Positions 1 to 64,000 of a stretch of 64,000 bases of DNA are shown in pieces. Numbering within the stretch: the first letter of the stretch is position 1; every line of letters starts with the position of its first letter. Under the pieces are notes generated by a model that saw only the letters and a program-made list of their open reading frames with translations, searched no databases and was not told where the DNA came from. Origin of the DNA: Anaspis maculata (taxonomy: Eukaryota; Arthropoda; Insecta; Coleoptera; Scraptiidae); the NCBI GenBank assembly GCA_949128115.1, contig OX421964.1:12548892-12612891 (forward strand), given 5' to 3'. A program made the position numbers and the translations under genes.

Positions 1-835
1 CCATCTCTCAAAACAACCCCTAATTGTTGTTGGTATTTTTTTAAATATCTTCACATCAATTCTGTGGTAACGTTCTATATGAATCTGAATTTTCAGAATT
101 TTTGTTGGTTATTTACATTTTCATCCCCTAAGAACAACCCCAATTTATCAGTGAAATTTTTTTCATGGTTTTTCTTGTAATCATGATCTGAAATTTGACA
201 ACTTCACAGGGTTACAGGGATTAAGCCGAAAATTGTGATTTTCGTCCCACTGTGAGGCACCAGGCGGAAAGAAAAACTGTTTTTTTGAGTTCCACGCAAG
301 TTTGGAGGTTCAATCTCAATGGAAACAGTTGGAAACCACTTCAAACTATGCAATTTATGTATTTTTACCAATTAAGTGGGGAGGGAAAATGCAAATGATA
401 GCTATTGAATTTGACATCACAAAAAGGTGCACTTTTTTTGTGAGCTTAAACGATTGCGAATTCATGGGAAATGGTACAAAACATGTCAATACAACCTTAT
501 TTTCCATGATGAAAAAGATAAAAATTGATTATTTTGACCAGGTGAGGAAAATATTTTTTTGCAAAGGCGACGAATGTCCAAGTGAAAAAACCAATGCTAT
601 CAATATTCACTTTAGAGTTGTATGCTCCCTTTAAAATAGATTTAGCAATTATCAACGGTGATTTGGTAGGAAGCTCTTGCACCCCAAACTTTGGGGGCTC
701 CTGCAGCCCCCCTAAGGGATTATTTTTTTGGTGCTCTGAATGGATCGACTTTAAGCACCCTGAAGAGCAATCTTGCAAAAAGAAATTGCTTCTTCATCAA
801 ATGCCGTACTTCCACACCTACCCCGGCCACCATTA
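1..835. other. Non-coding stretch, nothing recognised
   Basis: AT-rich sequence with homopolymer runs and only short overlapping ORFs on both strands, none with a recognisable domain. A C/G-rich patch near 680-720 is locally self-complementary. I see no gene. Confidence 0.4.
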
Positions 836-3052
836 TAGTCCGGATGCTAATTGAAAGTACCTTGCATTTTTTGATGAGAAGATGCCACTCGGTGGAAATG
901 TTCTTTGCAACGTACTCTTCCGATCCAGAAAGGTAGCCGTCAGCGCCATCCATGCCAGCGGCGTATACAGGGTGATACAGAAAAAAAAAAAGTAGAAAAA
1001 TTATATTTAATCAACCGAAACATGTGGAGACGTGTTACTCACCACATACATTAAATATTTTATGCTTATGAAGTCCCAGCAAACTGTTCTTGATTACCTT
1101 GAACCGTCTTTGAAATGTAGGGGAAAACCAGAAAAAAGAACAAAAACACTCTTTTTCCCATAAAAAAGTGATTCTTAGAGATATTGATACAATACTTGGT
1201 GTTTCTACAAGAAGTAATGTTAGAAATGATATGAGCTGGGTAGCCAATTCCTAAGCCAACTATTTCCAGAAATACGATTGTCAACTTTTTTCTCCTCTTG
1301 AGCACCATCTTGAATCTGTCCTGTAAGGCATCGTTGAAAAAGTGATTGGTTATTATAATAATGGTAACATGAAATCATTGCATTGCAAAAACAACCTCCC
1401 CATCATAATTTAGTGACCTCTTCGGCGGGAAAGAATTGTCATTCACGTATTTTTTAGCTCTTCAAAGCTTTAGTGCCCATGATGGCATTTGCAACATTTG
1501 AATAGTGAAATATGTTACGTATTATGAACCTTGATGTACTTCGAGGTAGCTCACCAAATTTCACTATCATCAATTGAGAGGTTTGTTCTTGAAAGCTGTT
1601 TGAACAAAATTTGTGTCGTTTTTTTTATGAAAAATACAAAATATTGGGTCTCTCACCCTTACTTGATCCCTCACTGAGGATAGCCTGAAACCGAAAGTCT
1701 CTGAATTTTTCATGACAATGGTTCAGTGGGAAGTGCTCTTCAACGTTTAGTTGTCAAAAATTGCATAGTTGCGTTCAGTTTCCAGACAGAGGGCGACAAA
1801 GAAGTTCATGCAGTAAAAAAAGACATAAATTACAGTCAAGAAAAAACTAGTCCAGAGCTAGACTGAAAGCTATCTGGAGAACTTGCTTTTAATAACATGA
1901 ATGTCCAATTTGGTACTCTGTTATAGCCTTGAGTAAGTTATGTTTTTAGGCCTTGCACCCACGCTTGAGAGTCTCACAGAACCTGTGTATCGCGGGAAGC
2001 CTATCTACAAGGAACATTTCCAGGATTTCTCCGTTGCATTGAAAGTTGTGTCTTTTCTCACTGCATGAACTTCTTTGTCGCTCTCTGTCTGGAATCTGAA
2101 CGCAACTATGCAGATTTTGACAACTACACATTGAAGAGCAGTTCTTAGTGAATCATCAGCATAAAATTTTTGGAAACTTTCGGTTTCAGGCTTTCCTCAA
2201 CTAAGGAAATAAGGGATCAAATAAGGCTGGAAGATTCAAGAGTCTGCATTTTCCATAAAAAAATTAAACAAATTTTGTTCAAACAGCTTTTAAGAACAAA
2301 CCTTTCAATTGATGATTGCAAAACTTGGTAGGCTACCTCAAAGTACATCAAGGTTCATAATGCGTAACATATTTTACCATTCCAGATGTTTCAAATGCCA
2401 TCATGGGCACTAAAGCTTTAAATAGCCAGAAAATACGTGAATGGCAATTTTTTTCCGCCGAAGAGGTCACTAAATTATGATGAGGAGGTTGTTTTCACGA
2501 TGCAATGATTAAATATTATCATTATTATGATAACCAATCACTTTTTCAACGATACCTTACAGGGTAGATTCATGATGGTGCTCAAGAGGAAAAAAAAGTT
2601 GACAATCGTATTTCTGGAAATAGTTGGCTTAGGAATTGGCTACCCAGCTCATATCATTTCTTACATTACTTTTTGTAGAAATACCAAGTATTGTGTCAAT
2701 ATCTCTGAAAATCACTTATTTATGGAAAAAGGGTGTTTTTGTTATTTTTTCTGTTTTTCCCCTACATTTCAAAGACGGTTCAAGGAAATCAAGAACGGTT
2801 TGCTGTGACTTTATGAGCATGAAACAGTTAATGTATGTGGTGAATTACATGTCTCCACATGCTTCGGTTATTCAAATATAATTTTCCAACTTTTTTTTTC
2901 TGTTTCACCCTATACGCTGCCGGCATGAATTGCGCTGATGGCTACCCTTCTGGATCGGAAGAGTATGATGCAAAGAACATTTCCACCAAGTAGCATCTTC
3001 TCATCAAAAAATGCAAGGTTCATTCCATTTTATGCAACTAGCATCCGGACTA
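836..3052. mobile_element. Foldback element, 2.2 kb, about 1-kb inverted arms
   Basis: The left arm (about 836-1826) and right arm (about 2043-3052) are inverted copies of each other, with a spacer of roughly 215 bp. The same peptide-like reading appears in the arms in opposite orientation (1066-1308 minus, 2527-2808 plus), which confirms the symmetry and shows these ORFs are shadows. The termini read TAGTCCGGATGCT and its complement and are flanked by TTA on both sides, a plausible 3-bp target duplication. The arms include a CAGGGTG/CACCCT motif at 969 and 2908. No transposase is visible, so this is a non-autonomous foldback element. It lies immediately downstream, in reading direction, of the reverse transcriptase fragment. 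Confidence 0.75.
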
Positions 3053-3055
3053 TTA

Positions 3056-3927
3056 GTAGAGTACCAATGCAGAGCCTTCGAAAGAGCTGCTTCATATTTT
3101 TTCTTAGTTGATTCTAGGGTCTTATCAACAACCGAGACCGTGGTGTCATCGTCATGAATGATTGACTTGAATGTGGACAAGTACGCTGAGAAATCGTTGA
3201 CAAATATTAAAAAAAGTTAGGATCTCAAGATAGACCCCTGCTAGTGCACTCCTAGTGGTATTAATTTTTTTGAGGATACTTTACCGTTCACTTTGACAAC
3301 CTGATATCTATCTGTCAGATATGACTTAATCAGTCTCAGACTCGGTCTCAGACTTCTTTCATCAAAGTTATACCGTTTAAGATTTTTTATCAGGATATCT
3401 CGATCCACACAGTCAAAAGCCTTACTGAGATCAAAAAACATTAACATCTGATGGTTGCTCTCATCAAAACACTCAACCGCAAAATTAACAAAGTCAACGA
3501 TAGCATCAGTCGTACTGCGGTGTTTCCTGAAACCAAATTGACACGGGTTGAACAGTTCTTTAGATTCAAAATATTCAGCAACTCTCAGGCTTATGGCTTT
3601 CTCGATAACCTTGGAAGATACCGGGAGCAGGGATATGGGACGGTAGTTTTCAACATTCTCCCTATTTCCCTTTTTAGGCACAGGAATCACGGACGCAATT
3701 TTAAGACAACTGGGAAACACTCATGAGGAAAAACATTCATTGACCAAATTCGTGAGAGGTGTGACAAAATGTTCAACGTTTCTTTGAATAATATATGCGT
3801 TCAATCCATAGACATCTACTGCTTCACTGTCTTTAAGTCCCTTCATGATGTCCCTCACTTCAATTGGAGTCACCGGTCTCGGTGAAAAGGACACATCGCG
3901 AGGGATCACATTGTTCATGATATCCAA
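3056..3927 (-). pseudogene. Non-LTR retrotransposon reverse transcriptase fragment
   Basis: This is part of the polymerase of a LINE-type element (Jockey/CR1-like), which copies RNA into DNA at the target site. From the 5' side it reads the typical VTPIEVRDIMKGLKDSE segment, then PVPKKGNRENVENYRPISLL, FGFRKHRSTTDAI and FFDLSKAFDCVDRDIL (first catalytic Asp). An in-frame TGA at 3721-3723 stands where Gly is usual before VFPSCL. A TAG near 3241 falls in the usual GVPQGSILGP motif, and a further stop follows shortly after. Downstream in the same frame the catalytic YADD box reads HDDD followed by TT, so the Asp pair is kept but the preceding residues are changed. No endonuclease domain is seen upstream. 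The frame reaches the edge of the foldback element at about 3052. It is a decayed fragment and inactive. Confidence 0.88.
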
Positions 3928-4732
3928 GGGATCCCCAGTGTTTGTGATACCCTCAACAGTTTGTTGAGAAATCGTGACAAAGTAATCATTTTAATAACTT
4001 CTGGTGATATTCCCCACCAGAACTGGGGTTTCGGAAGAAAAAACAACAACAAAGGAAAAACAAATGACAAAAAAAACTAGGTGGGGAGGAGAATAGAAAG
4101 AATTTTGGATGCATTGAAATGCGTATGGTCATTGAGGCACATGGAGGAGGATGAGCGGGCCAATTTTCTTATTTCAATTTCCTTAAGAAAATTACATTGT
4201 GCGAAACTCCTTGCACAACGAAAGCTGAAGCAACATATAATTCATCCTGTATATCAAGTCAGAGTGATATTAGAAATGCAAATTGTTCATATGGCTTGCG
4301 GAAAACTCTGAGCTTTCCAGTAAACTAGATAAGATTATTATCCTAATTGATTTTATCAAGAGAAAAAAAGAAAACAAATGAAGTATGTTTCACCCTGTAG
4401 GTTGTGTTTAGGGAGTTTGGGGAATGTGACATTTCCATATCTTGAATGAGAGATTATAGGCTTGTAACAGAGCTGGAATTGGCTTTTGTCTGGATTTATT
4501 TGATCAAGATGAAAAACTTTGAAAAAAAATTTATTTCACCCTGTACGTAGGATACCAGCGACTATGGAGGGATACATTTTTCAAATGTTCAATAGGAGAC
4601 TATAAGGTCGCTAAATAATGGGAGACTGTTTTTCTCGAGGATTGTTTCACCGAAATAAAAAATTTGCATAATGCAATATTCACACAGTACAGTATTCACA
4701 CAGTCATTAACACTTGGCTCAGGAGAAAAGTT
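3928..4732. other. Non-coding, with solitary CACCCTG transposon ends
   Basis: No gene is seen. Two isolated CACCCTGTA motifs near 4391 and 4543 look like single termini of the CAGGGTG family that is abundant elsewhere in the window. A 76-codon open frame at 4081-4311 has no recognisable domain. Confidence 0.4.
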
Positions 4733-4815
4733 CTTCGGGAACGGCCGGGTTTCGAACCGAGTACCTCTTGGTTGGTGGTCTGCGTCGTAACTCTTGAGCT
4801 ACCGGCCGCCCTGTA
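4733..4815 (-). repeat. tRNA-like sequence (SINE head or decayed tRNA)
   Basis: Read on the minus strand, this shows an internal RNA polymerase III promoter pattern: an A-box-like TAGCTCAAGAG and, about 40 bases later, a B box GGTTCGAAACC. A 7-bp acceptor-like pairing can be drawn only with G-U pairs, and the T stem has a mismatch. A functional tRNA is therefore unlikely. A tRNA-derived SINE head or a pseudo-tRNA fits better. No 3' tail or target duplication was identified. Confidence 0.4.
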
Positions 4816-7084
4816 TTGCCTATTGCAGTGCAGTGAAGATGGGGTCTGAGAAGGTGTAGGTTTTGGGGTTGAAAAAATTAATTCATGAAGTTTTAAAGCT
4901 GTTATTGATTCAGAATTGAAGCGTTTGGTGGAAAATTAGCGTTAGCATTAGTCACGGCGTTTAGTCCATGGTGATTCAAAGTTAAGCTCAACGATGTTTT
5001 GCTCACCAACCGTTTATTGATGCGTTACCTTCTTATCTTTCGCTCATGAGTCTATGGTCGATGGCCAAAAAGCGTTACAACTTTGCTTTGTATCGCAATG
5101 GACCAAACGTTGTGACTAATGTAAACACTTTTTTTCCACCCAATGCTTCAATGTCGGGTCACTGTGGAGACTGCTGGAGAATGCATGGAGCATTCGAGAT
5201 CAATCAGTCGGACCTACATAAGTCATCAATCGTCGCCTCACGAGCAGTTATGAATTGGAATGCGAAGTGGTAGCGAGCAGATTAAAAGCGAGTATAGCGT
5301 AATCACAGCGATATTCCCAAGTAAATAATTGTTAGCGTGTATTTATTGTAGTACGCAGTAATAAACAGTGTGTTTTAAAACGATCGCCTTAATTATATTC
5401 GAACCCGTACGCGGAATACGTAAAAATAATTGAACTTTTTTTCCTCCGTTGTTTTCTTTATCGTAATGCATTTCAAGCAAAAGTTTTGAGTTTGAAGAAA
5501 TCTATCGACAATTTGGTCAGCGTCTTCATTTTGTTATTAGCATTATTATTATTATTATTGAAAAAGTCACCTGCGCCGCTAACTGGGGGGCGGGCTTCTC
5601 TGACTCCCCCTTCGGTTGCGAGGCCACTCTCATTCTTTGCCCGGTAGGCCAAAACTTGCCAGTCCAACGCTGCCTAGTGGGTTAAATCTGAAAACCCGCG
5701 GCTAAGCTCCCTCTGCGTTTCTGAAGCTCCTAGTTATTCGGAAAATGTAAATTTTGAGAACAACGTGAAAAATCAAGTAATTGGAATAAAATAGAATCGC
5801 GTTTGTATCGGGGTTCGGACCCTGTCGTAGAGTCGTAATTGTTGATCGGATTGATGAACCCCCTCCCCTCTCCTTGAAACTAATAATTTTGTTTTAGCGC
5901 TACGACAGTTCCCGATATTTCCATGTAGAGCTTGTTACGGGAATGGAGACGTTCTTATTCAAAACTGATGAATTCAATCCGGTACCCCACGACGCCATCC
6001 ATCGTTCAGATAGAGACTTTGTAAAAATGGATTGTTATTAGAGCTCGAGCAGGTGTAGTGTAGACGGCGATTATTTAGCGCAAAGATAATTTCGACGTCT
6101 CTCCGCATCGGCTTTTTGGCGAACACCGTGTATAGGCACTTCTCTGCGTTTTGTTTCTCCTGACTGCGGCCTTTTATCACAAACTGTTGAAGAACAACGA
6201 ACTAGCGCGTATACGGGGCGTGCTCAAAATGTTCTCCACATTGAATTTGTAAAATTAAAATTGACTTGAGTGATTGTTTCGCGTACACCATCGCATCGGT
6301 TAGAAAGTTTTTGGAGGGTGGAATTTGGTCTGACATTTCCGGTTATAGGCACTCTCGATCACGGGTATCTTTCTGAGCGTTGGGGGCAATTCACGGCGAA
6401 AACAGGTTCAAAGCCTCCAAAAAGGCCAGCCATATCCAATAATCTCTTCCAAACGGGCAAAAGAGAACCATAGCCCAAAAAGAGCGTTAGCCTTTGAAAA
6501 GAAGCTCCACAAAAAGGAGGCCACCGCACACACTGGCCCACAAATCTTAGATTGCATTCGTGGTCGAAGTCACTGTTCTCTTTTCAGTGTCCAGAAGCCG
6601 GGCCTAGCCCTAACATAACCACTAACACTAACATAAATGTTGGATCTGGTTCAACCACAAAAAGAATTTTGAACTGCGAAAACCAGTCAGAATTAAATGT
6701 CGGTCAAGGTGTAGAGTCAGGTGTTCGTCGAAGGGTTGGCGTGTTGGGACGTCTGAAATAATTAGGGGAAAGTTCTCTCTCCGAAAATAGGTTAGATCTT
6801 TCAGATATTTCAGCCTGCGTTGTGAAGGTAGGACTAGGTATAGGAGCCAGCCATCATTTAAACATTTTGACTTGTACATAGAGGTCAATAGATTGCTGTT
6901 ATGTTGAAAATTTATACTGTGTCTAATTCAAATAAGTTGTATTAAATGGAAGTATATAGGGTTGCCTACCCATTCAGGGGTTCAAGAAGATAGCCGGGGT
7001 CTAGCCGGAGATAGGCAATCTAAATCCCGTTGACCGATCTCAGATTAGCCCTGAGCCATTTCTGCTGAGCGTTTTTTTAGAGAG
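4816..7084. other. Non-coding; includes a repeat shared with the 49.9-53.2 kb element
   Basis: No convincing gene. Positions about 5494-5670 resemble 52955-53110: both have ACAATTTGGTCAGC, then an ATT trinucleotide run, then a GCGC(C)GCTAACTG segment. This is probably a fragment of the same hAT-like family. The short ORFs at 5046-5273, 6270-6473 and 6552-6761 carry no recognised domain. Confidence 0.4.
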
Positions 7085-7940
7085 CTCGCCCATATAAAGC
7101 CGGGTTTACACGGGTGAACTCGCTGGATAACACTTGAAAAGTGGTAATCTTGCCTGTGTGAAATCTACTCCACACTAGATGAGCAATTTAAATCTCACTG
7201 GTAAATCTCATTTGAAGACTAAGCCCGATTGGCCAGTATAAACAGTAGAAAACTCGCTTATTCAAAGCCCGGTTCACACTGCTTGGTGAACTCAGTGGAT
7301 TACATTCAGCAGCTGTTATTCCGCTTGTTTAAAGCCCATTTCACGCACAAAATGAGGAATCTAAATTTCATTATCCAATCTCCATTGAACAATGAGCCAC
7401 TTTTGGCGAGCGGTTTTGACGAACTCGCCTATTTGAAGCTTTTACTCAAAGTAGGCAATCCAACTCTCGTTGGACCATCACCGTTGAACCTTGAATTTCT
7501 ATTGGTGAGCCGTGATTCAACAAACGGTTTTAGAGAACTCGCTTATTCGAAGTCCAGTTCACATTACTTAGTAAGCTCACTAGATAACATTTCAACAGTG
7601 TTAATGTCACTTATTCAAAGGCCGTTTCACACGAAATGAGCAATCCATTCCCACCAGCCAATCTCGATTGAACATGAGACTACTTTTGGCAAGCGGTTTC
7701 ACAGAACTCGCCTTTTTAAAGCCATGTTCACACTACTCAGTTGAGTCACTAGATAACAGCGGAGCAGCGTTATTCTTGCTTGTTTAGAGCCAATTTTACA
7801 CAAAGTAGGCAATTTAACTCTCGTTTGTCAATCTTCATTGACATAAAGCCACTCTTGGTGAACGGGTATAGATAACTCGTCTATTGGAAGCCCAGTTCAC
7901 ACTACTTAGTGAACTCGATAGATAACATAAACATAAACCT
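7085..7940. repeat. Diverged tandem repeat, about 168-bp period
   Basis: A motif of the form GTTCACACTRCTTRGTGAACTC followed by a GATAACA-type segment recurs at 7104, 7272, 7557, 7726 and 7895. The spacings are 168, 285, 169 and 169 bp; the odd interval equals one unit plus a partial unit. Secondary motifs such as GAACTCGCTTATT and GAGCAATYYAA recur in the same register. Units differ by point changes and small gaps, so the array is old. The open frame at 7229-7639 is a by-product of the repeat. Confidence 0.72.
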
Positions 7941-10194
7941 GTTCAACAGAAGAGAAGAAAGAATTAGTGACACAAAAACTTGAAATCGCACGATTTGTCG
8001 GTTACAATATCGCTGATTGCTTCTACCGATGTTGAGATAACAGAGCTGGTGGAACCTCCACCAATTTTGCGACAGCTTGATAGTTTTGTCGCTTTTCGCA
8101 TGTCGAAGTCTCCACGAAAAAATAAGCTTTCGTAGGTCATCGTCATCATCGAGAGCATATTTTCATCTTGTATTTCGACGTTCAGACGATTTTCAGGCTG
8201 ATCCTTTCAGTAGCAATAATAAAAATTATTCAATTTACTTTAATTGTGATAGAAAATTGACCGATTGCAAAAAACTACATTCATCAGAAGATTCATATCG
8301 TCACAAAAGTTGCCATACGCATTTTATACAGGCTGCTGAAAGAAGCAGTGCCAAAAGAGTAAATTTTGACCTGCTGCAACTTTCCTAAAACAAGAAAACG
8401 AACAATTTTATCACCCGATCCTGTTACTTTCGATAAGCCTCATTACGAGGGAAGCTCAACAAAGCCGACAATGAGCCGACATACGGCGCATTATACCGGG
8501 AATCAATAATACAGGCGGAACTTGCGAAAATTACCCATCATTAAGGAAACCGTGACGCATCCCGATCGGTATCAAAGAACTGGAGGGCGCCTATTTCCAT
8601 AATGGTGCTTTTAATCGCCCTCTCGGATACACCTCGGAGCGCTGGAATACCGGAGAGAAAGAAGCGGAATATGCAGATCTAGCCTCATTGTTATTGCACA
8701 TTAACTTTTCCTTGTATCTTCCCAGAGGACAAGCTTGCAAAACACTTGTTAAAGGCAATTAGCAAACGGATTTGACAGGACAGGCGAGGTCCCGGCGATC
8801 ACGTTTTCGTTGTACTAATCTGAATTCGTATACCTGTATACCTATACTCAACTATCGGCGTCCTACCTTAACCATGGACAGACACATGCACACACCAGCG
8901 CATTGTTCTTTTTTATTTTCCGAAAATTGCTCTATACCCATTATACCCACCCAGTATACCCAGTGTGTAGTACATAGGTACCCATGCTATACGTTTAAAC
9001 ATAACTATAATATAAACAAAGAGAAACAGCTCTGCGGCTCTGGGTTGAACCCAGCCGAGCGGAAAGCGTTAGGTACGTATTCATGTAAAACATCGAGAGA
9101 GATTACTATGGTCTGCTCGTTGCAAAATGGATTATTACATGTAATTATTAAGTAATGCAGTTGTTGGGAATGGGGGTATCACTGGGGGCCATGCGATGCC
9201 TTGGCTCTCTGTGGCTTGTGATTTAACGGTTGCTTCCTTTGGATCTTCGTGATATGGGCGGATTTATTTACGTCCGTCGACACTTTTGCATGCACGTCAG
9301 ATCCGACTCGTTCAATTGGAGATTAATTGCTCGATTAATTCGGTGGGTTATTACGCGTAATGATAAGGCTTAGACGCTCGGTGGAAATGAGCGGCTAAAT
9401 ACCCGAGCCGAAGTAATTGCTAATTGCATTCCGTATTTTTGCTGTGGCACCCAATCATTATGTTGATTTGGTTGTGAAGCTGAAGCTGTGGGGATCATAA
9501 ATCGGCGTACTGTACGTGCATATAGGCTGATGGTATTAGTAAATGCATTCATCGTTATATTCCTGCTAGTATCATCTTGTGTGAAATGAAGTGAAGTAAC
9601 TTTTGTTACCACCAAATCTAGTAAGTGGGTACATTTTCCAAGAACATCGAAGTTCAAGGCCGACTTAAAAAATATGGGAATCACATTAATCACATTATCC
9701 TTAGTGTTAAAGTATGAAGTAAGCTCGATTGACTACGCTTCTGGCAGGTTAGGGCAAGTGAAAATTATGCAAGTAAACCTAATCTGGGTTCAAGTCAATA
9801 AATATCGTATCAGCTTCAATTGCTTGGCAGGGCTTCAAGCCACATCGTAATATTCCATGGTAAGCTTCCACTCCATCGCTGTTGCATTCGTATTCCAAAC
9901 TCATACTCAAGAAATGGTTTTATCTTGTGGAATAGGAACTCTTAAATAACAAGTTTTATTCAAATTATTTTAAGATAGGTATATGTAATTTTTATAACCT
10001 CAAGTCAATTTTTAGATCTTTCTCACTCCAGCAAGAATGTTCCAGGTGAATAGTTGTATAGATCTGGAGATTAAGTTGCTGCTTTGCATTTTATGTACTA
10101 CTTACTTCCACATGGCAACTTTGGTAGGTGTCGCCTCAAACTTCACTTAGTCTTCATAGAACGTCAACTTGAAGTATTTTGCTGCTCCAATGTA
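7941..10194. other. Non-coding, no recognised gene
   Basis: Mixed unique-looking sequence. ORFs at 8077-8388, 8772-9155 and 9370-9693 have biased, non-domain compositions and no splice context I can defend. A perfect small hairpin with a GGGTT/AACCC stem occurs near 9042-9056. Nothing else is supported. Confidence 0.35.
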
Positions 10195-11232
10195 GCCCAG
10201 GAAAGAAACGCAAAATTTCGATGAAACTCGAAATGGATTAAGGAAAATCTAGAAATTTGAGGATCCCTCCAGAATTTGATGGGGAAAAACATACCTACTA
10301 AAAGTCCCTATCTGTCTGAGGCTTGGCATTTTTTCTGTGGGAAGTCGAAGGTACAAGAAGTTACCATTTTTGAAATCGTTGATGCTTTTCTCATACTTAT
10401 TTCATTCGATCTCACATCCTCCCATCCTTCACAAAGTCGCGGAGTGATTTTATTTCTTGAGATGTATCATGTCAAAGCTTGATTTGACGAAACGTGCTAT
10501 TTCACAAGAAAAATTAGGCTACGATCGAAATATAGCTTTGAAATGGTACTTTAATCATTTTGAGGCATGAAAATAGCTTTCTGTATCAAATAAAGTTAAG
10601 GAAACTGAAATCGGAGTCGTATTTTAGTCATGACATCATTTTTCTTTTGACAATGCGGAATAGATTTTGCAAAAAAACGCCAAAGTTTCGATCTATGAAG
10701 TCGTTTTGTATCTCCAATTCCATCGTGGTTCAAAACACCTATGATCACAGTTTTGACATACTTAGATTGTTCCACTGAACTATTTAATAGATGAATTTCA
10801 TATTTCATAACTACTTAACTAGAAGTTTCTATCGCTGTTACAAAGTAATTTTGTTCCAAAACGTGCATCGTGTAGAAAATCTATTCCCAAAGCTCGCATT
10901 GACGGAGGAAAAATAATGTCATGACTAAAATATACGGCTCCGATTTTGGTTTCCTAAATTTTGTTCGATGGAAAAACCCATTTTCATGCCTTAAATCGAT
11001 TGAAGTACCAATTCAGAGCTACATTCTATGTAGGTCCAATGAAAAAATTATGAAAAAAGCAACGATTTAAAAAAAGGTAACTTCTTGTACCTTCGGACTC
11101 CCACAGAAAAAAATAACAAGCCTCGGACAGATGGGGACTTTTAGTATGTTGTTCCCATCAAATTTTGAAGGGATCCTCAAATTTTCAGGTTCTCCTTACT
11201 TTATTCCGGGTTAAAACCTGTTTTGCTTGGGC
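10195..11232. mobile_element. Foldback element with GCCCAGG ends
   Basis: This is a long palindrome. Sequence from 10195 rightward is repeated in inverted orientation up to 11232: the GGTACAAGAAGTTACC segment near 10350 pairs with GGTAACTTCTTGTACC near 11076, and the GGATCCCT/GGGATCC segments also match. The termini are GCCCAG and TTGGGC with TA on each side. The spacer is short, around 10750-10850. It shares its end type and TA flanks with the palindrome at 35117-37728. No coding capacity. Confidence 0.7.
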
Positions 11233-12563
11233 TAATGGTTTCATGTACACACTCATTATACTCAGCTCTGGAATGAAGAGGTCCTTATTAGGATGAAAAA
11301 AATTGTAATTGAAGTGTCAAGCTAACCCAGTATGCAAGGTCATGGCAATATAACGTTGAAAAACCGTGTTCATCGTTATATTAAAATTCATACAAATTGA
11401 GAAACGTTCAATTACCGTTAATCGTAATTCAAGGACGTACCGGCGATTGAAAGATGAACGTTTTATCCAAGTTTTGGTGACAACTTTCCAAAGACGTACC
11501 AAATAAAGTATTGATACCGATACTGTGAATAAATTATCGTTAAATTAACAAGTACGCGTATCTACCCTGAAATGTGTCACTTTCCTCGCTAGGTCAAGGA
11601 CACAACGAGAGAGGGCGCCCTGACTTCTAAGCCACCTGTTTCGCCAAGACCCAGTGTAAGTGAATACAAAAGTATAACCTTATCTCATAAAACTCGGAAT
11701 AGCCGAAGCTACATACCCGATGGTTTTTCTTGAATTGATGTTGTGCTCTAGCAATGAATTGATTCCTCCTCATATTCCAGAGGTTGACTTTTGGGAATCG
11801 TTCGTCCGACGCTTTGTAATTGCTTATGATGACGTTTAAAAGACGTTTGACAAGGTCTTAACCGCGAGGTCTTAACAGAAACGTCTGATTCTACGTTTTT
11901 AAGAATTTAAAGATGAGGTCTCTTCTCTCATCAGGCGCGTGCTGGGACCCCAAAAGGGCCGAGCGAACTCATGTCAAGAGGCCTCTCGAGACCAAGATGC
12001 CCCCCCTCCCCCTTGACTGGTACTCCGCCAGGTGAAATAGGGTGTTAGTATTTTTGAGATATTCACCCAGAAATTGAAAAAAAATAAATCAATCTCAAAA
12101 ACAAAACATGATAATATACTGAACAAAGAATATCAATAATGAGTCTCTTAACGACATAATCTTAAACACATATCATTCTAGGTGTTCCCCGAGAAATAAA
12201 ATAAATCGACCTGTCTTGGCGCTCTCCCCCAATATGTTTCCATTCAAAAGATTCCAAGTAAGGATTTTTCGTTAAGACGCCCTGTATATCGAGTACACAA
12301 CATGCCCTTCTTGAATAGGAACCTATTCCACGCCGTGGAAAATATCCTTAGAATAATTAAAAGCTTTTCAATATGACTTTTTCGACGCAGCTCTCAGTAC
12401 CCAGGAGTGTACATTGTTATACCAAAGTAGACAAAAGCTATTGTGAGCTTGATTTGAAAGAATCTTTTGTTAAAATCTTGGTTTAAAATAATAATGATTA
12501 GTCGCCTGCTACTATTTATTGAAACAATACTTATTTGTGAGAATTGGTTATTATCCAAGAAGT
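11233..12563. other. Non-coding, downstream of the minus-strand RING gene
   Basis: No gene or structured repeat recognised. The sequence should include the 3' UTR of the RING gene that ends at 12564. I could not place a convincing polyadenylation signal with confidence. Confidence 0.35.
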
Positions 12564-12899
12564 TCATGTATATATTTCCGAAGTTCCAGAATTTCGAAAA
12601 TTATAGCCATTTCCAGCGTCGTCCATCTGTTCTTCTAGCGCGGCGAAGTCCAGGCTCAGCGACCCGATTTCCACTTCCAAGTCCCATGCGTCTTCCTTAT
12701 TGCGTGGAAATTTCTCAAGAACTTCGCCGTATCTCCGACCAAGGAGCTCGATTGCTTTGCTCAGACGTTCATAGTCGTACATCCTAGGCTCCAGAAGTTT
12801 TTTCCAGCCACGGATTATGTTTAAATCTTCAACGAGTCTTGGCGTCCAGGTCCTCTCGTGGACCTGTCCGATCCACGGCTCGGCACTTCTCTCCATTAC
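12564..12899 (-). CDS. RING-finger gene (minus copy), exon 2
   Basis: This encodes the C-terminal 111 residues of the minus-strand RING protein. The minus-strand acceptor (…TTTGTACCAG) lies just upstream, and the first codons read VMERSAEPWI. The paralogue's second exon at 33045 begins VMKRGGEPWF, in the same phase (0). Shared blocks along the exon include LLGRRYGEVLEKFP against LLGRRYDGVLKKFP, and a following Glu-rich helical segment. No known domain is recognised, and the composition suggests alpha-helix or coiled coil. It is assigned to exon 1 at 21890-22204 because strand, order, phase and homology all match. The price is an intron of 8,990 bp, nearly all of it transposon. The alternative is an orphan exon left by rearrangement. 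The C-terminal tail differs from the paralogue. Confidence 0.72.
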   Translation of the reverse strand, partial: VMERSAEPWIGQVHERTWTPRLVEDLNIIRGWKKLLEPRMYDYERLSKAIELLGRRYGEVLEKFPRNKEDAWDLEVEIGSLSLDFAALEEQMDDAGNGYNFRNSGTSEIYT

Positions 12900-13167
12900 C
12901 TGGTACAAAGAGAAATCTATTAGGCCGAAGATTATGAATTTGAGCAGTATTCAGAATAAATAGCAGTAGGTATAGCACAGTGCTTGACAATCTTGTATTA
13001 TTTTTGTTTGAAACCGTTTTATTACGATTGTGCGAAAACTTGTATCTCGACTTGTATCTTCAGATAGTTTACAATGTTTTCTGCTATATTCCAACTTTAA
13101 AATAATTGTTTCTCATTTTTGATAAACAAGGATAATAAGGACAAAATACACCAGCTTATTGTGCAAC

Positions 13168-13737
13168 AGGTCCCTTCGCTTCGGTTTTTTTTTGAGTGCG
13201 CATGTGTGGCGCGAATTTCATAGTTTCGTACACCGATATTGAAAATGACCACTAAAAAATATTGTAGTGCACCTGAAATTCCACGAATAATTTGGTTGAG
13301 TGTTGGATACCATTTTAATATTCAAAGGAAATGTTTCATTGAAGTTAAGTTCAATGATCATTTGTGGAAGTTCAGGAACAACGAAAATGGCAACAGCGCT
13401 CAAAACAACAAGACATCTGCGCCAACTGTCACTTGTGACAATTATAATGACACTTCTCGTTTCTACCCGACTTACATTCCAGTTGCTCATGTTTTGATGA
13501 AACAACACAACTTGTTGAAAATGACTCAATGACTGTACCGAGAAGGAAGTTCAAAGAAGCTACGAAGAGATGCATTTACGGTGTGTGTAAAAGTGACAGC
13601 CAGGAACCAGTAGTTGGTCAGGCGACTAGACACAGCATGCAGCGTTGCCAAGTTTCCATAGTCACACTGACAGGTGTACGCAAGTTTTCACAATCTGGCG
13701 CTTTTACACATGCGCACCTGCCCAAACGAACTAGCCT
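13168..13737. mobile_element. Short ISL2EU-type element (internal-deletion derivative)
   Basis: This 570-bp element carries both termini of the large element at 13871-21759. The left end starts AGGTCCCTTCG, followed by the subterminal GTGCGCATGTGTGGCGCG. The right end contains TACACATGCGCACCTG and ends CTAGCCT. Its first 430 bp match the leader and THAP start of the large element at very roughly 80% by eye. The next 140 bp match that element's right end. The joint falls at AGTGACAGCC (13592-13601), which occurs at both parental breakpoints (14303-14312 and 21624-21633). Flanks are AC on the left and AT on the right, so the 2-bp duplication is not intact. It is non-autonomous, is older than or from a different subfamily than its neighbour, and lies in the intron of the RING gene. 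Confidence 0.88.
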
Positions 13738-13798
13738 ATTTGTTCATTGTTCAGCTTTTCCCACAATTGTGCAATCAATTTGCAATAGAATTCAGTAA
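13529..13798 (+). pseudogene. Truncated THAP start within the short element
   Basis: The ATG at 13529 opens a frame whose first residues, PRRKFKEATKRCIYGVCKSD, correspond to the THAP N-terminus of the full transposase (ATG at 14243), including the first Cys pair. After about 24 codons the deletion joint switches it into the element's right terminal region. The remaining ~65 codons are translated non-coding sequence running past the element end. It lacks the second zinc ligand pair and the whole DDE domain. Inference: not a functional THAP finger. Any product would be a short basic peptide. Confidence 0.7.
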
Positions 13799-13870
13799 CT
13801 ATTTTTTGTATTTTTTGCTTGACTGAGCTGCACAAATTGCCTTAGGTATTTCACAAGCAAACTGTGCAAT

Positions 13871-13955
13871 AGGTCCCTTCGTTTCGTTTTTTTTGAGTGC
13901 GCATGTCTGGCGCGAATTTCATAGTTTCGTACACCAATATTGAAAATTAGCACTA
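13871..13955 (+). repeat. Left terminal inverted repeat of the ISL2EU element
   Basis: Starts AGGTCCCTTCGTTTCG. The subterminal blocks GTGCGCATGT, GGCGCG and TTTCGTACACC recur in the same order, inverted, at the right end (21690-21759). The spacing between blocks differs by a few bases. Confidence 0.85.
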
Positions 13956-14242
13956 GAAAATTTTCTGTTGCGCCCAAAATTCCACAAAAAATTCAATTTA
14001 TCGCTAGATACCATTTTGGTATCGAAAGGAAATGTTTTATAGGAATTAAGTTCAATGATCATTTGTGGAAGTACAGGGTCAACGAAAATGGCAACAGCGC
14101 AGCCGAAACAGCAAGATCGGCGCCAACTGTCACTTGTGGGACTTCTCACTTCTCGTTTCGTTCGATCTAACCTAACTTCCACGTTGTTGTTGTTGTTGTT
14201 GTTGTTACACACGTTTTGGGGAAACAGCACGACTTGTTGAGA

Positions 14243-16192
14243 ATGGTTTTACCAAGAAAGTTTAAAGGAGCTACGAAGAGATGTGTTTACGGTGTATGTA
14301 AAAGTGACAGCCGATACAAGAAAGCAACGGAAAGTTATACTTTCATCAAATTCCCACAACCATGCCTTCAATATCGAAAAAAACGGGACACCAGTGAGAA
14401 TCATGTAGACCGGTGTAGAACCTGTACAAAAGCATTAGCTTGGGTGAAATTCTGCAGGAGAGATGATGGAAATTTCCAGTCACTACAACACATAACAAAA
14501 GATAAATACATATGCAGTCTTCATGGTGATCCAACCGTGTTTGAAGGCAAAATTGAAAATGACAAGGAGGTAACTATTCTTTTCTTCCAAACCATTGCCG
14601 AATATTACATTGTTTAATAATTTACAGATATCCTCTACCAATGTGGCCAATTCTTCAAATTTTGATGAGCCGACTGTAGAAGCGAAAAGTGAAATTGACT
14701 GGGAACTTGAAGACAAGGTATTATTCACTTTTTCTGTATGATGTTTAATTGAAAATGGGTATATTATTTGTAACTATTTGACAGTCGCCCTCTCCCAGTG
14801 TGATTGATATTTCAACTCAGTCTGGAAACACCGAGGGAAACACAGATCTGGATGAGGATAATACGGTCACTGAACATTACACAAGTGCTAGTTTGAACAG
14901 CACTTTTGATTCTGTGTTGAGTGCTCATGAAACACATCAAAATGAGACAATTACTGTTGTATTTGAAGCGACATCCAAATCCCAGAAAGAGGTTGGTACT
15001 CACGTTACTTTTATGTTGAATGCACTCATATTTTCATGTTTTAGCCTCCAAAGAAAATGTCGAACAAATTTTGTCAAACTCATTTGAAGCACGGCAATAT
15101 GAAACGTTTGAAAACAAGAATGGAACAGCAGAAAATACAGATATCAAATTTGATTCGTGAAAAACAAATGCTGAAATCTAAAAGGTCTCGGGAGTCATTC
15201 AAAAAATTTGTTAAATGTGTGGAGCAAAACAGAAAAATGTGCCTTTTCTACACTGGCCTAACGTTTCGGCAAATTGAAATCCTTTATGAGTTTCTAAGTC
15301 CGTCTAAGCAGGGACTAGTATATTGGGATCCACAGTACTACACCAACAGTGTTGCAAGAAACCGTTTGGTTCGAGACTATCGGCGAAAATTTACATACAT
15401 GGAAGAACTTATCCTCACACTTTTAAGATTACGAGGAGGATTATTACTGGAAGACATTTCTTTTCGATTCCAGATAGCTATGTCTTCGTTATCCAAAATA
15501 ATAACCACGTGGATACAATTCATGTATTATGAATTTAAAGAAATAAAAGTGGAAATGTTCGCATCTCGGGAAAGAATAGCTGAGAAGTTGCCAGCTATGT
15601 TTAGCAAACTTAAGAATATTCGAGTACTCGTCGATTGTGCAGAGTTCTTTTGTGAGGTTCCGAGTAATTTTGAACATCAGGGGAATCTTTACTCAAACTA
15701 TAAGCATCATACTACGTACAAAGTGTTACTAGGAACAACTCCAAATGGAGGCGTATCCTTCATTTCAAACTTATTTGAAGGAGCGATATCAGACAGAGAA
15801 TTGTTCAAACAGTCAGGATTGGTTGAATTGTTGGAAGAAGGGGACCTGGTTTTAGCCGACCGAGGCTTCACGGTGTCAGATATCTTGCAAGAAGTTGGTG
15901 TTTCACTGAACATTCCTCCTTTTTTAAAAGGTAGGGACAAACTCACCCCACAGGAAGAACTAGAAACAAAACGAATAGCAAAGGTAATCATGGAAAATTG
16001 TAATGTGTTCTTAACACTGACGTTTTTTTTTTGTTTCAGGAACGCATCTATGTTGAGCATGTTGTTGGGCGTTTAAAAAAATTTAGATTATTTTCTAGAG
16101 TAATACCCTACAATATGAGAGGTGTTATCTCACAAGTCGTATACATATGTGCATGTTTAATAAATTTTCAAAGTCCAATTTTAACACAGTAG
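14243..16192 (+). CDS. THAP-DDE transposase, five exons, 571 aa
   Basis: Catalyses excision and integration of the host element. Proposed exons are 14243-14569, 14628-14717, 14785-14991, 15045-15983 and 16040-16192. All introns are 53-67 bp, phase 0 and GT-AG. The N-terminal THAP zinc finger has C14, C19, FP at 37-38, W67, C91 and H94; the usual HF after the last ligand is HG here. An acidic Ser/Thr-rich linker (about 110-208) and a basic coiled segment (about 213-260) follow. The DDE_Tnp_4 domain (about 280-560) has Asp405 in LVDCAE, Asp480 in LADRGF and Glu527 in YVEHVVGRLKKF. Glu527 lies in the last exon, so splicing is required for a complete active site. AATAAA lies at 16210-16215, just after the TAG stop. 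I chose the ATG at 14243 because it directly precedes the THAP Cys pair. The frame appears fully open. Confidence 0.9.
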
Positions 16193-16439
16193 GTTTTGTC
16201 AGAAAAATCAATAAAGCAATTATTTTCTCAACTTTTTTTTATTTCATAACGGACTGATTGCATTGCACAACCTGCATAACAGATTTGGTGAGTAGCTATT
16301 GTAAAAAATATATATATTTAAACAATCTTCAAATATAATATCACTTACATAGCGTACTTTGAAAAAATACGTAACCAGAATCGAGAATATTACTAGTATC
16401 GATTGTACTCCCTGCGATCGATACAACCTGCATATAGAT

Positions 16440-17376
16440 TTGGCAAGTAATATTGTAAACAACAAGAAATTTTATAAACAGTCTTCACATAAAATATCAC
16501 TACTATTGTAAACAACAAGAAGTTTTATAAACAGTCTTCACATAAAATATCACTACTATTGTAAACAACAAGAAGTTTTATAAACAGTCTTCACATCAAA
16601 TATCACTACTATTGTAAACAACAAGGAATTTTATAAACAGTCTTCACATAAAGTATCACTAATATAGCGTACAACTTGCATATCAATTTGACAAGTAGCT
16701 ATTGTAAACAAGAAATTTTATGAACAGTCTTTACATTAAGTATCACTAATTCAGCGTACAACTTGCATATAGATTTGGCAAGTAGCTATTGCAAACAAGA
16801 AATTTTATAAAGTCTTCACATAAAATATCACTACTATTGTAAACAACAAGAAATTTTATAAACAATCTTCACATAAAATATCACTACTATTGTAAACAAC
16901 AAGAAGTTTTATAAACAGTCTTCACATAAAATATCACTACTATTGTAAACAACAAGAAGTTTTATAAACAGTCTTCACATCAAATATCACTACTATTGTA
17001 AACAACAAGGAATTTTATAAACAGTCTTCACATAAAGTATCACTAATATAGCGTACAACTTGCATATCAATTTGACAAGTAGCTATTGTAAACAAGAAAT
17101 TTTATAAACAGTCTTTACATTAAGTATCACTAATTCAGCGTACAACTTGCATATAGATTTGGCAAGTAGCTATTGCAAACAAGAAATTTTATAAAGTCTT
17201 CACATAAAATATCACTACTATTGTAAATAACAAGAAATTTTATAAACAATCTTCACATAAAATATCACTACTATTGTAAACAACAAGAAATTTTATAAAC
17301 AATCTTCACATAAAATATCACTACTATTGTAACAACAAGAAATTTTATAAACATTCTTCACATCAAATATCACTGA
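16440..17376. repeat. 53-bp tandem array with 384-bp higher-order unit
   Basis: The unit has the form ACTATTGTAAACAACAAGAA, then TTTTATAAACAGTCTTCACA, then TAAAATATC, repeating every 53 bp. Variant units containing TAGCGTACAACTTGCATAT and GGCAAGTAGCTATTG are interspersed in a fixed order. An AACAAGGAATT marker recurs 384 bp apart (around 16621 and 17005), giving a higher-order repeat. The array lies exactly between the 3' ends of the two convergent transposon genes. The spacers are not unique, so this is not a CRISPR array. Confidence 0.85.
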
Positions 17377-20300
17377 TCATAACTGAAGTGGGGGGAGGTG
17401 TCTCATAATTCTCTGTTCAAAGTACTCGGGAGAAATCACATTCTTGTGGAACTTCAATAGCTTCTCAGCTATGGGGTTCCAAAATACGTCCTCAAATTCT
17501 ATTCTTTCGCAGTGGAAGCAATTTTTTGACCAAACAAAAAAATCACACCATTTGCGTTCTGTCATGGCCATCTGCATTTGAATTTGGTAAAAATATTTAT
17601 GGCTACGTTTCAAACCTAGTTTGCCATTTACCGACGTCAAACAAAACGTCTGCTGCTGTTTTTTGGTCAACAAGTTTATGTCGATTGACGTGGCGTCCTT
17701 AAATAAGTAAGGGCACTTAATTTCAAGAACTCCAAGGTGGCTGGTTGACAATTCAGTATCTTGGATGAGCCCGTCTGGTGACGCTCCTAATCCAGGGTAA
17801 TTAGGATTGACCCACAAGCCCGTTTTTGTTACCGTGTATAACGGAAACTTGGCACAGTAGTCTCTGAATGCTTCATCCTCATGCTCACTACCATATTCCA
17901 AATATTTGGAATAGAATGAAGCTGGTTCCTCCCACAGTTTTTTTTTCAAAATAGTGGACAACTGTTTTGGCGTTTTCTCACGTAGATAATCTGTACAGGC
18001 TGAAGCTGTGATGAGGAGAGTCCGGAAAGTTTTCCACTTCAGGCTCCCTGTTTGTGAACTTGTCCCTGGTACCTCACAAGGCTTTTGTGAATAAACTGTA
18101 ATGTCAAAGAAAAAAGAGCTGTACATTTTGTCGAGTCACAGATAGGATGTTTATAATTATTATGGCATTCTGATTATACAGGGTGTCCGGTGTTTATTCT
18201 TGGAAAATGAAACAGCGGATACAACATCGAAAAAAGAGGGATTTTCATTAGAAACTTCTTCTCAAAAACGAATAATAAGAGAGATATAGCCCTTCAAAGT
18301 TGAAATAAAAAAAATCATTTTTTCCTAAAAACTTCCCGTTTCTTAGAAAAACTCATGGTTCATCAACTTAAAATACCTAGAAAACCTATTTCAATGGAGG
18401 AATCATTAGTTGTCTTAGATTTCAATTTTTGGCTTTTGAAAGTGCGATGATGATGTTTTCGAGATGTTTTCCGAAGTTTCAACCTCAAATATCTCGAGAA
18501 CGAAGCCTCTTATAAAATTTTTGCAGGAGTACTTTTTCTTCCAAATTGAACGTAAAATTCAAAAATTCCATCAATTTACAAAATTACTGAGGGTAAAAAC
18601 CAGGGATAAAAAAACGGGAGCACCCCCCCCCCCATTATCCAAGCCCCTGGAATTTTTTTATGGAATGCGTTATTGATGTTCGATACCGACTCATTTCAGT
18701 AAGCTTTGATTCCTATTTTAACAAAATCGGTTGAGAAATTCGAAAACTATGACGAAAAAACGATTTCCGAGTTCAACTTTGAATGCCTCTATCTCCGTTG
18801 TTATATGTTTCTGGCATACACTTTTTCGAGAAAGTCTACTTCTTTTGAAGTTTCCGATCATTTTCTGAAAGGACGCGATTTAAATTTGAAACACCCTGTA
18901 TAGGGTGTTAGGTACGGGTTATTACAAAATTAGAGGGACGATTCTCTATCAAGAATAAGGCTGAAAGAAAAAAAAATCATAGTCCTAAAATGCTACCTTA
19001 AAAAGATACAGGGTGTTGAAGTTAACTTCCTTGAATAGTTTTTTTTTTAACCGTAACTTTTGAACGCTTGCTCAAAAAGTCTTCATCGAACAATAATACC
19101 GCGATTAATCCAAAATTCTCAGGGGGGTTAATAATAGGGGTGCCCTCTTTTTTCTACCCTATTTTCACCTCCCTTTATTATTTTTTAAACTGTCAATATC
19201 GTCGGATTCTGCGTTCAATTTAGAAGAAAAAAATCCCCTTGCAAAATTTTGATTGGAAACTTAATTTTTGAGATATTGCTTTGGCTTTGGCTTTGGCTTT
19301 GGGTTTAAACTTTGGAAAACATCTCAAAACCGCCTCTATCCAGAGCCTAGATATTTTTTCGCTGAAAACTCGTTTCTTAGCAAAAAACGGCATCAAAATT
19401 ACTTAAAACACCTAGAAAACTTATTTCAGTTGAGGAATCATGAGTCGGTCCAACGGTTCAAAAGTTACGGTGAAAAACCGATTTAAAAAAGTCAACTTCA
19501 ACAGCCTGTATATTTTTGAAGAAGCATTTTAGGACCATGAGTTTTATTTCCATTCGGCCTTATTTTTGATGGGCAATCATCCTTCGAAGTTTGTAATGAC
19601 CATTACTTAACACCCTTGTGTACCTATTTAAGCTTTTGAAACTTGCAAATTATTATTATTATAGTCATTATTACTGTTTATTGTAATACAAAGAAATATT
19701 TTTGCAATGAGCTGTAAAGTTCTCCAAATCAGAAATTCCAAATCGAAAATTGCTCCCATAGGCCCGTATTCATGGTCAGATCTTATGTCTTAAGACGACC
19801 TTATTCAATTTTCATGAGCCAATTTTTAGCAAACACAACCACGAGAAATGTATTGTATTTGGTTATAATATACAATATTTACAAGAAGATTCTTATACCT
19901 TTAAAATCATCTTAGCCCAAGCCTGGGTCTAAATAAGCATGGTCTTAAGACCACCTTATATTTGAGATCTGACTATGAATACGAGCCATAAGGTTGAGAA
20001 TAATGCGCAAGCTTCAAAAGTGAAACAAATTATCTATAAAAATTACTATGCACGTTTTCAAGTGCATAATGGTGTTATCGCAAGTTCAACTGGCTGTTCT
20101 ACTGCTGCTCGGCCGCACTCATTGTCAGGGAACAGCTCAACCTATTAGAGTTTTCTTGAAAACAGGTGAGACCGAGCAGCACTGGAGCAGCCAAGTGAAT
20201 TAGCTATTAGTTACCTGTTAATGTAGCATGAAGCAGAGCAATCTTAATTTGCAAAATTCGCAACTGCTCTGCGTCCAGTGTATAGTCATAATTTTTTCTT

Positions 20301-21389
20301 TCCAACATAAATTCAAAGTTGCTGGGCCGTTCTGTCGCTGAATTGGCTTCTAAATTTGCAATCAGCGTGTTGTACTTCCCCATCTTTTCTTCTCTGCTGC
20401 AAACTTTCCGCCTTGGGTCATAATTGACTTTTCTTATCAACGGCCTTCCATCATTGTATGTGTTGCTGGCTGCTTCCTGGGGGTTTTTCTTTTTTTTTCC
20501 CATGTTCCATGTACACGGTAAGCTTGTACATGGAATGGCTTTGTGGCCAAACTCTACCGTATACTGTTCGATTTTGAACAACAGGGCTGCCACATGAGCG
20601 CACCTGCCCATGGCTGAGGCCTTACAGTGGCATGAGGCATCCGCAACATCACCACAATCTGACAGCATCACCATCACCGTATAGGAGACGTTTTCCTTAA
20701 AAGACGCCTTCACTATGGCCTTGAAGCACGTGCAAGAACCTGCTTTCCCATCGCTGATATCGGATACATATCCGCTTGCCACATATTGTCTTCCTTTTCT
20801 GAAGGGCTTGCTTGTAAAAACATTTTGGTGAGTGTTTCCTCCATCGCTGTTTTCATCGTTCTCTTTTTCTGAATCCAATCCATCCATTGCTTGCACATTC
20901 AGATATAAATATATACTTCCCATATTGAAATACCTCGGAATGTCAATGGATGGGAATGTGTTCCAACCTGAAAAAAACTTCCGTTTATTATTGGTGAACA
21001 TTAAAACATTTCCTGTTGTCTACTCACTCAATGGGAAATGTGGTGGCTTGCTTTTTGTTTTGTTGAGTGTTTGCCTCACAGTGTCCGATTTTTTCTGTAG
21101 GTGTTTTCCCCTGTCTACACCACCATAGATGGGTGTGCCTTTGTTGATGCATTGGTTCGCCCTATAATCGAGTAGAACATTTGAATAATTACCATATCCA
21201 GCAAGGTAATGTGCATACGAACCTCAAAATGAGTTGATCCTTTGTACCTTTCACATCAACATTTCGGCACTGCAAGAACCGCCGCAATTGCTCCTTGTTC
21301 AACTGAGACGGAGTCCTATGGCCCAATGAAGCCCCAGGAACATCGTTTTCGTCCAATGCAACTTTAACGTATGGCAGCGAGCTTGCCAT
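17377..21389 (-). CDS. SAP-SWIM-YqaJ nuclease protein of the transposon, 569 aa
   Basis: This is the second protein of ISL2EU elements, a PD-(D/E)XK (YqaJ/lambda-exonuclease-like) nuclease with a presumed DNA-processing role in transposition. Proposed exons on the minus strand are 21389-21219, 21094-21028, 20967-20215 and 18095-17377, with phases 0, 1 and 1; all junctions are GT-AG and keep the frame. Domains: SAP-like DNA-binding helix pair at 25-57 (RTPSQLNKEQLRRFLQ); SWIM zinc finger with C192, C194, C202 and H204 (CHC…CAH); YqaJ domain at about 335-540 with Asp438 in GASPDGL, Glu455/Lys457 in LEIKCPY, and a QIQMQMAM Gln motif. The first donor (TTC|GTATGC) is weak, so the exon 1-2 junction is the least certain. 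An upstream in-frame ATG at 21605 would add a hydrophobic stretch encoded by a trinucleotide-like repeat, so I prefer 21389. The last intron is 2.1 kb and hosts three elements. Confidence 0.87.
18179..18898. mobile_element. CAGGGTG-ended element in the YqaJ intron
   Basis: 720 bp, running from CAGGGTGTCC to AAACACCCTG, with TA on both sides. The ends are inverted copies for about 8 bp. The interiors share phrases typical of this family (AAAGTTG, TCGAGA, ATTTTTGCAGGAG) but do not form a full palindrome. Non-autonomous and of Tc1/mariner type by its ends and TA flanks. It lies wholly within the last intron of the YqaJ gene. Confidence 0.7.
18901..19617. mobile_element. Foldback element abutting the previous one
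   Basis: Begins TAGGGTGTTAGGTAC and ends TACTTAACACCCTT. Outer segments are inverted copies: ATTACAAAATTAGAGGGACG and a diverged match of it near 19590, plus ATAAGGCTGAAAG and its counterpart near 19553. An inner GTTGAAGTTAACTT and its complement-like GTCAACTTCAACAGCC form a second pair. This places two CAGGGTG-like units head to tail in the same intron. Confidence 0.65.
19761..19987. mobile_element. MITE with GGCCCGTATTCAT ends, 227 bp
   Basis: Terminal inverted repeats of about 24 bp (GGCCCGTATTCATGGTCAG at the left; the complement of GGCTCGTATTCATAGTCAG at the right) enclose an AT-rich core. ATA stands on both sides and could be a 3-bp target duplication. The end sequence matches that of the 53-bp palindrome at 22429-22481. 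It lies in the YqaJ intron. Confidence 0.7.
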
Positions 21390-21689
21390 TCTAGCAGCTC
21401 CAGCCCGCAGGGCCCGCAGCGGGACCACACGGCGAAAAACCGAGTTTGAATTTAAACGGAAATCGCGAGTAACAACAATAACAATAACAATAACAAAACA
21501 AAAACAAAAAAAAACAACAACAAAAGCAGTGGAAAACACCAAGAAAGCACCAAGATACGTAACGTCGTGATCGCGAAAACCGTTGAATTTCAAATTAATG
21601 CGCATGACAATTTAACATTCGACAGTGACAGCCAGGATCAGTAGGAGCTAGTCGGGGGCTAGACAGAGCATGCAGCGTTGCCATTCAAT

Positions 21690-21759
21690 TGACAGGTGTA
21701 CGAAAGTTTTCAAAATCTGGCGCCTTTACACATGCGCACCTGTCGAAACGAAGTAGCCT
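21690..21759 (-). repeat. Right terminal inverted repeat of the ISL2EU element
   Basis: Contains GGTGTACGAAAGTTTT, GGCGCC, ACATGCGCACC and CGAAACGAAGTAGCCT, ending at 21759 and followed by AT. It is the inverted counterpart of the left end at 13871-13955. Confidence 0.85.
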
Positions 21760-21889
21760 ATTCCCAATCCACCTCTACAATCAATAACTATTGCACAATT
21801 TTTTTTATCGCACAAGCATTTTTCTCGCCTTGTCAGTGTGAATTTGAGTCATCAGTCATAAAAAAAAAAAAGAAAAACGTCATTCTTAC

Positions 21890-22204
21890 CACTGTGACGA
21901 TTGCGTCCAGGCTTCCTAGGCGTTTTGCTCTGGACGAACTAGCCCTGCACAAAGGGCATTTCTGCTCCTGCAGCTTTGCCAGGCACAATGTGCAAAACAC
22001 GTGTCTGCACCTCGTCACGCGGGCCCTGAGCGGCAGTTCCAGACAAATCGAACATGTGGCTTCGTCCTTGAGTACCTCCACCAAATCGGCAATTTGCACC
22101 TCGTTGTCTATTGCTTTTTCCACAAGGGCCTGGATTTCGTCCAAGACAGCAAGTTGATGGTGACTCTTGATCAAAGTTTGAATCAATTCTCGGAACTCGA
22201 TCAT
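21890..22204 (-). CDS. RING-finger gene (minus copy), exon 1
   Basis: The first 105 residues of a 216-aa protein; probable E3 ubiquitin ligase activity. A helical N-terminus (MIEFRELIQTLIKS…AVLDEIQALVEKA) is followed by a complete C3HC4 RING. It begins TCSICLELPL and continues CRHVFCTLCLAKLQEQKCPLC, providing all eight zinc ligands. Spacing resembles BRCA1-type RINGs, though nothing else of BRCA1 is present. The ATG at 22204 aligns with the start at 32678 of the paralogue; an in-frame ATG further upstream (22258) is not conserved there. The donor GTG|GTAAGA matches the position and phase (0) of the paralogue's donor. The next homologous exon on this strand is 12564-12899. Leftover host intron sequence outside recognisable elements is only about 0.5 kb. 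Confidence 0.85.
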
Positions 22205-22535
22205 TTTGATTTTCATTGATGACACGATTTTGAGCTTGTCACACGTTTTAATAAACAAATTTTCTTCGGCAAAGGTTCACTTAGGTGTTGACAGTGCAAG
22301 AGTAGGAAACGAACTGAATTATATGACTGAACATATCTTTGACAACGAGGGTTTTTCTCTGGGAATTCTTTACCTGGCTTGGGTCGGCAACGAATTGTTA
22401 TGAAATAAGATAAGTCGGTATTGTCTTTGGGCCGTATTCATACCTCGCTTTCAACTTAAAAGCGAGGTATGAATACGGCCCTCTGTCATCAGTGGCCCCT
22501 TTTTGGTGTATCCTATTCAACCTTGCACTTGACCA
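22205..22535 (-). promoter_or_regulatory. Upstream region conserved with the RING paralogue
   Basis: Read on the minus strand, this segment matches 32389-32677 upstream of the other RING gene. Shared blocks include CAATGGTCAA, ACACCAAAAAGGG, AAAGACAATA, AACGAGGGTTTTTCT (complement side) and TGCACTGTCAAC. Conservation of this upstream region shows the duplication included the promoter or 5' UTR. The transcription start is not determined. The copy here is interrupted by a 53-bp palindrome at 22429-22481. Confidence 0.65.
22429..22481. mobile_element. 53-bp perfect palindromic insertion
   Basis: Arms of 23 bp (GGGCCGTATTCATACCTCGC plus TTT) are perfectly inverted around a 7-base loop (CAACTTA). 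The paralogous upstream region near 32445 lacks it, so it is an insertion. Its ends match the 227-bp MITE at 19761, so it is probably an extremely shortened relative. No clear target duplication is visible: flanks are GTCTTT and TCTGTC. Confidence 0.75.
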
Positions 22536-22645
22536 TTGTATGCGACATTGAAATAACGGATGCAGTGTGATTTCAACTGAGACTGCATCCGTTATCCGTT
22601 ATTGCAATGCCGCATACAATGGCCAACTTCAAGGTCAATATAAAT
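22505..22645. repeat. Local inverted duplication upstream of the RING gene
   Basis: CATTGTATGCGACATTG followed by AACGGATGCAGT on the left recurs inverted as ACTGCATCCGTTAT followed by GCAATGCCGCATACAATGG on the right, around a spacer of about 18 bp. The left arm overlaps the conserved upstream region, so part of the promoter-proximal sequence has been duplicated in inverse orientation. Confidence 0.7.
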
Positions 22646-22849
22646 GCACCTGGATGGTCCATTGATGAAAGGCAATATCGATTCACCCTGTATGTATGTC
22701 TGTGACCAATATGTAACATGACATGAACTATAAACGACGCCCAAGATGTGAAGCACTCACTTTGATTCAGTGATGAAGAGTGATTCATAAATCGCAGACA
22801 CATACGATATATCATTGAGTCTTCCAAGAAGCCAAAAACAAGTCATAAA

Positions 22850-23055
22850 AAGTACTAGTTGATAAATTATAATAATCAATGTTTCTCTCCTTATCCGTTT
22901 CTTTGTCATGTAGGAGTTTCCGTTCATTTATTCTTCGATAATTTACATAGAAAAGTGCGATTTCGGACAACACAACATCCAGACTTTTCACCAGGAATCG
23001 AACCCGAAACTTTCGCACTGCAGGCAGTCACAAAACCACCTGGATCCGGGTGAAC
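22850..23055 (-). repeat. tRNA-derived SINE-like sequence
   Basis: Minus-strand reading gives a B box GGGTTCGATTCC inside TTTCGGGTTCGATTCCTGG, preceded about 35 bases earlier by a weak A-box-like segment GTGGTTTTGTGACTGCC. A tRNA-unrelated body follows, continuing to an AT-rich region near 22860. The A box is poor, which suits an old SINE copy. No target duplication was found. Confidence 0.5.
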
Positions 23056-24156
23056 ACGTGGTTTTCAGAAATAACGCGCTATGCGTCGAATCCACGGGTC
23101 AGGTGATTGCCAAGGTCACAGTTACAAAATGTAAACGAAGGAAATAACGATGAAATATTGAAAAAATGCAACAACAAGGCAAGACCACAACAACCACGTA
23201 TTCTCAAACTGAATGGGAAAGCCATTGACCATCAAAGTAGATATGGAACAAACCGTCAGGACATTAGACCTTTCCTGCATGAATTTCAGACTGTAAACAG
23301 TGGCTAATAAGAAAATTTAAGATAGTTGTGTATTATTGGTTGCCTACCCTAAATGACAAATTATCACTTTCTGTTGGATTTGAGGACGGAGGACGGAATT
23401 GAATACATCCTTCTGGTTTTAAGGCTATCTTAGCGCAAGCGTCAACAGGGTGGTGCAAATTCTGAAAGCCGACAGACGACAGTTGACAGCGAAACAACAA
23501 AGAAATTTCAGCTGTGTTTGAACACATGTTTTTAAGGTTATATGCCATTTCAGAACGCAATTTGCTTAAAAAAGCAGCTTGCTCAATATTCCTGCACTGC
23601 AGAAGGACCTTGCATGGTAATTTCATGCTCTAATCGTACTAACAAGCCCAACTGAAAAACAAATTGTCAACACATCTGCTGTTCCAAATGTTCGTATCAA
23701 TATTTATGTAGGAGTCAAAACAGTAATCAAAGTTGAAGCTCGTAATAGAAAATATTGGCAATATTTTCTACTTTCAAAGAGCGGTACGTATTGGCATTTT
23801 GCTGGGTAATTGGCAGTTACCGCTAGAGACAACCAGATATACCCAGAGTAGTGCAATCCTTCCATTTACATCTCAGAGTGTTGTGAGTATTCGTATCATA
23901 TCGCAGAGAAAGTCATTTGCAAAATCATCGCTTATGTTATGTTTTTACGTTTTGACGTGGATACGTCTATGTTTTCGATCCATAAGGGGAGTCATTTCAT
24001 GAACAGGAGTATATGCACGAGCGCCATCTGTTGGTACAGTTGTGAACGAAGCCGGTAAGTATGAAATCTACTGAAATAGAGTGGTGTCAAATTGGTTGTA
24101 TACCTACATACCATCCTGTCTGTTTCTGTCTAATGTCTATGTAACGAAAAGTAATA
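23056..24156. other. Non-coding, no recognised gene
   Basis: No domain-bearing ORF and no clear repeat. The short ORFs at 23333-23626 (minus) and 23733-24002 (plus) are of low quality. Confidence 0.35.
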
Positions 24157-24636
24157 CAGTGGTGTCGCGATAATCCGGATCAATTAAAACCAGGACAATT
24201 CGAACTATCAAATAATCCGGATTACCGAATCGTATTGTTTTTGAAGGTTTTTGAAGGATTGTTGAAGTTCCTACACCTTACTTGAAAGCTAACGCTTTTC
24301 CAGTGATTTCTTTCTTCAACTCATCAATAATGGTTGACTTTTCTTTGAGACTTGAAGTTTGATGAGTTCGTTTTTGAGGAGCCATCATGTACACGTCTTG
24401 CTCAGTGCAACTGAAATTACGCTGCCAATAACCCCCAGCAAAAGAAATCGGTTACAAGATTCCAAGAAAGCCAATAAAATACGACTGAAGCAAGTGCGAC
24501 GCGCAGTTTTTTTGTGATTCTCTGAATCCGGACTACCAAATCAAGGGAAATCCGGATTACAACGTACATAATGGGAAGCTGAACCCAATCCGGACTATGG
24601 AAACATCCGGATTAACGCAGGTACGGACTATCGCTG
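24157..24636. mobile_element. Tigger/pogo-like non-autonomous element
   Basis: 480 bp flanked by TA on both sides. The left end is CAGTGGTGTCGCGATAATCC; the right end read inward is CAGCGATAGTCCGTACCTGC. Both are followed by TTAATCCGGAT- or ATCCGGAT-type repeats, and ATCCGGATT recurs several times subterminally. These ends are characteristic of pogo/Tigger elements of the Tc1/mariner superfamily. A short transposase N-terminus is retained on the minus strand. Confidence 0.75.
24278..24388 (-). pseudogene. Tigger-like transposase N-terminal remnant, 36 codons
   Basis: A minus-strand frame from the ATG at 24388 starts MMAPQKRTHQTSSLKEKSTI and continues IDELKKEITGKALAFK before TAA. It resembles the start of the CENP-B-type helix-turn-helix in pogo/Tigger transposases (basic N-terminus, SLKEK, then a helix with IIxEL). 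The rest of the HTH, the second DNA-binding domain and the DDE catalytic core are absent. It is a remnant in an internally deleted element. Confidence 0.6.
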
Positions 24637-24638
24637 TA

Positions 24639-24800
24639 TAGACAATACAAATAGAAAAGACCATATGTCGTCTCGAGTTTTTACGGTTGCGTAGGAATCA
24701 GGCGAGTCCATCATTCAAAAAAAGGTTGGCTGATTTTTGATGCCCCAATATCGACGACGGTGGTAATCAACATATGGTCTTCTCTATTTGTATTGTCTAT
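24639..24800. mobile_element. Small MITE with GACAATACAAATAGA ends
   Basis: GACAATACAAATAGAAAAGA followed by CCATATGT at the left recurs inverted as ACATATGGTCTTCTC followed by TATTTGTATTGTC at the right. Arms are about 28 bp around an unrelated core of about 100 bp. It directly abuts the Tigger-like element. Confidence 0.65.
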
Positions 24801-24851
24801 ACATATACCTATGACAATAGTCAATAGGTATCAATATAAGTGAATAGATAT

Positions 24852-25433
24852 ACAGGGTGTTTCAGGGATGATAGCAAAAAACTCAACTGTGGGTAGATCC
24901 CGTCAAAATATGACGAACACCTTCATACCATTTTGCAAAGTTCAGCCTAATGACGAAGATACAGCCCTCTAAAGTTCACTTTTTTCGGATTTCAAAAACT
25001 TGTAACTCGGGAACGTTTGAACAAATTCAGCTTTTATTCTGCATAAGCTGGTTCGTCATAATTATCTATCAACCTGCCAAATTTGGAAAGAATCCAACCA
25101 GTGATGTAGGAGTTAAGAGGGTCAATAATTTAGAAGCATCTGAAGGAAAGTAGACTTGAGGTGACCCCTCATTACTCCTACACCACTGGTTGGATTCTTC
25201 CCAAATTTGGCAGGTTGATAGATAATTATGACAAACCAGCTTATGCTGAATTAAAGCTAAATTTGTTGAAACGTTCTCGAGTTACAAACTTTTAAAATCT
25301 GAAGAAAGTGAACTTTGCAGAGCTGTATCTTCGTCATTAGGCCAAACTTTGCAAAATGATATATAGTTTTCGTCATATTTTGACAAAATCTACCCACAGT
25401 TGAATTTTTTGCTATCATCCCTGAAACACCCTG
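24852..25433. mobile_element. CAGGGTG foldback element, 582 bp
   Basis: From CAGGGTGTTTCAGGGATGAT to ATCATCCCTGAAACACCCTG with TA at both ends. The two halves are inverted copies: AAGTTCACTTTTTTC pairs with GAAAGTGAACTTTGC, and the AATTTGGCAGGTTGATAGAT segment occurs at the centre. No protein is encoded; the ORFs at 24950-25153 and 25257-25466 are mirror images of each other. Confidence 0.8.
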
Positions 25434-25437
25434 TATA

Positions 25438-26351
25438 CAGGGTGTCCGTTTTTCGAGGCTAAGCATGGGTATCTCGCTTATCTTTAGAGATACAGAGTCG
25501 GTTAAATTAGAAAAAAGTTGCGAATTTTCATGACGATCAATGATCCAAAAAGATATTTGACTTGTCAGTTTTAGTTTTTGAGATATCGAGAAAAAACAGA
25601 AATTTGTAATGTTTGTTTTTATTTTTTATTTGAAAATCGGTTGAAGGTAGCATTTTCTAATCAAGACATTGTGAAGGCACTTTTTCAAGGGGAATTCAAT
25701 GTTGCCAAAGTCTTCATTCTAGCTTTCAAAACAACCGAGATATGACACTCAACTTTTTTTTCTCTTATGGGCGCCATATTGGATTTTGACATTTTTGAAT
25801 ACAATTTTATTTTCTGGTTACAACGATGTGTCACATGCCACTGTTGAATTCATGCTTTGGAGCAAAAAAATTGTTTAAATTTTTCAAAGAGTGCTTTGGA
25901 AACAAAATCAGCATCGACAATTAAAAAAAACGTAAATGTCAAACATTTATTCAACAATGACATGTGGCACATCGTTCTAACCAGATAAGAATACCGTATT
26001 CAAAAATATCAAAACCCAATATGGCGCCCATTAGAGAAAAAAGTTGAATGTCGTATCTCGGTTGCTGTGAAAGCTAAAATAAAGATTTTGGCAGATTTGG
26101 ATTCCCCTTGAGTGCCCTGACAATGTCTAGATTAGAAAAGGCCACCTTCAACCGTTTTCTCAAAAACGGTTCAACAAAAATCAAAATCCTGTTTTTTCTC
26201 GATTTCTCAAAAACGAAAATCGATACGTCAAATTCTTTTTTTGGATCATTGATCGTCATGAAAATGCGCAACTTTTTTCTTATTTAACCGACTTTGTATC
26301 TCTTGAGATAAGCGAGATACCCATGCTTAGCCTCGAAAAACGGACACCCTG
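25438..26351. mobile_element. CAGGGTG foldback element, 914 bp
   Basis: Starts CAGGGTGTCCGTTTTTCGAG and ends with the complement, CTCGAAAAACGGACACCCTG. Arms of over 400 bp are inverted copies (AAGCATGGGTATCTCGCTTA and its complement; TCATGACGATCAATGATCC and its complement). The left side has TA, the right side TG. Only TATA separates it from the preceding element. No coding capacity. Confidence 0.82.
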
Positions 26352-26464
26352 TGGATATAAATTAAAAAAAGTCAAAATAAATGAAAACTAAGAAGGTTCC
26401 CAGTTTTACCTAAAGAACGTGCTTTTGAAGAGACAAGAGCTGAGAGTTTCACCCCCTAGAAATG

Positions 26465-27157
26465 TCTAGAACAGTCCAGAACATTCGAGCGTATTCGAGA
26501 TCATTCCGCAACATTTTTGAATGTTCCGATATGTTCTGGAATATTCGGGAATAGTCCAAACATTAGTCCAGAACGTTGGGGAGTGATCGAGATTATTCGA
26601 GAAAATTCTAGAATGTTCCGGTATGCTCTAGAATGTTCGGGAATGGTCTGGAACGTTCGGAAACATCCCGTAACGTTCCAGATTATGGTGTAACATTTGA
26701 GATCATTCCACAGCACTCCAGAATGCTCCAGTATGCTCTGGAATGTTTGAGAATAGTCTGGAACATTTGAAAACATCCCGGAACATTCCGGATCATTGTG
26801 GAACATTCGAGAGCGTTCCACACCATTCCAGAATGTTCGATATGTTCTGAAATATTTGAGAACAGTCTGAACGTCCGTTCAGAACATTCGAGAGTATTCG
26901 AGAGTATTCCACAACATTCCAGAATGTTCCGGTATATTCTGAAATGTTCGGGAATAGTCTGGAGCAACATTAGAGATCATCCTACAGCATTTCAGAATGT
27001 TCCGGTATGTTCTGGAATGTTCGAGAATAGTCTGGAACATTCAAAAACATCCCAGAACATCCGAGATAATTCCACAGCATTTCAGAATGTTCGGATATGT
27101 TCTGGAATGTTCGGGAATTTTCGCCCCCTAAAAATTTCTAGGACAGTCCTCGGATCA
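26465..27157. repeat. 10-bp-periodic GAANNTTC array (heat-shock-element-like)
   Basis: A dense array of alternating GAA and TTC triplets about every 5 bp. I count about 18 octamers GAANNTTC (GAATGTTC, GAACATTC, GAACGTTC, GAATATTC), and several extend to GAANNTTCNNGAA, for example GAATGTTCGGGAA. Larger near-repeats of about 100-200 bp (GGTATGTTCTGGAATGTTCG and relatives) show stepwise amplification. The ORFs at 26501-26821, 26683-26970 and 26798-27214 are repeat artefacts. The array resumes at 28757-28800 after a transposon insertion. Confidence 0.75.
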
Positions 27158-27165
27158 CTGGTGGC

Positions 27166-28748
27166 TCCAGCATTTTCGAACAGGGGGTACGGTCCACCGA
27201 CCAGGCGCCCTTAAGGTGTGGGCTACGATCAAAATAAGCCCCATGCTTTTCTCCAGTGGCGTACCCAGATTTATAGACAAATGGGGGGATCGATGAAGTT
27301 TTGTGTATATTATAGTCTGTACTGGGCGACTGCAGGCAGTAAAAACTAGCGCCGCAGGCGGAAATTTTCGGGTATAATAATAATAATATTGACAATAATA
27401 AGCAGAAAAAAGGGAAGCCTCCCTAATTCATTTTGTTTTCTTTCCTTCGAGGTTCAGTCAAAACTCAAAAGTGCAAAACTATTCGAAAAACATAACCTAA
27501 ATTCTGTCCAGTAGGTATCAAGCAATCAATCAAATGATAATATATAGAGCCTTGGCCACCTTGGAGCCTTGGCTAGCTCTTTAAAAATTTCGCCAGGGAA
27601 TAGGTGTGGACGTCAGGGGACACATCATACATTTTTTTTTTGTATTGCGCATGAAGTCCTTGGGGGATAAATGTATCAGATTTTTTCCTGTTGGTCGAAG
27701 TCTTAGAGGGAAAATTATCCCCTTCATCCCTCCCCCGTTAGTACTATACGTGAGTAACTTCACTAGAACTTCCTTTATGTAGTTGATTCAGAAGCAGTTT
27801 TCAAAGAAAAACGATCATGACAACAGAATGGTTTTAATAGTATAAATTGAACTCTTCTCTACGTATCTATTCTACAAAACTAAACTTTACGATGCAATCT
27901 TCGATTTTCATGCATTTACACCTATCTGCCTTTACTGTCATTACTAACAGGGTATTTAGTCATTCTCCAGTCATCGTAGACCAACTTCTGGTTTTGGCGG
28001 AGCCTGGGAGCCTCTCAGCAGTAATGATCTATTACTTATTTACTGTTGGGAGTACATATATTTACTATTTTACTCATCTCATAACCATGTACCTGCGCAG
28101 CTTAAAGTATCATGGTGTTCAAAAATTGAAATTAGAAAGTTTTTTTTGCCATGACTTCCAGATCGGCGAATCAATTTTTCTGAAACTTGGCTCAGGAATA
28201 CGTATTTACCCACTCATTGTTTGGTTGGATGCATTATTCTGGAATTTATCTTCTGAAGCTACCATTTCTTCTTTTTCCCGCGGAGTAGGTAATGAGCTAC
28301 TTCCCGCCCTCTTACATAGTATGTTATGAATCAATTGCCATATTGGTTGTGAGTAATAGTACATACCGAGACGGAAAGAGGTTCATTACAGACAAGAGCC
28401 AATGCAGCTGCACAGCGCGCCGCGAGCCGATAGTTCGTAATGGTTTATTTTCCAACTTTTTTAAAAGCCAGTAATGATCAATTGTTAGGGTGGTTGTGAG
28501 AAGAACTTCTTTCCACCTTCACATAATGTTATGAGAATAGTTCCAAGATTCTATCGCGCGACGCCCAAAGCGAATTTCCATGCATAGAAACCAATTTCAT
28601 TGACAAGCTTTTATCGCGTTAATTATTTTTTACAAAGAGTATTCATCGGTACTACTCGTGGATTTTTTTTCAAAATTGACTTCTGGCGCCCCTGATTTGC
28701 AACAGGGGGTACGGCCGTACCGTCGTACCCCCCGTGGAGCCGCCAGTG
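27166..28748. mobile_element. Non-autonomous hAT element, copy 1
   Basis: Ends CACTGGTGGCTCCAG and TGGAGCCGCCAGTG are inverted repeats. Perfect 8-bp target duplications CCTCGGAT lie at 27158-27165 and 28749-28756, diagnostic of the hAT superfamily. The interior matches copy 2 (57647-58808) over most of its length, including TTCAAAGAA…ATCATGACAAC and the GTACCGTCGTACCCCCCGTG right end. No transposase is encoded; the ORF at 27847-28329 has no recognisable domain. A further insertion (about 27254-27750), absent from copy 2, starts CAGTGGCGTACCCAG. Confidence 0.88.
27254..27750. mobile_element. Insertion nested in hAT copy 1
   Basis: Comparison with copy 2 shows extra sequence here: copy 2 runs directly from GCTTCTCTGTATGA into ACTTCACTCGAAC. 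The left end CAGTGGCGTACCCAG is typical of hAT ends. The right end (CCCCGTTAGTACTATACGTG) is only loosely complementary, so the boundary is approximate. Confidence 0.5.
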
Positions 28749-28756
28749 CCTCGGAT

Positions 28757-28800
28757 ATAGTGCTCGGGCTCCGGGATGCTCTGGAATGTTCGGGAATAGT
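28757..28800. repeat. Detached right part of the GAANNTTC array
   Basis: Immediately after the 8-bp duplication the array resumes (GGATGCTCTGGAATGTTCGG, then GAATAGT). It was split from the main block by the hAT insertion. Confidence 0.7.
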
Positions 28801-29636
28801 ATAATCTGCTTCGGGGCTTTTAGCCCCTGTCGAGTGAGGTTAGACGTTGTCTTTTTTTGACATTAACCGTTGACGCATGTTTGTGGTGCTCGCTGGCTGT
28901 GGCTAAGCTCCATTTTCAGTGTGTCTCCCTCTTACTTTAGGTGGCAAATAGAACGCGCCTTTCAAGGCACAATAATTATATAAAATTTTCTTATGTCATA
29001 TTTAATAATTTTTTGATGCGATATTTATATATAAAAATTGTGATATTTATCTCCTGTGGGATGTAAAATTTTCTTATGCGATATTTATCCAATTTTCAAT
29101 GCGATATATACGTATTGCTTATTGTGATATTTATTTAATTTTTAATGTGATATTTTGAAAAGTTTATGAGATAAATATAATTTTTATGTAATATTTATAA
29201 TGAAAAAATATATGAATAACAAAAGAAAAATATCCCGAAGGCATTCTTCATGACACAAACGGCACCTCATACTATACCTATTTGTTTTCAATCAATGATC
29301 CTAATCCATTGATGACTTCCCGGATCACAATAGACTCATCAACTCAACATACATCAGATGATTCTAAAAATGGTCATTTATCTGGGAATACTCCCCAAGA
29401 ATGGGAGTATTTCGTGACGATGTTTTTGGTGCTCAACTTCACGTCATATACACTTTAAAGAGTGCTAGACAGAATTTTGTTGAATTCTTCAATTTTCCTA
29501 AGCTTGCCGTCTACAAATTATCAATCCAAACTGGATGCTGCGGTTGTTTTTATATCTTTGAAATGAAGCATTGCCTAAAAAAAATCAGAAAAGCGCTCAA
29601 TTTTGGAGGAATTTATTTTTAGATTACTGCAGGTAC
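28801..29636. other. Non-coding, with an AT-rich degenerate repeat
   Basis: Between about 28975 and 29210, ATGYGATATTTAT-like motifs recur every 30-45 bp with decay. No gene is recognised. The short ORF at 29401-29622 has no domain. Confidence 0.45.
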
Positions 29637-29845
29637 GAGGGGCCAACCACTCCGAGAATACCTGTACAAAATGTTCAGAATACTTAGGGAATACTAGGGA
29701 ATATATGGAAATACCGGGAATATTCAAGAATACTCCGGAAATACCTGAGAATACATGGGAATACTCGAGAATATGTGGGAATATCAGGAAATATCTAGGA
29801 ATACCTAGGAAATACTTGTACCAGAAAACCTCATCAGAGATCGGT
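29637..29845 (+). repeat. 10-bp-periodic GGAATAC array, forward copy
   Basis: About 16 diverged units of the type NNGGAATACN (GGGAATACTA, GGGAATATAT, GGAAATACCG) in close to 10-bp register. It is introduced by GAGGGGCCAACCACT, which also flanks the inverse copy at 32080-32280. The ORFs here are repeat artefacts. Confidence 0.7.
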
Positions 29846-30169
29846 AGACGAGTCGTTTCCATTTGTTATGGGAAAAACATCGTCGTTCGAAAGAGAAACG
29901 AGACAGAGAGAGCAACAGAGTTCGAAGGTGAAAGAATCGGTGCTGTGAATTTCTGGGAAAAGGCGTTGATAAAGGGGAAGGTAGACCAAATTGTCATACA
30001 TTTTTTAACAATTGCTTCTCCTGCATGCGTAAAATAGTAGTATTACTTATACGAGAATTTTCATATAATTAACAGCTCATTTTGATCTTGTTGACCTAAT
30101 CTAAACAAGTGAATATCCCCTCACGTGCGTGAGTCGCAATAGCGCATTTTCTTAGTGCAGATCTGTTAT

Positions 30170-31130
30170 TGATAGAAATGAAGTCCAGCTTGAGAATAAG
30201 AATGTTCATACGAGGCAAGAGTCGTGAGTTCACGTTTCATTACAATCGTTCCACTAATAAGAAATTTCAGTGTGGCGGCCAAGATGACGGCGGAATCATG
30301 AAATTCAGTTTGAAAATAACAATGATCATACAATACAAAGGTATGATTCATGTTTCATAAAAATCGTTCCACTGGTAAGGAATTTCAATATGGCGGGGGG
30401 CGGCCAAGATAGCGGCGGAATCATGAAATTCAGTGGAACGATTAGTGAAACGATTTTCATGGAACTTTGAACTTACCGCCATATTGAAATCTCTTATTGG
30501 AACGATCTTCATTAAGCTTGGAACTTCCCTTGTCTCGTATGTTCAATCCTATTTTTGGCGCATTGCCTTGAGAAAATGAGGCTGATATGGCCGGTTTGTC
30601 TGTCTATCCATCTGTCGGTGTACAAATCAAGATGTTGTACTCCTCCTCGAGGAATCAAGCTAGGGCCTTGGAACTTTTTCCGATGGATAGCTGATGATGC
30701 CAAGGGTGGCCAATGGGCATTTTTCTTATCCATACATAGTTATCATTAATATTATCAAAAACCAAAGACCTCCTGTGGACTTCAAAGAAATTGAACTCCT
30801 CCTCGGGCGATAAAGCTAGAGCCCTGGAACTTTTTTCGATGGATAGCTTAGGTTCTCAGGGGTGACCAATAAGCAGATTGGATTTCATGGTGGTGGCGCC
30901 ATCTTGGTCACCGTATTGAAATCTCTTATTAGTGGAACGATTTTCATGAAACTTGGAACTTACGTACCCTTGTCGCGTATGATCATTCTTATTTTCAAGC
31001 CAAGTTCCATAATTCCACCGCCATCTTGGCCGCCACATTGAATTTTTCATTATTGGAACGATTGTCATGAAAATTGGAACTCTTGTTTCGTATGAACATT
31101 CTTATTTTCAAGCTGAATTCATGATTTTTC
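30170..31130. repeat. Complex repeat with direct and inverted ~120-bp units
   Basis: Units with CGTTCCACTAATAAGAAATT, then GGCGGCCAAGATG, GCGGAATCATG and a TTCAGTTTGAAAATAA-type segment recur at about 30250, 30366 and (inverted) 30430-30500, 30915-31000 and 31030-31110. Spacing of the direct units is about 116-120 bp. Between them lies a diverged direct repeat, near 30640 and 30797, of a CTCCTCGNG…AAGCTAG block. No gene. Confidence 0.6.
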
Positions 31131-31331
31131 TGAAACTTGGAGACTCATCTCTCAAAACTTGTTACAACTAGTACCTAACACTCTGTATATAACAGAGTGA
31201 GTAAAATAGTAAGGGAAGGGATCGGAACACTACGTTTCACCCGTTCAAGATTAAAATATGATTCAAACGCCTATCCCTCGGCCTATCCACATCGTTTTTC
31301 ATTCTGCATCACTCAAAAAAATTCAATTATA

Positions 31332-31782
31332 CAGGGTGAGGTGAGTCACATAGTTCAGGTACCTATAAGTATGTCAACTTTTTTTTTCAAATTGGACATC
31401 CTATATCCTATCACATATTCTTATTAGCTTTTAAAGGCTAATACTATACAATACTAATAGGTTCAGGGCGGTATGAAATGTTTGACGTTTTGATGCGGCG
31501 GCGTTACCGTCTTGAAATTTGGAATACCTACATTTAAAAAAATGACATCCCCATCCATATGACATAATAAGGTTTGGCGGTAGGTAATGTACGTAAAATT
31601 GTTTATTTATTATTTAAGAAAGTCATGACTTCGTTTATTAAAATGGCACCTCCTGTACTTTTTGACATAATTGGATCTGTCTGTGGTCTGGCTACATTTT
31701 TCATAAGAGATGTCCTATACCTAAAATGCATATTTTTTGAAATATTGGACATATTTTGGGGAAAATAATTTTTCACACCCTG
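31332..31782. mobile_element. CAGGGTG-ended element, 451 bp
   Basis: Runs from CAGGGTGAGGTGAG to TTTCACACCCTG with TA on both sides. The central part does not form a full palindrome. A member of the same TA-flanked family; no ORF of note. Confidence 0.65.
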
Positions 31783-32069
31783 TACTGTATCTAAAGCCAA
31801 ACTTTATCAAGTCAAGCAGGTGAAGCTGTCCTTTTTCCTCGTGATGGTACCTATACATTTTTTTGAAGTTTTGATGCGGCGTTGCCAAACAGATTTTTCT
31901 TTAGATTTCAACGCATGACTGATATTATTATTATTATTTACAGAAAAAAAGAATCTCACTGCTAAGTTTTATACTTCTAAGGTTATTTAATAACGTTATA
32001 AACCGCGAGGGTGTGTCAATTCAAGGTTTTTAGGCCTTCAACTGCGATATATTTCAATTTGGGTGCATA

Positions 32070-32285
32070 GGAAATACTTTTGTAATACCTGAAAATACTT
32101 GGGAATTTTAGGAAATACTGGGGAATACAAGGAAATACTGAGGAATACATGGAAATACTTGGGAATATCAAGAAATATTGAAGAATACTTGGGAAATAAT
32201 AGGGAATAGGTCGGGAATACATGGTATTCTCGGAATACCCGTACAAATTTTCATGAGTGGTTGGCCCCTCGTGCAGGTATGAGCG
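32070..32285 (-). repeat. 10-bp-periodic GGAATAC array, inverse copy
   Basis: Same repeat as at 29637-29845 in opposite orientation: GGGAATACAAGGAAATACTG-type units on the plus strand end in GGTTGGCCCCTCGTGCAGGT, the inverse of the other copy's leader. Confidence 0.65.
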
Positions 32286-32388
32286 GTTGTTTCTTCTTTA
32301 ATTAGCGTAACATCTTCACGCTTCATTTCTAAGCCAGGTCACTTTTGCAGCATTCTAGAAGGGTTTTTGTACAATAACCATTTTTGAA

Positions 32389-32677
32389 CAATGGTCAAAT
32401 CCAAGATTGAATGAAACACACCAAAAAGGGTGCATTGATGACAAAGAACAAAGACAATATCGACCTATTCTATGGGAAATAACAGTTCTTTGCCGACCCA
32501 ACCGCAGGTAAAGAATTTCCAAAGAGAAACCCTCATTGTCAAAGATATGTTCAGCCATGATAATTCAGTTTACTTTCTACCCTTGCACTGTCAACATCGA
32601 AGTAAATCTGTGCCGCAGAAAATTAGTGCATCAAAACGTGAGTGAAGTCTGAAAGCCAGTACGCAATCAAAACCGAA
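32389..32677 (+). promoter_or_regulatory. Upstream region conserved with the minus RING gene
   Basis: Homologous to 22205-22535 in inverse orientation (blocks CAATGGTCAA, ACACCAAAAAGGG, ACAAAGACAATA, CTTTGCCGACCCAA, TTGCACTGTCAAC). It lacks the 53-bp palindrome and so preserves the ancestral site. It contains the presumed 5' UTR and promoter. No TATA box is claimed. Confidence 0.65.
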
Positions 32678-33392
32678 ATGAGTGAGTTCCGACGATTGCT
32701 TCAAACCTTGATCAGGAGTGACAGCCCTGCTGTCTTGGACGAAATCCAAGATATTCTGGAAAAAGCAAGAGACAACGAGCAAATTGGTGACTTGATCGAT
32801 GCACTCAAGGACGAAGTCGGATGTCCGATTTGTTTGGAACTGCCAACCGAGGTCTGCGTGACGATGTGCGGACACGTGTTCTGTACATACTGCCTGGCCA
32901 GCGTGCAGGAACAAGAGTGCCCTCTGTGCAGGTCCGATTCGCCCACAGCAAAACGTCTGGAAAGCCTGGATACAATAATCAGCACGGTAAGAATGGCCAT
33001 TTCTAATATATTAACGTTGTCTTGATGCGATTGAAACATTTCAGGTGATGAAGAGAGGTGGCGAGCCTTGGTTTGAACAAGTGGAGGAGAGGAGATGGAC
33101 ATGGACGCTCGTCCAAGATTTGGACATGATCCGTCGCTGGAATGAGCTTCTTGAGTCTTCGATGGACGACCACGGAAGTCTAATGGAAGAAATCGAACTC
33201 CTCGGTCGAAGATACGACGGTGTTCTCAAGAAATTTCCTTTCAATAAGGAAAATTTACTGGATGTGGAGGACGAAATTATATCGTTGAATCTAGAGTTCT
33301 GTGACGTACGAGCAAGAATGGATGTTGTGAAAAATGCCGAGTACGTGGGAATGTCATCAAGTTTTTGTAAATACATAGGTTTTTCTAGGTGA
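32678..33392 (+). CDS. RING-finger protein (plus copy), two exons, 218 aa
   Basis: Probable E3 ubiquitin ligase or RING adaptor. Exon 1 is 32678-32986 and exon 2 is 33045-33392, separated by a 58-bp GT-AG intron (ACG|GTAAGA…TTTCAG|GTG, phase 0). The N-terminal 45 residues are helical (FRRLLQTLIRS, AVLDEIQDILEKA). The C3HC4 RING at about 48-84 begins GCPICLELPTE and continues CGHVFCTYCLASVQEQECPLC. The C-terminal half (WFEQVEERRW, LLGRRYDGVLKKF, then an acidic helical tail) matches only the paralogue's exon 2. The stop is TGA at 33390-33392; AATAAA starts at 33393. The ATG follows a conserved upstream region. The RING itself resembles BRCA1-type RINGs. The substrate is unknown. Confidence 0.85.
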
Positions 33393-33397
33393 ATAAA

Positions 33398-34515
33398 GCA
33401 TCTCCACACAAGACTGTTGTTTTATTGAGGGTGTCTAGTACAAAAAATTCATTTCCAATTTGCCCCCGTTGAGGAAAATATATGCAACACTGTATACACC
33501 GGTTAACTCGCCATCAAGTCTTTGCCTGGTTTAACAATGCATAGGACATAAAGCTATAGAAATTTGTACAATACCAACTACCTAACTATAATCTCTCACC
33601 CAACCATTATATATTTGCTATTGTAACGCAAAAGTGGTCAAAAAGGTGTCTACTCACTCACCTATACGAATTGAATGTTTTGAATTTGGAGCTGTATATT
33701 GAAATCTTCTGAACTATGATATTTCTAGTGGCAAACACTAGGTATACAGGTGTCTCGAAATTATTGCAACAAAATTTACAGAGAGATTGGAAATTGAAAA
33801 ATTAAGGGGATGAGGGGAGGGAACAGATTTTCTCAAAATTTTTCGAGAAGCAAGCTAGAAGTGTTTTCTCCAAGTCCACAAACGCGCGAAGACGTGGTCC
33901 TCAAGTTGTACGGTCTGAAGGTAGGTAGGTAGGTACGGTCGGAAGGTAGAAATAACCAGAAACCATTTTCGTAGAATTCTTCAACACATTTAAGAGATCT
34001 TCTTAAGGCTGCAGAAAAGGTGGCTCTCACTGCTCACTGAAAGTCATGTCAGTAGGTGGTTCATACTGTGGTATTCCCCCTTAGTTTTGTTTGTACGTTG
34101 GTAGCTGAAGTAGGTACGGTCGTTGACGTAGGTGACGTTTGCCGATGGGAAAGGGAGATGGCGCTGCCCTGGGCGAGCCAGGCGAGCGGCAGCCGCGGGC
34201 AGACAGAGAGAAGAGAATCAGCTGTGGTGAAGAACACGTGATTTCCAGTGCATCGAGAGTGCGTTGTTTTTATAATTTTAAGGTCGGTCTTTCTTTGATT
34301 ATTGTATCGTGATTTTGGTTTCCACCCACTGACGTATAATACTAGACGGATCTTTCCTATCCCCATTACACAGTGTGTTGACGCGCGAGAACCGCTAGGA
34401 CCAAGGGAAAGTGGAGGGGCGCGGGAGTTTGTTATCAGGACGACCCATAGACGTGCTTGCAGCGTTTTCTTCATGTTAAGGGGGCGAAACAAATGGAGGT
34501 AAAAAATAACGTTAA
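33398..34515. other. Non-coding; GC-rich patch at 34130-34215
   Basis: No gene recognised. Positions 34130-34215 are strikingly GC-rich for this window and could mark a promoter region, but no exon was identified. A GGTAGGTAGGTAC short repeat lies near 33918-33936. ORFs here (34056-34241, 34061-34585) are low quality. Confidence 0.35.
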
Positions 34516-34829
34516 GGCTAAAGGGGACGATAAAATAATGTGTTTCTGAGACGCGAGATGGCGCGGAAACTATTAACATTCTCAAAATTCACTCAATAGA
34601 CCGATTTTGAAAATTCAAACGTTATCATTTCTAGAATATATAATTATTTGATGCTGTAGTCAAAAATTTTGATTTTTGTATTTTTTGGAAAATTTTTTTT
34701 GATTTTCTCAAATCATTTTTTGTTTTTAAATCCCAGGAAATCATTTTATTCTGTGGTAAATAATAACCTTTTTTCAAAATTCAAACATCATCAATAGTAT
34801 CGACCGAAATCAATTTTGAATATTTCCCT

Positions 34830-35117
34830 TTGAAATTCACCGCGTGCCGCTATCATCATACATTATTTATAGTCCGCAAAAAAAAGAACTCTGTCGATTT
34901 TTGTTGGAATCAAATTCTTGAAACATTCGAAAATTCAAAAAAAAAGTTCACCCATACACCAACGGTACACCCTGGTGCAAGTACAACAACCTTATCTCAG
35001 CAGTCTGTCGCCCATTGGGAGCAGCCAATTTCAATCTTTGATTTCAATGAAAATTTAGAACAGGCATTGAACCCAGTAACTGGAAGCTATGGGAAGATGA
35101 AGAGTGGCCGATCCTAG
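34830..35117 (+). CDS. Unassigned ORF fragment inside the TTAA element
   Basis: A 95-codon open frame. The second half (HPGASTTTLSQQSVAHWEQP, then ISIFDFNENLEQALN) reads like real protein. The first part is probably not coding. The frame is cut by insertion of the palindrome at 35117. I do not recognise a domain. From position it could be part of the protein whose YqaJ portion lies at 39.9 kb, since the material in between is nested elements, but this is inference. Confidence 0.3.
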   Translation: MKFTACRYHHTLFIVRKKKNSVDFCWNQILETFENSKKKFTHTPTVHPGASTTTLSQQSVAHWEQPISIFDFNENLEQALNPVTGSYGKMKSGRS

Positions 35118-35823
35118 CTAGCCCAGGCGCCTGGGAGCAAAAATCAGCTCAATAAGGAAATAATTGTTTCCTGGCTGGAAAATAGCTTGAAACGATCTGT
35201 GTGGCTTAGGTTTTGACATACTAATTTCCCCCCTTTCGGAAATTCGGTGTCATGTCGCCATCATCAACAAGAAGTGCACCAGCGTGGTTTTTGCCGAATA
35301 TCTTGATTTTGGGCCATCTGACAGCAAAAGATGTAGGTAGTCATTTTTAAACCAATGAAATTTCCTACGGAATAATTTTTAAATGACCTTTCTGCGACCT
35401 ATGGTTTTTGAGATACAGCTTCTGGAGGCGAAAGGTATTGTCGTAGAAGCTTCATGGCCACTTGACTCAAAAAACTAAAATGTCGATGTGACAAAAAAAT
35501 TTAAAAATGAGATTTCTCGAGATTTCCTTCATGCTATAGTTGCGGTGATGGACTCAAACTCTTTTTTTGAACCGTTGATTACGAATATAGAATAGTCAAA
35601 AACGTCACATTGTAGATCAGAGAAATTTTACATATTTCTTCGATTTAGCCTATATGCGACACTCTAAGCACTTAACACGAGTCCAATATCGATATGGATT
35701 TGCTCTATAAGATTCACTTAATACACTAAAGAACTGGTCAGCTAACAGCTTTACTGTGAAATGTTTTGAGGGCCCTCTGAAATCATCAGAATATTAAAAA
35801 TTTACAGTACCAAGGAATGTATA

Positions 35824-36871
35824 CAGGGTGGTCCTCGTTTTATGTCATTAAATTCAAGGATCAATAAAAAATGAAAAATGAAGGGGACTTTCTTCAGAAA
35901 ACATATTTGAGAAATTCCTAATAACAGAGATACAGCCCTTCAAAGTATAGAAATAAATAATCGTTTTCTCCGCATAACTTTTGAACCGTTCAACCGATTT
36001 CATTAAAAATAGAACCAAAGGTTTACTGATGTTATCCCCTGTCGAACAATTATAACATGTTCCATAAAAAAGTTTCAGGCGGGCTTAGACATTAGGGGGT
36101 GACCCTACTTCCCCCCCCCCTATTTTTCACCTTCCTAGTTATTTTTTGAAACTGTTTATAATTTTGAATTTTACGTTCAATTTAGAAGAAAAAGTCACTC
36201 CTGCAAAATTTTGATTAGAGGCTTCGTTTAGGAGATATTCGAGTTTGAAACTTTGGAAAACATCCCGAAATCGCCACTTTCCAGAACCCAAATTGTTTTT
36301 TTCCTGAAAATTTCCCGTGTTTTGGAAAAAATGGTGGTTTATAAACTTAGAAACTCTAGAAAACCTATTCCAGCTGAGAAATCATTAGTTTCTTTGAATT
36401 TTAATTTTTAGACCTTTGAAAGTGGCGATTTCGGGATGTTTCCCAAAGTTTCAAACCCAAATATCTCCTAAACGAAGCCTCTAATCGAAATTTTGCAACA
36501 GTGATTTTTTCTTCGAAATTGAACGTAGAGTTTAAAATTATGAACAGTTTTCTAAAATAACTAGGGGGGTGAAAAATAGGGGGGGAAAAGTAGGGTCACT
36601 TCCTAATGTCTAAGCCCCTGAAACTTTTTTATGGAACATGTTATGATTGTTCGACAGGAGATAATTTCAGTGAACCTTTGGTTCTATTTATAATCAAATC
36701 GGTTGAACGGTTCAAAAGTTATGCGAAAAAAACGATTATTTATTTCCAACTTTGAAGGGCTGTATCTCTGTTATTAGGCATTTTTCAAATATGTTTTCTG
36801 GAGAAAGTCCCCTTCATTTTTCATTCTCTATCGATCCTTAAATTTAATGACATAAAAGTTGGACCACCCTG
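35824..36871. mobile_element. CAGGGTG foldback nested in the palindrome, 1,048 bp
   Basis: From CAGGGTGGTCCTCGTTTTAT to GGACCACCCTG, with TA on both sides. Inverted arms share AATGAAGGGGACTTTCT and AGAAAGTCCCCTTCATT, and GAACCGTTCAACCGATTT with its complement. No coding capacity. Confidence 0.82.
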
Positions 36872-36874
36872 TAT

Positions 36875-37008
36875 AACAGTATATTATATACCAAGGGAAC
36901 AAAGTGAATTTTTAATTTGGGAATTTGGACCCAAAGGGCCATCGAGCAACAAACTTCACCCAAGAAATCAAAAATTCACTTTGGTTCCTTGGTATATAGT
37001 ATACTGTT
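36875..37008. mobile_element. 134-bp MITE
   Basis: AACAGTATATTATATACCAA on the left and TTGGTATATAGTATACTGTT on the right are inverted, with a further GTGAATTTTT/AAAAATTCAC pair inside. It inserted next to the CAGGGTG element at the centre of the larger palindrome. Confidence 0.65.
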
Positions 37009-37847
37009 AGATACATTTCTTGCTACTGTAAATTTTAATGATTTTAGAGGGCCTTCAAAACATTTTACAGGTAAGCTGTGAGCTGATCACTTTTTAAGTG
37101 TATCAAGTGAAGCTTACAGAGCAATGCATATTGATATTGGACTCGCGATAAGTGCTAAGAGTTTCGCATAGGCTAAATCGAGGAAATATGTCAAATTTCT
37201 CTGTTCTGATTTGATTCCCGTAGTACACCCTGTATATGTACAATGTGACGTTTTTGACTTTTCAATATTCGTAATCTACGGTTCAAGAGGAAGAGTTTAA
37301 GACCATCACCGCAACTATAGGATGAATATTTCTCGAGTAATCTCATTTTGAAATTTTTTTTGTCACATCGACATTTTAGTTATTCGAGTCAAGTGGCCAT
37401 GGAGCTTTCACGACAATGACTCTCGCTTCCAGAAGCCCTATCTCAAAGACCATAGGTCGCAGAAAATTGATTGAAAAACCAAATTGTAGGGAATTTCATA
37501 GGCTTCAAAATGACTTCTCACATCTTTTGCTGTCAGATGACCCAAAATTAAGATATTTGGCAAAAACCACGCTGGTGCACTTCTTGTTGATGATGTCGAC
37601 ATGAAGCCGACATTTCCGAAAGGGGGGAAACTAGTATGTCAAAACCTAAGCTACACAGATCGTTTTGAGCTAGTTCCCAGCCAGGAAACAATTATTTCCT
37701 TATTGTTTTCCCTGGCGCCTGGGCTAAGCGTAAATATCCCATAGCGGCCTTACCGTTCAAGATAGAAAAAAAGAAATAAAAGAATAATGCCATTCTGTAA
37801 AAAATAACATTCCATAAACGCATTGTTATGTAAAAATCCGTGTCGGC

Positions 37848-38304
37848 AATGGGGAACTATAGGCAAAACGGATTGTAGAGGGCGACGTGTTCCATGCACC
37901 CATATTGACAGTTAACGTACATAACCTCAAAGAAATGAAAACAAATGTACGGAGAGTGGAAAGTGCTCAATGAAGAGTTGAGGCGGGGAGGGAGCCCCAC
38001 TGAGAGGGAATAAAAAAGAGATAGTGCAAACTGCAAAGGTATGGTCCTTTGGAACTGTTGCAGCCTGATACACAACACGTCACTACCATTTTTTTTACCG
38101 CGATTTTTGGCTTGTCGGCGTTCCTACTTTTCAACTCACGAAGTAACGCAAACCGCTGGGTTCCTATGCTGAGTGCTGACAAATGAAAATGAAATGACAA
38201 CTACAAAGTTGAGGTTATGTACGCTTAAAATGACACTGATGATAGCTGGGGTGCATGGAACACGAGCGCCATTACTTCAAGCGTTTGCCACTATAGTTCC
38301 CCAT
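37848..38304. mobile_element. MITE-like element with AATGGGGAACTATAG ends
   Basis: AATGGGGAACTATAG at the left and CTATAGTTCCCCATT at the right are exact inverted ends. A second block, GTGTTCCATGCACCC, also recurs inverted further in. GGC on both sides could be a 3-bp duplication. The interior carries the start of a THAP-like zinc finger on the minus strand, pointing to derivation from a THAP-bearing transposon. Confidence 0.65.
37967..38089 (-). pseudogene. Truncated THAP-like N-terminus
   Basis: The minus-strand ATG at 38089 starts MVVTCCVSGCNSSKGPYLCS, closely resembling the first Cys pair of THAP fingers (CCVPGC-type). After about 20 residues the frame loses resemblance and ends at 37967. 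There is no second ligand pair and no catalytic domain. It lies within the AATGGGG-ended element, so it is a remnant of that element's parent transposase. It is a different family from the ISL2EU copy. Confidence 0.5.
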
Positions 38305-38410
38305 TGGCTGTTGCCTGAGTAATCACAACGTAACAGAGCCTTTATGGAACGTAATTTTTTAGAGAATCGCACCATAAGAGAAAATCTGTTAGTGGGAGCG
38401 GTACGCAAAA

Positions 38411-39829
38411 GCATACCGCATTTTAGAGTGCAGTAACGAGATTTTGCATGGGCGTACTTTATACCAAGACAAGCGATTTGACCCGCAGCACTCGATATTT
38501 CGTCCCTTAGGGGGCCAATGGGGGCTCTCCAAATTTTCAAGATGCAAGAACTTTCACAAAATGATCATTGAGTATCGTCACATATGTCATAAGTGAAGCT
38601 TACGGGTCTATCGAAAATGTTTTCATCAAATGTCGTCGTGTCCGATTCATTCTTCACATTTGAAAAAAAAAATTCTTTCGCAGAGGTCAAAAAAACTGTT
38701 TTTATTTTTTCTGCTGTGCAAGGAAACGATAAATTCATATGTTTTGTTGCGTTCCCAACTAAATCGCGTTCCGTAAGCCCAAATATGAAGACAATTTTTT
38801 CGCAATATCATTTTCCCAAGAAGAGGTGACCTCTTCAGTACACTTTTTTCAACAGCATTTTTTTCAATGTTCGTAGTGGATAAGACTGTCAATTTTTGCT
38901 GATATGAGAAGCTTGAACTCTTTCCTTAGTAATTTCCATGCAACATGGCTTCAAAACATACAAAAGAGCCCTTAAACTTTTTTTTCTGCTGGGCCGTCAA
39001 ATTTTTGGCATGCTGATTTTGTAGTAGGGGAGACGCGCAAATAAATAAGATCTAGTCTAGGCGAATAAGTTCTACCGGAAAATATACCTACTTACACCTA
39101 ACGACTCTGCGTTTTGTTGTACTGCAATAAAACACGGCATGGAAGAATATTTTCTGTTGAAACCAAATCGCCTGTGCCTGCAGCCTGGATTGAATACTGG
39201 TCCGCGTCTCTCCTACTGTAAAAGCAAAATATCGTAAGTTGGACGGCCCAACAGAAAATTATTTTTTTTGGGCTCCCTTGGGCGTTTTAGAGTCATGTTG
39301 CTTCGCAACCACCAGGACAAGAGTTCGAGGTCTCCATTCCTGCAAAAATTACAAGTGATATCCAGTGGGGACATAGAAAGAAATGCTCTTGGAAAAGAGG
39401 TACTGAAGAGGTCACCACTTCTTTGAAAAATACCATTACAAGAAAAATTTCTTTTTAATTAGGTTTAGGGAATGCGATTTAGTTGGGAACGCAACAGAAC
39501 ATATGAATTTTTCGTCTCCTTGCATAGAAGAAAAAATAAAAACAGTTGTTTTGACCTCTGCCAAAGAAATTTTTTTTCAAGTGTGAAGAATGAATCGGAC
39601 ACAACGACAATTGATGAAAATATTCTCAATAGACCTGTGAGCTTCACTTATGACATACATGACGATATTCAATGATCGTCATGTGGAAGTTCTTGCATCT
39701 TGAAAATTTGGAAGGCCCCTATTGGCCCCCTAAGGGACAAAATATCGAGTGCTGCGGGTCAAATCGCTTGTCTTGGTATAAAGTATGCCCATACCAAATC
39801 TCGTTACTGCACTCCAAAATGCAGTATCG
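38411..39829. mobile_element. Foldback element, 1.4 kb
   Basis: The left arm (about 38411-38900) recurs inverted at about 39360-39829. TGCAGTAACGAGATTT pairs with AAATCTCGTTACTGCA, and CGTGTCCGATTCATTCTTCA pairs with TGAAGAATGAATCGGACACA. The spacer has its own inner pair, CTGGGCCGTC near 38988 and GACGGCCCAAC near 39241, suggesting a nested element. The matching ORFs in the two arms (for example 38593-38829 and 39465-39647) are mirror artefacts. Confidence 0.7.
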
Positions 39830-39904
39830 ATGTGTTTTTAGGTGTGCACCGCTTGCACTATGTATGGTTTGATTAGAACCACATTAGAACTGAACTTAAC
39901 GGAA

Positions 39905-40330
39905 TAAAGTTGAACTATGAGGCCTGTTTGTGGACCCGACGACCCATGGATATCTTGCGGAATCGCCAGACGGGCTTCTTCCTCATCAGAATGATACTAT
40001 CATCCGGGTGAAATGTCCTATTGGATTTGAAAGTAATCAATTAAATTTATTATTGATGATTTTAGCTCTAAAATATGTATGTACATATTGCCCGAAGTCG
40101 GCAAAACAAAAGACCATACAAGAAGCTATACAGACCAATCAAAAATTTTGTTTGGAGAGAAATTCTCAGCCTCAACGGACACACTATCACTATTTTCAAG
40201 TACAAGGACATAGTGCACTGGCAAAATAAAAACAAAATTGACTTCAATATCAAAATTCTATTGCCTGAAATCATCGATCTGCGAGCTTGTAGGAGCATGC
40301 CCATTCGAGAAAGTTTAAATGCCATGACTT
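39905..40330 (+). pseudogene. Decayed YqaJ-domain nuclease gene
   Basis: This resembles YqaJ proteins carried by insect DNA transposons. It shows NYEA, then a shift to VDPTTHGYLAESPDGLLPHQ (the Asp-containing GxxxSPDGL motif is kept), IIRVKCPIG, FCLERNSQPQRTHYHYFQVQ, and in another frame LLPEIIDLRACRSMPIRES. The catalytic EXK motif reads RVK, so the Glu is lost. Two frameshifts separate the segments near 39925 and 40230. Compared with the intact YqaJ protein at 17377-21389 it is a different lineage. It is inactive and was probably cargo of the TTAA-flanked element. Confidence 0.75.
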
Positions 40331-40479
40331 TTTTCCCATCAACGTTTCTTACTAGTCACTTTTCGACACTCAAACGCGTATCGTACTACGATACGTAATA
40401 CGAATTTTATACGAAACAAGAGTGCATTCTAATGGAACGATTTTAACAAAAATCAAATGAGCTGAGGTCATTCATGAAG

Positions 40480-40620
40480 ATAACCACACAGACAGCCAGG
40501 CACACAAACAAACAGACAGATATCCACACAGGAGTCAAACGGACGGACGGACAGACAGACAGACAAACTTCAGACGGAGTAGGAGTAGGAGGAGTAGTAG
40601 TAGTAATAGTTCTTTGCAGT
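40480..40620. repeat. Microsatellite tract (ACAG/ACGG and AGT types)
   Basis: Compound simple repeat: ACACAGACAGCC…ACAAACAAACAGACAG, then ACGGACGGACAGACAGACAG, then AGGAGTAGGAGGAGTAGTAG. The overlapping ORFs are artefacts. Confidence 0.8.
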
Positions 40621-41347
40621 TTTGTTATTGCTATCAGTGTATATAGTTTTAAATACATTTGTGCACTTGCAGTCTATTATTTTGCAATTGCAATATGATT
40701 TTACAATGTTTGTCCTTTTATAATTGGATATAAGTATCTTGGAGTATCAGTAGATTCTAGATCTAGATAGTGTGATGTCGTGAGATAAATGATCAACTTG
40801 AAAAAAAATATTACAATTTCAGAAATCGTAGCAACGAAATATATCGGCGTAATACCACAGAATAAATACCACGATGTCACAAATCTTTACTACTGCTCTA
40901 TTTACATCGCCTATTTCTCAGAAAACATCATAACACCATGTGTGTAGAAAGTGATCACTACCTTTATCGTGAATGACTCATCGCGGAGAACAGCTGCAGC
41001 GGGCGGCAAATATCAAAGAGAGATTTTCAAAATGTGTTTCGGAGAGCACCATTTGTGCTACAAAAATTCTAAAAACGGATTAATGTTTGATATTTTCAGT
41101 ACTTCTGAATGACTACCTGCGATTTTTGAAAAAATCGAAATTAATTTGTAAAATTGAAAAAAGAAATTTAAAAAAAAATTTGGAATTTTTTTTGACTACT
41201 GCATCAAATAGAATTAAAATCTTAGTATAACCCTTTTTTCAGATCTAAAATTGGACTAATGGTTTTCCCAAAAACATTTTATTACTTTTGATATATTTTC
41301 TCTCTGTCGCACACTTGGTACTCAATTTCAGTCCCCTTTAGCCTTAA

Positions 41348-44029
41348 TGTATGCTCCCGGTATGCCAAAGCTTTGCACACCTGGCACAGCTGCACCATTA
41401 TTACCTCGCGAAATAAGCAAAATATCGAATGAAACGACAAATAATAATGAGCAACAAAGAAATGGGCTGGCTATGGTGTGACGTGTGACAGCATGCAACG
41501 CGATCAGCTGACCGCAGTGCGCGACTCACATCAAGGTGCTACAATACGAGGTGTGATCACTTGGAATTTAATCCCTACTCTCTATCTCTACTCCTACTTC
41601 ACTTCTTAATTTTCAATCAGACATGGAAAATCTTCCCAAGAAATAGTACAGAATTGAATATCTTGACGATTTGGAGTAAAAATCCACACATTGGCCCTGC
41701 ATTCATCAAGCGGGCTCACCTCAGTTGATGTACTTGCATATTGTCATTTTCCTGACGTCGGCCATACTGTATTTAGGTCTTGGCCGCATGCACGGATGTA
41801 AACAACTCGGTCCAGTATTATACGTCAGTGCTTCCACCCACTCACAAAATCATGCATTTTGATACCTATTTTGTCCGCAAAATTATTGTGAATAACCCGA
41901 AATTCCTTGTTCTCTTTGTTCTCAACGGGCTTGCATAACCCGCCGCTTTTCCCCTTTGAAATCAAGGTGCTCCACACTGCTTTAAATTTTGTGTAATTTG
42001 TCTACTCCCAAGTGATCTCAATATTAAGGGCGAAAGCCAAATCTAGTGAGTGTGACTTTACCACGGGATTGCGCTGTCGCGCGTATTTCGAGGTTTCATT
42101 GATGTTTCTTTTCCACAAGTTACGTCACAAACAGTAAAACGACAGAAAGAAACTCTGCTACGCCAAAATCAGCCGCTAAGTAGAGAACAGTACTTTTGAT
42201 GATTCATTCTCATTTTATTGTTCATTGTCGGGTTATACATGAAAGTAAAGGAAGGAAAGGGGACTTGCGCGCTTCTCCGTGTCCTGGGGGGGGGGTCCAC
42301 CTTCTCGTATGAATCTGCCTTGTTGAGTCTACTAACCTTTTATTATTTGGGGGGGAATTGTATAATCTCTTTCGCAAAATGTTTAACGTGATCCCTTGTT
42401 GTTCTTACTTATGATGCGATTCTGTAAAGGATGGCATTCTGTAGATACGCTGTTATTTAAAAGAAATCCTGTCGGCTATTGGTTTGCCTAGTGTAACGAA
42501 GCATTTGGGGAATGTTGTTTCTGTTGGGAATCGCCACATTAGTTTCCCACCTTTTTGCCGCTGCTTCAGACTCTGGTTTGTTTCTTCTTACTGCCCTGAT
42601 TCGACGGACATATTTATTTATAAACATAACGTATGATCCGAAAGTTTTGGGAATTTTTTTAAAAGCTAATAATTTTTTTGGATAGTTTCAATTTTGTAGC
42701 TTAATATTGCAAAAACTTGCATCATCTTTGACAATACCAAGTTCATATTCAACTTCAACATATTGAAGATGGGCTATTATCTTTGATGGCTCTCAGTTTT
42801 CTTCTGCCATGTTCGATCATTCTCTGGACAACAGCACTCGTACCGTACCTGTACTTCTTTACCTACTGTTTTTTAAGTCTAACTTTGACTTGCACAAATG
42901 GTGGATGCGTCAGTCAACGAGATACACCTTCAGTCTTAATGCATGTTTCAGTGCCTTGAAAATGCAATTGAATTGATAATAAAATCAAAATTGCACCTAC
43001 GTCTTTTGCTAGACCGAATAAGAAATACCGAACCCATCTTTTGATGGGCAGTGCACCAAGAACTGTATACCTACTTGGTAGACAAGGCAAGCATACGCCT
43101 AGTGCATTATTTACGGCCTGGGCCTGGGTTAGTGATGCCGTTTCCTACACCTCACTCGCTAACGCTTATAAATATTAGAAATCATATTGTTCTATGTTTT
43201 GTTGGTGTATTGTACGATGTACCTACGTGTGTGTTGTGGTGGTGGTGGTGCTCAAACAATGGGTCGGAAATAATGAAACGCATTATATTGTACAGAGAGA
43301 CTATACGGCCCACCACACCGCACAAATAGAATCAGCGCGCGGTCGGACGATAATCATAGTGATTGCTGCGAGAGTGTAACCACATCGCGTGGCTCTCGGT
43401 TACTGCCCCACACGCCTCTATCCAGACACTCAATCATTTGTTTGCTGTTGGTATTGGTATAATATACCTGTACTACTTGCAGTTATTGTTGCAATTTCCG
43501 GTTTTCATTCTTCAATTATTCATCCACGGTTAGGAGAACAGGGTATAGTAAACGATTGAAGAAAAATCGTCAAGAAGAATGATAAAAAATACTTCTATAG
43601 GAAGAAGATGAGATGCAAGTGGGTGGATGGCTGGATAAGGACCCCATTGTCCTGGCGATTGGGAGGCGGCTGGGCTGTCACTCACGTTTACCGTATCGCT
43701 AATCTGAAACACGGACGGTTTCTTGAGCGTCGGATAAAAAACCGGGGACTTGATGGAGAGAGGATGCGGGAAGTTCTCGCAGCCCAGTTTCGTGTCCTGA
43801 CGGCACATTCAAATCACTTGAATAGCGCAACTGATTTTTAGCGCATTTTCCATCTTGATGAAAATCGCTATTGCAACCGCTTTGTCCGTCCGTCCGTCCG
43901 TCCGTCCGTCCGTCCGTTTGTCCGTCCGTTCCTCGAACTCCTCCCAAACTAGACGACCTAGCTTTCTAATTTTTTCGCTGTTACATAGCTGCCACTCCCA
44001 AAGGAGGGCTAGGCTATATTGGATGTCTA
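41348..44029. other. Non-coding; short (TCCG)n tract at 43887-43930
   Basis: No gene recognised. Includes a G-run near 42286-42295 and a TCCG tetranucleotide run of about ten units at 43887-43930. Open frames at 43051-43329 and 43530-43947 have no domain, and the latter is partly microsatellite. Confidence 0.4.
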
Positions 44030-44031
44030 TA

Positions 44032-46255
44032 CAGGGTGATTCAGTTTTAACCTACGATACTCCGGGAAAATATTCCTCCCGTTGTCCTGATTCGGAAAAA
44101 TATCACATATAGTACCATCACTCGCTTAATAAGAAAGATACAGGGTGTCAAAGTTGACAAAGAAAAAACGTTTTTTCGTCATATCTCTCATGAAAATGAT
44201 GAAAATGAACCACAATTTCGTATACGTACCTTTCATATGGAAGGCATATTTTTGAAAAAAAAAATCGTTAAAATTTGACACACCAGTGGCGTGCAATGGG
44301 GCTACATCAAAATTTATCAAAAAAAAGTATGCCGCTGACTATTCCGAACTTTTTTCAGAACTTTTTGAAATCTCAGTTCAATTTCGAACAAGGTTAATTT
44401 TTACATTTCTTAAATTAAGGTCTTAGATACCGAGATATCGAGGTTTTTCACAGGCGTGTGAATCAAATGAAAATTTCAAGTTGGCCATGAAATTGTTAGA
44501 AGAATTGTTTTAGCGACATTTGTAACTGTCAGTTGTCACTCGTCGATTTGTTGATTACGTGTAATCGTTGAGAAACATGCCCAGACATTTTTCAAATACC
44601 AAGTATGCGGATATTCATTTTGTGTATGGTTACTCCGATGGAAATGCTGATGCAGCAGTCCGAGAATATCAAATACGCTTTCCGGAAAGAAGAGTTCCTA
44701 GTGCGCAAGTCTTTATTCAATCACATCGTCGGTTCAGCGAGTTCGGATTGAGAAGAGTAGGTGAGCCACATCCAATCCAAAATCGCAGGGATAATGACAG
44801 AATTCTCCGGACTTTCAATGTTGACCGAAACTGGAGTACGAGACGCGCAGCAAGATTCCTAAATGTGTCACAATCAAAAGTGTTCAGAACCTTGAAAAAA
44901 GATCACCGAAAGGCCTTCCATTTCCAACCTGTGCAAAATTTGCATCCAGGAGACCCAGAAAACGTCTCCAATTTTGCAACTGGATCTTGAATTCGGTTGC
45001 AGTTGATCCGCAATTTTTACATGAAATTCTCTGGACCGATGAGTCTAATTTTACCCGAGCTGGTATAGTTAACTTTCACAACCTACATGTGTGGGCACAT
45101 GAAAATCCCCACAAAATTAGACCCAGATCATTTCAGGGTGAATTCAACGTCAATCTCTGGATGGGAATAATTAGTAATAATGTCGCTGGACCACACTTTC
45201 TACCACCACGCCTGAATGCCGCGCTTTTCCTTGAATTCCTGCAAAATTATTTAGACGACTCGATGGCAGATGTGCCTCTTGATTTACTGCGACAACACTG
45301 GCTTCAAATGGATGGAGCACCTCCACACTTCGGAATCCGGGTTAGAGATTGGATGAATGAGCACTATCCAGAGCGTTGGATTGTAAGGATGGCAAACGCC
45401 AACTTTTCTGGACTGAATCCTACTGTGGGACCGGTACCCTGGCCGCCGCGTTCGCCAGATTTAACCCATTAGATTTTTTTGTTTGGGGATACGTGAAAGA
45501 CAAAGTTTACAGTACACCGGTAGCTACCCGCGATGAGTTAATCCTCAGAATAGAAGATGCTTGTAATATGCTGAAGCAGAACCAAGGAATGCTGACAGAT
45601 GCCGTGAATTTACTAATTCGACGTTGCCAAAAATGTGTTGAAACCGGGGGGTCACACTTTGAACATCTTCTTTAACCTTCGTATGTTAAGTGGGCTAAAG
45701 TATTTCTTTTATTGGTTTTCATTAAAAACTTTTCAAAAATTATCAGCATTTATTCTGTTGTTGTATCAACGTATTTCCCATGGCTCATAGCCAACTTGAG
45801 ATTTTCATTTTCGCTCAGTCGCGTCCTGACACGCCTGTGAAAAACCTCGATATCTCGGTATCTAAGACCTTAATTTAAGAAATATAAAAACTAACCTTGT
45901 TCGAAATTGAACTGAGATTTCTAAAAATTCTAAAAAAAGTTCGATATAGTCAGTAACGTACTTTTTTTTTGATAAATTTTGATGTAGCCCCAGTGCACGC
46001 CACTGGTGTGTCAAATTTCAACAATTTTTTTTCAAAAATATGCCTTCTATATGAAAGGTACGTATACGAAATTGTGGTTCATTTTTATCATTTTTATGAG
46101 AGATATGACGAAAAAACGTTTTTTCTTTGTCAACTTTGACACCCTGTATCTTTCTTATTAAGCGAGTGAGGGTACTATATGTGATATTTTTCTGAATCAG
46201 GACAACGAGAGGAATATTTTCCCGGAGTATCGTAGATTAAAACTGAATCACCCTG
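44032..46255. mobile_element. Tc1/mariner element with long TIRs, CAGGGTG ends
   Basis: Starts CAGGGTGATTCAGTTTTAA and ends with the complement of CAGGGTGATTCAGTTTTAA. TA stands on both sides. Terminal inverted repeats of about 460 bp (44032-44492, 45790-46255) enclose a transposase gene of the DDE_3 type. The two repeats differ by scattered substitutions and small gaps. Both contain a second internal ACAGGGTGTCAAAGTTGACA-like motif about 105 bp from the end. It shares the CAGGGTG terminus and TA flanks with at least eight non-autonomous elements in this window and is the only coding member here. Confidence 0.88.
44577..45675 (+). pseudogene. Tc1/mariner transposase, two frameshifts
   Basis: The N-terminal HTH region (from MPRHFSNTKYADIHFVYGYS; second HTH TRRAARFLNVSQSKVFRTL) reads in one frame. 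A missing A in an A-run near 44957 shifts the frame before FCNWIL. The second part has the first catalytic Asp in WTDESNFTRAG, QGEFNVNLWMGI, and the second Asp in QMDGAPPHF. A second missing A near 45463 shifts the frame inside the SPDLNPLDFFVWG motif, which supplies the third Asp; this is a DDxD, not DDE, triad. A 13-residue insertion (MANANFSGLNPTV) separates WIVR from GPVPWPPRSPD, which are normally adjacent in this family. Full length would be about 365 residues. Only two single-base lesions make it a recently dead copy. Confidence 0.88.
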
Positions 46256-46429
46256 TATTGCGCCGCCAACATAGAGAAAACCGCCCCCGATAAACTTGAA
46301 ATAACATAATATTGCACTTTCTATCAGACCTGATGCTCTGGTGTTCTCATTTTTTGAATAATACATAGTTGCCACTTATAAACGTAAGCCAAGAAACATT
46401 CCGTCATTAATATGCGCCGCCGACATGAA

Positions 46430-47645
46430 AAAACTGCTAAAAACCGCCCCCAATCACTTTAAAATGAAAAACATAAACCCGAAGACATAGCGATCTGATT
46501 CTTTCAGTACCTATATAAATAGCTGACTAAAAATGGGAAAGGATAGGCTACTTTTGGTTATTCGCCGCCCCCAGATTCCGCCCCCAAAAGAAAAAAAGTG
46601 CAACTTTCAACAATTTTCACTGATTTAGCTGATACTGTTACCTCGAACATTTAGAAACTCTTGACTCAAACTGTGCAAGAATTTCTTTGCCAAACTCTGC
46701 CGCTCCCACACGCCGCCCCCAAAGTGAGAGATGAATGTAAAACATGAACCTGAAGACATAGCGATCTAATTCTTTCATTATATTGATAGCTGACAGAAAT
46801 TGGAAAGATATAGGCCACTTTAAATTAGCCGCCGCCTCCAGCTGCCGCCTCCAAACAAACAAAAAATGCAACTTTCACAATTTTCACTGATTGTCATATT
46901 TCCCTCACATTTAGAAACTCCCAACTCAAACTGTGCAACAGTTACTTTGCCGAATGCTGCCGCCCCCACACGCTGCCCTCAAAGTGAGAGATGAATGAAA
47001 AACATGAACCCGAAGACATAACGATCTAATTCTTTCGCTGTATGGATAGCTAACTAAAAATGGGAAAGAATAGGCTACCTTTGACATACCGCCGCTTCCA
47101 ACTTCCACCCCCAAAAGAGAAAAAGTGCAACTTTCAATAATTGCCACTGATTTACATTTTAATGTTACCTCAAACATTCAGAAACTCCCAACTCAAACTG
47201 TGAAAGAATTTCTTTGCCAAACTCTGCCGCTCCCACACGCCGCCCCCAAAGTAAGAGATGAATGTTAAACATAACCCTGAAGACATAGCGATTAAATTGT
47301 TCCGCTATATAGATAGCTGACTGAAAATGGGAAGATAGGCCACTTTTGATTAGTCGCCGCCTCCAGCTCCCGCCCCCAAACAAAAAATGCAACTTTTACA
47401 ATTTCATTGATTGTCATATTTCCTTAAACATTTAGAAACTCTCAACTCAAACTGTGCAACAGTTACTTTGCAGAATGCTGCCACCCCCACACGCTGCCCT
47501 CAAAGTAAAAGATAAATGGAAAACATGAACCCGAAGACATAGCGATCCAATTCTTTCGCTATATTGATAGCCGACTAAAAATGGGAAAGAATAGACTACT
47601 GTTGATTAGTCGCCGCTCCCAGCTCCCGCCCTCAAACAAAAAAAT
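46430..47645. repeat. Satellite-like tandem repeat, about 263-bp unit
   Basis: GAAGACATAGCGATCTAATT recurs at 46481, 46752, 47012, 47279 and 47533 (spacings 271, 260, 267, 254). Each unit also contains GCTGACTAAAAATGGGAAAG and C-rich GCCGCCCCCAA segments. A partial related unit lies at 46258-46430. ORFs in this region (46638-46871, 46926-47177, 47165-47392) are repeat copies of each other. Confidence 0.82.
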
Positions 47646-48633
47646 ATATTGATGAGTAAAAGAATTTTCATTCAAATCTATTTCATTGGCAAGTACCCCA
47701 TTCTGATAACACAATATCACAATGAGTTTCGAGTGAAGAAAGTGGGCAAGGAATGGTGTTTCTCCTTCAACCAAATTTCTTTACGTTCACAATATGCCTC
47801 TTTGAGAAAATGCGCTACTGAGACTCACGCACGTGAAGGCATACTCACTTGTTATATCTGTTATCTTGTTTTCCATACTTACTACAAACTCACAGTTTGG
47901 TTCCAGCTATTTCTTATGTCAGTACTGAAACTGCTCAATTCATTAGCTTATACGCCTGGATGGGTTTCATCAGAATCAAAATGTATGTTATAGTGTTAGA
48001 GGTCATGGTTAGGGTTGGGCCCAGATTAAAGACGCACTGTAGAAGGAGTGGGTGAATTTTTCGAGCGAAGAGGAGATTTTCAATTTTTTTTTCCCTGTTC
48101 CCTACAATTTATAAGTTTGTTTGTGGTCGGTGCATGCGTATCGAGATGCGTATACGCTACTCTGTCTTCACAGAAAAGAACAACAGGCAAAATACGAGTG
48201 TCTGGAACAGCACCTATTCCTAGCTAACTATAATACCAGCCCCTGTTGGAAAGTGATTGCCGCAGTAGAAAAGTGAAGGTAGTCCTGTAGAGAGAATAAG
48301 CTACTGCGTTTTCTTTTTTTATCCCCATTACCTGTCCAAACGTCTAGTTAGGAGTTTAAAATCCGTCACCTGATTTATCGAGGCAAAACTTGAGAAGTTG
48401 CACAGCTGTGAACCCTCCTGCGAGTTTTACTCAACCCCTCATGCTAGACAATTCTTAATTTCACTCGGAAGTCAAGGTAAAATTCACATTCAGGCTAGAA
48501 GCGGTAGGTTTCTCTTTGCAGGCCTGACATTCTAGGGTTGTTTCGGTATTTAGTTGGTGGAACTATCACCAGTCACTTCCACAAACACTCTGTATTAGTC
48601 CTCGTATAATTTATTCAACAATACCTACCTGTA
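47646..48633. other. Non-coding, no recognised gene
   Basis: Unique-looking sequence. The open frame at 47649-47993 (114 codons) begins in the satellite boundary and has no domain. Nothing else supported. Confidence 0.35.
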
Positions 48634-48635
48634 TA

Positions 48636-49372
48636 CAGGGTGATTTTTTGAAAAGTTTCCACCCCTTATTTCTCGCCGCCAAAAATTTTTACAGGAAAAC
48701 GCCGAAACAGGTAAATTTTTGTTTCAAAGGAGTCATCTGAGGCACATATCACCAAATTTTTATCTTAAACCTCTTCGCCCCCACCCCACCCTACTTTGAA
48801 ATTTCAAATAGCATGACCTATTTTGTGATACTCACATCAAATTGAAGGCAATGAAATCCTCTTTCCGTTAAACTCATTTCAAGTTTTTTTAAACCACCCC
48901 GGAATCCTTCTGAAAATCTTCTTTCCGTTAATGAAAGGACAATGTTCCCCCTACAAACTCTCGATTCTTGAAAAAAAAACTCCCCAGCAAAAACAGGCGA
49001 CTCTTATTTCAATGGGGTCATCTCAGACACAAGTGGCCAAATTTTGATCTTCAACCCCTTCGCCCCCACCCCACCCTACTTTGAAATTTCGAATAACATT
49101 ACTTATCTTGTGATACATCAAAAATTGGAGGCAATGAAACTCTTTCCGTCTAACATATTTCTATTTTTTTAAACCACCCCTTTGAAGTAGGGTAGGGTGG
49201 GGGCGGAGGCGTTAAAGATGAAAGTTTGGCCATACTTGTCTTAGATGACCCCACTAAAATAAAAATTGTCCTGCTTTTGCTGGAAAGTCTATTTCTCAAG
49301 AATCGAGAGTTTATAGGGGAACATTGTGGCGGCGAGAAATCAGAGGTGGAAACTTTTCAAAAAATCACCCTG
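48636..49372. mobile_element. CAGGGTG foldback element, 737 bp
   Basis: From CAGGGTGATTTTTTGAAAAG to CTTTTCAAAAAATCACCCTG, flanked by TA. The halves are inverted copies and an inner segment (CTTCGCCCCCACCCCACCCT with its neighbours) is also directly duplicated at about 48774 and 49060. No ORF of note. Confidence 0.8.
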
Positions 49373-49570
49373 TATATTGAATTCACCAAGTCGTGTGTAG
49401 TGATTTCAGGAACCACCCTTTTGATTTTATTTCATTATTTTATTTACTTAATTTCCGTAATTTTTCTTCTACCCTCAAGATTAAACATTTTATCAAATTG
49501 GAAATTCATTTTTTCTTTCATCGTGAATTATTACAATTTTCGGGTTTGTTGGAATTATTGACTTGGCAGA

Positions 49571-49744
49571 TTCTTACCATTTTGGTCTCTTTCGAAAGCT
49601 ACAAGGATGTACTTTGGTTTGAGCCCATTGGAATTTCCAAAATCCAAAGATATTTTTTTTTTATTTTTGGATTTTGGAAATGCCAGTGGGCTCAAACCAA
49701 ATTACATCCTTGTAGCTTTCGAAAGAGACCAAAATGGTAAGAAT
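49571..49744. repeat. Near-perfect long hairpin, 174 bp
   Basis: The left arm TTCTTACCATTTTGGTCTCT…GGTTTGAGCCCA…TTCCAAAATCC pairs almost perfectly over about 80 bp with GGATTTTGGAAATGCC…TGGGCTCAAACC…AGAGACCAAAATGGTAAGAA, around a short T-rich loop. No flanking duplication was identified. Transcription would give a very stable RNA stem. Confidence 0.8.
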
Positions 49745-49998
49745 CCGTCAAGGAATAAACCCACAGGGATTGATTTCGGAACGCTTAGTTTACCAATTCA
49801 ACTCCGTTCTCAAGTTACTGCCGCTGAACTAAGACTATGTAAATTGTCACGGAAAATCCAAGAATAAATTCGGAGTCTTTTTTCACTGCGTTCTTGCAGG
49901 ATCTGTGTCCCAAAGACTAAACCACAAAATATAATAAACTTGGTCAGTGGCGCCAAATAGACCTCTTTTTGTGGCGCTCGCCATACCTCAAAATGAGG

Positions 49999-50093
49999 GG
50001 GGGGTCTGGAGGGGAAGAAAAGGAAAAAAAGAAAAGAAGAGAAGGAAAAAGAAGAAGAGGAAAGAGGAAGGAAAAGAAGAGGAAGAGAGATTT
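49999..50093 (+). repeat. Homopurine tract, about 95 bases
   Basis: Almost pure A/G on the plus strand (GAAAAGGAAAAAAAGAAAAG and similar). The minus-strand ORF (poly Phe/Leu/Ser) is an artefact. Confidence 0.85.
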
Positions 50094-50482
50094 ACCCAGC
50101 AAACCATTGTATATTAGGATTATTAGGTACACTGAATCTGAATGACAGTTATTTACGATGTACCTAGGTATAGGTACCGTATGATCAAAACCATTTTACT
50201 TTGAGTGCTATGACTATTTTTGCCTTTTTCAATTGTTGGTATTCATGATGTCCTGCAATATACTTCAGACTTCAGAGTGACATCTGCATGTTGTTTGGGA
50301 ATCTCCAATGTATGTCGGTAAGGAATACGACCACTCTCCGTTTCCCAGTTTTGTGCCATTTCAGAAATAACTTTCGATGATGAAAGCTTTTTATTCAGTT
50401 TTAAACATTTTCAGAGACCGACATCGGCATTCAACAGTTTATTCAGTCATTATGATCGCAATTATGGACAACCTCTGATATA

Positions 50483-50965
50483 CAGCGTGTTACAATTTTT
50501 TTTTGTCAGTACCTACTTCAGGAGATGATGGAGCATTGAAAAATAAGTAAGAGTGATCGAATGAATTTCTCCTCAAAGTGGGCCTCGGACTCCTTGATAG
50601 CCATGTTTTTCCTTCAGATTTTCAGGAATCATAGGCGACTTGAGAAATTTATTCGATCACTCGTTACTTTTGCCAAAAACAAAAACCGAAAAAATAAAAA
50701 AATTAATACAACAAATGTTACAAATGTGACAAATGTCCATATGACCAGTTTGTAGGTATGCATCAACTCACTTTGTGTACTGAATTTGGTCAAAATCTAG
50801 TGTTTAAATTTGGAGTTTTAACCAAAAAACCATTTTCAAAACTCAACTTTGAAAGCCTCTACCCTCGTTATAATGTGTTCCCAATATTAATTTTCTTGAG
50901 AAAGTCCACTAATTTTTTATGCTCTACCATCTCCTAGAATATTGACAAAAAAAAGTAACAGCCTG
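50483..50965. mobile_element. Decayed CAGGGTG-family element nested in the hAT
   Basis: CAGCGTGTTACAATTTTTTT at the left, and the complement of CAGGCTGTTACTTTTTTTTG at the right, are inverted ends with TA on both sides. A TCAGGAGATGATGGAGCATT block recurs inverted near 50926. The termini have one substitution each relative to the family. Confidence 0.65.
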
Positions 50966-52076
50966 TATAAAATAATAATTTCATAGCACTCTAGACCATG
51001 CAGAGGCAAAAGGTTTTGATCATACAGACTTCAACAGCCACCTCACTGGACTAGGAAAATCTTACGATCTCACAAAAAAAAAATTCGATTCTTGCTAATG
51101 GTTCCAATACATTGCGTTGCACTAGGTGTGGCTGAACTGCACATAGAACTGGGGCCCAATTTGACAAGAGGGTCTTACCTTACCTACTTCTTCCCACAAA
51201 CTTCGTAGCAATATTTTCTGCCACAGTTCCTGAACTTGAAATTCAGCCCATGTTATGTGAGTGGATACATTTGGGAACTAAAGATTTCCTACGGCTCCGC
51301 TAGGAAGTCGGCTGGATTTCAGAAATGTATACCCGTAATTTCGGATAAAACTCGGCTCGGCAGCTCGATGTTTTTATTTTCGGTTTGGCAGCTTGGGGAG
51401 GTTCTTTGAAATTTTTGGTGTTGGACGGACAATACCTACTTACCAGAAACAAGAGGGCGCCATCCGCTCATGAACGGCACAATACTGAGAAACTATCGGG
51501 AAGGAACGGCACTCCACAAAAGTTATTTTTGAGATACTTTGGCACTTCCTCCAATTTTAAAAGAAAAATGTAAATGACTGATTTGAAGACTAAATTTAGT
51601 AAATAGGAAAGCGTATTTAAAATAAAAATTAATAATTTGTATTGTAGTTAACTGCGGTACATGTGATTGAAAATGTGATGAATAAATTAAGCTTTGATAT
51701 ACAGGTGAGTTATAGAAAACAGACGACTTTTACAGGCCTAACGCCTTTTCTCTTCTTCTTCTCGAGCTCCGTAAATCTGGAAACCGAGAAAACAGGGTAC
51801 CCTAATACACTTAAAATTTGAAAACGACGTGGCGTGGGGGTTAACCTAATTCTGCAGAATTTTGTATGTCCACGGACAATGTACGCGAACGATCCACACG
51901 AATAATAATAAAAGGGCACCTTAACTTCTAGATTTCTTACTCTCGGTGTTAGGCTCGTAGTTCTTGGAGATAGAAGAGAAGAACGTCACGGCGGCGGCCG
52001 GAAGATAATGATAAAGTTGACTGTTGTGTTGCAGATCACAAGATAGGTAGCGGCGATATGAATGAGGACCTCTCAG

Positions 52077-52173
52077 CTTCAGTACGGCATACAACTGCTT
52101 CAGTACGGCATACAGCTGCCTCAGTACGGCATACAACTGCTTCAGTACGGCATACAGCTGCTTCAGTACGGCA
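52077..52173. repeat. 21-bp tandem repeat, about 4.6 units
   Basis: CTTCAGTACGGCATACAACT plus G repeats with alternating ACAACTG and ACAGCTG variants, ending in GGCAGATAA. The minus-strand peptide repeat (YAVLKQL) is a by-product. Confidence 0.85.
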
Positions 52174-53203
52174 GATAATTTCGTATAGGTGGCTTGACAT
52201 TAATTCGAAACGCTGAGGTAATATTTGATCGATTTTCGTGGATCTTAATTCATAGTAGGTATATCGTGTGGGTAGTCCGTCGGTGGTGGATCTATATTAT
52301 TGAATTTAAAAGGAAAAGTAAGGAAATGAAAAACTGAAGCCTGACGTCGCCGGTTTTCATTGTACTCACCAGCATCCGCACGAGATATCTTCAAATATCA
52401 CAATATTTTCTCGGATCTTCCTTCATAGACAAATCTTTTTATACTTTCAGATCAATATTGGAATTTAAGAAAATCGCGGAGCTGATCCGACTACGTTTAA
52501 AAGATGTTCTTCTACTACATTAAGTTCGAAAAAGCCAGAGCTCGAAAACAAGATAAGGGTTTTTGCCGTGTGACAACAATTCGAGTGTGGAAGGAGGAAG
52601 CAAGCGCCGTTCCTACATTATAATATTTACGATGGCAACAAACTATTGAATTAAATCATAATCTCTATAACTCAAGTCTCATGAAAATAAATATGAAGTT
52701 TTAAATAAGGAAAATAAAATAAACAAACAACAACTGCCGTAACCAATGAGCTAATGAATTTTCTTAAAGGCTACAAATGTAAGCTGCTTGGATCGTCTAG
52801 AATGCCAGTTTTGATTAGAGATTGATCATAATCAAAACTAACATGGATAACATTTCTGAAATCCAGCCGACTTGTATGAATTATTTCGCTCCCAACTGTA
52901 CCTAAAGGGGTATTTTCAAGAGTTCTCGAAAATTTCTAAATTTGGAAAAAATATGAAATCTATGGACAATTTGGTCAGCACCTTCCCTTTTTTTTTGCTA
53001 ATTATTGTTGATATTATTATTATTATTATTATTATTCCGAAAAAATTTCGGCTGCGGCGCTAACTGCATAAGGGGCTCTTAGGCCTACCGGCTCGACCGT
53101 AACGTGGCAATAAGGGGGGGGGGTCTAAAATTTTCTTCGCCATAGTAACTTTTTATGAGTTCGGCGCCACTGAACTTGGTATTGGTCTGTTGGGAATTGA
53201 CCA

Positions 53204-55759
53204 GTAGTCCAGTAAAATGAGGCGATTTTTAGGCCAAAGTTGACACAAATTAGGGGCAGGATGAGAAAAATATGACGATGTAGAGAATAAAAAACTGAAT
53301 AAGAAAAACCAAACTTCCATTTCCAGTCATCCCGGGAACCATGGAAAAAAAATTGAGAAAATGGAAAAACATGCGCCGCGATCTTTCTTTTGAAACGATG
53401 AGAGAACGGTGAAGGATGTGTAAAAACTGTCAGGGACAAAGTTGTAGGGAATTCAATAATTTACAAAAAAGTTCCCCGAGGCATATGTCTAACTTCTTTG
53501 GTTTAGCCGTTTATTGCAGTCAAAGTTGCGCGCCGGTCAAGTGAAGTGGAAAAACTGTCCGCGTGACCTTCCTTCTTGGATGCTGTGAGAACGACAAGAG
53601 ATATCAAAAAATTGTGAGCGACAAAGTTGTAGAGAATTGAATGCTTCACTAGAAAATCTTCAAGACCAATTATTATCACTTCTAGTTCAGCCGTGAACCA
53701 CGATCGAAGTTGCGTGACAATCCTGTTGATAAAGTGGTTCTTCTGGAAAACTTACAAAAACCCTAGACTCGATGAAAAAACTATGACAATATAGAAGATG
53801 AAAAACTGGATCTTAAAAACCAAAGTTTCATTCCACACCGTTTTGGGAAATCTAAGAAAAAAAAGAAAAAGTTGGAAAATAGTGATTTGCACTCCCAGCT
53901 TCCTTATTGAATACTGAAATAAACGTAATAAATATGGAAAATCTGAACAAACTAGCTTGTAGAGGATTAAATCATCTATAGAAAATGCCGTGATGACATG
54001 TATGCATCTTTGTCGACTTAGCTGCGGAGCGCTATCAAAGTTGGGGTTCATGACTAGTGACGCGTCGCATATGTGGTCAAACTGGCACGACGTTGCGGTC
54101 ATTGTTCAATTGATTATAAAACATGATTGAATGATTTGAAAAAATTGCGTGCTTTGTTGAACGTCTGGTAACTATTGTTGGAAATGTAACTCCGCGGATG
54201 AACGCTTTGTTATGTATAAAGTTTCTTGTTTGGCAAAATTGAAGTCGTGAGTGTCACTGTACTATTTTCGTCATATTTTCATTCTAGAAATCTAGGACGA
54301 GAGACTGGGTTTCTAGGGAATTTCTGAATTTGTCGTTTCTAATCATATATTTATAGAATCGAAATAGTACGAAAATAGTATCGTGGCACTCAGGCTTAAA
54401 ACTGAGAAAGTACTCGTATTTTGTAACACAATATGTATAATAATTGAAAAACGTGATTCACGTTAGATAATGAGATGTTTTTCAACTGATTTCTGATAAA
54501 CAATGATCATTCAACAACAACAACTGTCCACCTGAGCAATGGGGTTGGAAATAAAACATTTCTCTGTTGATGCCTATTAGAACCCAGGATAACGTAGCTC
54601 TCGAAAATCTGCTACGGCTGATTTCCGGCAGATGCTTTAAAAACTGCGAGAAGCTTTGTGGATGCAGAAAAGCTGATCTCAAGTGTACCAAGTTTTGCCA
54701 CCACTGCCGTGGAACCACCTGTTCTCACGCTTCCTGCATTGTCGTTTCGGAAGACGATGATGATGACTACAATGATAATTCTAACAATAAGTAGCTACCC
54801 AGACGTTGAACAAAGTACGCAATTTTTTCAAATCATTTAATCATGTTTTATGATCAATTAAACAATGATCGCAACGTCGCGTCGTGCCAGTTTCTCCACA
54901 TATGCGACGCGTCACGAGTCATGTACCCCAACTTTGATAGCGCTCCGCAGCTAAGTCGACAAAGATGCATACATGACATCACGGGATTTTCTATAGATCA
55001 TTTAATCCTCTACAAGCTAGTATGTTCAGATTTTCCATATTTATCACGTTTATTTCAGTATTCAATGAGGAAGCTGCGAGTGCAAATCACTATTTTTCAA
55101 GTTATTCTTTTTTTTTCTTAGGTTTTCCAAAACAGTGTGAAATGAAACTTTGGTTTTTTAGATCCAGTTTTTCATTCTCTACATTGTCATCGTTTTTTCA
55201 ACGCATCTAGGGTTTTTGTAAGTTTTCCAGAAAAACCACTTTATCAACAGGATTGTTGCGCAACTTCAAACGTGGTTCACGGCTAAACTAGGAAAGATAA
55301 TAATCGGCCATGACGATTTTCTAGTGGAGCATTCAATTCTCTAGAACTTTGTCGCTCACAATTTTTTGATATCTCTTGTCGTTCTCACAGCATCCAAGAA
55401 GGAAGGTCACGCGGACAGTTTTTCCACTTCACTAGACCGGCGCGCAACTTTGACTGCAATAAACGGCTAAACTTAAGAAGTTAGACATATGCCTCCATGA
55501 ATTTTTTTGTAGATTATTGAATTCGCTACAACTTTGTCCCTGACAGTTTTTACACATCTCTCACCGTTCTCTCACTGTTTCAAAAGAAAGATCGCGGCGC
55601 ATGTTTTTCCATCTTCTCCATTTTTTTTCCATGGTTCCCGGGATGACTGGAAATGAAACTTTGGTTTTTCTTATTCAGTTTTTCATTCTCTACATCGCCA
55701 TATTTTTTCATCCTGCCCCTAATTTGTTCTAAGTTGAATCCTTATTTTACTGGACTACA
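53204..55759. mobile_element. Foldback element that has captured coding sequence
   Basis: Arms of about 0.95 kb (left about 53204-54150, right about 54815-55759) are inverted copies. TAGTCCAGTAAAAT pairs with ATTTTACTGGACTA at the outer ends, CATCCCGGGAACCATGGAAA pairs in mid-arm, and AGCTGCGGAGCGCTATCAAA pairs with TTTGATAGCGCTCCGCAGCT near the centre. The 0.66-kb spacer is not palindromic and holds a Cys-rich coding fragment (54528-54792). ORFs in the arms (53752-54102, 54843-55121) are mirror images. Confidence 0.8.
54528..54792 (+). pseudogene. Cys-rich protein C-terminal fragment in the foldback spacer
   Basis: Reads PPEQWGWK, an in-frame TAA, then LLMPIRTQDNVALENLL, GRCFKNCEKLCGCRKADLKC and TKFCHHCRGTTCSHASC, ending in an Asp-rich tail. 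The pattern of paired Cys (CxxxCGCRKxxLxC…CxxC) is one I associate with C-terminal tails of uncharacterised, often transposon-linked insect proteins; I do not know its function. Only the last exon-like segment is present, with no start and an internal stop, so it is a captured or decayed fragment. Confidence 0.55.
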
Positions 55760-57638
55760 GGCTTAATTCGTCCACATGCGTTTTTGTTATAATGACGCCT
55801 GTTTACAAGTTCTCCAGAGAGGACTGGAAATTTCCAAACATGACGCTTTTCGATTGATTCTGAGAAAAAGTTCAAGCCTTTGAATTTTCGGAAATTTTAG
55901 TAGGTACGTTATGGTCATTGCATTAATTCTGCATCGAGCCACCTCTTTGTCAACTTCCGAATCTATTTCGGGTTCGGGCCAATTTTTGGTTAATTTGACT
56001 GGACATAACACTGATTTATCATATTTGGATTTGCCTTGTTTGGAAGTTTTGATTCTGTCAAGTTTTTACAATTAAGTTCAACCGTTTATGATATTCAATT
56101 TTTTCCTACAAAAAGCGTTGGCAGTACGTAGTTGGCAGGCACTTGTTGAAAGAACCGCCGGGCACTTGATTCTGTAAGAAACCAAACTGGGCTCTGTCTC
56201 TGAATAGAGAGACCTGGGATCTGGTTACCCAGAGAGAGACGCAAGCCCAGTCATTGAGCGAGAGGGTATAGAGAGAGAGAAAGCTAGAGCACTAGGGTAT
56301 TTGCACGTCAGGGTGTGGTGCCATTGCTTGTTACTAAACCACCCTGCGTCACAGTCAAAATGCATGACATGAGCTGTCAATATTTTTGTTGAGGTTAAGT
56401 CGACCATTTCATCTTTCAACACAGATTTTTTCACTAAATTTAACAGAAACTCTTAAAAACTGTTTTAGGCATGTATATTGTGTTCCATACATGGCAGATG
56501 CTTTCGATCACCGTATTTCAAGTACTGCTGGCATTTCGTCGAACGTAGGTTTCATCATCCAACTCATTCCGTCGAACGCAAATTTCATTGATCGTTGAAT
56601 GCAGTAACCGTCGACGTGGTGACCCCAATCGTGAAGATATATTTGTAATTGCCGTACGCGCAGTAGGTATATTATGTATTTCAATAGGTACTGGCCCCGA
56701 ACAGCTGGAAAACCCAAAAAGCACAATAATAGAAGTTCATCAATTTTGCAAGATTCTATACCTGATGGTTTCTTCGGCAAGGAAAACATCACATCTTCCC
56801 GACTCTTGTACTGCTTCACGGTGCACCTTTTTCGTTTTGGCACTTTTAGCCCGGATTTCGGCGATTTCGGCATGCAAAATAATGACAATTCAAATTTGTA
56901 AAAAAATCGTGAAAATGACAAATGTCAATAGCAACCACGCCCACCCCAGCTAACTTTGTTTTAAATTTTGACGAGGCCAGGAAATGCCGAGCCACTGACA
57001 GAGAATACCGATATATCCCTTTCATGGCTTCGTCACTCTATAGTACAGTCTCTCTATCTCTGAACAGCTGCCGGCGGTATCTTTTGGCAGAAAGATCGTC
57101 CATTTTCGTTGTGACATCACCTAGTTGTGACTCATTGAATTTGTGAAAATTTGAAGGACCGTAACTTGATTTGAACATCAAGGTCGCTTGTGTTGACCAA
57201 TTTCTTCCAGTGCGAGTGCGATATAGTCATTCCAGTGGTCGTTCCCGTGACCTACTTTTAACTCGGATTCCTTATCTCTATGCAGCAAAAAACTCACCTC
57301 GATAAGTAGCCCGTCGCGTCAGTTGGATACACGTACAATTGAAAATCTCTGTTTGCTGATCAGGTGCCCTCTGGATCGAGTTAATTTACCGAAAGAGAAT
57401 TACACCGTTGTTATTTTTCCAAACCCACTCGGGGGTTGGCCGGCGGTAACTGAAGTATTTTCGACTCCTTGTCAGTGCTGCGCGCGGGATTTCCGCGATC
57501 ACTCTATGGAGGATCAAAAACAGCAGTGTGTGATTAGTGAGTGGGTGTTACTAATTCGAAACTCGTTTTATCTGGAGTATTTTATCGTTAAGTTTTCCGT
57601 ACTTTACGTACATGTGCTGTGGTGCTGTAGTGAACCGA
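55760..57638. other. Non-coding or unassigned; low-quality ORFs
   Basis: A minus-strand open frame at 56508-56921 includes a basic segment (KVPKRKRCTVKQYKSREDV) that could be an exon, but I recognise no domain and no convincing splice sites. A GA-rich patch (GAGAGAGAGA types) lies near 56230-56285. The ORF at 57323-57889 runs across the hAT insertion boundary and so is not a real gene as read. Confidence 0.35.
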
Positions 57639-57646
57639 AAGAGCAG

Positions 57647-58808
57647 CACTGGCGGCTCCAGCATTTTCGAATAGGGGGTACGGTTCACCGGTCAGGCACC
57701 CTTAAGGTGACACGGGTGAAAAGGGGTACAGGCAAAATTTGTTTGGACAATAGGGGGGCCACGATCAAAATAAGACCTATGCTTCTCTGTATGACTTCAC
57801 TCGAACTCCGGTCCTGTACTCAGAAGCAGTTTTCAAAGAAGAACAATCATGACAACAACTTGGATTTAATCGAGGATTTAATAGTATAAATTTAATTCTT
57901 CTCCACGTATCTATTTATTCTACAAAACTACAGTGAAAGTCTGCGATTGGCAGAGCCTTTCAACTTTACGATGCAATCTTCGATTTTTATGGATTTACCT
58001 CTACTGCCATCACTAACAGGGTATTTAGTCGTTTTTCAGTCATCGTAGACCAACTTTTGGTTCTGGCGGAGCCTGGAGATTCTAGCCCTCAGCAGTAATG
58101 AATGATGCATTTACCATTGGGAGTACTATACTATTTCACCCACAACCATGTAGGTACCTAGCTTACAGGAATATAAACTTTCAAAAGTTGAAATTAGAAA
58201 ATAACTTTTTGCCATAACTTCATGATCGGCGAATCAATTTTTTTGAAACTTGGCTAAGGTAATACGGATTTCCCCAGTCATTGTTTGATTGGATGCATTA
58301 TTCTGACATTCATCTTCTGGAGCTACATTTTTTTCATTTTCCCGCGGAGAAGGTATAATGAGTCACTTATCGCCCTCTTACATAGTATGTAATGAATTAA
58401 TTACCCTAGTGGTTGTGAGTAATAGTACATTACATATACCGAAGCGGAAAGACGTTCATTACAGCCAAGGGCCAAGGTACCTGCAGAGCGCGCCGCGGGC
58501 CGAGAGTTCGTAATGGTTTATTTTCCAACTTTTTAAAAGTCAGTACGTGATGATCAATCACTACGGTGGTTGTGAGTAGAAGTTCTTTCCATCTCCACAG
58601 ATGTTATGAGAATAGCTACAAGATTTTATCCCGCGACACCCAAAGCAAATGAGCTTTTATCACGTTAATTATTTTTTACAAAGAGTAATCCATCAGTACT
58701 ATTTACTTGTGGATTTTTTCAAACTAATTATGAGCTTGACGTCTGGCGCCTCTGATTTGCGACAAGGAGTACGGTAGTACCGTCGTACCCCCCGTGGAGC
58801 CGCCAGTG
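57647..58808. mobile_element. Non-autonomous hAT element, copy 2
   Basis: Ends CACTGGCGGCTCCAG and TGGAGCCGCCAGTG. Perfect 8-bp target duplications AAGAGCAG lie at 57639-57646 and 58809-58816. The interior matches copy 1 (27166-28748) apart from the 0.5-kb insertion in copy 1 and small gaps. No coding capacity. Confidence 0.9.
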
Positions 58809-58816
58809 AAGAGCAG

Positions 58817-60523
58817 AGTCTTTTCCTTTCGCGGAATATATCGAAAACGTCGACAAAATTCCAAATTTGTCTGATCCCTTTTTTTGTGTACAGATAGGGG
58901 AAAGGTAAGCATCGAACGACATTCATAGTAAAGTCTAAATGATTTTCTTCCAGGTTTTTCTTCCCTATTCGAGAATTTTATTCTGATCGCTGAAGATCTC
59001 GATCTTAAAGTCTCGTTCTCGTACTATTCACGATGGCGGATTGGTGCTAGCTCTACTCTGACAGCTTACAAAGAATTTTCCAATACCAGCACCACCGTAA
59101 GGACGAACTACTGAGTGTATTTTCTCCTACACCGTGAACTTGTCGCCGAGAGCTGCTGACAGCAAGGACTTGTGCATCAGGAACAAGGTCGTATGAAATT
59201 GTTTAGTCCTGTATAATTACATTTCGCCCCATGTAAGAACGTCATTTCCCCTATTGTATTACTATAAGTACTGTAGCGGTATCACAAAGCGCTTTGTATC
59301 ATACTCCGACTATTTTCCAGTACCTTGATTCATGTTTAGCAACTTTAAGATCCGTGGCTGGCCCAGAGGTGAAGGGTTGTTCACACCAGGAGTGCTGGAA
59401 AACGCATTTGAATTACTGCTTTTGCTCTTGAAGCTGACTTGCACTCAGTCTATCAGACTGCAGTGTTATTCTGACATCGGCATTGTAAATTTACTTCAAA
59501 GTCAGTGGTTCAGGTCTTGGAATCTTTTTCTACTTAGTATTTGAAATGAAAACATAATAGTTTTCTTCAATAATATGTAACTTCTTGAAATACCAAATAC
59601 CGTAGAGATCTGCCTAAAATGACATACGCAGCTGCAGTGGAGGATGTGGGAAGAGGAAAGGGTGGGAATCAGAAGTGACAGTAAGTGCTGTCAACCTAGC
59701 AGAGATTGTTTTCATACAAACCACAACTTTTGACGTCATCACTAATTATTGAGCGTATTGTTGTAGTGGTTGTATAGGTACACTGGGTACAGTCACGACA
59801 CTATGTCTAAGCTTCTAACTTTATACTCGTACTTATCATATCCAGGCCTACACAGGTATTTAGGCATTATTTCTCTCTCGATTCTTGGAATCACCTTGCA
59901 TTCAAAACCTCCGAAGGCCTGTATTATTATCACGAGATTATTCACTGTACACCAGAAGCGCGCGCTAATCACAGCCACTTATTGTTCGCGTCCGTATATT
60001 TTACAATTTCAATTGAATTGGCCATTTTTCACAAAACTTCCGGATCAAGGCCGTACACCTATACCTGGTGGCGGCAAGCGAAATTATCATCGATAGGATC
60101 CTGATTCCTGCCGGTGGTGTACCTATTAGTAGCAGAACACTGCGGCCATGGATTTTATTATACCGTTTATATTCTCACGCCATTTACCGCCGCGATTGAA
60201 ATTATCGTTGGGCATAAAACAAGCCGCCACCGTCAATATGCATTTCTCTATATAATAATAAATCTCAAATAAGGAACAGAACAAAACGTGCGATATAGTG
60301 CTGGTGCCTAATTTTTATAAACTTGCTACCTCATTGTGGCGAGGCACTAAGCTCTGATGTGTATAATTTCCTAGCCGTATTAGGTGCAAACGATCCAGGT
60401 GATTGAACAAACTAATGCTCAATTCCGACGCTGGCTGCGATGGTGCCATGCTAAAATTGCTGCAAAGGATAGGTAAATAGCTCAGTAACCATTAAACTGC
60501 CTTATACCTGAGGAGAATCTTTT
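58817..60523. other. Non-coding, no recognised gene
   Basis: Unique-looking sequence with only short ORFs (59332-59544, 59770-60096) lacking domains. Nothing structural stands out. Confidence 0.35.
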
Positions 60524-60835
60524 TTACGGCGTTTGTAATTGATGAATAAAACCAAAGCGCTTGTCGACCAATTGACATGGAGTACTGGAATGGCGGATGA
60601 GCCAATTACAATCTGGAGATTGAAATGTGCGTCTAGTGACCTTCGCATAAGAAGAAATAATGTCAAATGCAGCAGGTCTTTCAGCAGGGAGTTGAACAGT
60701 TGACAGAAAACCGATAAACGCTATAGGTATCTTATCACGTAACGTCATCAATTTCCGTTCCTGATTTTTGCTTTTGAATTTTAAAATCGTTGTTGATAAG
60801 AATTCAATATCATCATCCGTTTCCGAAGGTTTCAT
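60524..60835 (-). CDS. Hypothetical ORF with a weak BESS-like motif
   Basis: 103 codons from ATG. The first 40 residues (ETDDDIEFLSTTILKFKSKN, then QERKLMTLRDKIP) have the acidic start, spaced hydrophobics and basic second helix of a BESS motif, which mediates protein-protein contact at the C-terminus of many insect MADF-domain regulators. No MADF domain is found upstream and the C-terminal half is unlike the family. It could be the last exon of a gene whose other exons are beyond recognition, or chance. No splice acceptor was identified. Confidence 0.3.
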   Translation of the reverse strand: MKPSETDDDIEFLSTTILKFKSKNQERKLMTLRDKIPIAFIGFLSTVQLPAERPAAFDIISSYAKVTRRTFQSPDCNWLIRHSSTPCQLVDKRFGFIHQLQTP

Positions 60836-62739
60836 AAGACATAATTATGGATTGTGAAGAAAGGGTCAGGTGCAATTTGGTAGATAAACAACAAATAGGT
60901 ATTACAAAAACTGTTATTTAATAAGAAGCGAACGTCCAAATTTGCTATTTCCAAAAATAAAACTGTAAATTTCCCATTCCGCTATGGCAGTCATTCCTAA
61001 TTGCTCAAGTCAATGATTTTTCGAGGTAGGTACATCGTGGTGCAATTTGGTAGAAATAATAAAAGTGATGCTGAGCATGGAATCTTCACTATTGCATGAA
61101 CAGACGCAAATGGAGCTGTGAAAACTCAAAGAAACGTGCTTGATTTATTTCTTATCAAGATTTCTTATCAAAAATTTCTGAAATATTACTTTCCCGGCCC
61201 CCCACGAACTCGGAGGGAAAGTATTGTAATCGTGCAGAAAAAAAGTTTTGGGATTACGCCGGATATATCCATTTTGAGGTTTTTCAAGACGATTGAGACT
61301 ATTTCCAGAATGATGTTTGTCCGTGAGTGTGTATGTCTGTGATCTTCCACGATAACTGCCGAAACGTTGATCCGATCGACTTGAAACTTGGTATGCAGAC
61401 GGGGTTTCACCCTGGAATGACCGGATTAGTTTTTGGCTGTCATTTGTCAAACAGAAGTGTCACTATCAGAAAATGACAGAAGCTATATCTCACGGAACTT
61501 GACTTTCGATATGTCATTTGAAAGCCCTTAAAAAACTGTATTCAGAACAGTTGAAAGTATTTCCCTATCTGTTATCTGTCAAATTATAAAAAATGCCAAA
61601 GTCCGAAACTTTGCCATTTATTTATTCAAAATCTATACGACATATTTGAACCAAACTTGGCAGGAAGCAACATTACCAAAGAATCAAACTAATGCTGAAG
61701 TTGGAGTTTCCCATCATTCACCAGCCGAGCGCCATGAATTTTCAAAGTTTGGCCTGGCCGAATTCAGCCGGGCTTGCCTGTTGCTCGAATTTTGGCCTAC
61801 TCAATTTTCTTAGCAACCAGACCGGTACGTTTCTGTTACATTGACGTATCCATCGTGATCCCTGGTATCTATGTCAAAGTGACAAAATAATTATGGATAC
61901 AGGCAGATCTCGGTGTGTTTCTTTTTATCGTTTAAGACAACAGTGTGCTCCGATCCTTTGTGTCTTCAAGTATCGTTTTGGGGGGCTCCGTGAACCCCCT
62001 TGTGTTTTCTGTAGCTTTAGCAACTCCAGTATGCCCATCCCGTTTTGGCGTATACCTATGTTCAATCTCGAATGTGTCCAGTTCCCTTGTATGATTCGGT
62101 ACCAGGGCCCCATGTTTTCTTACTACCGTTCAAAGCCCTGATGGGGCCCCCACTTGTGATAATCAGATTTTGCCGTTCCAGGCCAAGCGACGCCGTTATG
62201 TCTTCTTGGGTTGGTTGAAGCTCTATGGTGTCTACGGGTGTCTCATGGAGTCCCACTGAGCTCCTCTCTCGTCTTTTCAGTCTTGAGAACTATTGTGCCG
62301 TCAGGTGTGTTCCGGACCTGCTCTTTTTAAGGGCTCGAAGCCTCATTCCACATGTCGTTTGGGGCCCTGAAGTTCAAATAATAAGAACTCCCGCCAGGTA
62401 TTCTATACCCGTGAACCGATTTTCCCCAAATATTTTTTTAACAATCGGTAATTGGTTCTTGGATATTCTCCAACCATTTTTCGTCCAATCTTCTGAATTA
62501 TTTTGGTTGAAAAACAACCGTCTCTCTATGGAACTAAATGTTCTGATGGATGAGGTTCTACAGCGCCTTGAACCTTGAACCGCAGTGCTTTATTGTGATG
62601 TGTGTATCCGAGTTAGTTTTCCTGGATGGTCGCTGGACTTGATCGATTTTTTCTTCAGTTTCACAATCATTTGATATGTAATCGTGCAGATTGAACTGTT
62701 CTGCCAACAACTGTCCAACAATGATTGCAGAATGCCGTC
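60836..62739. other. Non-coding or unassigned
   Basis: Several moderate open frames (61145-61450 minus, 61893-62141 plus, 62225-62578 plus) overlap on opposite strands and show no domain I recognise. The stretch 61900-62580 is less AT-rich than its surroundings and may be decayed coding sequence. Confidence 0.35.
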
Positions 62740-63708
62740 GCTCGGCTTGTCTACCCAAGCTCTAAATTGAAGATATAGGGTTGAAATTTGACACAATGAT
62801 GCGATGCAGTAAAAGTCCTTATCAAGTTTGTGTAATTTTATCATCATATCTGAAGTAGAAACAAAAATTTTAATACGAGACTAGCATTGCAATCTTGAGA
62901 TATCATACAAGAGTGAACTACCTAGTTCTGCCTTTGGATTAAGTATTTCATCACCTTGGACCTAACCTGTCACTTGTTCTGCCCGCTTAACAATGGATGC
63001 AGGTTGCTTGCTAAATGCTCAACTCAATAGAATTTTTTCACAATTTCCAAATCGATTCCTCTCCCTCCCGAAGGGACACTTCGATCAAAATCATTACTGA
63101 CGTCTCTGGATACCGCCGGGAAAGTTTTGTGTCGCCCCACATACTTGATATACGATCGCGCAAAATGAACGGTTCTGCCACGATATCTGTGTAATTGTTG
63201 GTCCGATCAAATCGGAATCAGGAACGGAAGCATAATTCAAGTCTGGAATGAGCTGATTGAACTATGGGTAAATATTTCTTACTGGAAAGCCCTCAAATGG
63301 CACATTGGGCTTGGACTTGTCTGCCTAAGCTCTAAATTGAAGATATAGACTTGAAATCTGACACACAGATGCAGTAAGGGTCCTAAATCAAATTTGCCTA
63401 AGTTGATCACGATGTCTGAGCTAGAAACAAAAATTTAATAAGGAACCAGCAATGCTCTCTTGAGCTTCAGCCACATCTAGCTTCGTAGTTCTACCTGTCG
63501 AAATATTTCATCACCTTGGAAACCTTACAACCTGTTACTTGTTCTGTAGGCCCGACAATGGATGCAGGATGCTTGCTCAACGCCTAACTCAATAAAAAAA
63601 TTCCATAGATTTCCAAATCGAATCCTCCCCCTCCCGAAGGGACACTTCGATCAAAATCATTACTGACGTCTCTGGATACCGCCGGGAAAGTTTTGTGTCG
63701 CCCCACAA
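62740..63708. repeat. Direct tandem duplication, 566-bp period
   Basis: Sequence from about 62750-63141 recurs at about 63320-63708 in the same orientation. CTCCCGAAGGGACACTTCGA occurs at 63065 and 63631, and GATACCGCCGGGAAAGTTTT and GACGTCTCTGGATACC recur in register. The last ~90 bases are almost identical, while the 5' parts have drifted more. No ORF is conserved between copies. Confidence 0.8.
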
Positions 63709-64000
63709 CAGATTTCTTGATAATGGAATCTTGTGTGATATTCAATCATTCATATTTTTTGTCTCATCGATTTTTTCACCTTTGTCTTTATCAATTTTTC
63801 TCAGATATCGTAGTGCAACTTGGTCTTATATCAGAATAAGTGATTTTAGATAGAATCAAAGGTGGAATAGTAGTGATCATCAGGTCTATAGCGCATATAC
63901 CCCGAACCCCGCACTTTGCGGAACTTGAAGGGTTCGCCTTTTAGAAAGAAAAACTGGGCTAGGATTGGTCCACTTATCTAAACGAAGTAGAATTTCAGGG
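63709..64000. other. Right edge, nothing recognised
   Basis: No ORF of note and no repeat recognised. Confidence 0.35.

Follow-up and report, generated by a model that had tools for sequence, protein, structure and literature searches.

ISL2EU transposons, in the passages of PMC4482050 that treat them, are recognized by an AT duplication in A|AT|T, an open reading frame (ORF) combining DDE, HTH and THAP domains, and an ORF with a YqaJ domain. The mean length given there is ~4,840 bp, and the same passages call the role of the YqaJ protein unknown. The window, the 64,000-nucleotide stretch of Anaspis maculata DNA analyzed here, holds an element that passes these published criteria, as a first-pass annotation of the sequence had claimed in assigning it to ISL2EU. 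We regard its identity as an intact ISL2EU element as close to certain. The full statement, that it is intact and potentially autonomous, the lone coding copy and most likely the helper of the short copies found elsewhere in the genome, we consider probable.

Ends and target site

The features of the locus are collected in Table 1. The 16-bp inverted ends of the element are alike at 13 of 16 positions, and the element is flanked by A|AT ... AT|T. Judged within the window alone, these ends do not stand out: 5 sites fit the merged end pattern (≤3 mismatches) where 2.03 are expected, a count equaled or exceeded in 8 of 100 shuffles. They are more than chance because the AT flanks recur across the genomic copies. 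AT precedes the left end in 33 of the 39 other scored copies; of the 38 whose right end was located, 35 have AT after it and 30 have AT at both sides (31 if the right end of copy L092, which the script set 3 bases short, is placed by hand). AAT on the left (30/39) and ATT on the right (29/38) reproduce A|AT|T, and the flanks are otherwise unrelated. The first-pass annotation had proposed the same coordinates, inverted ends and AT on both sides, naming other copies with different ends as what would overturn it; it was right on all three counts, and the other copies do not overturn it.

The 19 bases to the left of the two window copies (13149-13167 and 13852-13870) are alike, CACMAGC....TGTGCAAY, which suggested a longer left end with its boundary beyond 13871. 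This was ruled out, and the boundary kept at 13871, because the sequence to the left of the other genomic copies is unrelated. Once the 924-bp tandem array and the 2,119-bp third intron of gene B are subtracted, the element measures 4,846 bp, close to the mean quoted above. An Rfam search of the window gave no match.

Table 1. Positions of the element, its genes and the surrounding RING-finger gene in the window
Feature	Position	Strand	Remarks
ISL2EU-type DNA transposon	13871..21759	+ (strand of gene A)	7,889 bp; ends, AT sites, two genes
Left AT of target duplication	13869..13870	.	preceded by A
Right AT of target duplication	21760..21761	.	T next
Left terminal inverted repeat	13871..13886	+	AGGTCCCTTCGTTTCG
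Right terminal inverted repeat	21744..21759	-	AGGCTACTTCGTTTCG on other strand
Gene A exon 1	14243..14569	+	THAP-like domain with C-H-C-C insert
Gene A exon 2	14628..14717	+	linker; junctions without homology support
Gene A exon 3	14785..14991	+	linker; junctions without homology support
Gene A exon 4	15045..15983	+	HTH and most of DDE domain (D405, D480)
Gene A exon 5	16040..16192	+	DDE domain end (E527), stop
Tandem array between 3' ends of genes	16451..17374	.	53-bp and 87-bp units in 384-bp repeat
Gene B exon 4	17377..18095	-	YqaJ nuclease (D459, E476, K478), stop
Gene B intron 3	18096..20214	-	2,119 bp; at least 3 nested repeats, about 18177-18900, 18901-19617, 19761-19987
Gene B exon 3	20215..20967	-	SWIM motif
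Gene B exon 2	21028..21161	-	
Gene B exon 1	21223..21389	-	SAP domain
Internally deleted relative	13168..13737	+	570 bp; joined at AGTGACAGCC, word present twice in full element
RING-finger gene exon 2	12564..12899	-	intron 12900-21889, 8,990 bp
RING-finger gene exon 1	21890..22216	-	

Two convergent genes

Both genes have stop-free frames. Gene A (plus strand) comprises five exons and encodes 571 amino acids (aa), whereas gene B (minus strand), in the model of this analysis, comprises four exons and encodes 590 aa. The two convergent genes, the length of gene A and its D405/D480/E527 triad thus reproduce the first-pass annotation, but the 569 aa that it gave for gene B do not. Its YqaJ residues Asp438, Glu455 and Lys457 are the same residues at the same spacing, renumbered by a shift of 21 to D459, E476 and K478.

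All seven predicted introns are GT-AG. The earlier claim that every junction keeps frame has homology support at four of the seven. Relatives align in frame across A4, B1, B2 and B3 (in the wider alignment, B2 falls short by one residue), and a second ISL2EU family of the genome is uninterrupted at A4 and at B3. Junctions A1 to A3 sit in a variable linker and draw no support from aligned relatives.

Among 18 aligned sequences, D405 and E527 of gene A are invariant and D480 nearly so. Pfam profiles DDE_Tnp_4 (7.8e-42) and HTH_Tnp_4 (9.6e-10) match the protein, and its closest named transposases are those of insects. In gene B, the three nuclease residues and the SWIM ligands C213, C215, C223 and H225, which the first-pass annotation had rightly called a complete set, are all seven invariant in 18 sequences. 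The protein has the lambda-exonuclease/YqaJ fold with its D...E-x-K site. Of the profiles that the annotation had named, DDE_Tnp_4 and YqaJ (51.6 bits, cut-off 22) score above cut-off, while SAP (21.2 bits versus 23.9) and SWIM (14.0 versus 19.6) fall under theirs and Pfam THAP is unmatched. Several gene B relatives are annotated with SAP. Among 14 papers that contain at least three of the terms YqaJ, SWIM, SAP and transposon, no title deals with this subject.

An insert in the THAP domain

The THAP-like C2CH ligands of gene A are C14, C19, C91 and H94; C91 and H94 are present in 27 of 27 aligned rows, C14 and C19 in most. The C-x4-C ... C-x2-H frame, together with a profile match, identifies the transposase ORF as THAP-bearing. 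Ahead of W67, the domain contains an insert, C41-x12-H54-x3-C58-x2-C61, which is common to an insect-type subgroup. All four insert-bearing relatives scanned against Pfam THAP score 19.0 to 22.6 bits, below the cut-off of 23.9. Because this cut-off is not reached, we label the domain "THAP-like with insert". Passages on THAP and ISL2EU from two of the three papers holding both terms make no mention of the insert.

Pairing of the two genes in relatives

Among the best 120 of 214 gene B homologues and the best 120 of 352 gene A homologues, at least five A/B pairs have their two members on contigs of the same length, including Priapulus and Lingula pairs with neighboring gene numbers. Of 29 further transposase loci in the genome of the window, 8 are accompanied by a convergent piece of gene B on the opposite strand. 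Divergence of A against that of B, for six linked pairs, gives a Pearson coefficient of 0.92 but a Spearman coefficient of 0.18, and we give this comparison no weight. In IMG/VR, the transposase query found no relatives; the nuclease query found 436 loci with a relative, and none of the 80 kept has a transposase relative. Among GTDB contigs, the transposase query returned two loci (L081 and L082) under an Aquifex metagenome-assembled genome, with ISL2EU-like transposases at 31 to 38% and a YqaJ piece at one of them. These are suspected eukaryotic contamination and were set aside as too distant to be usable relatives.

Gene-less copies and recent movement

The assembly covers 757.8 Mb in 50 contigs. 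A left-end search gave 40 scored matches out of 1,682 candidates, window included, and all 39 others were examined. What these retain of the two genes is at most about 24 codons of A; for 20 of them, gene loss is read from their length (483 to 593 bp). The commonest short class, of about 550 bp, has the same breakpoint, at AGTGACAGCC, as the internally deleted 570-bp copy that lies 133 bp upstream of the full element. Pairwise comparison of 22 short copies places 20 of 231 pairs at ≥99% identity, the most similar pair having 1 difference in 550 bases, indicating that these ends moved recently; likeness between the upstream window copy and the short copies does not exceed 92%. One longer gene-less copy, of 3,527 bp (L111, C9:11883472-11893471), combines the ends of this family with unrelated filler.

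Exon 4 of gene A as the query yielded 133 matches, with 127 of 184 candidates scored: 100% identity for the window and 55 to 57% for the next three loci. The nuclease exon yielded 94 matches, with 150 of 168 candidates scored, and the sole full-length match of its family is that in the window. The window element is the only copy found in the assembly that codes for this transposase, and the search for near-identical full-length copies that the first-pass annotation had suggested came back empty. Further copies might exist in withheld or unassembled DNA or in other individuals. Pieces of gene B at C1:20.147-20.150 Mb are partial, 57 to 88% identical and mostly stop bearing, one open piece spanning 142 residues at 85%. 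Another at C6:68.187 Mb is 97% identical over 91 residues with one stop. This last piece and the passenger repeats of intron 3 point to some age or decay in the family.

A different DDE transposase family, 32% identical to gene A, occupies L148 to L153 and further places, about 37, mostly as 506-aa open frames with equal or near-equal scores. With its many near-identical open copies, it is perhaps the most recently amplified family. Its loci also match repeats nested in gene B intron 3.

Possible mobility of the window copy

As the only copy of its family found with readable genes, in a genome with recent gene-less copies, the window element is a good candidate source of enzyme, and the leading one for the short copies. 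The suggestion that it could be autonomous is strengthened by its open frames, by its being the only transposase-coding copy found and by those recent gene-less copies; it is not proven. We think it slightly more likely than not that the copy can still move.

Alternatively, the element could be intact but immobile, recently silenced or fixed, with the short copies having been moved by a sibling that was lost or is missing from the assembly. The left end of the element is 88% like about 25 tied youngest short copies, no full-length sibling is present in the assembly, and the partial, mostly stop-bearing gene B pieces show that other copies formerly existed, all of which fit this account. Against it, no disabling change is found in 3,489 coding bases, which bounds neutral divergence at about 0.4 to 0.8% (neutral model, assumed indel ratios of 0.05 to 0.15), and we regard immobility as possible but unlikely.

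A second ISL2EU family, represented by two copies on C2 (C2:27810100-27816900 and C2:72018200-72025000), shares with the window element the convergent genes A and B, the AT sites and the THAP insert. It differs in its 57%/37% protein identity, in lacking introns A4 and B3 and in having two near-identical copies. At 99.57% identity over 4,870 bp and with unrelated flanks, this pair implies recent ISL2EU movement in this genome, and another family such as this one might have moved the short copies with the window element a bystander. However, the C2 ends (AGGTCATTTCATGG) agree with AGGTCCCTTCGTTTCG in the first five bases and then diverge, the transposases are only 57% alike, and each C2 copy has one stop in gene B, making the bystander account improbable. 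That the locus is a domesticated host gene pair retaining transposon ends by chance, as a single coding copy with open frames might suggest, is very improbable given both genes, both ends and the duplication intact and the recent gene-less copies with these ends.

Returning to a mobile, helper element, the THAP and HTH domains of gene A would bind the ends, and the DDE domain, if its chemistry follows that of the family, would cleave at AGG...CCT and integrate the ends into A|AT|T, yielding the AT duplication. The DNA-binding nuclease of gene B would probably trim or clear DNA at sites of excision or insertion. The element would then be the most likely helper, or the last surviving helper, of the recently spreading short copies. 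A stronger combination, in which the insert is a second zinc-binding module that sets end specificity in the insect-type ISL2EU lineage and the lone copy is also the sole master driving a large, still-moving gene-less family, is rather unlikely and is put forward as speculation. A single intact copy alongside many recent copies without genes offers a clean system for testing the need for the nuclease and end recognition by the THAP insert, and, if the element works, a candidate gene-transfer tool.

RING-finger gene and neighbors

The element and the short copy make up 8,459 of the 8,990 bp of the intron of a RING-finger gene (220 aa, both exons open) and would presumably be removed along with it. 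In a paralogue at 32678-33392 (plus strand, opposite orientation), the intron at this position, in the same phase, measures 58 bp; over 214 codons, the pair gives a dN of 0.30 and a dS of 0.68. No relative of the RING protein was found at an E value of 1e-3 among 543 candidates, so we treat it as a putative host gene. Ends like GGCCCGTATTCAT mark two inverted-repeat elements, at 19761-19987 and about 22420-22480, the latter being an insertion relative to the RING paralogue. A reverse transcriptase fragment (RVT_1, 1.1e-19) is present at 3244-3720 on the minus strand of the window.

Comparison with known systems

LHK-Exo (3syy) and lambda exonuclease (1avq) have the fold and the D...E-x-K residues in common with gene B, which differs in being a transposon protein with SAP and SWIM motifs ahead of its predicted nuclease. 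The C-x4-C ... C-x2-H frame of THAP1 and of the P-element transposase is also present in gene A, but the window domain carries C41, H54, C58 and C61 in addition and is unmatched by the Pfam model. With published ISL2EU elements, the window element shares AT in A|AT|T, the DDE, HTH and THAP ORF, the YqaJ ORF and, without its array and intron 3, the length. Its ends begin AG(G) where GG is usual in the passages of PMC9179366 and PMC12730594 on this group, a minor difference; it further differs in its 7.9 kb, tandem array, passenger repeats and C-H-C-C THAP insert. The element is thus of a known kind, to which this copy and its THAP insert add new details.
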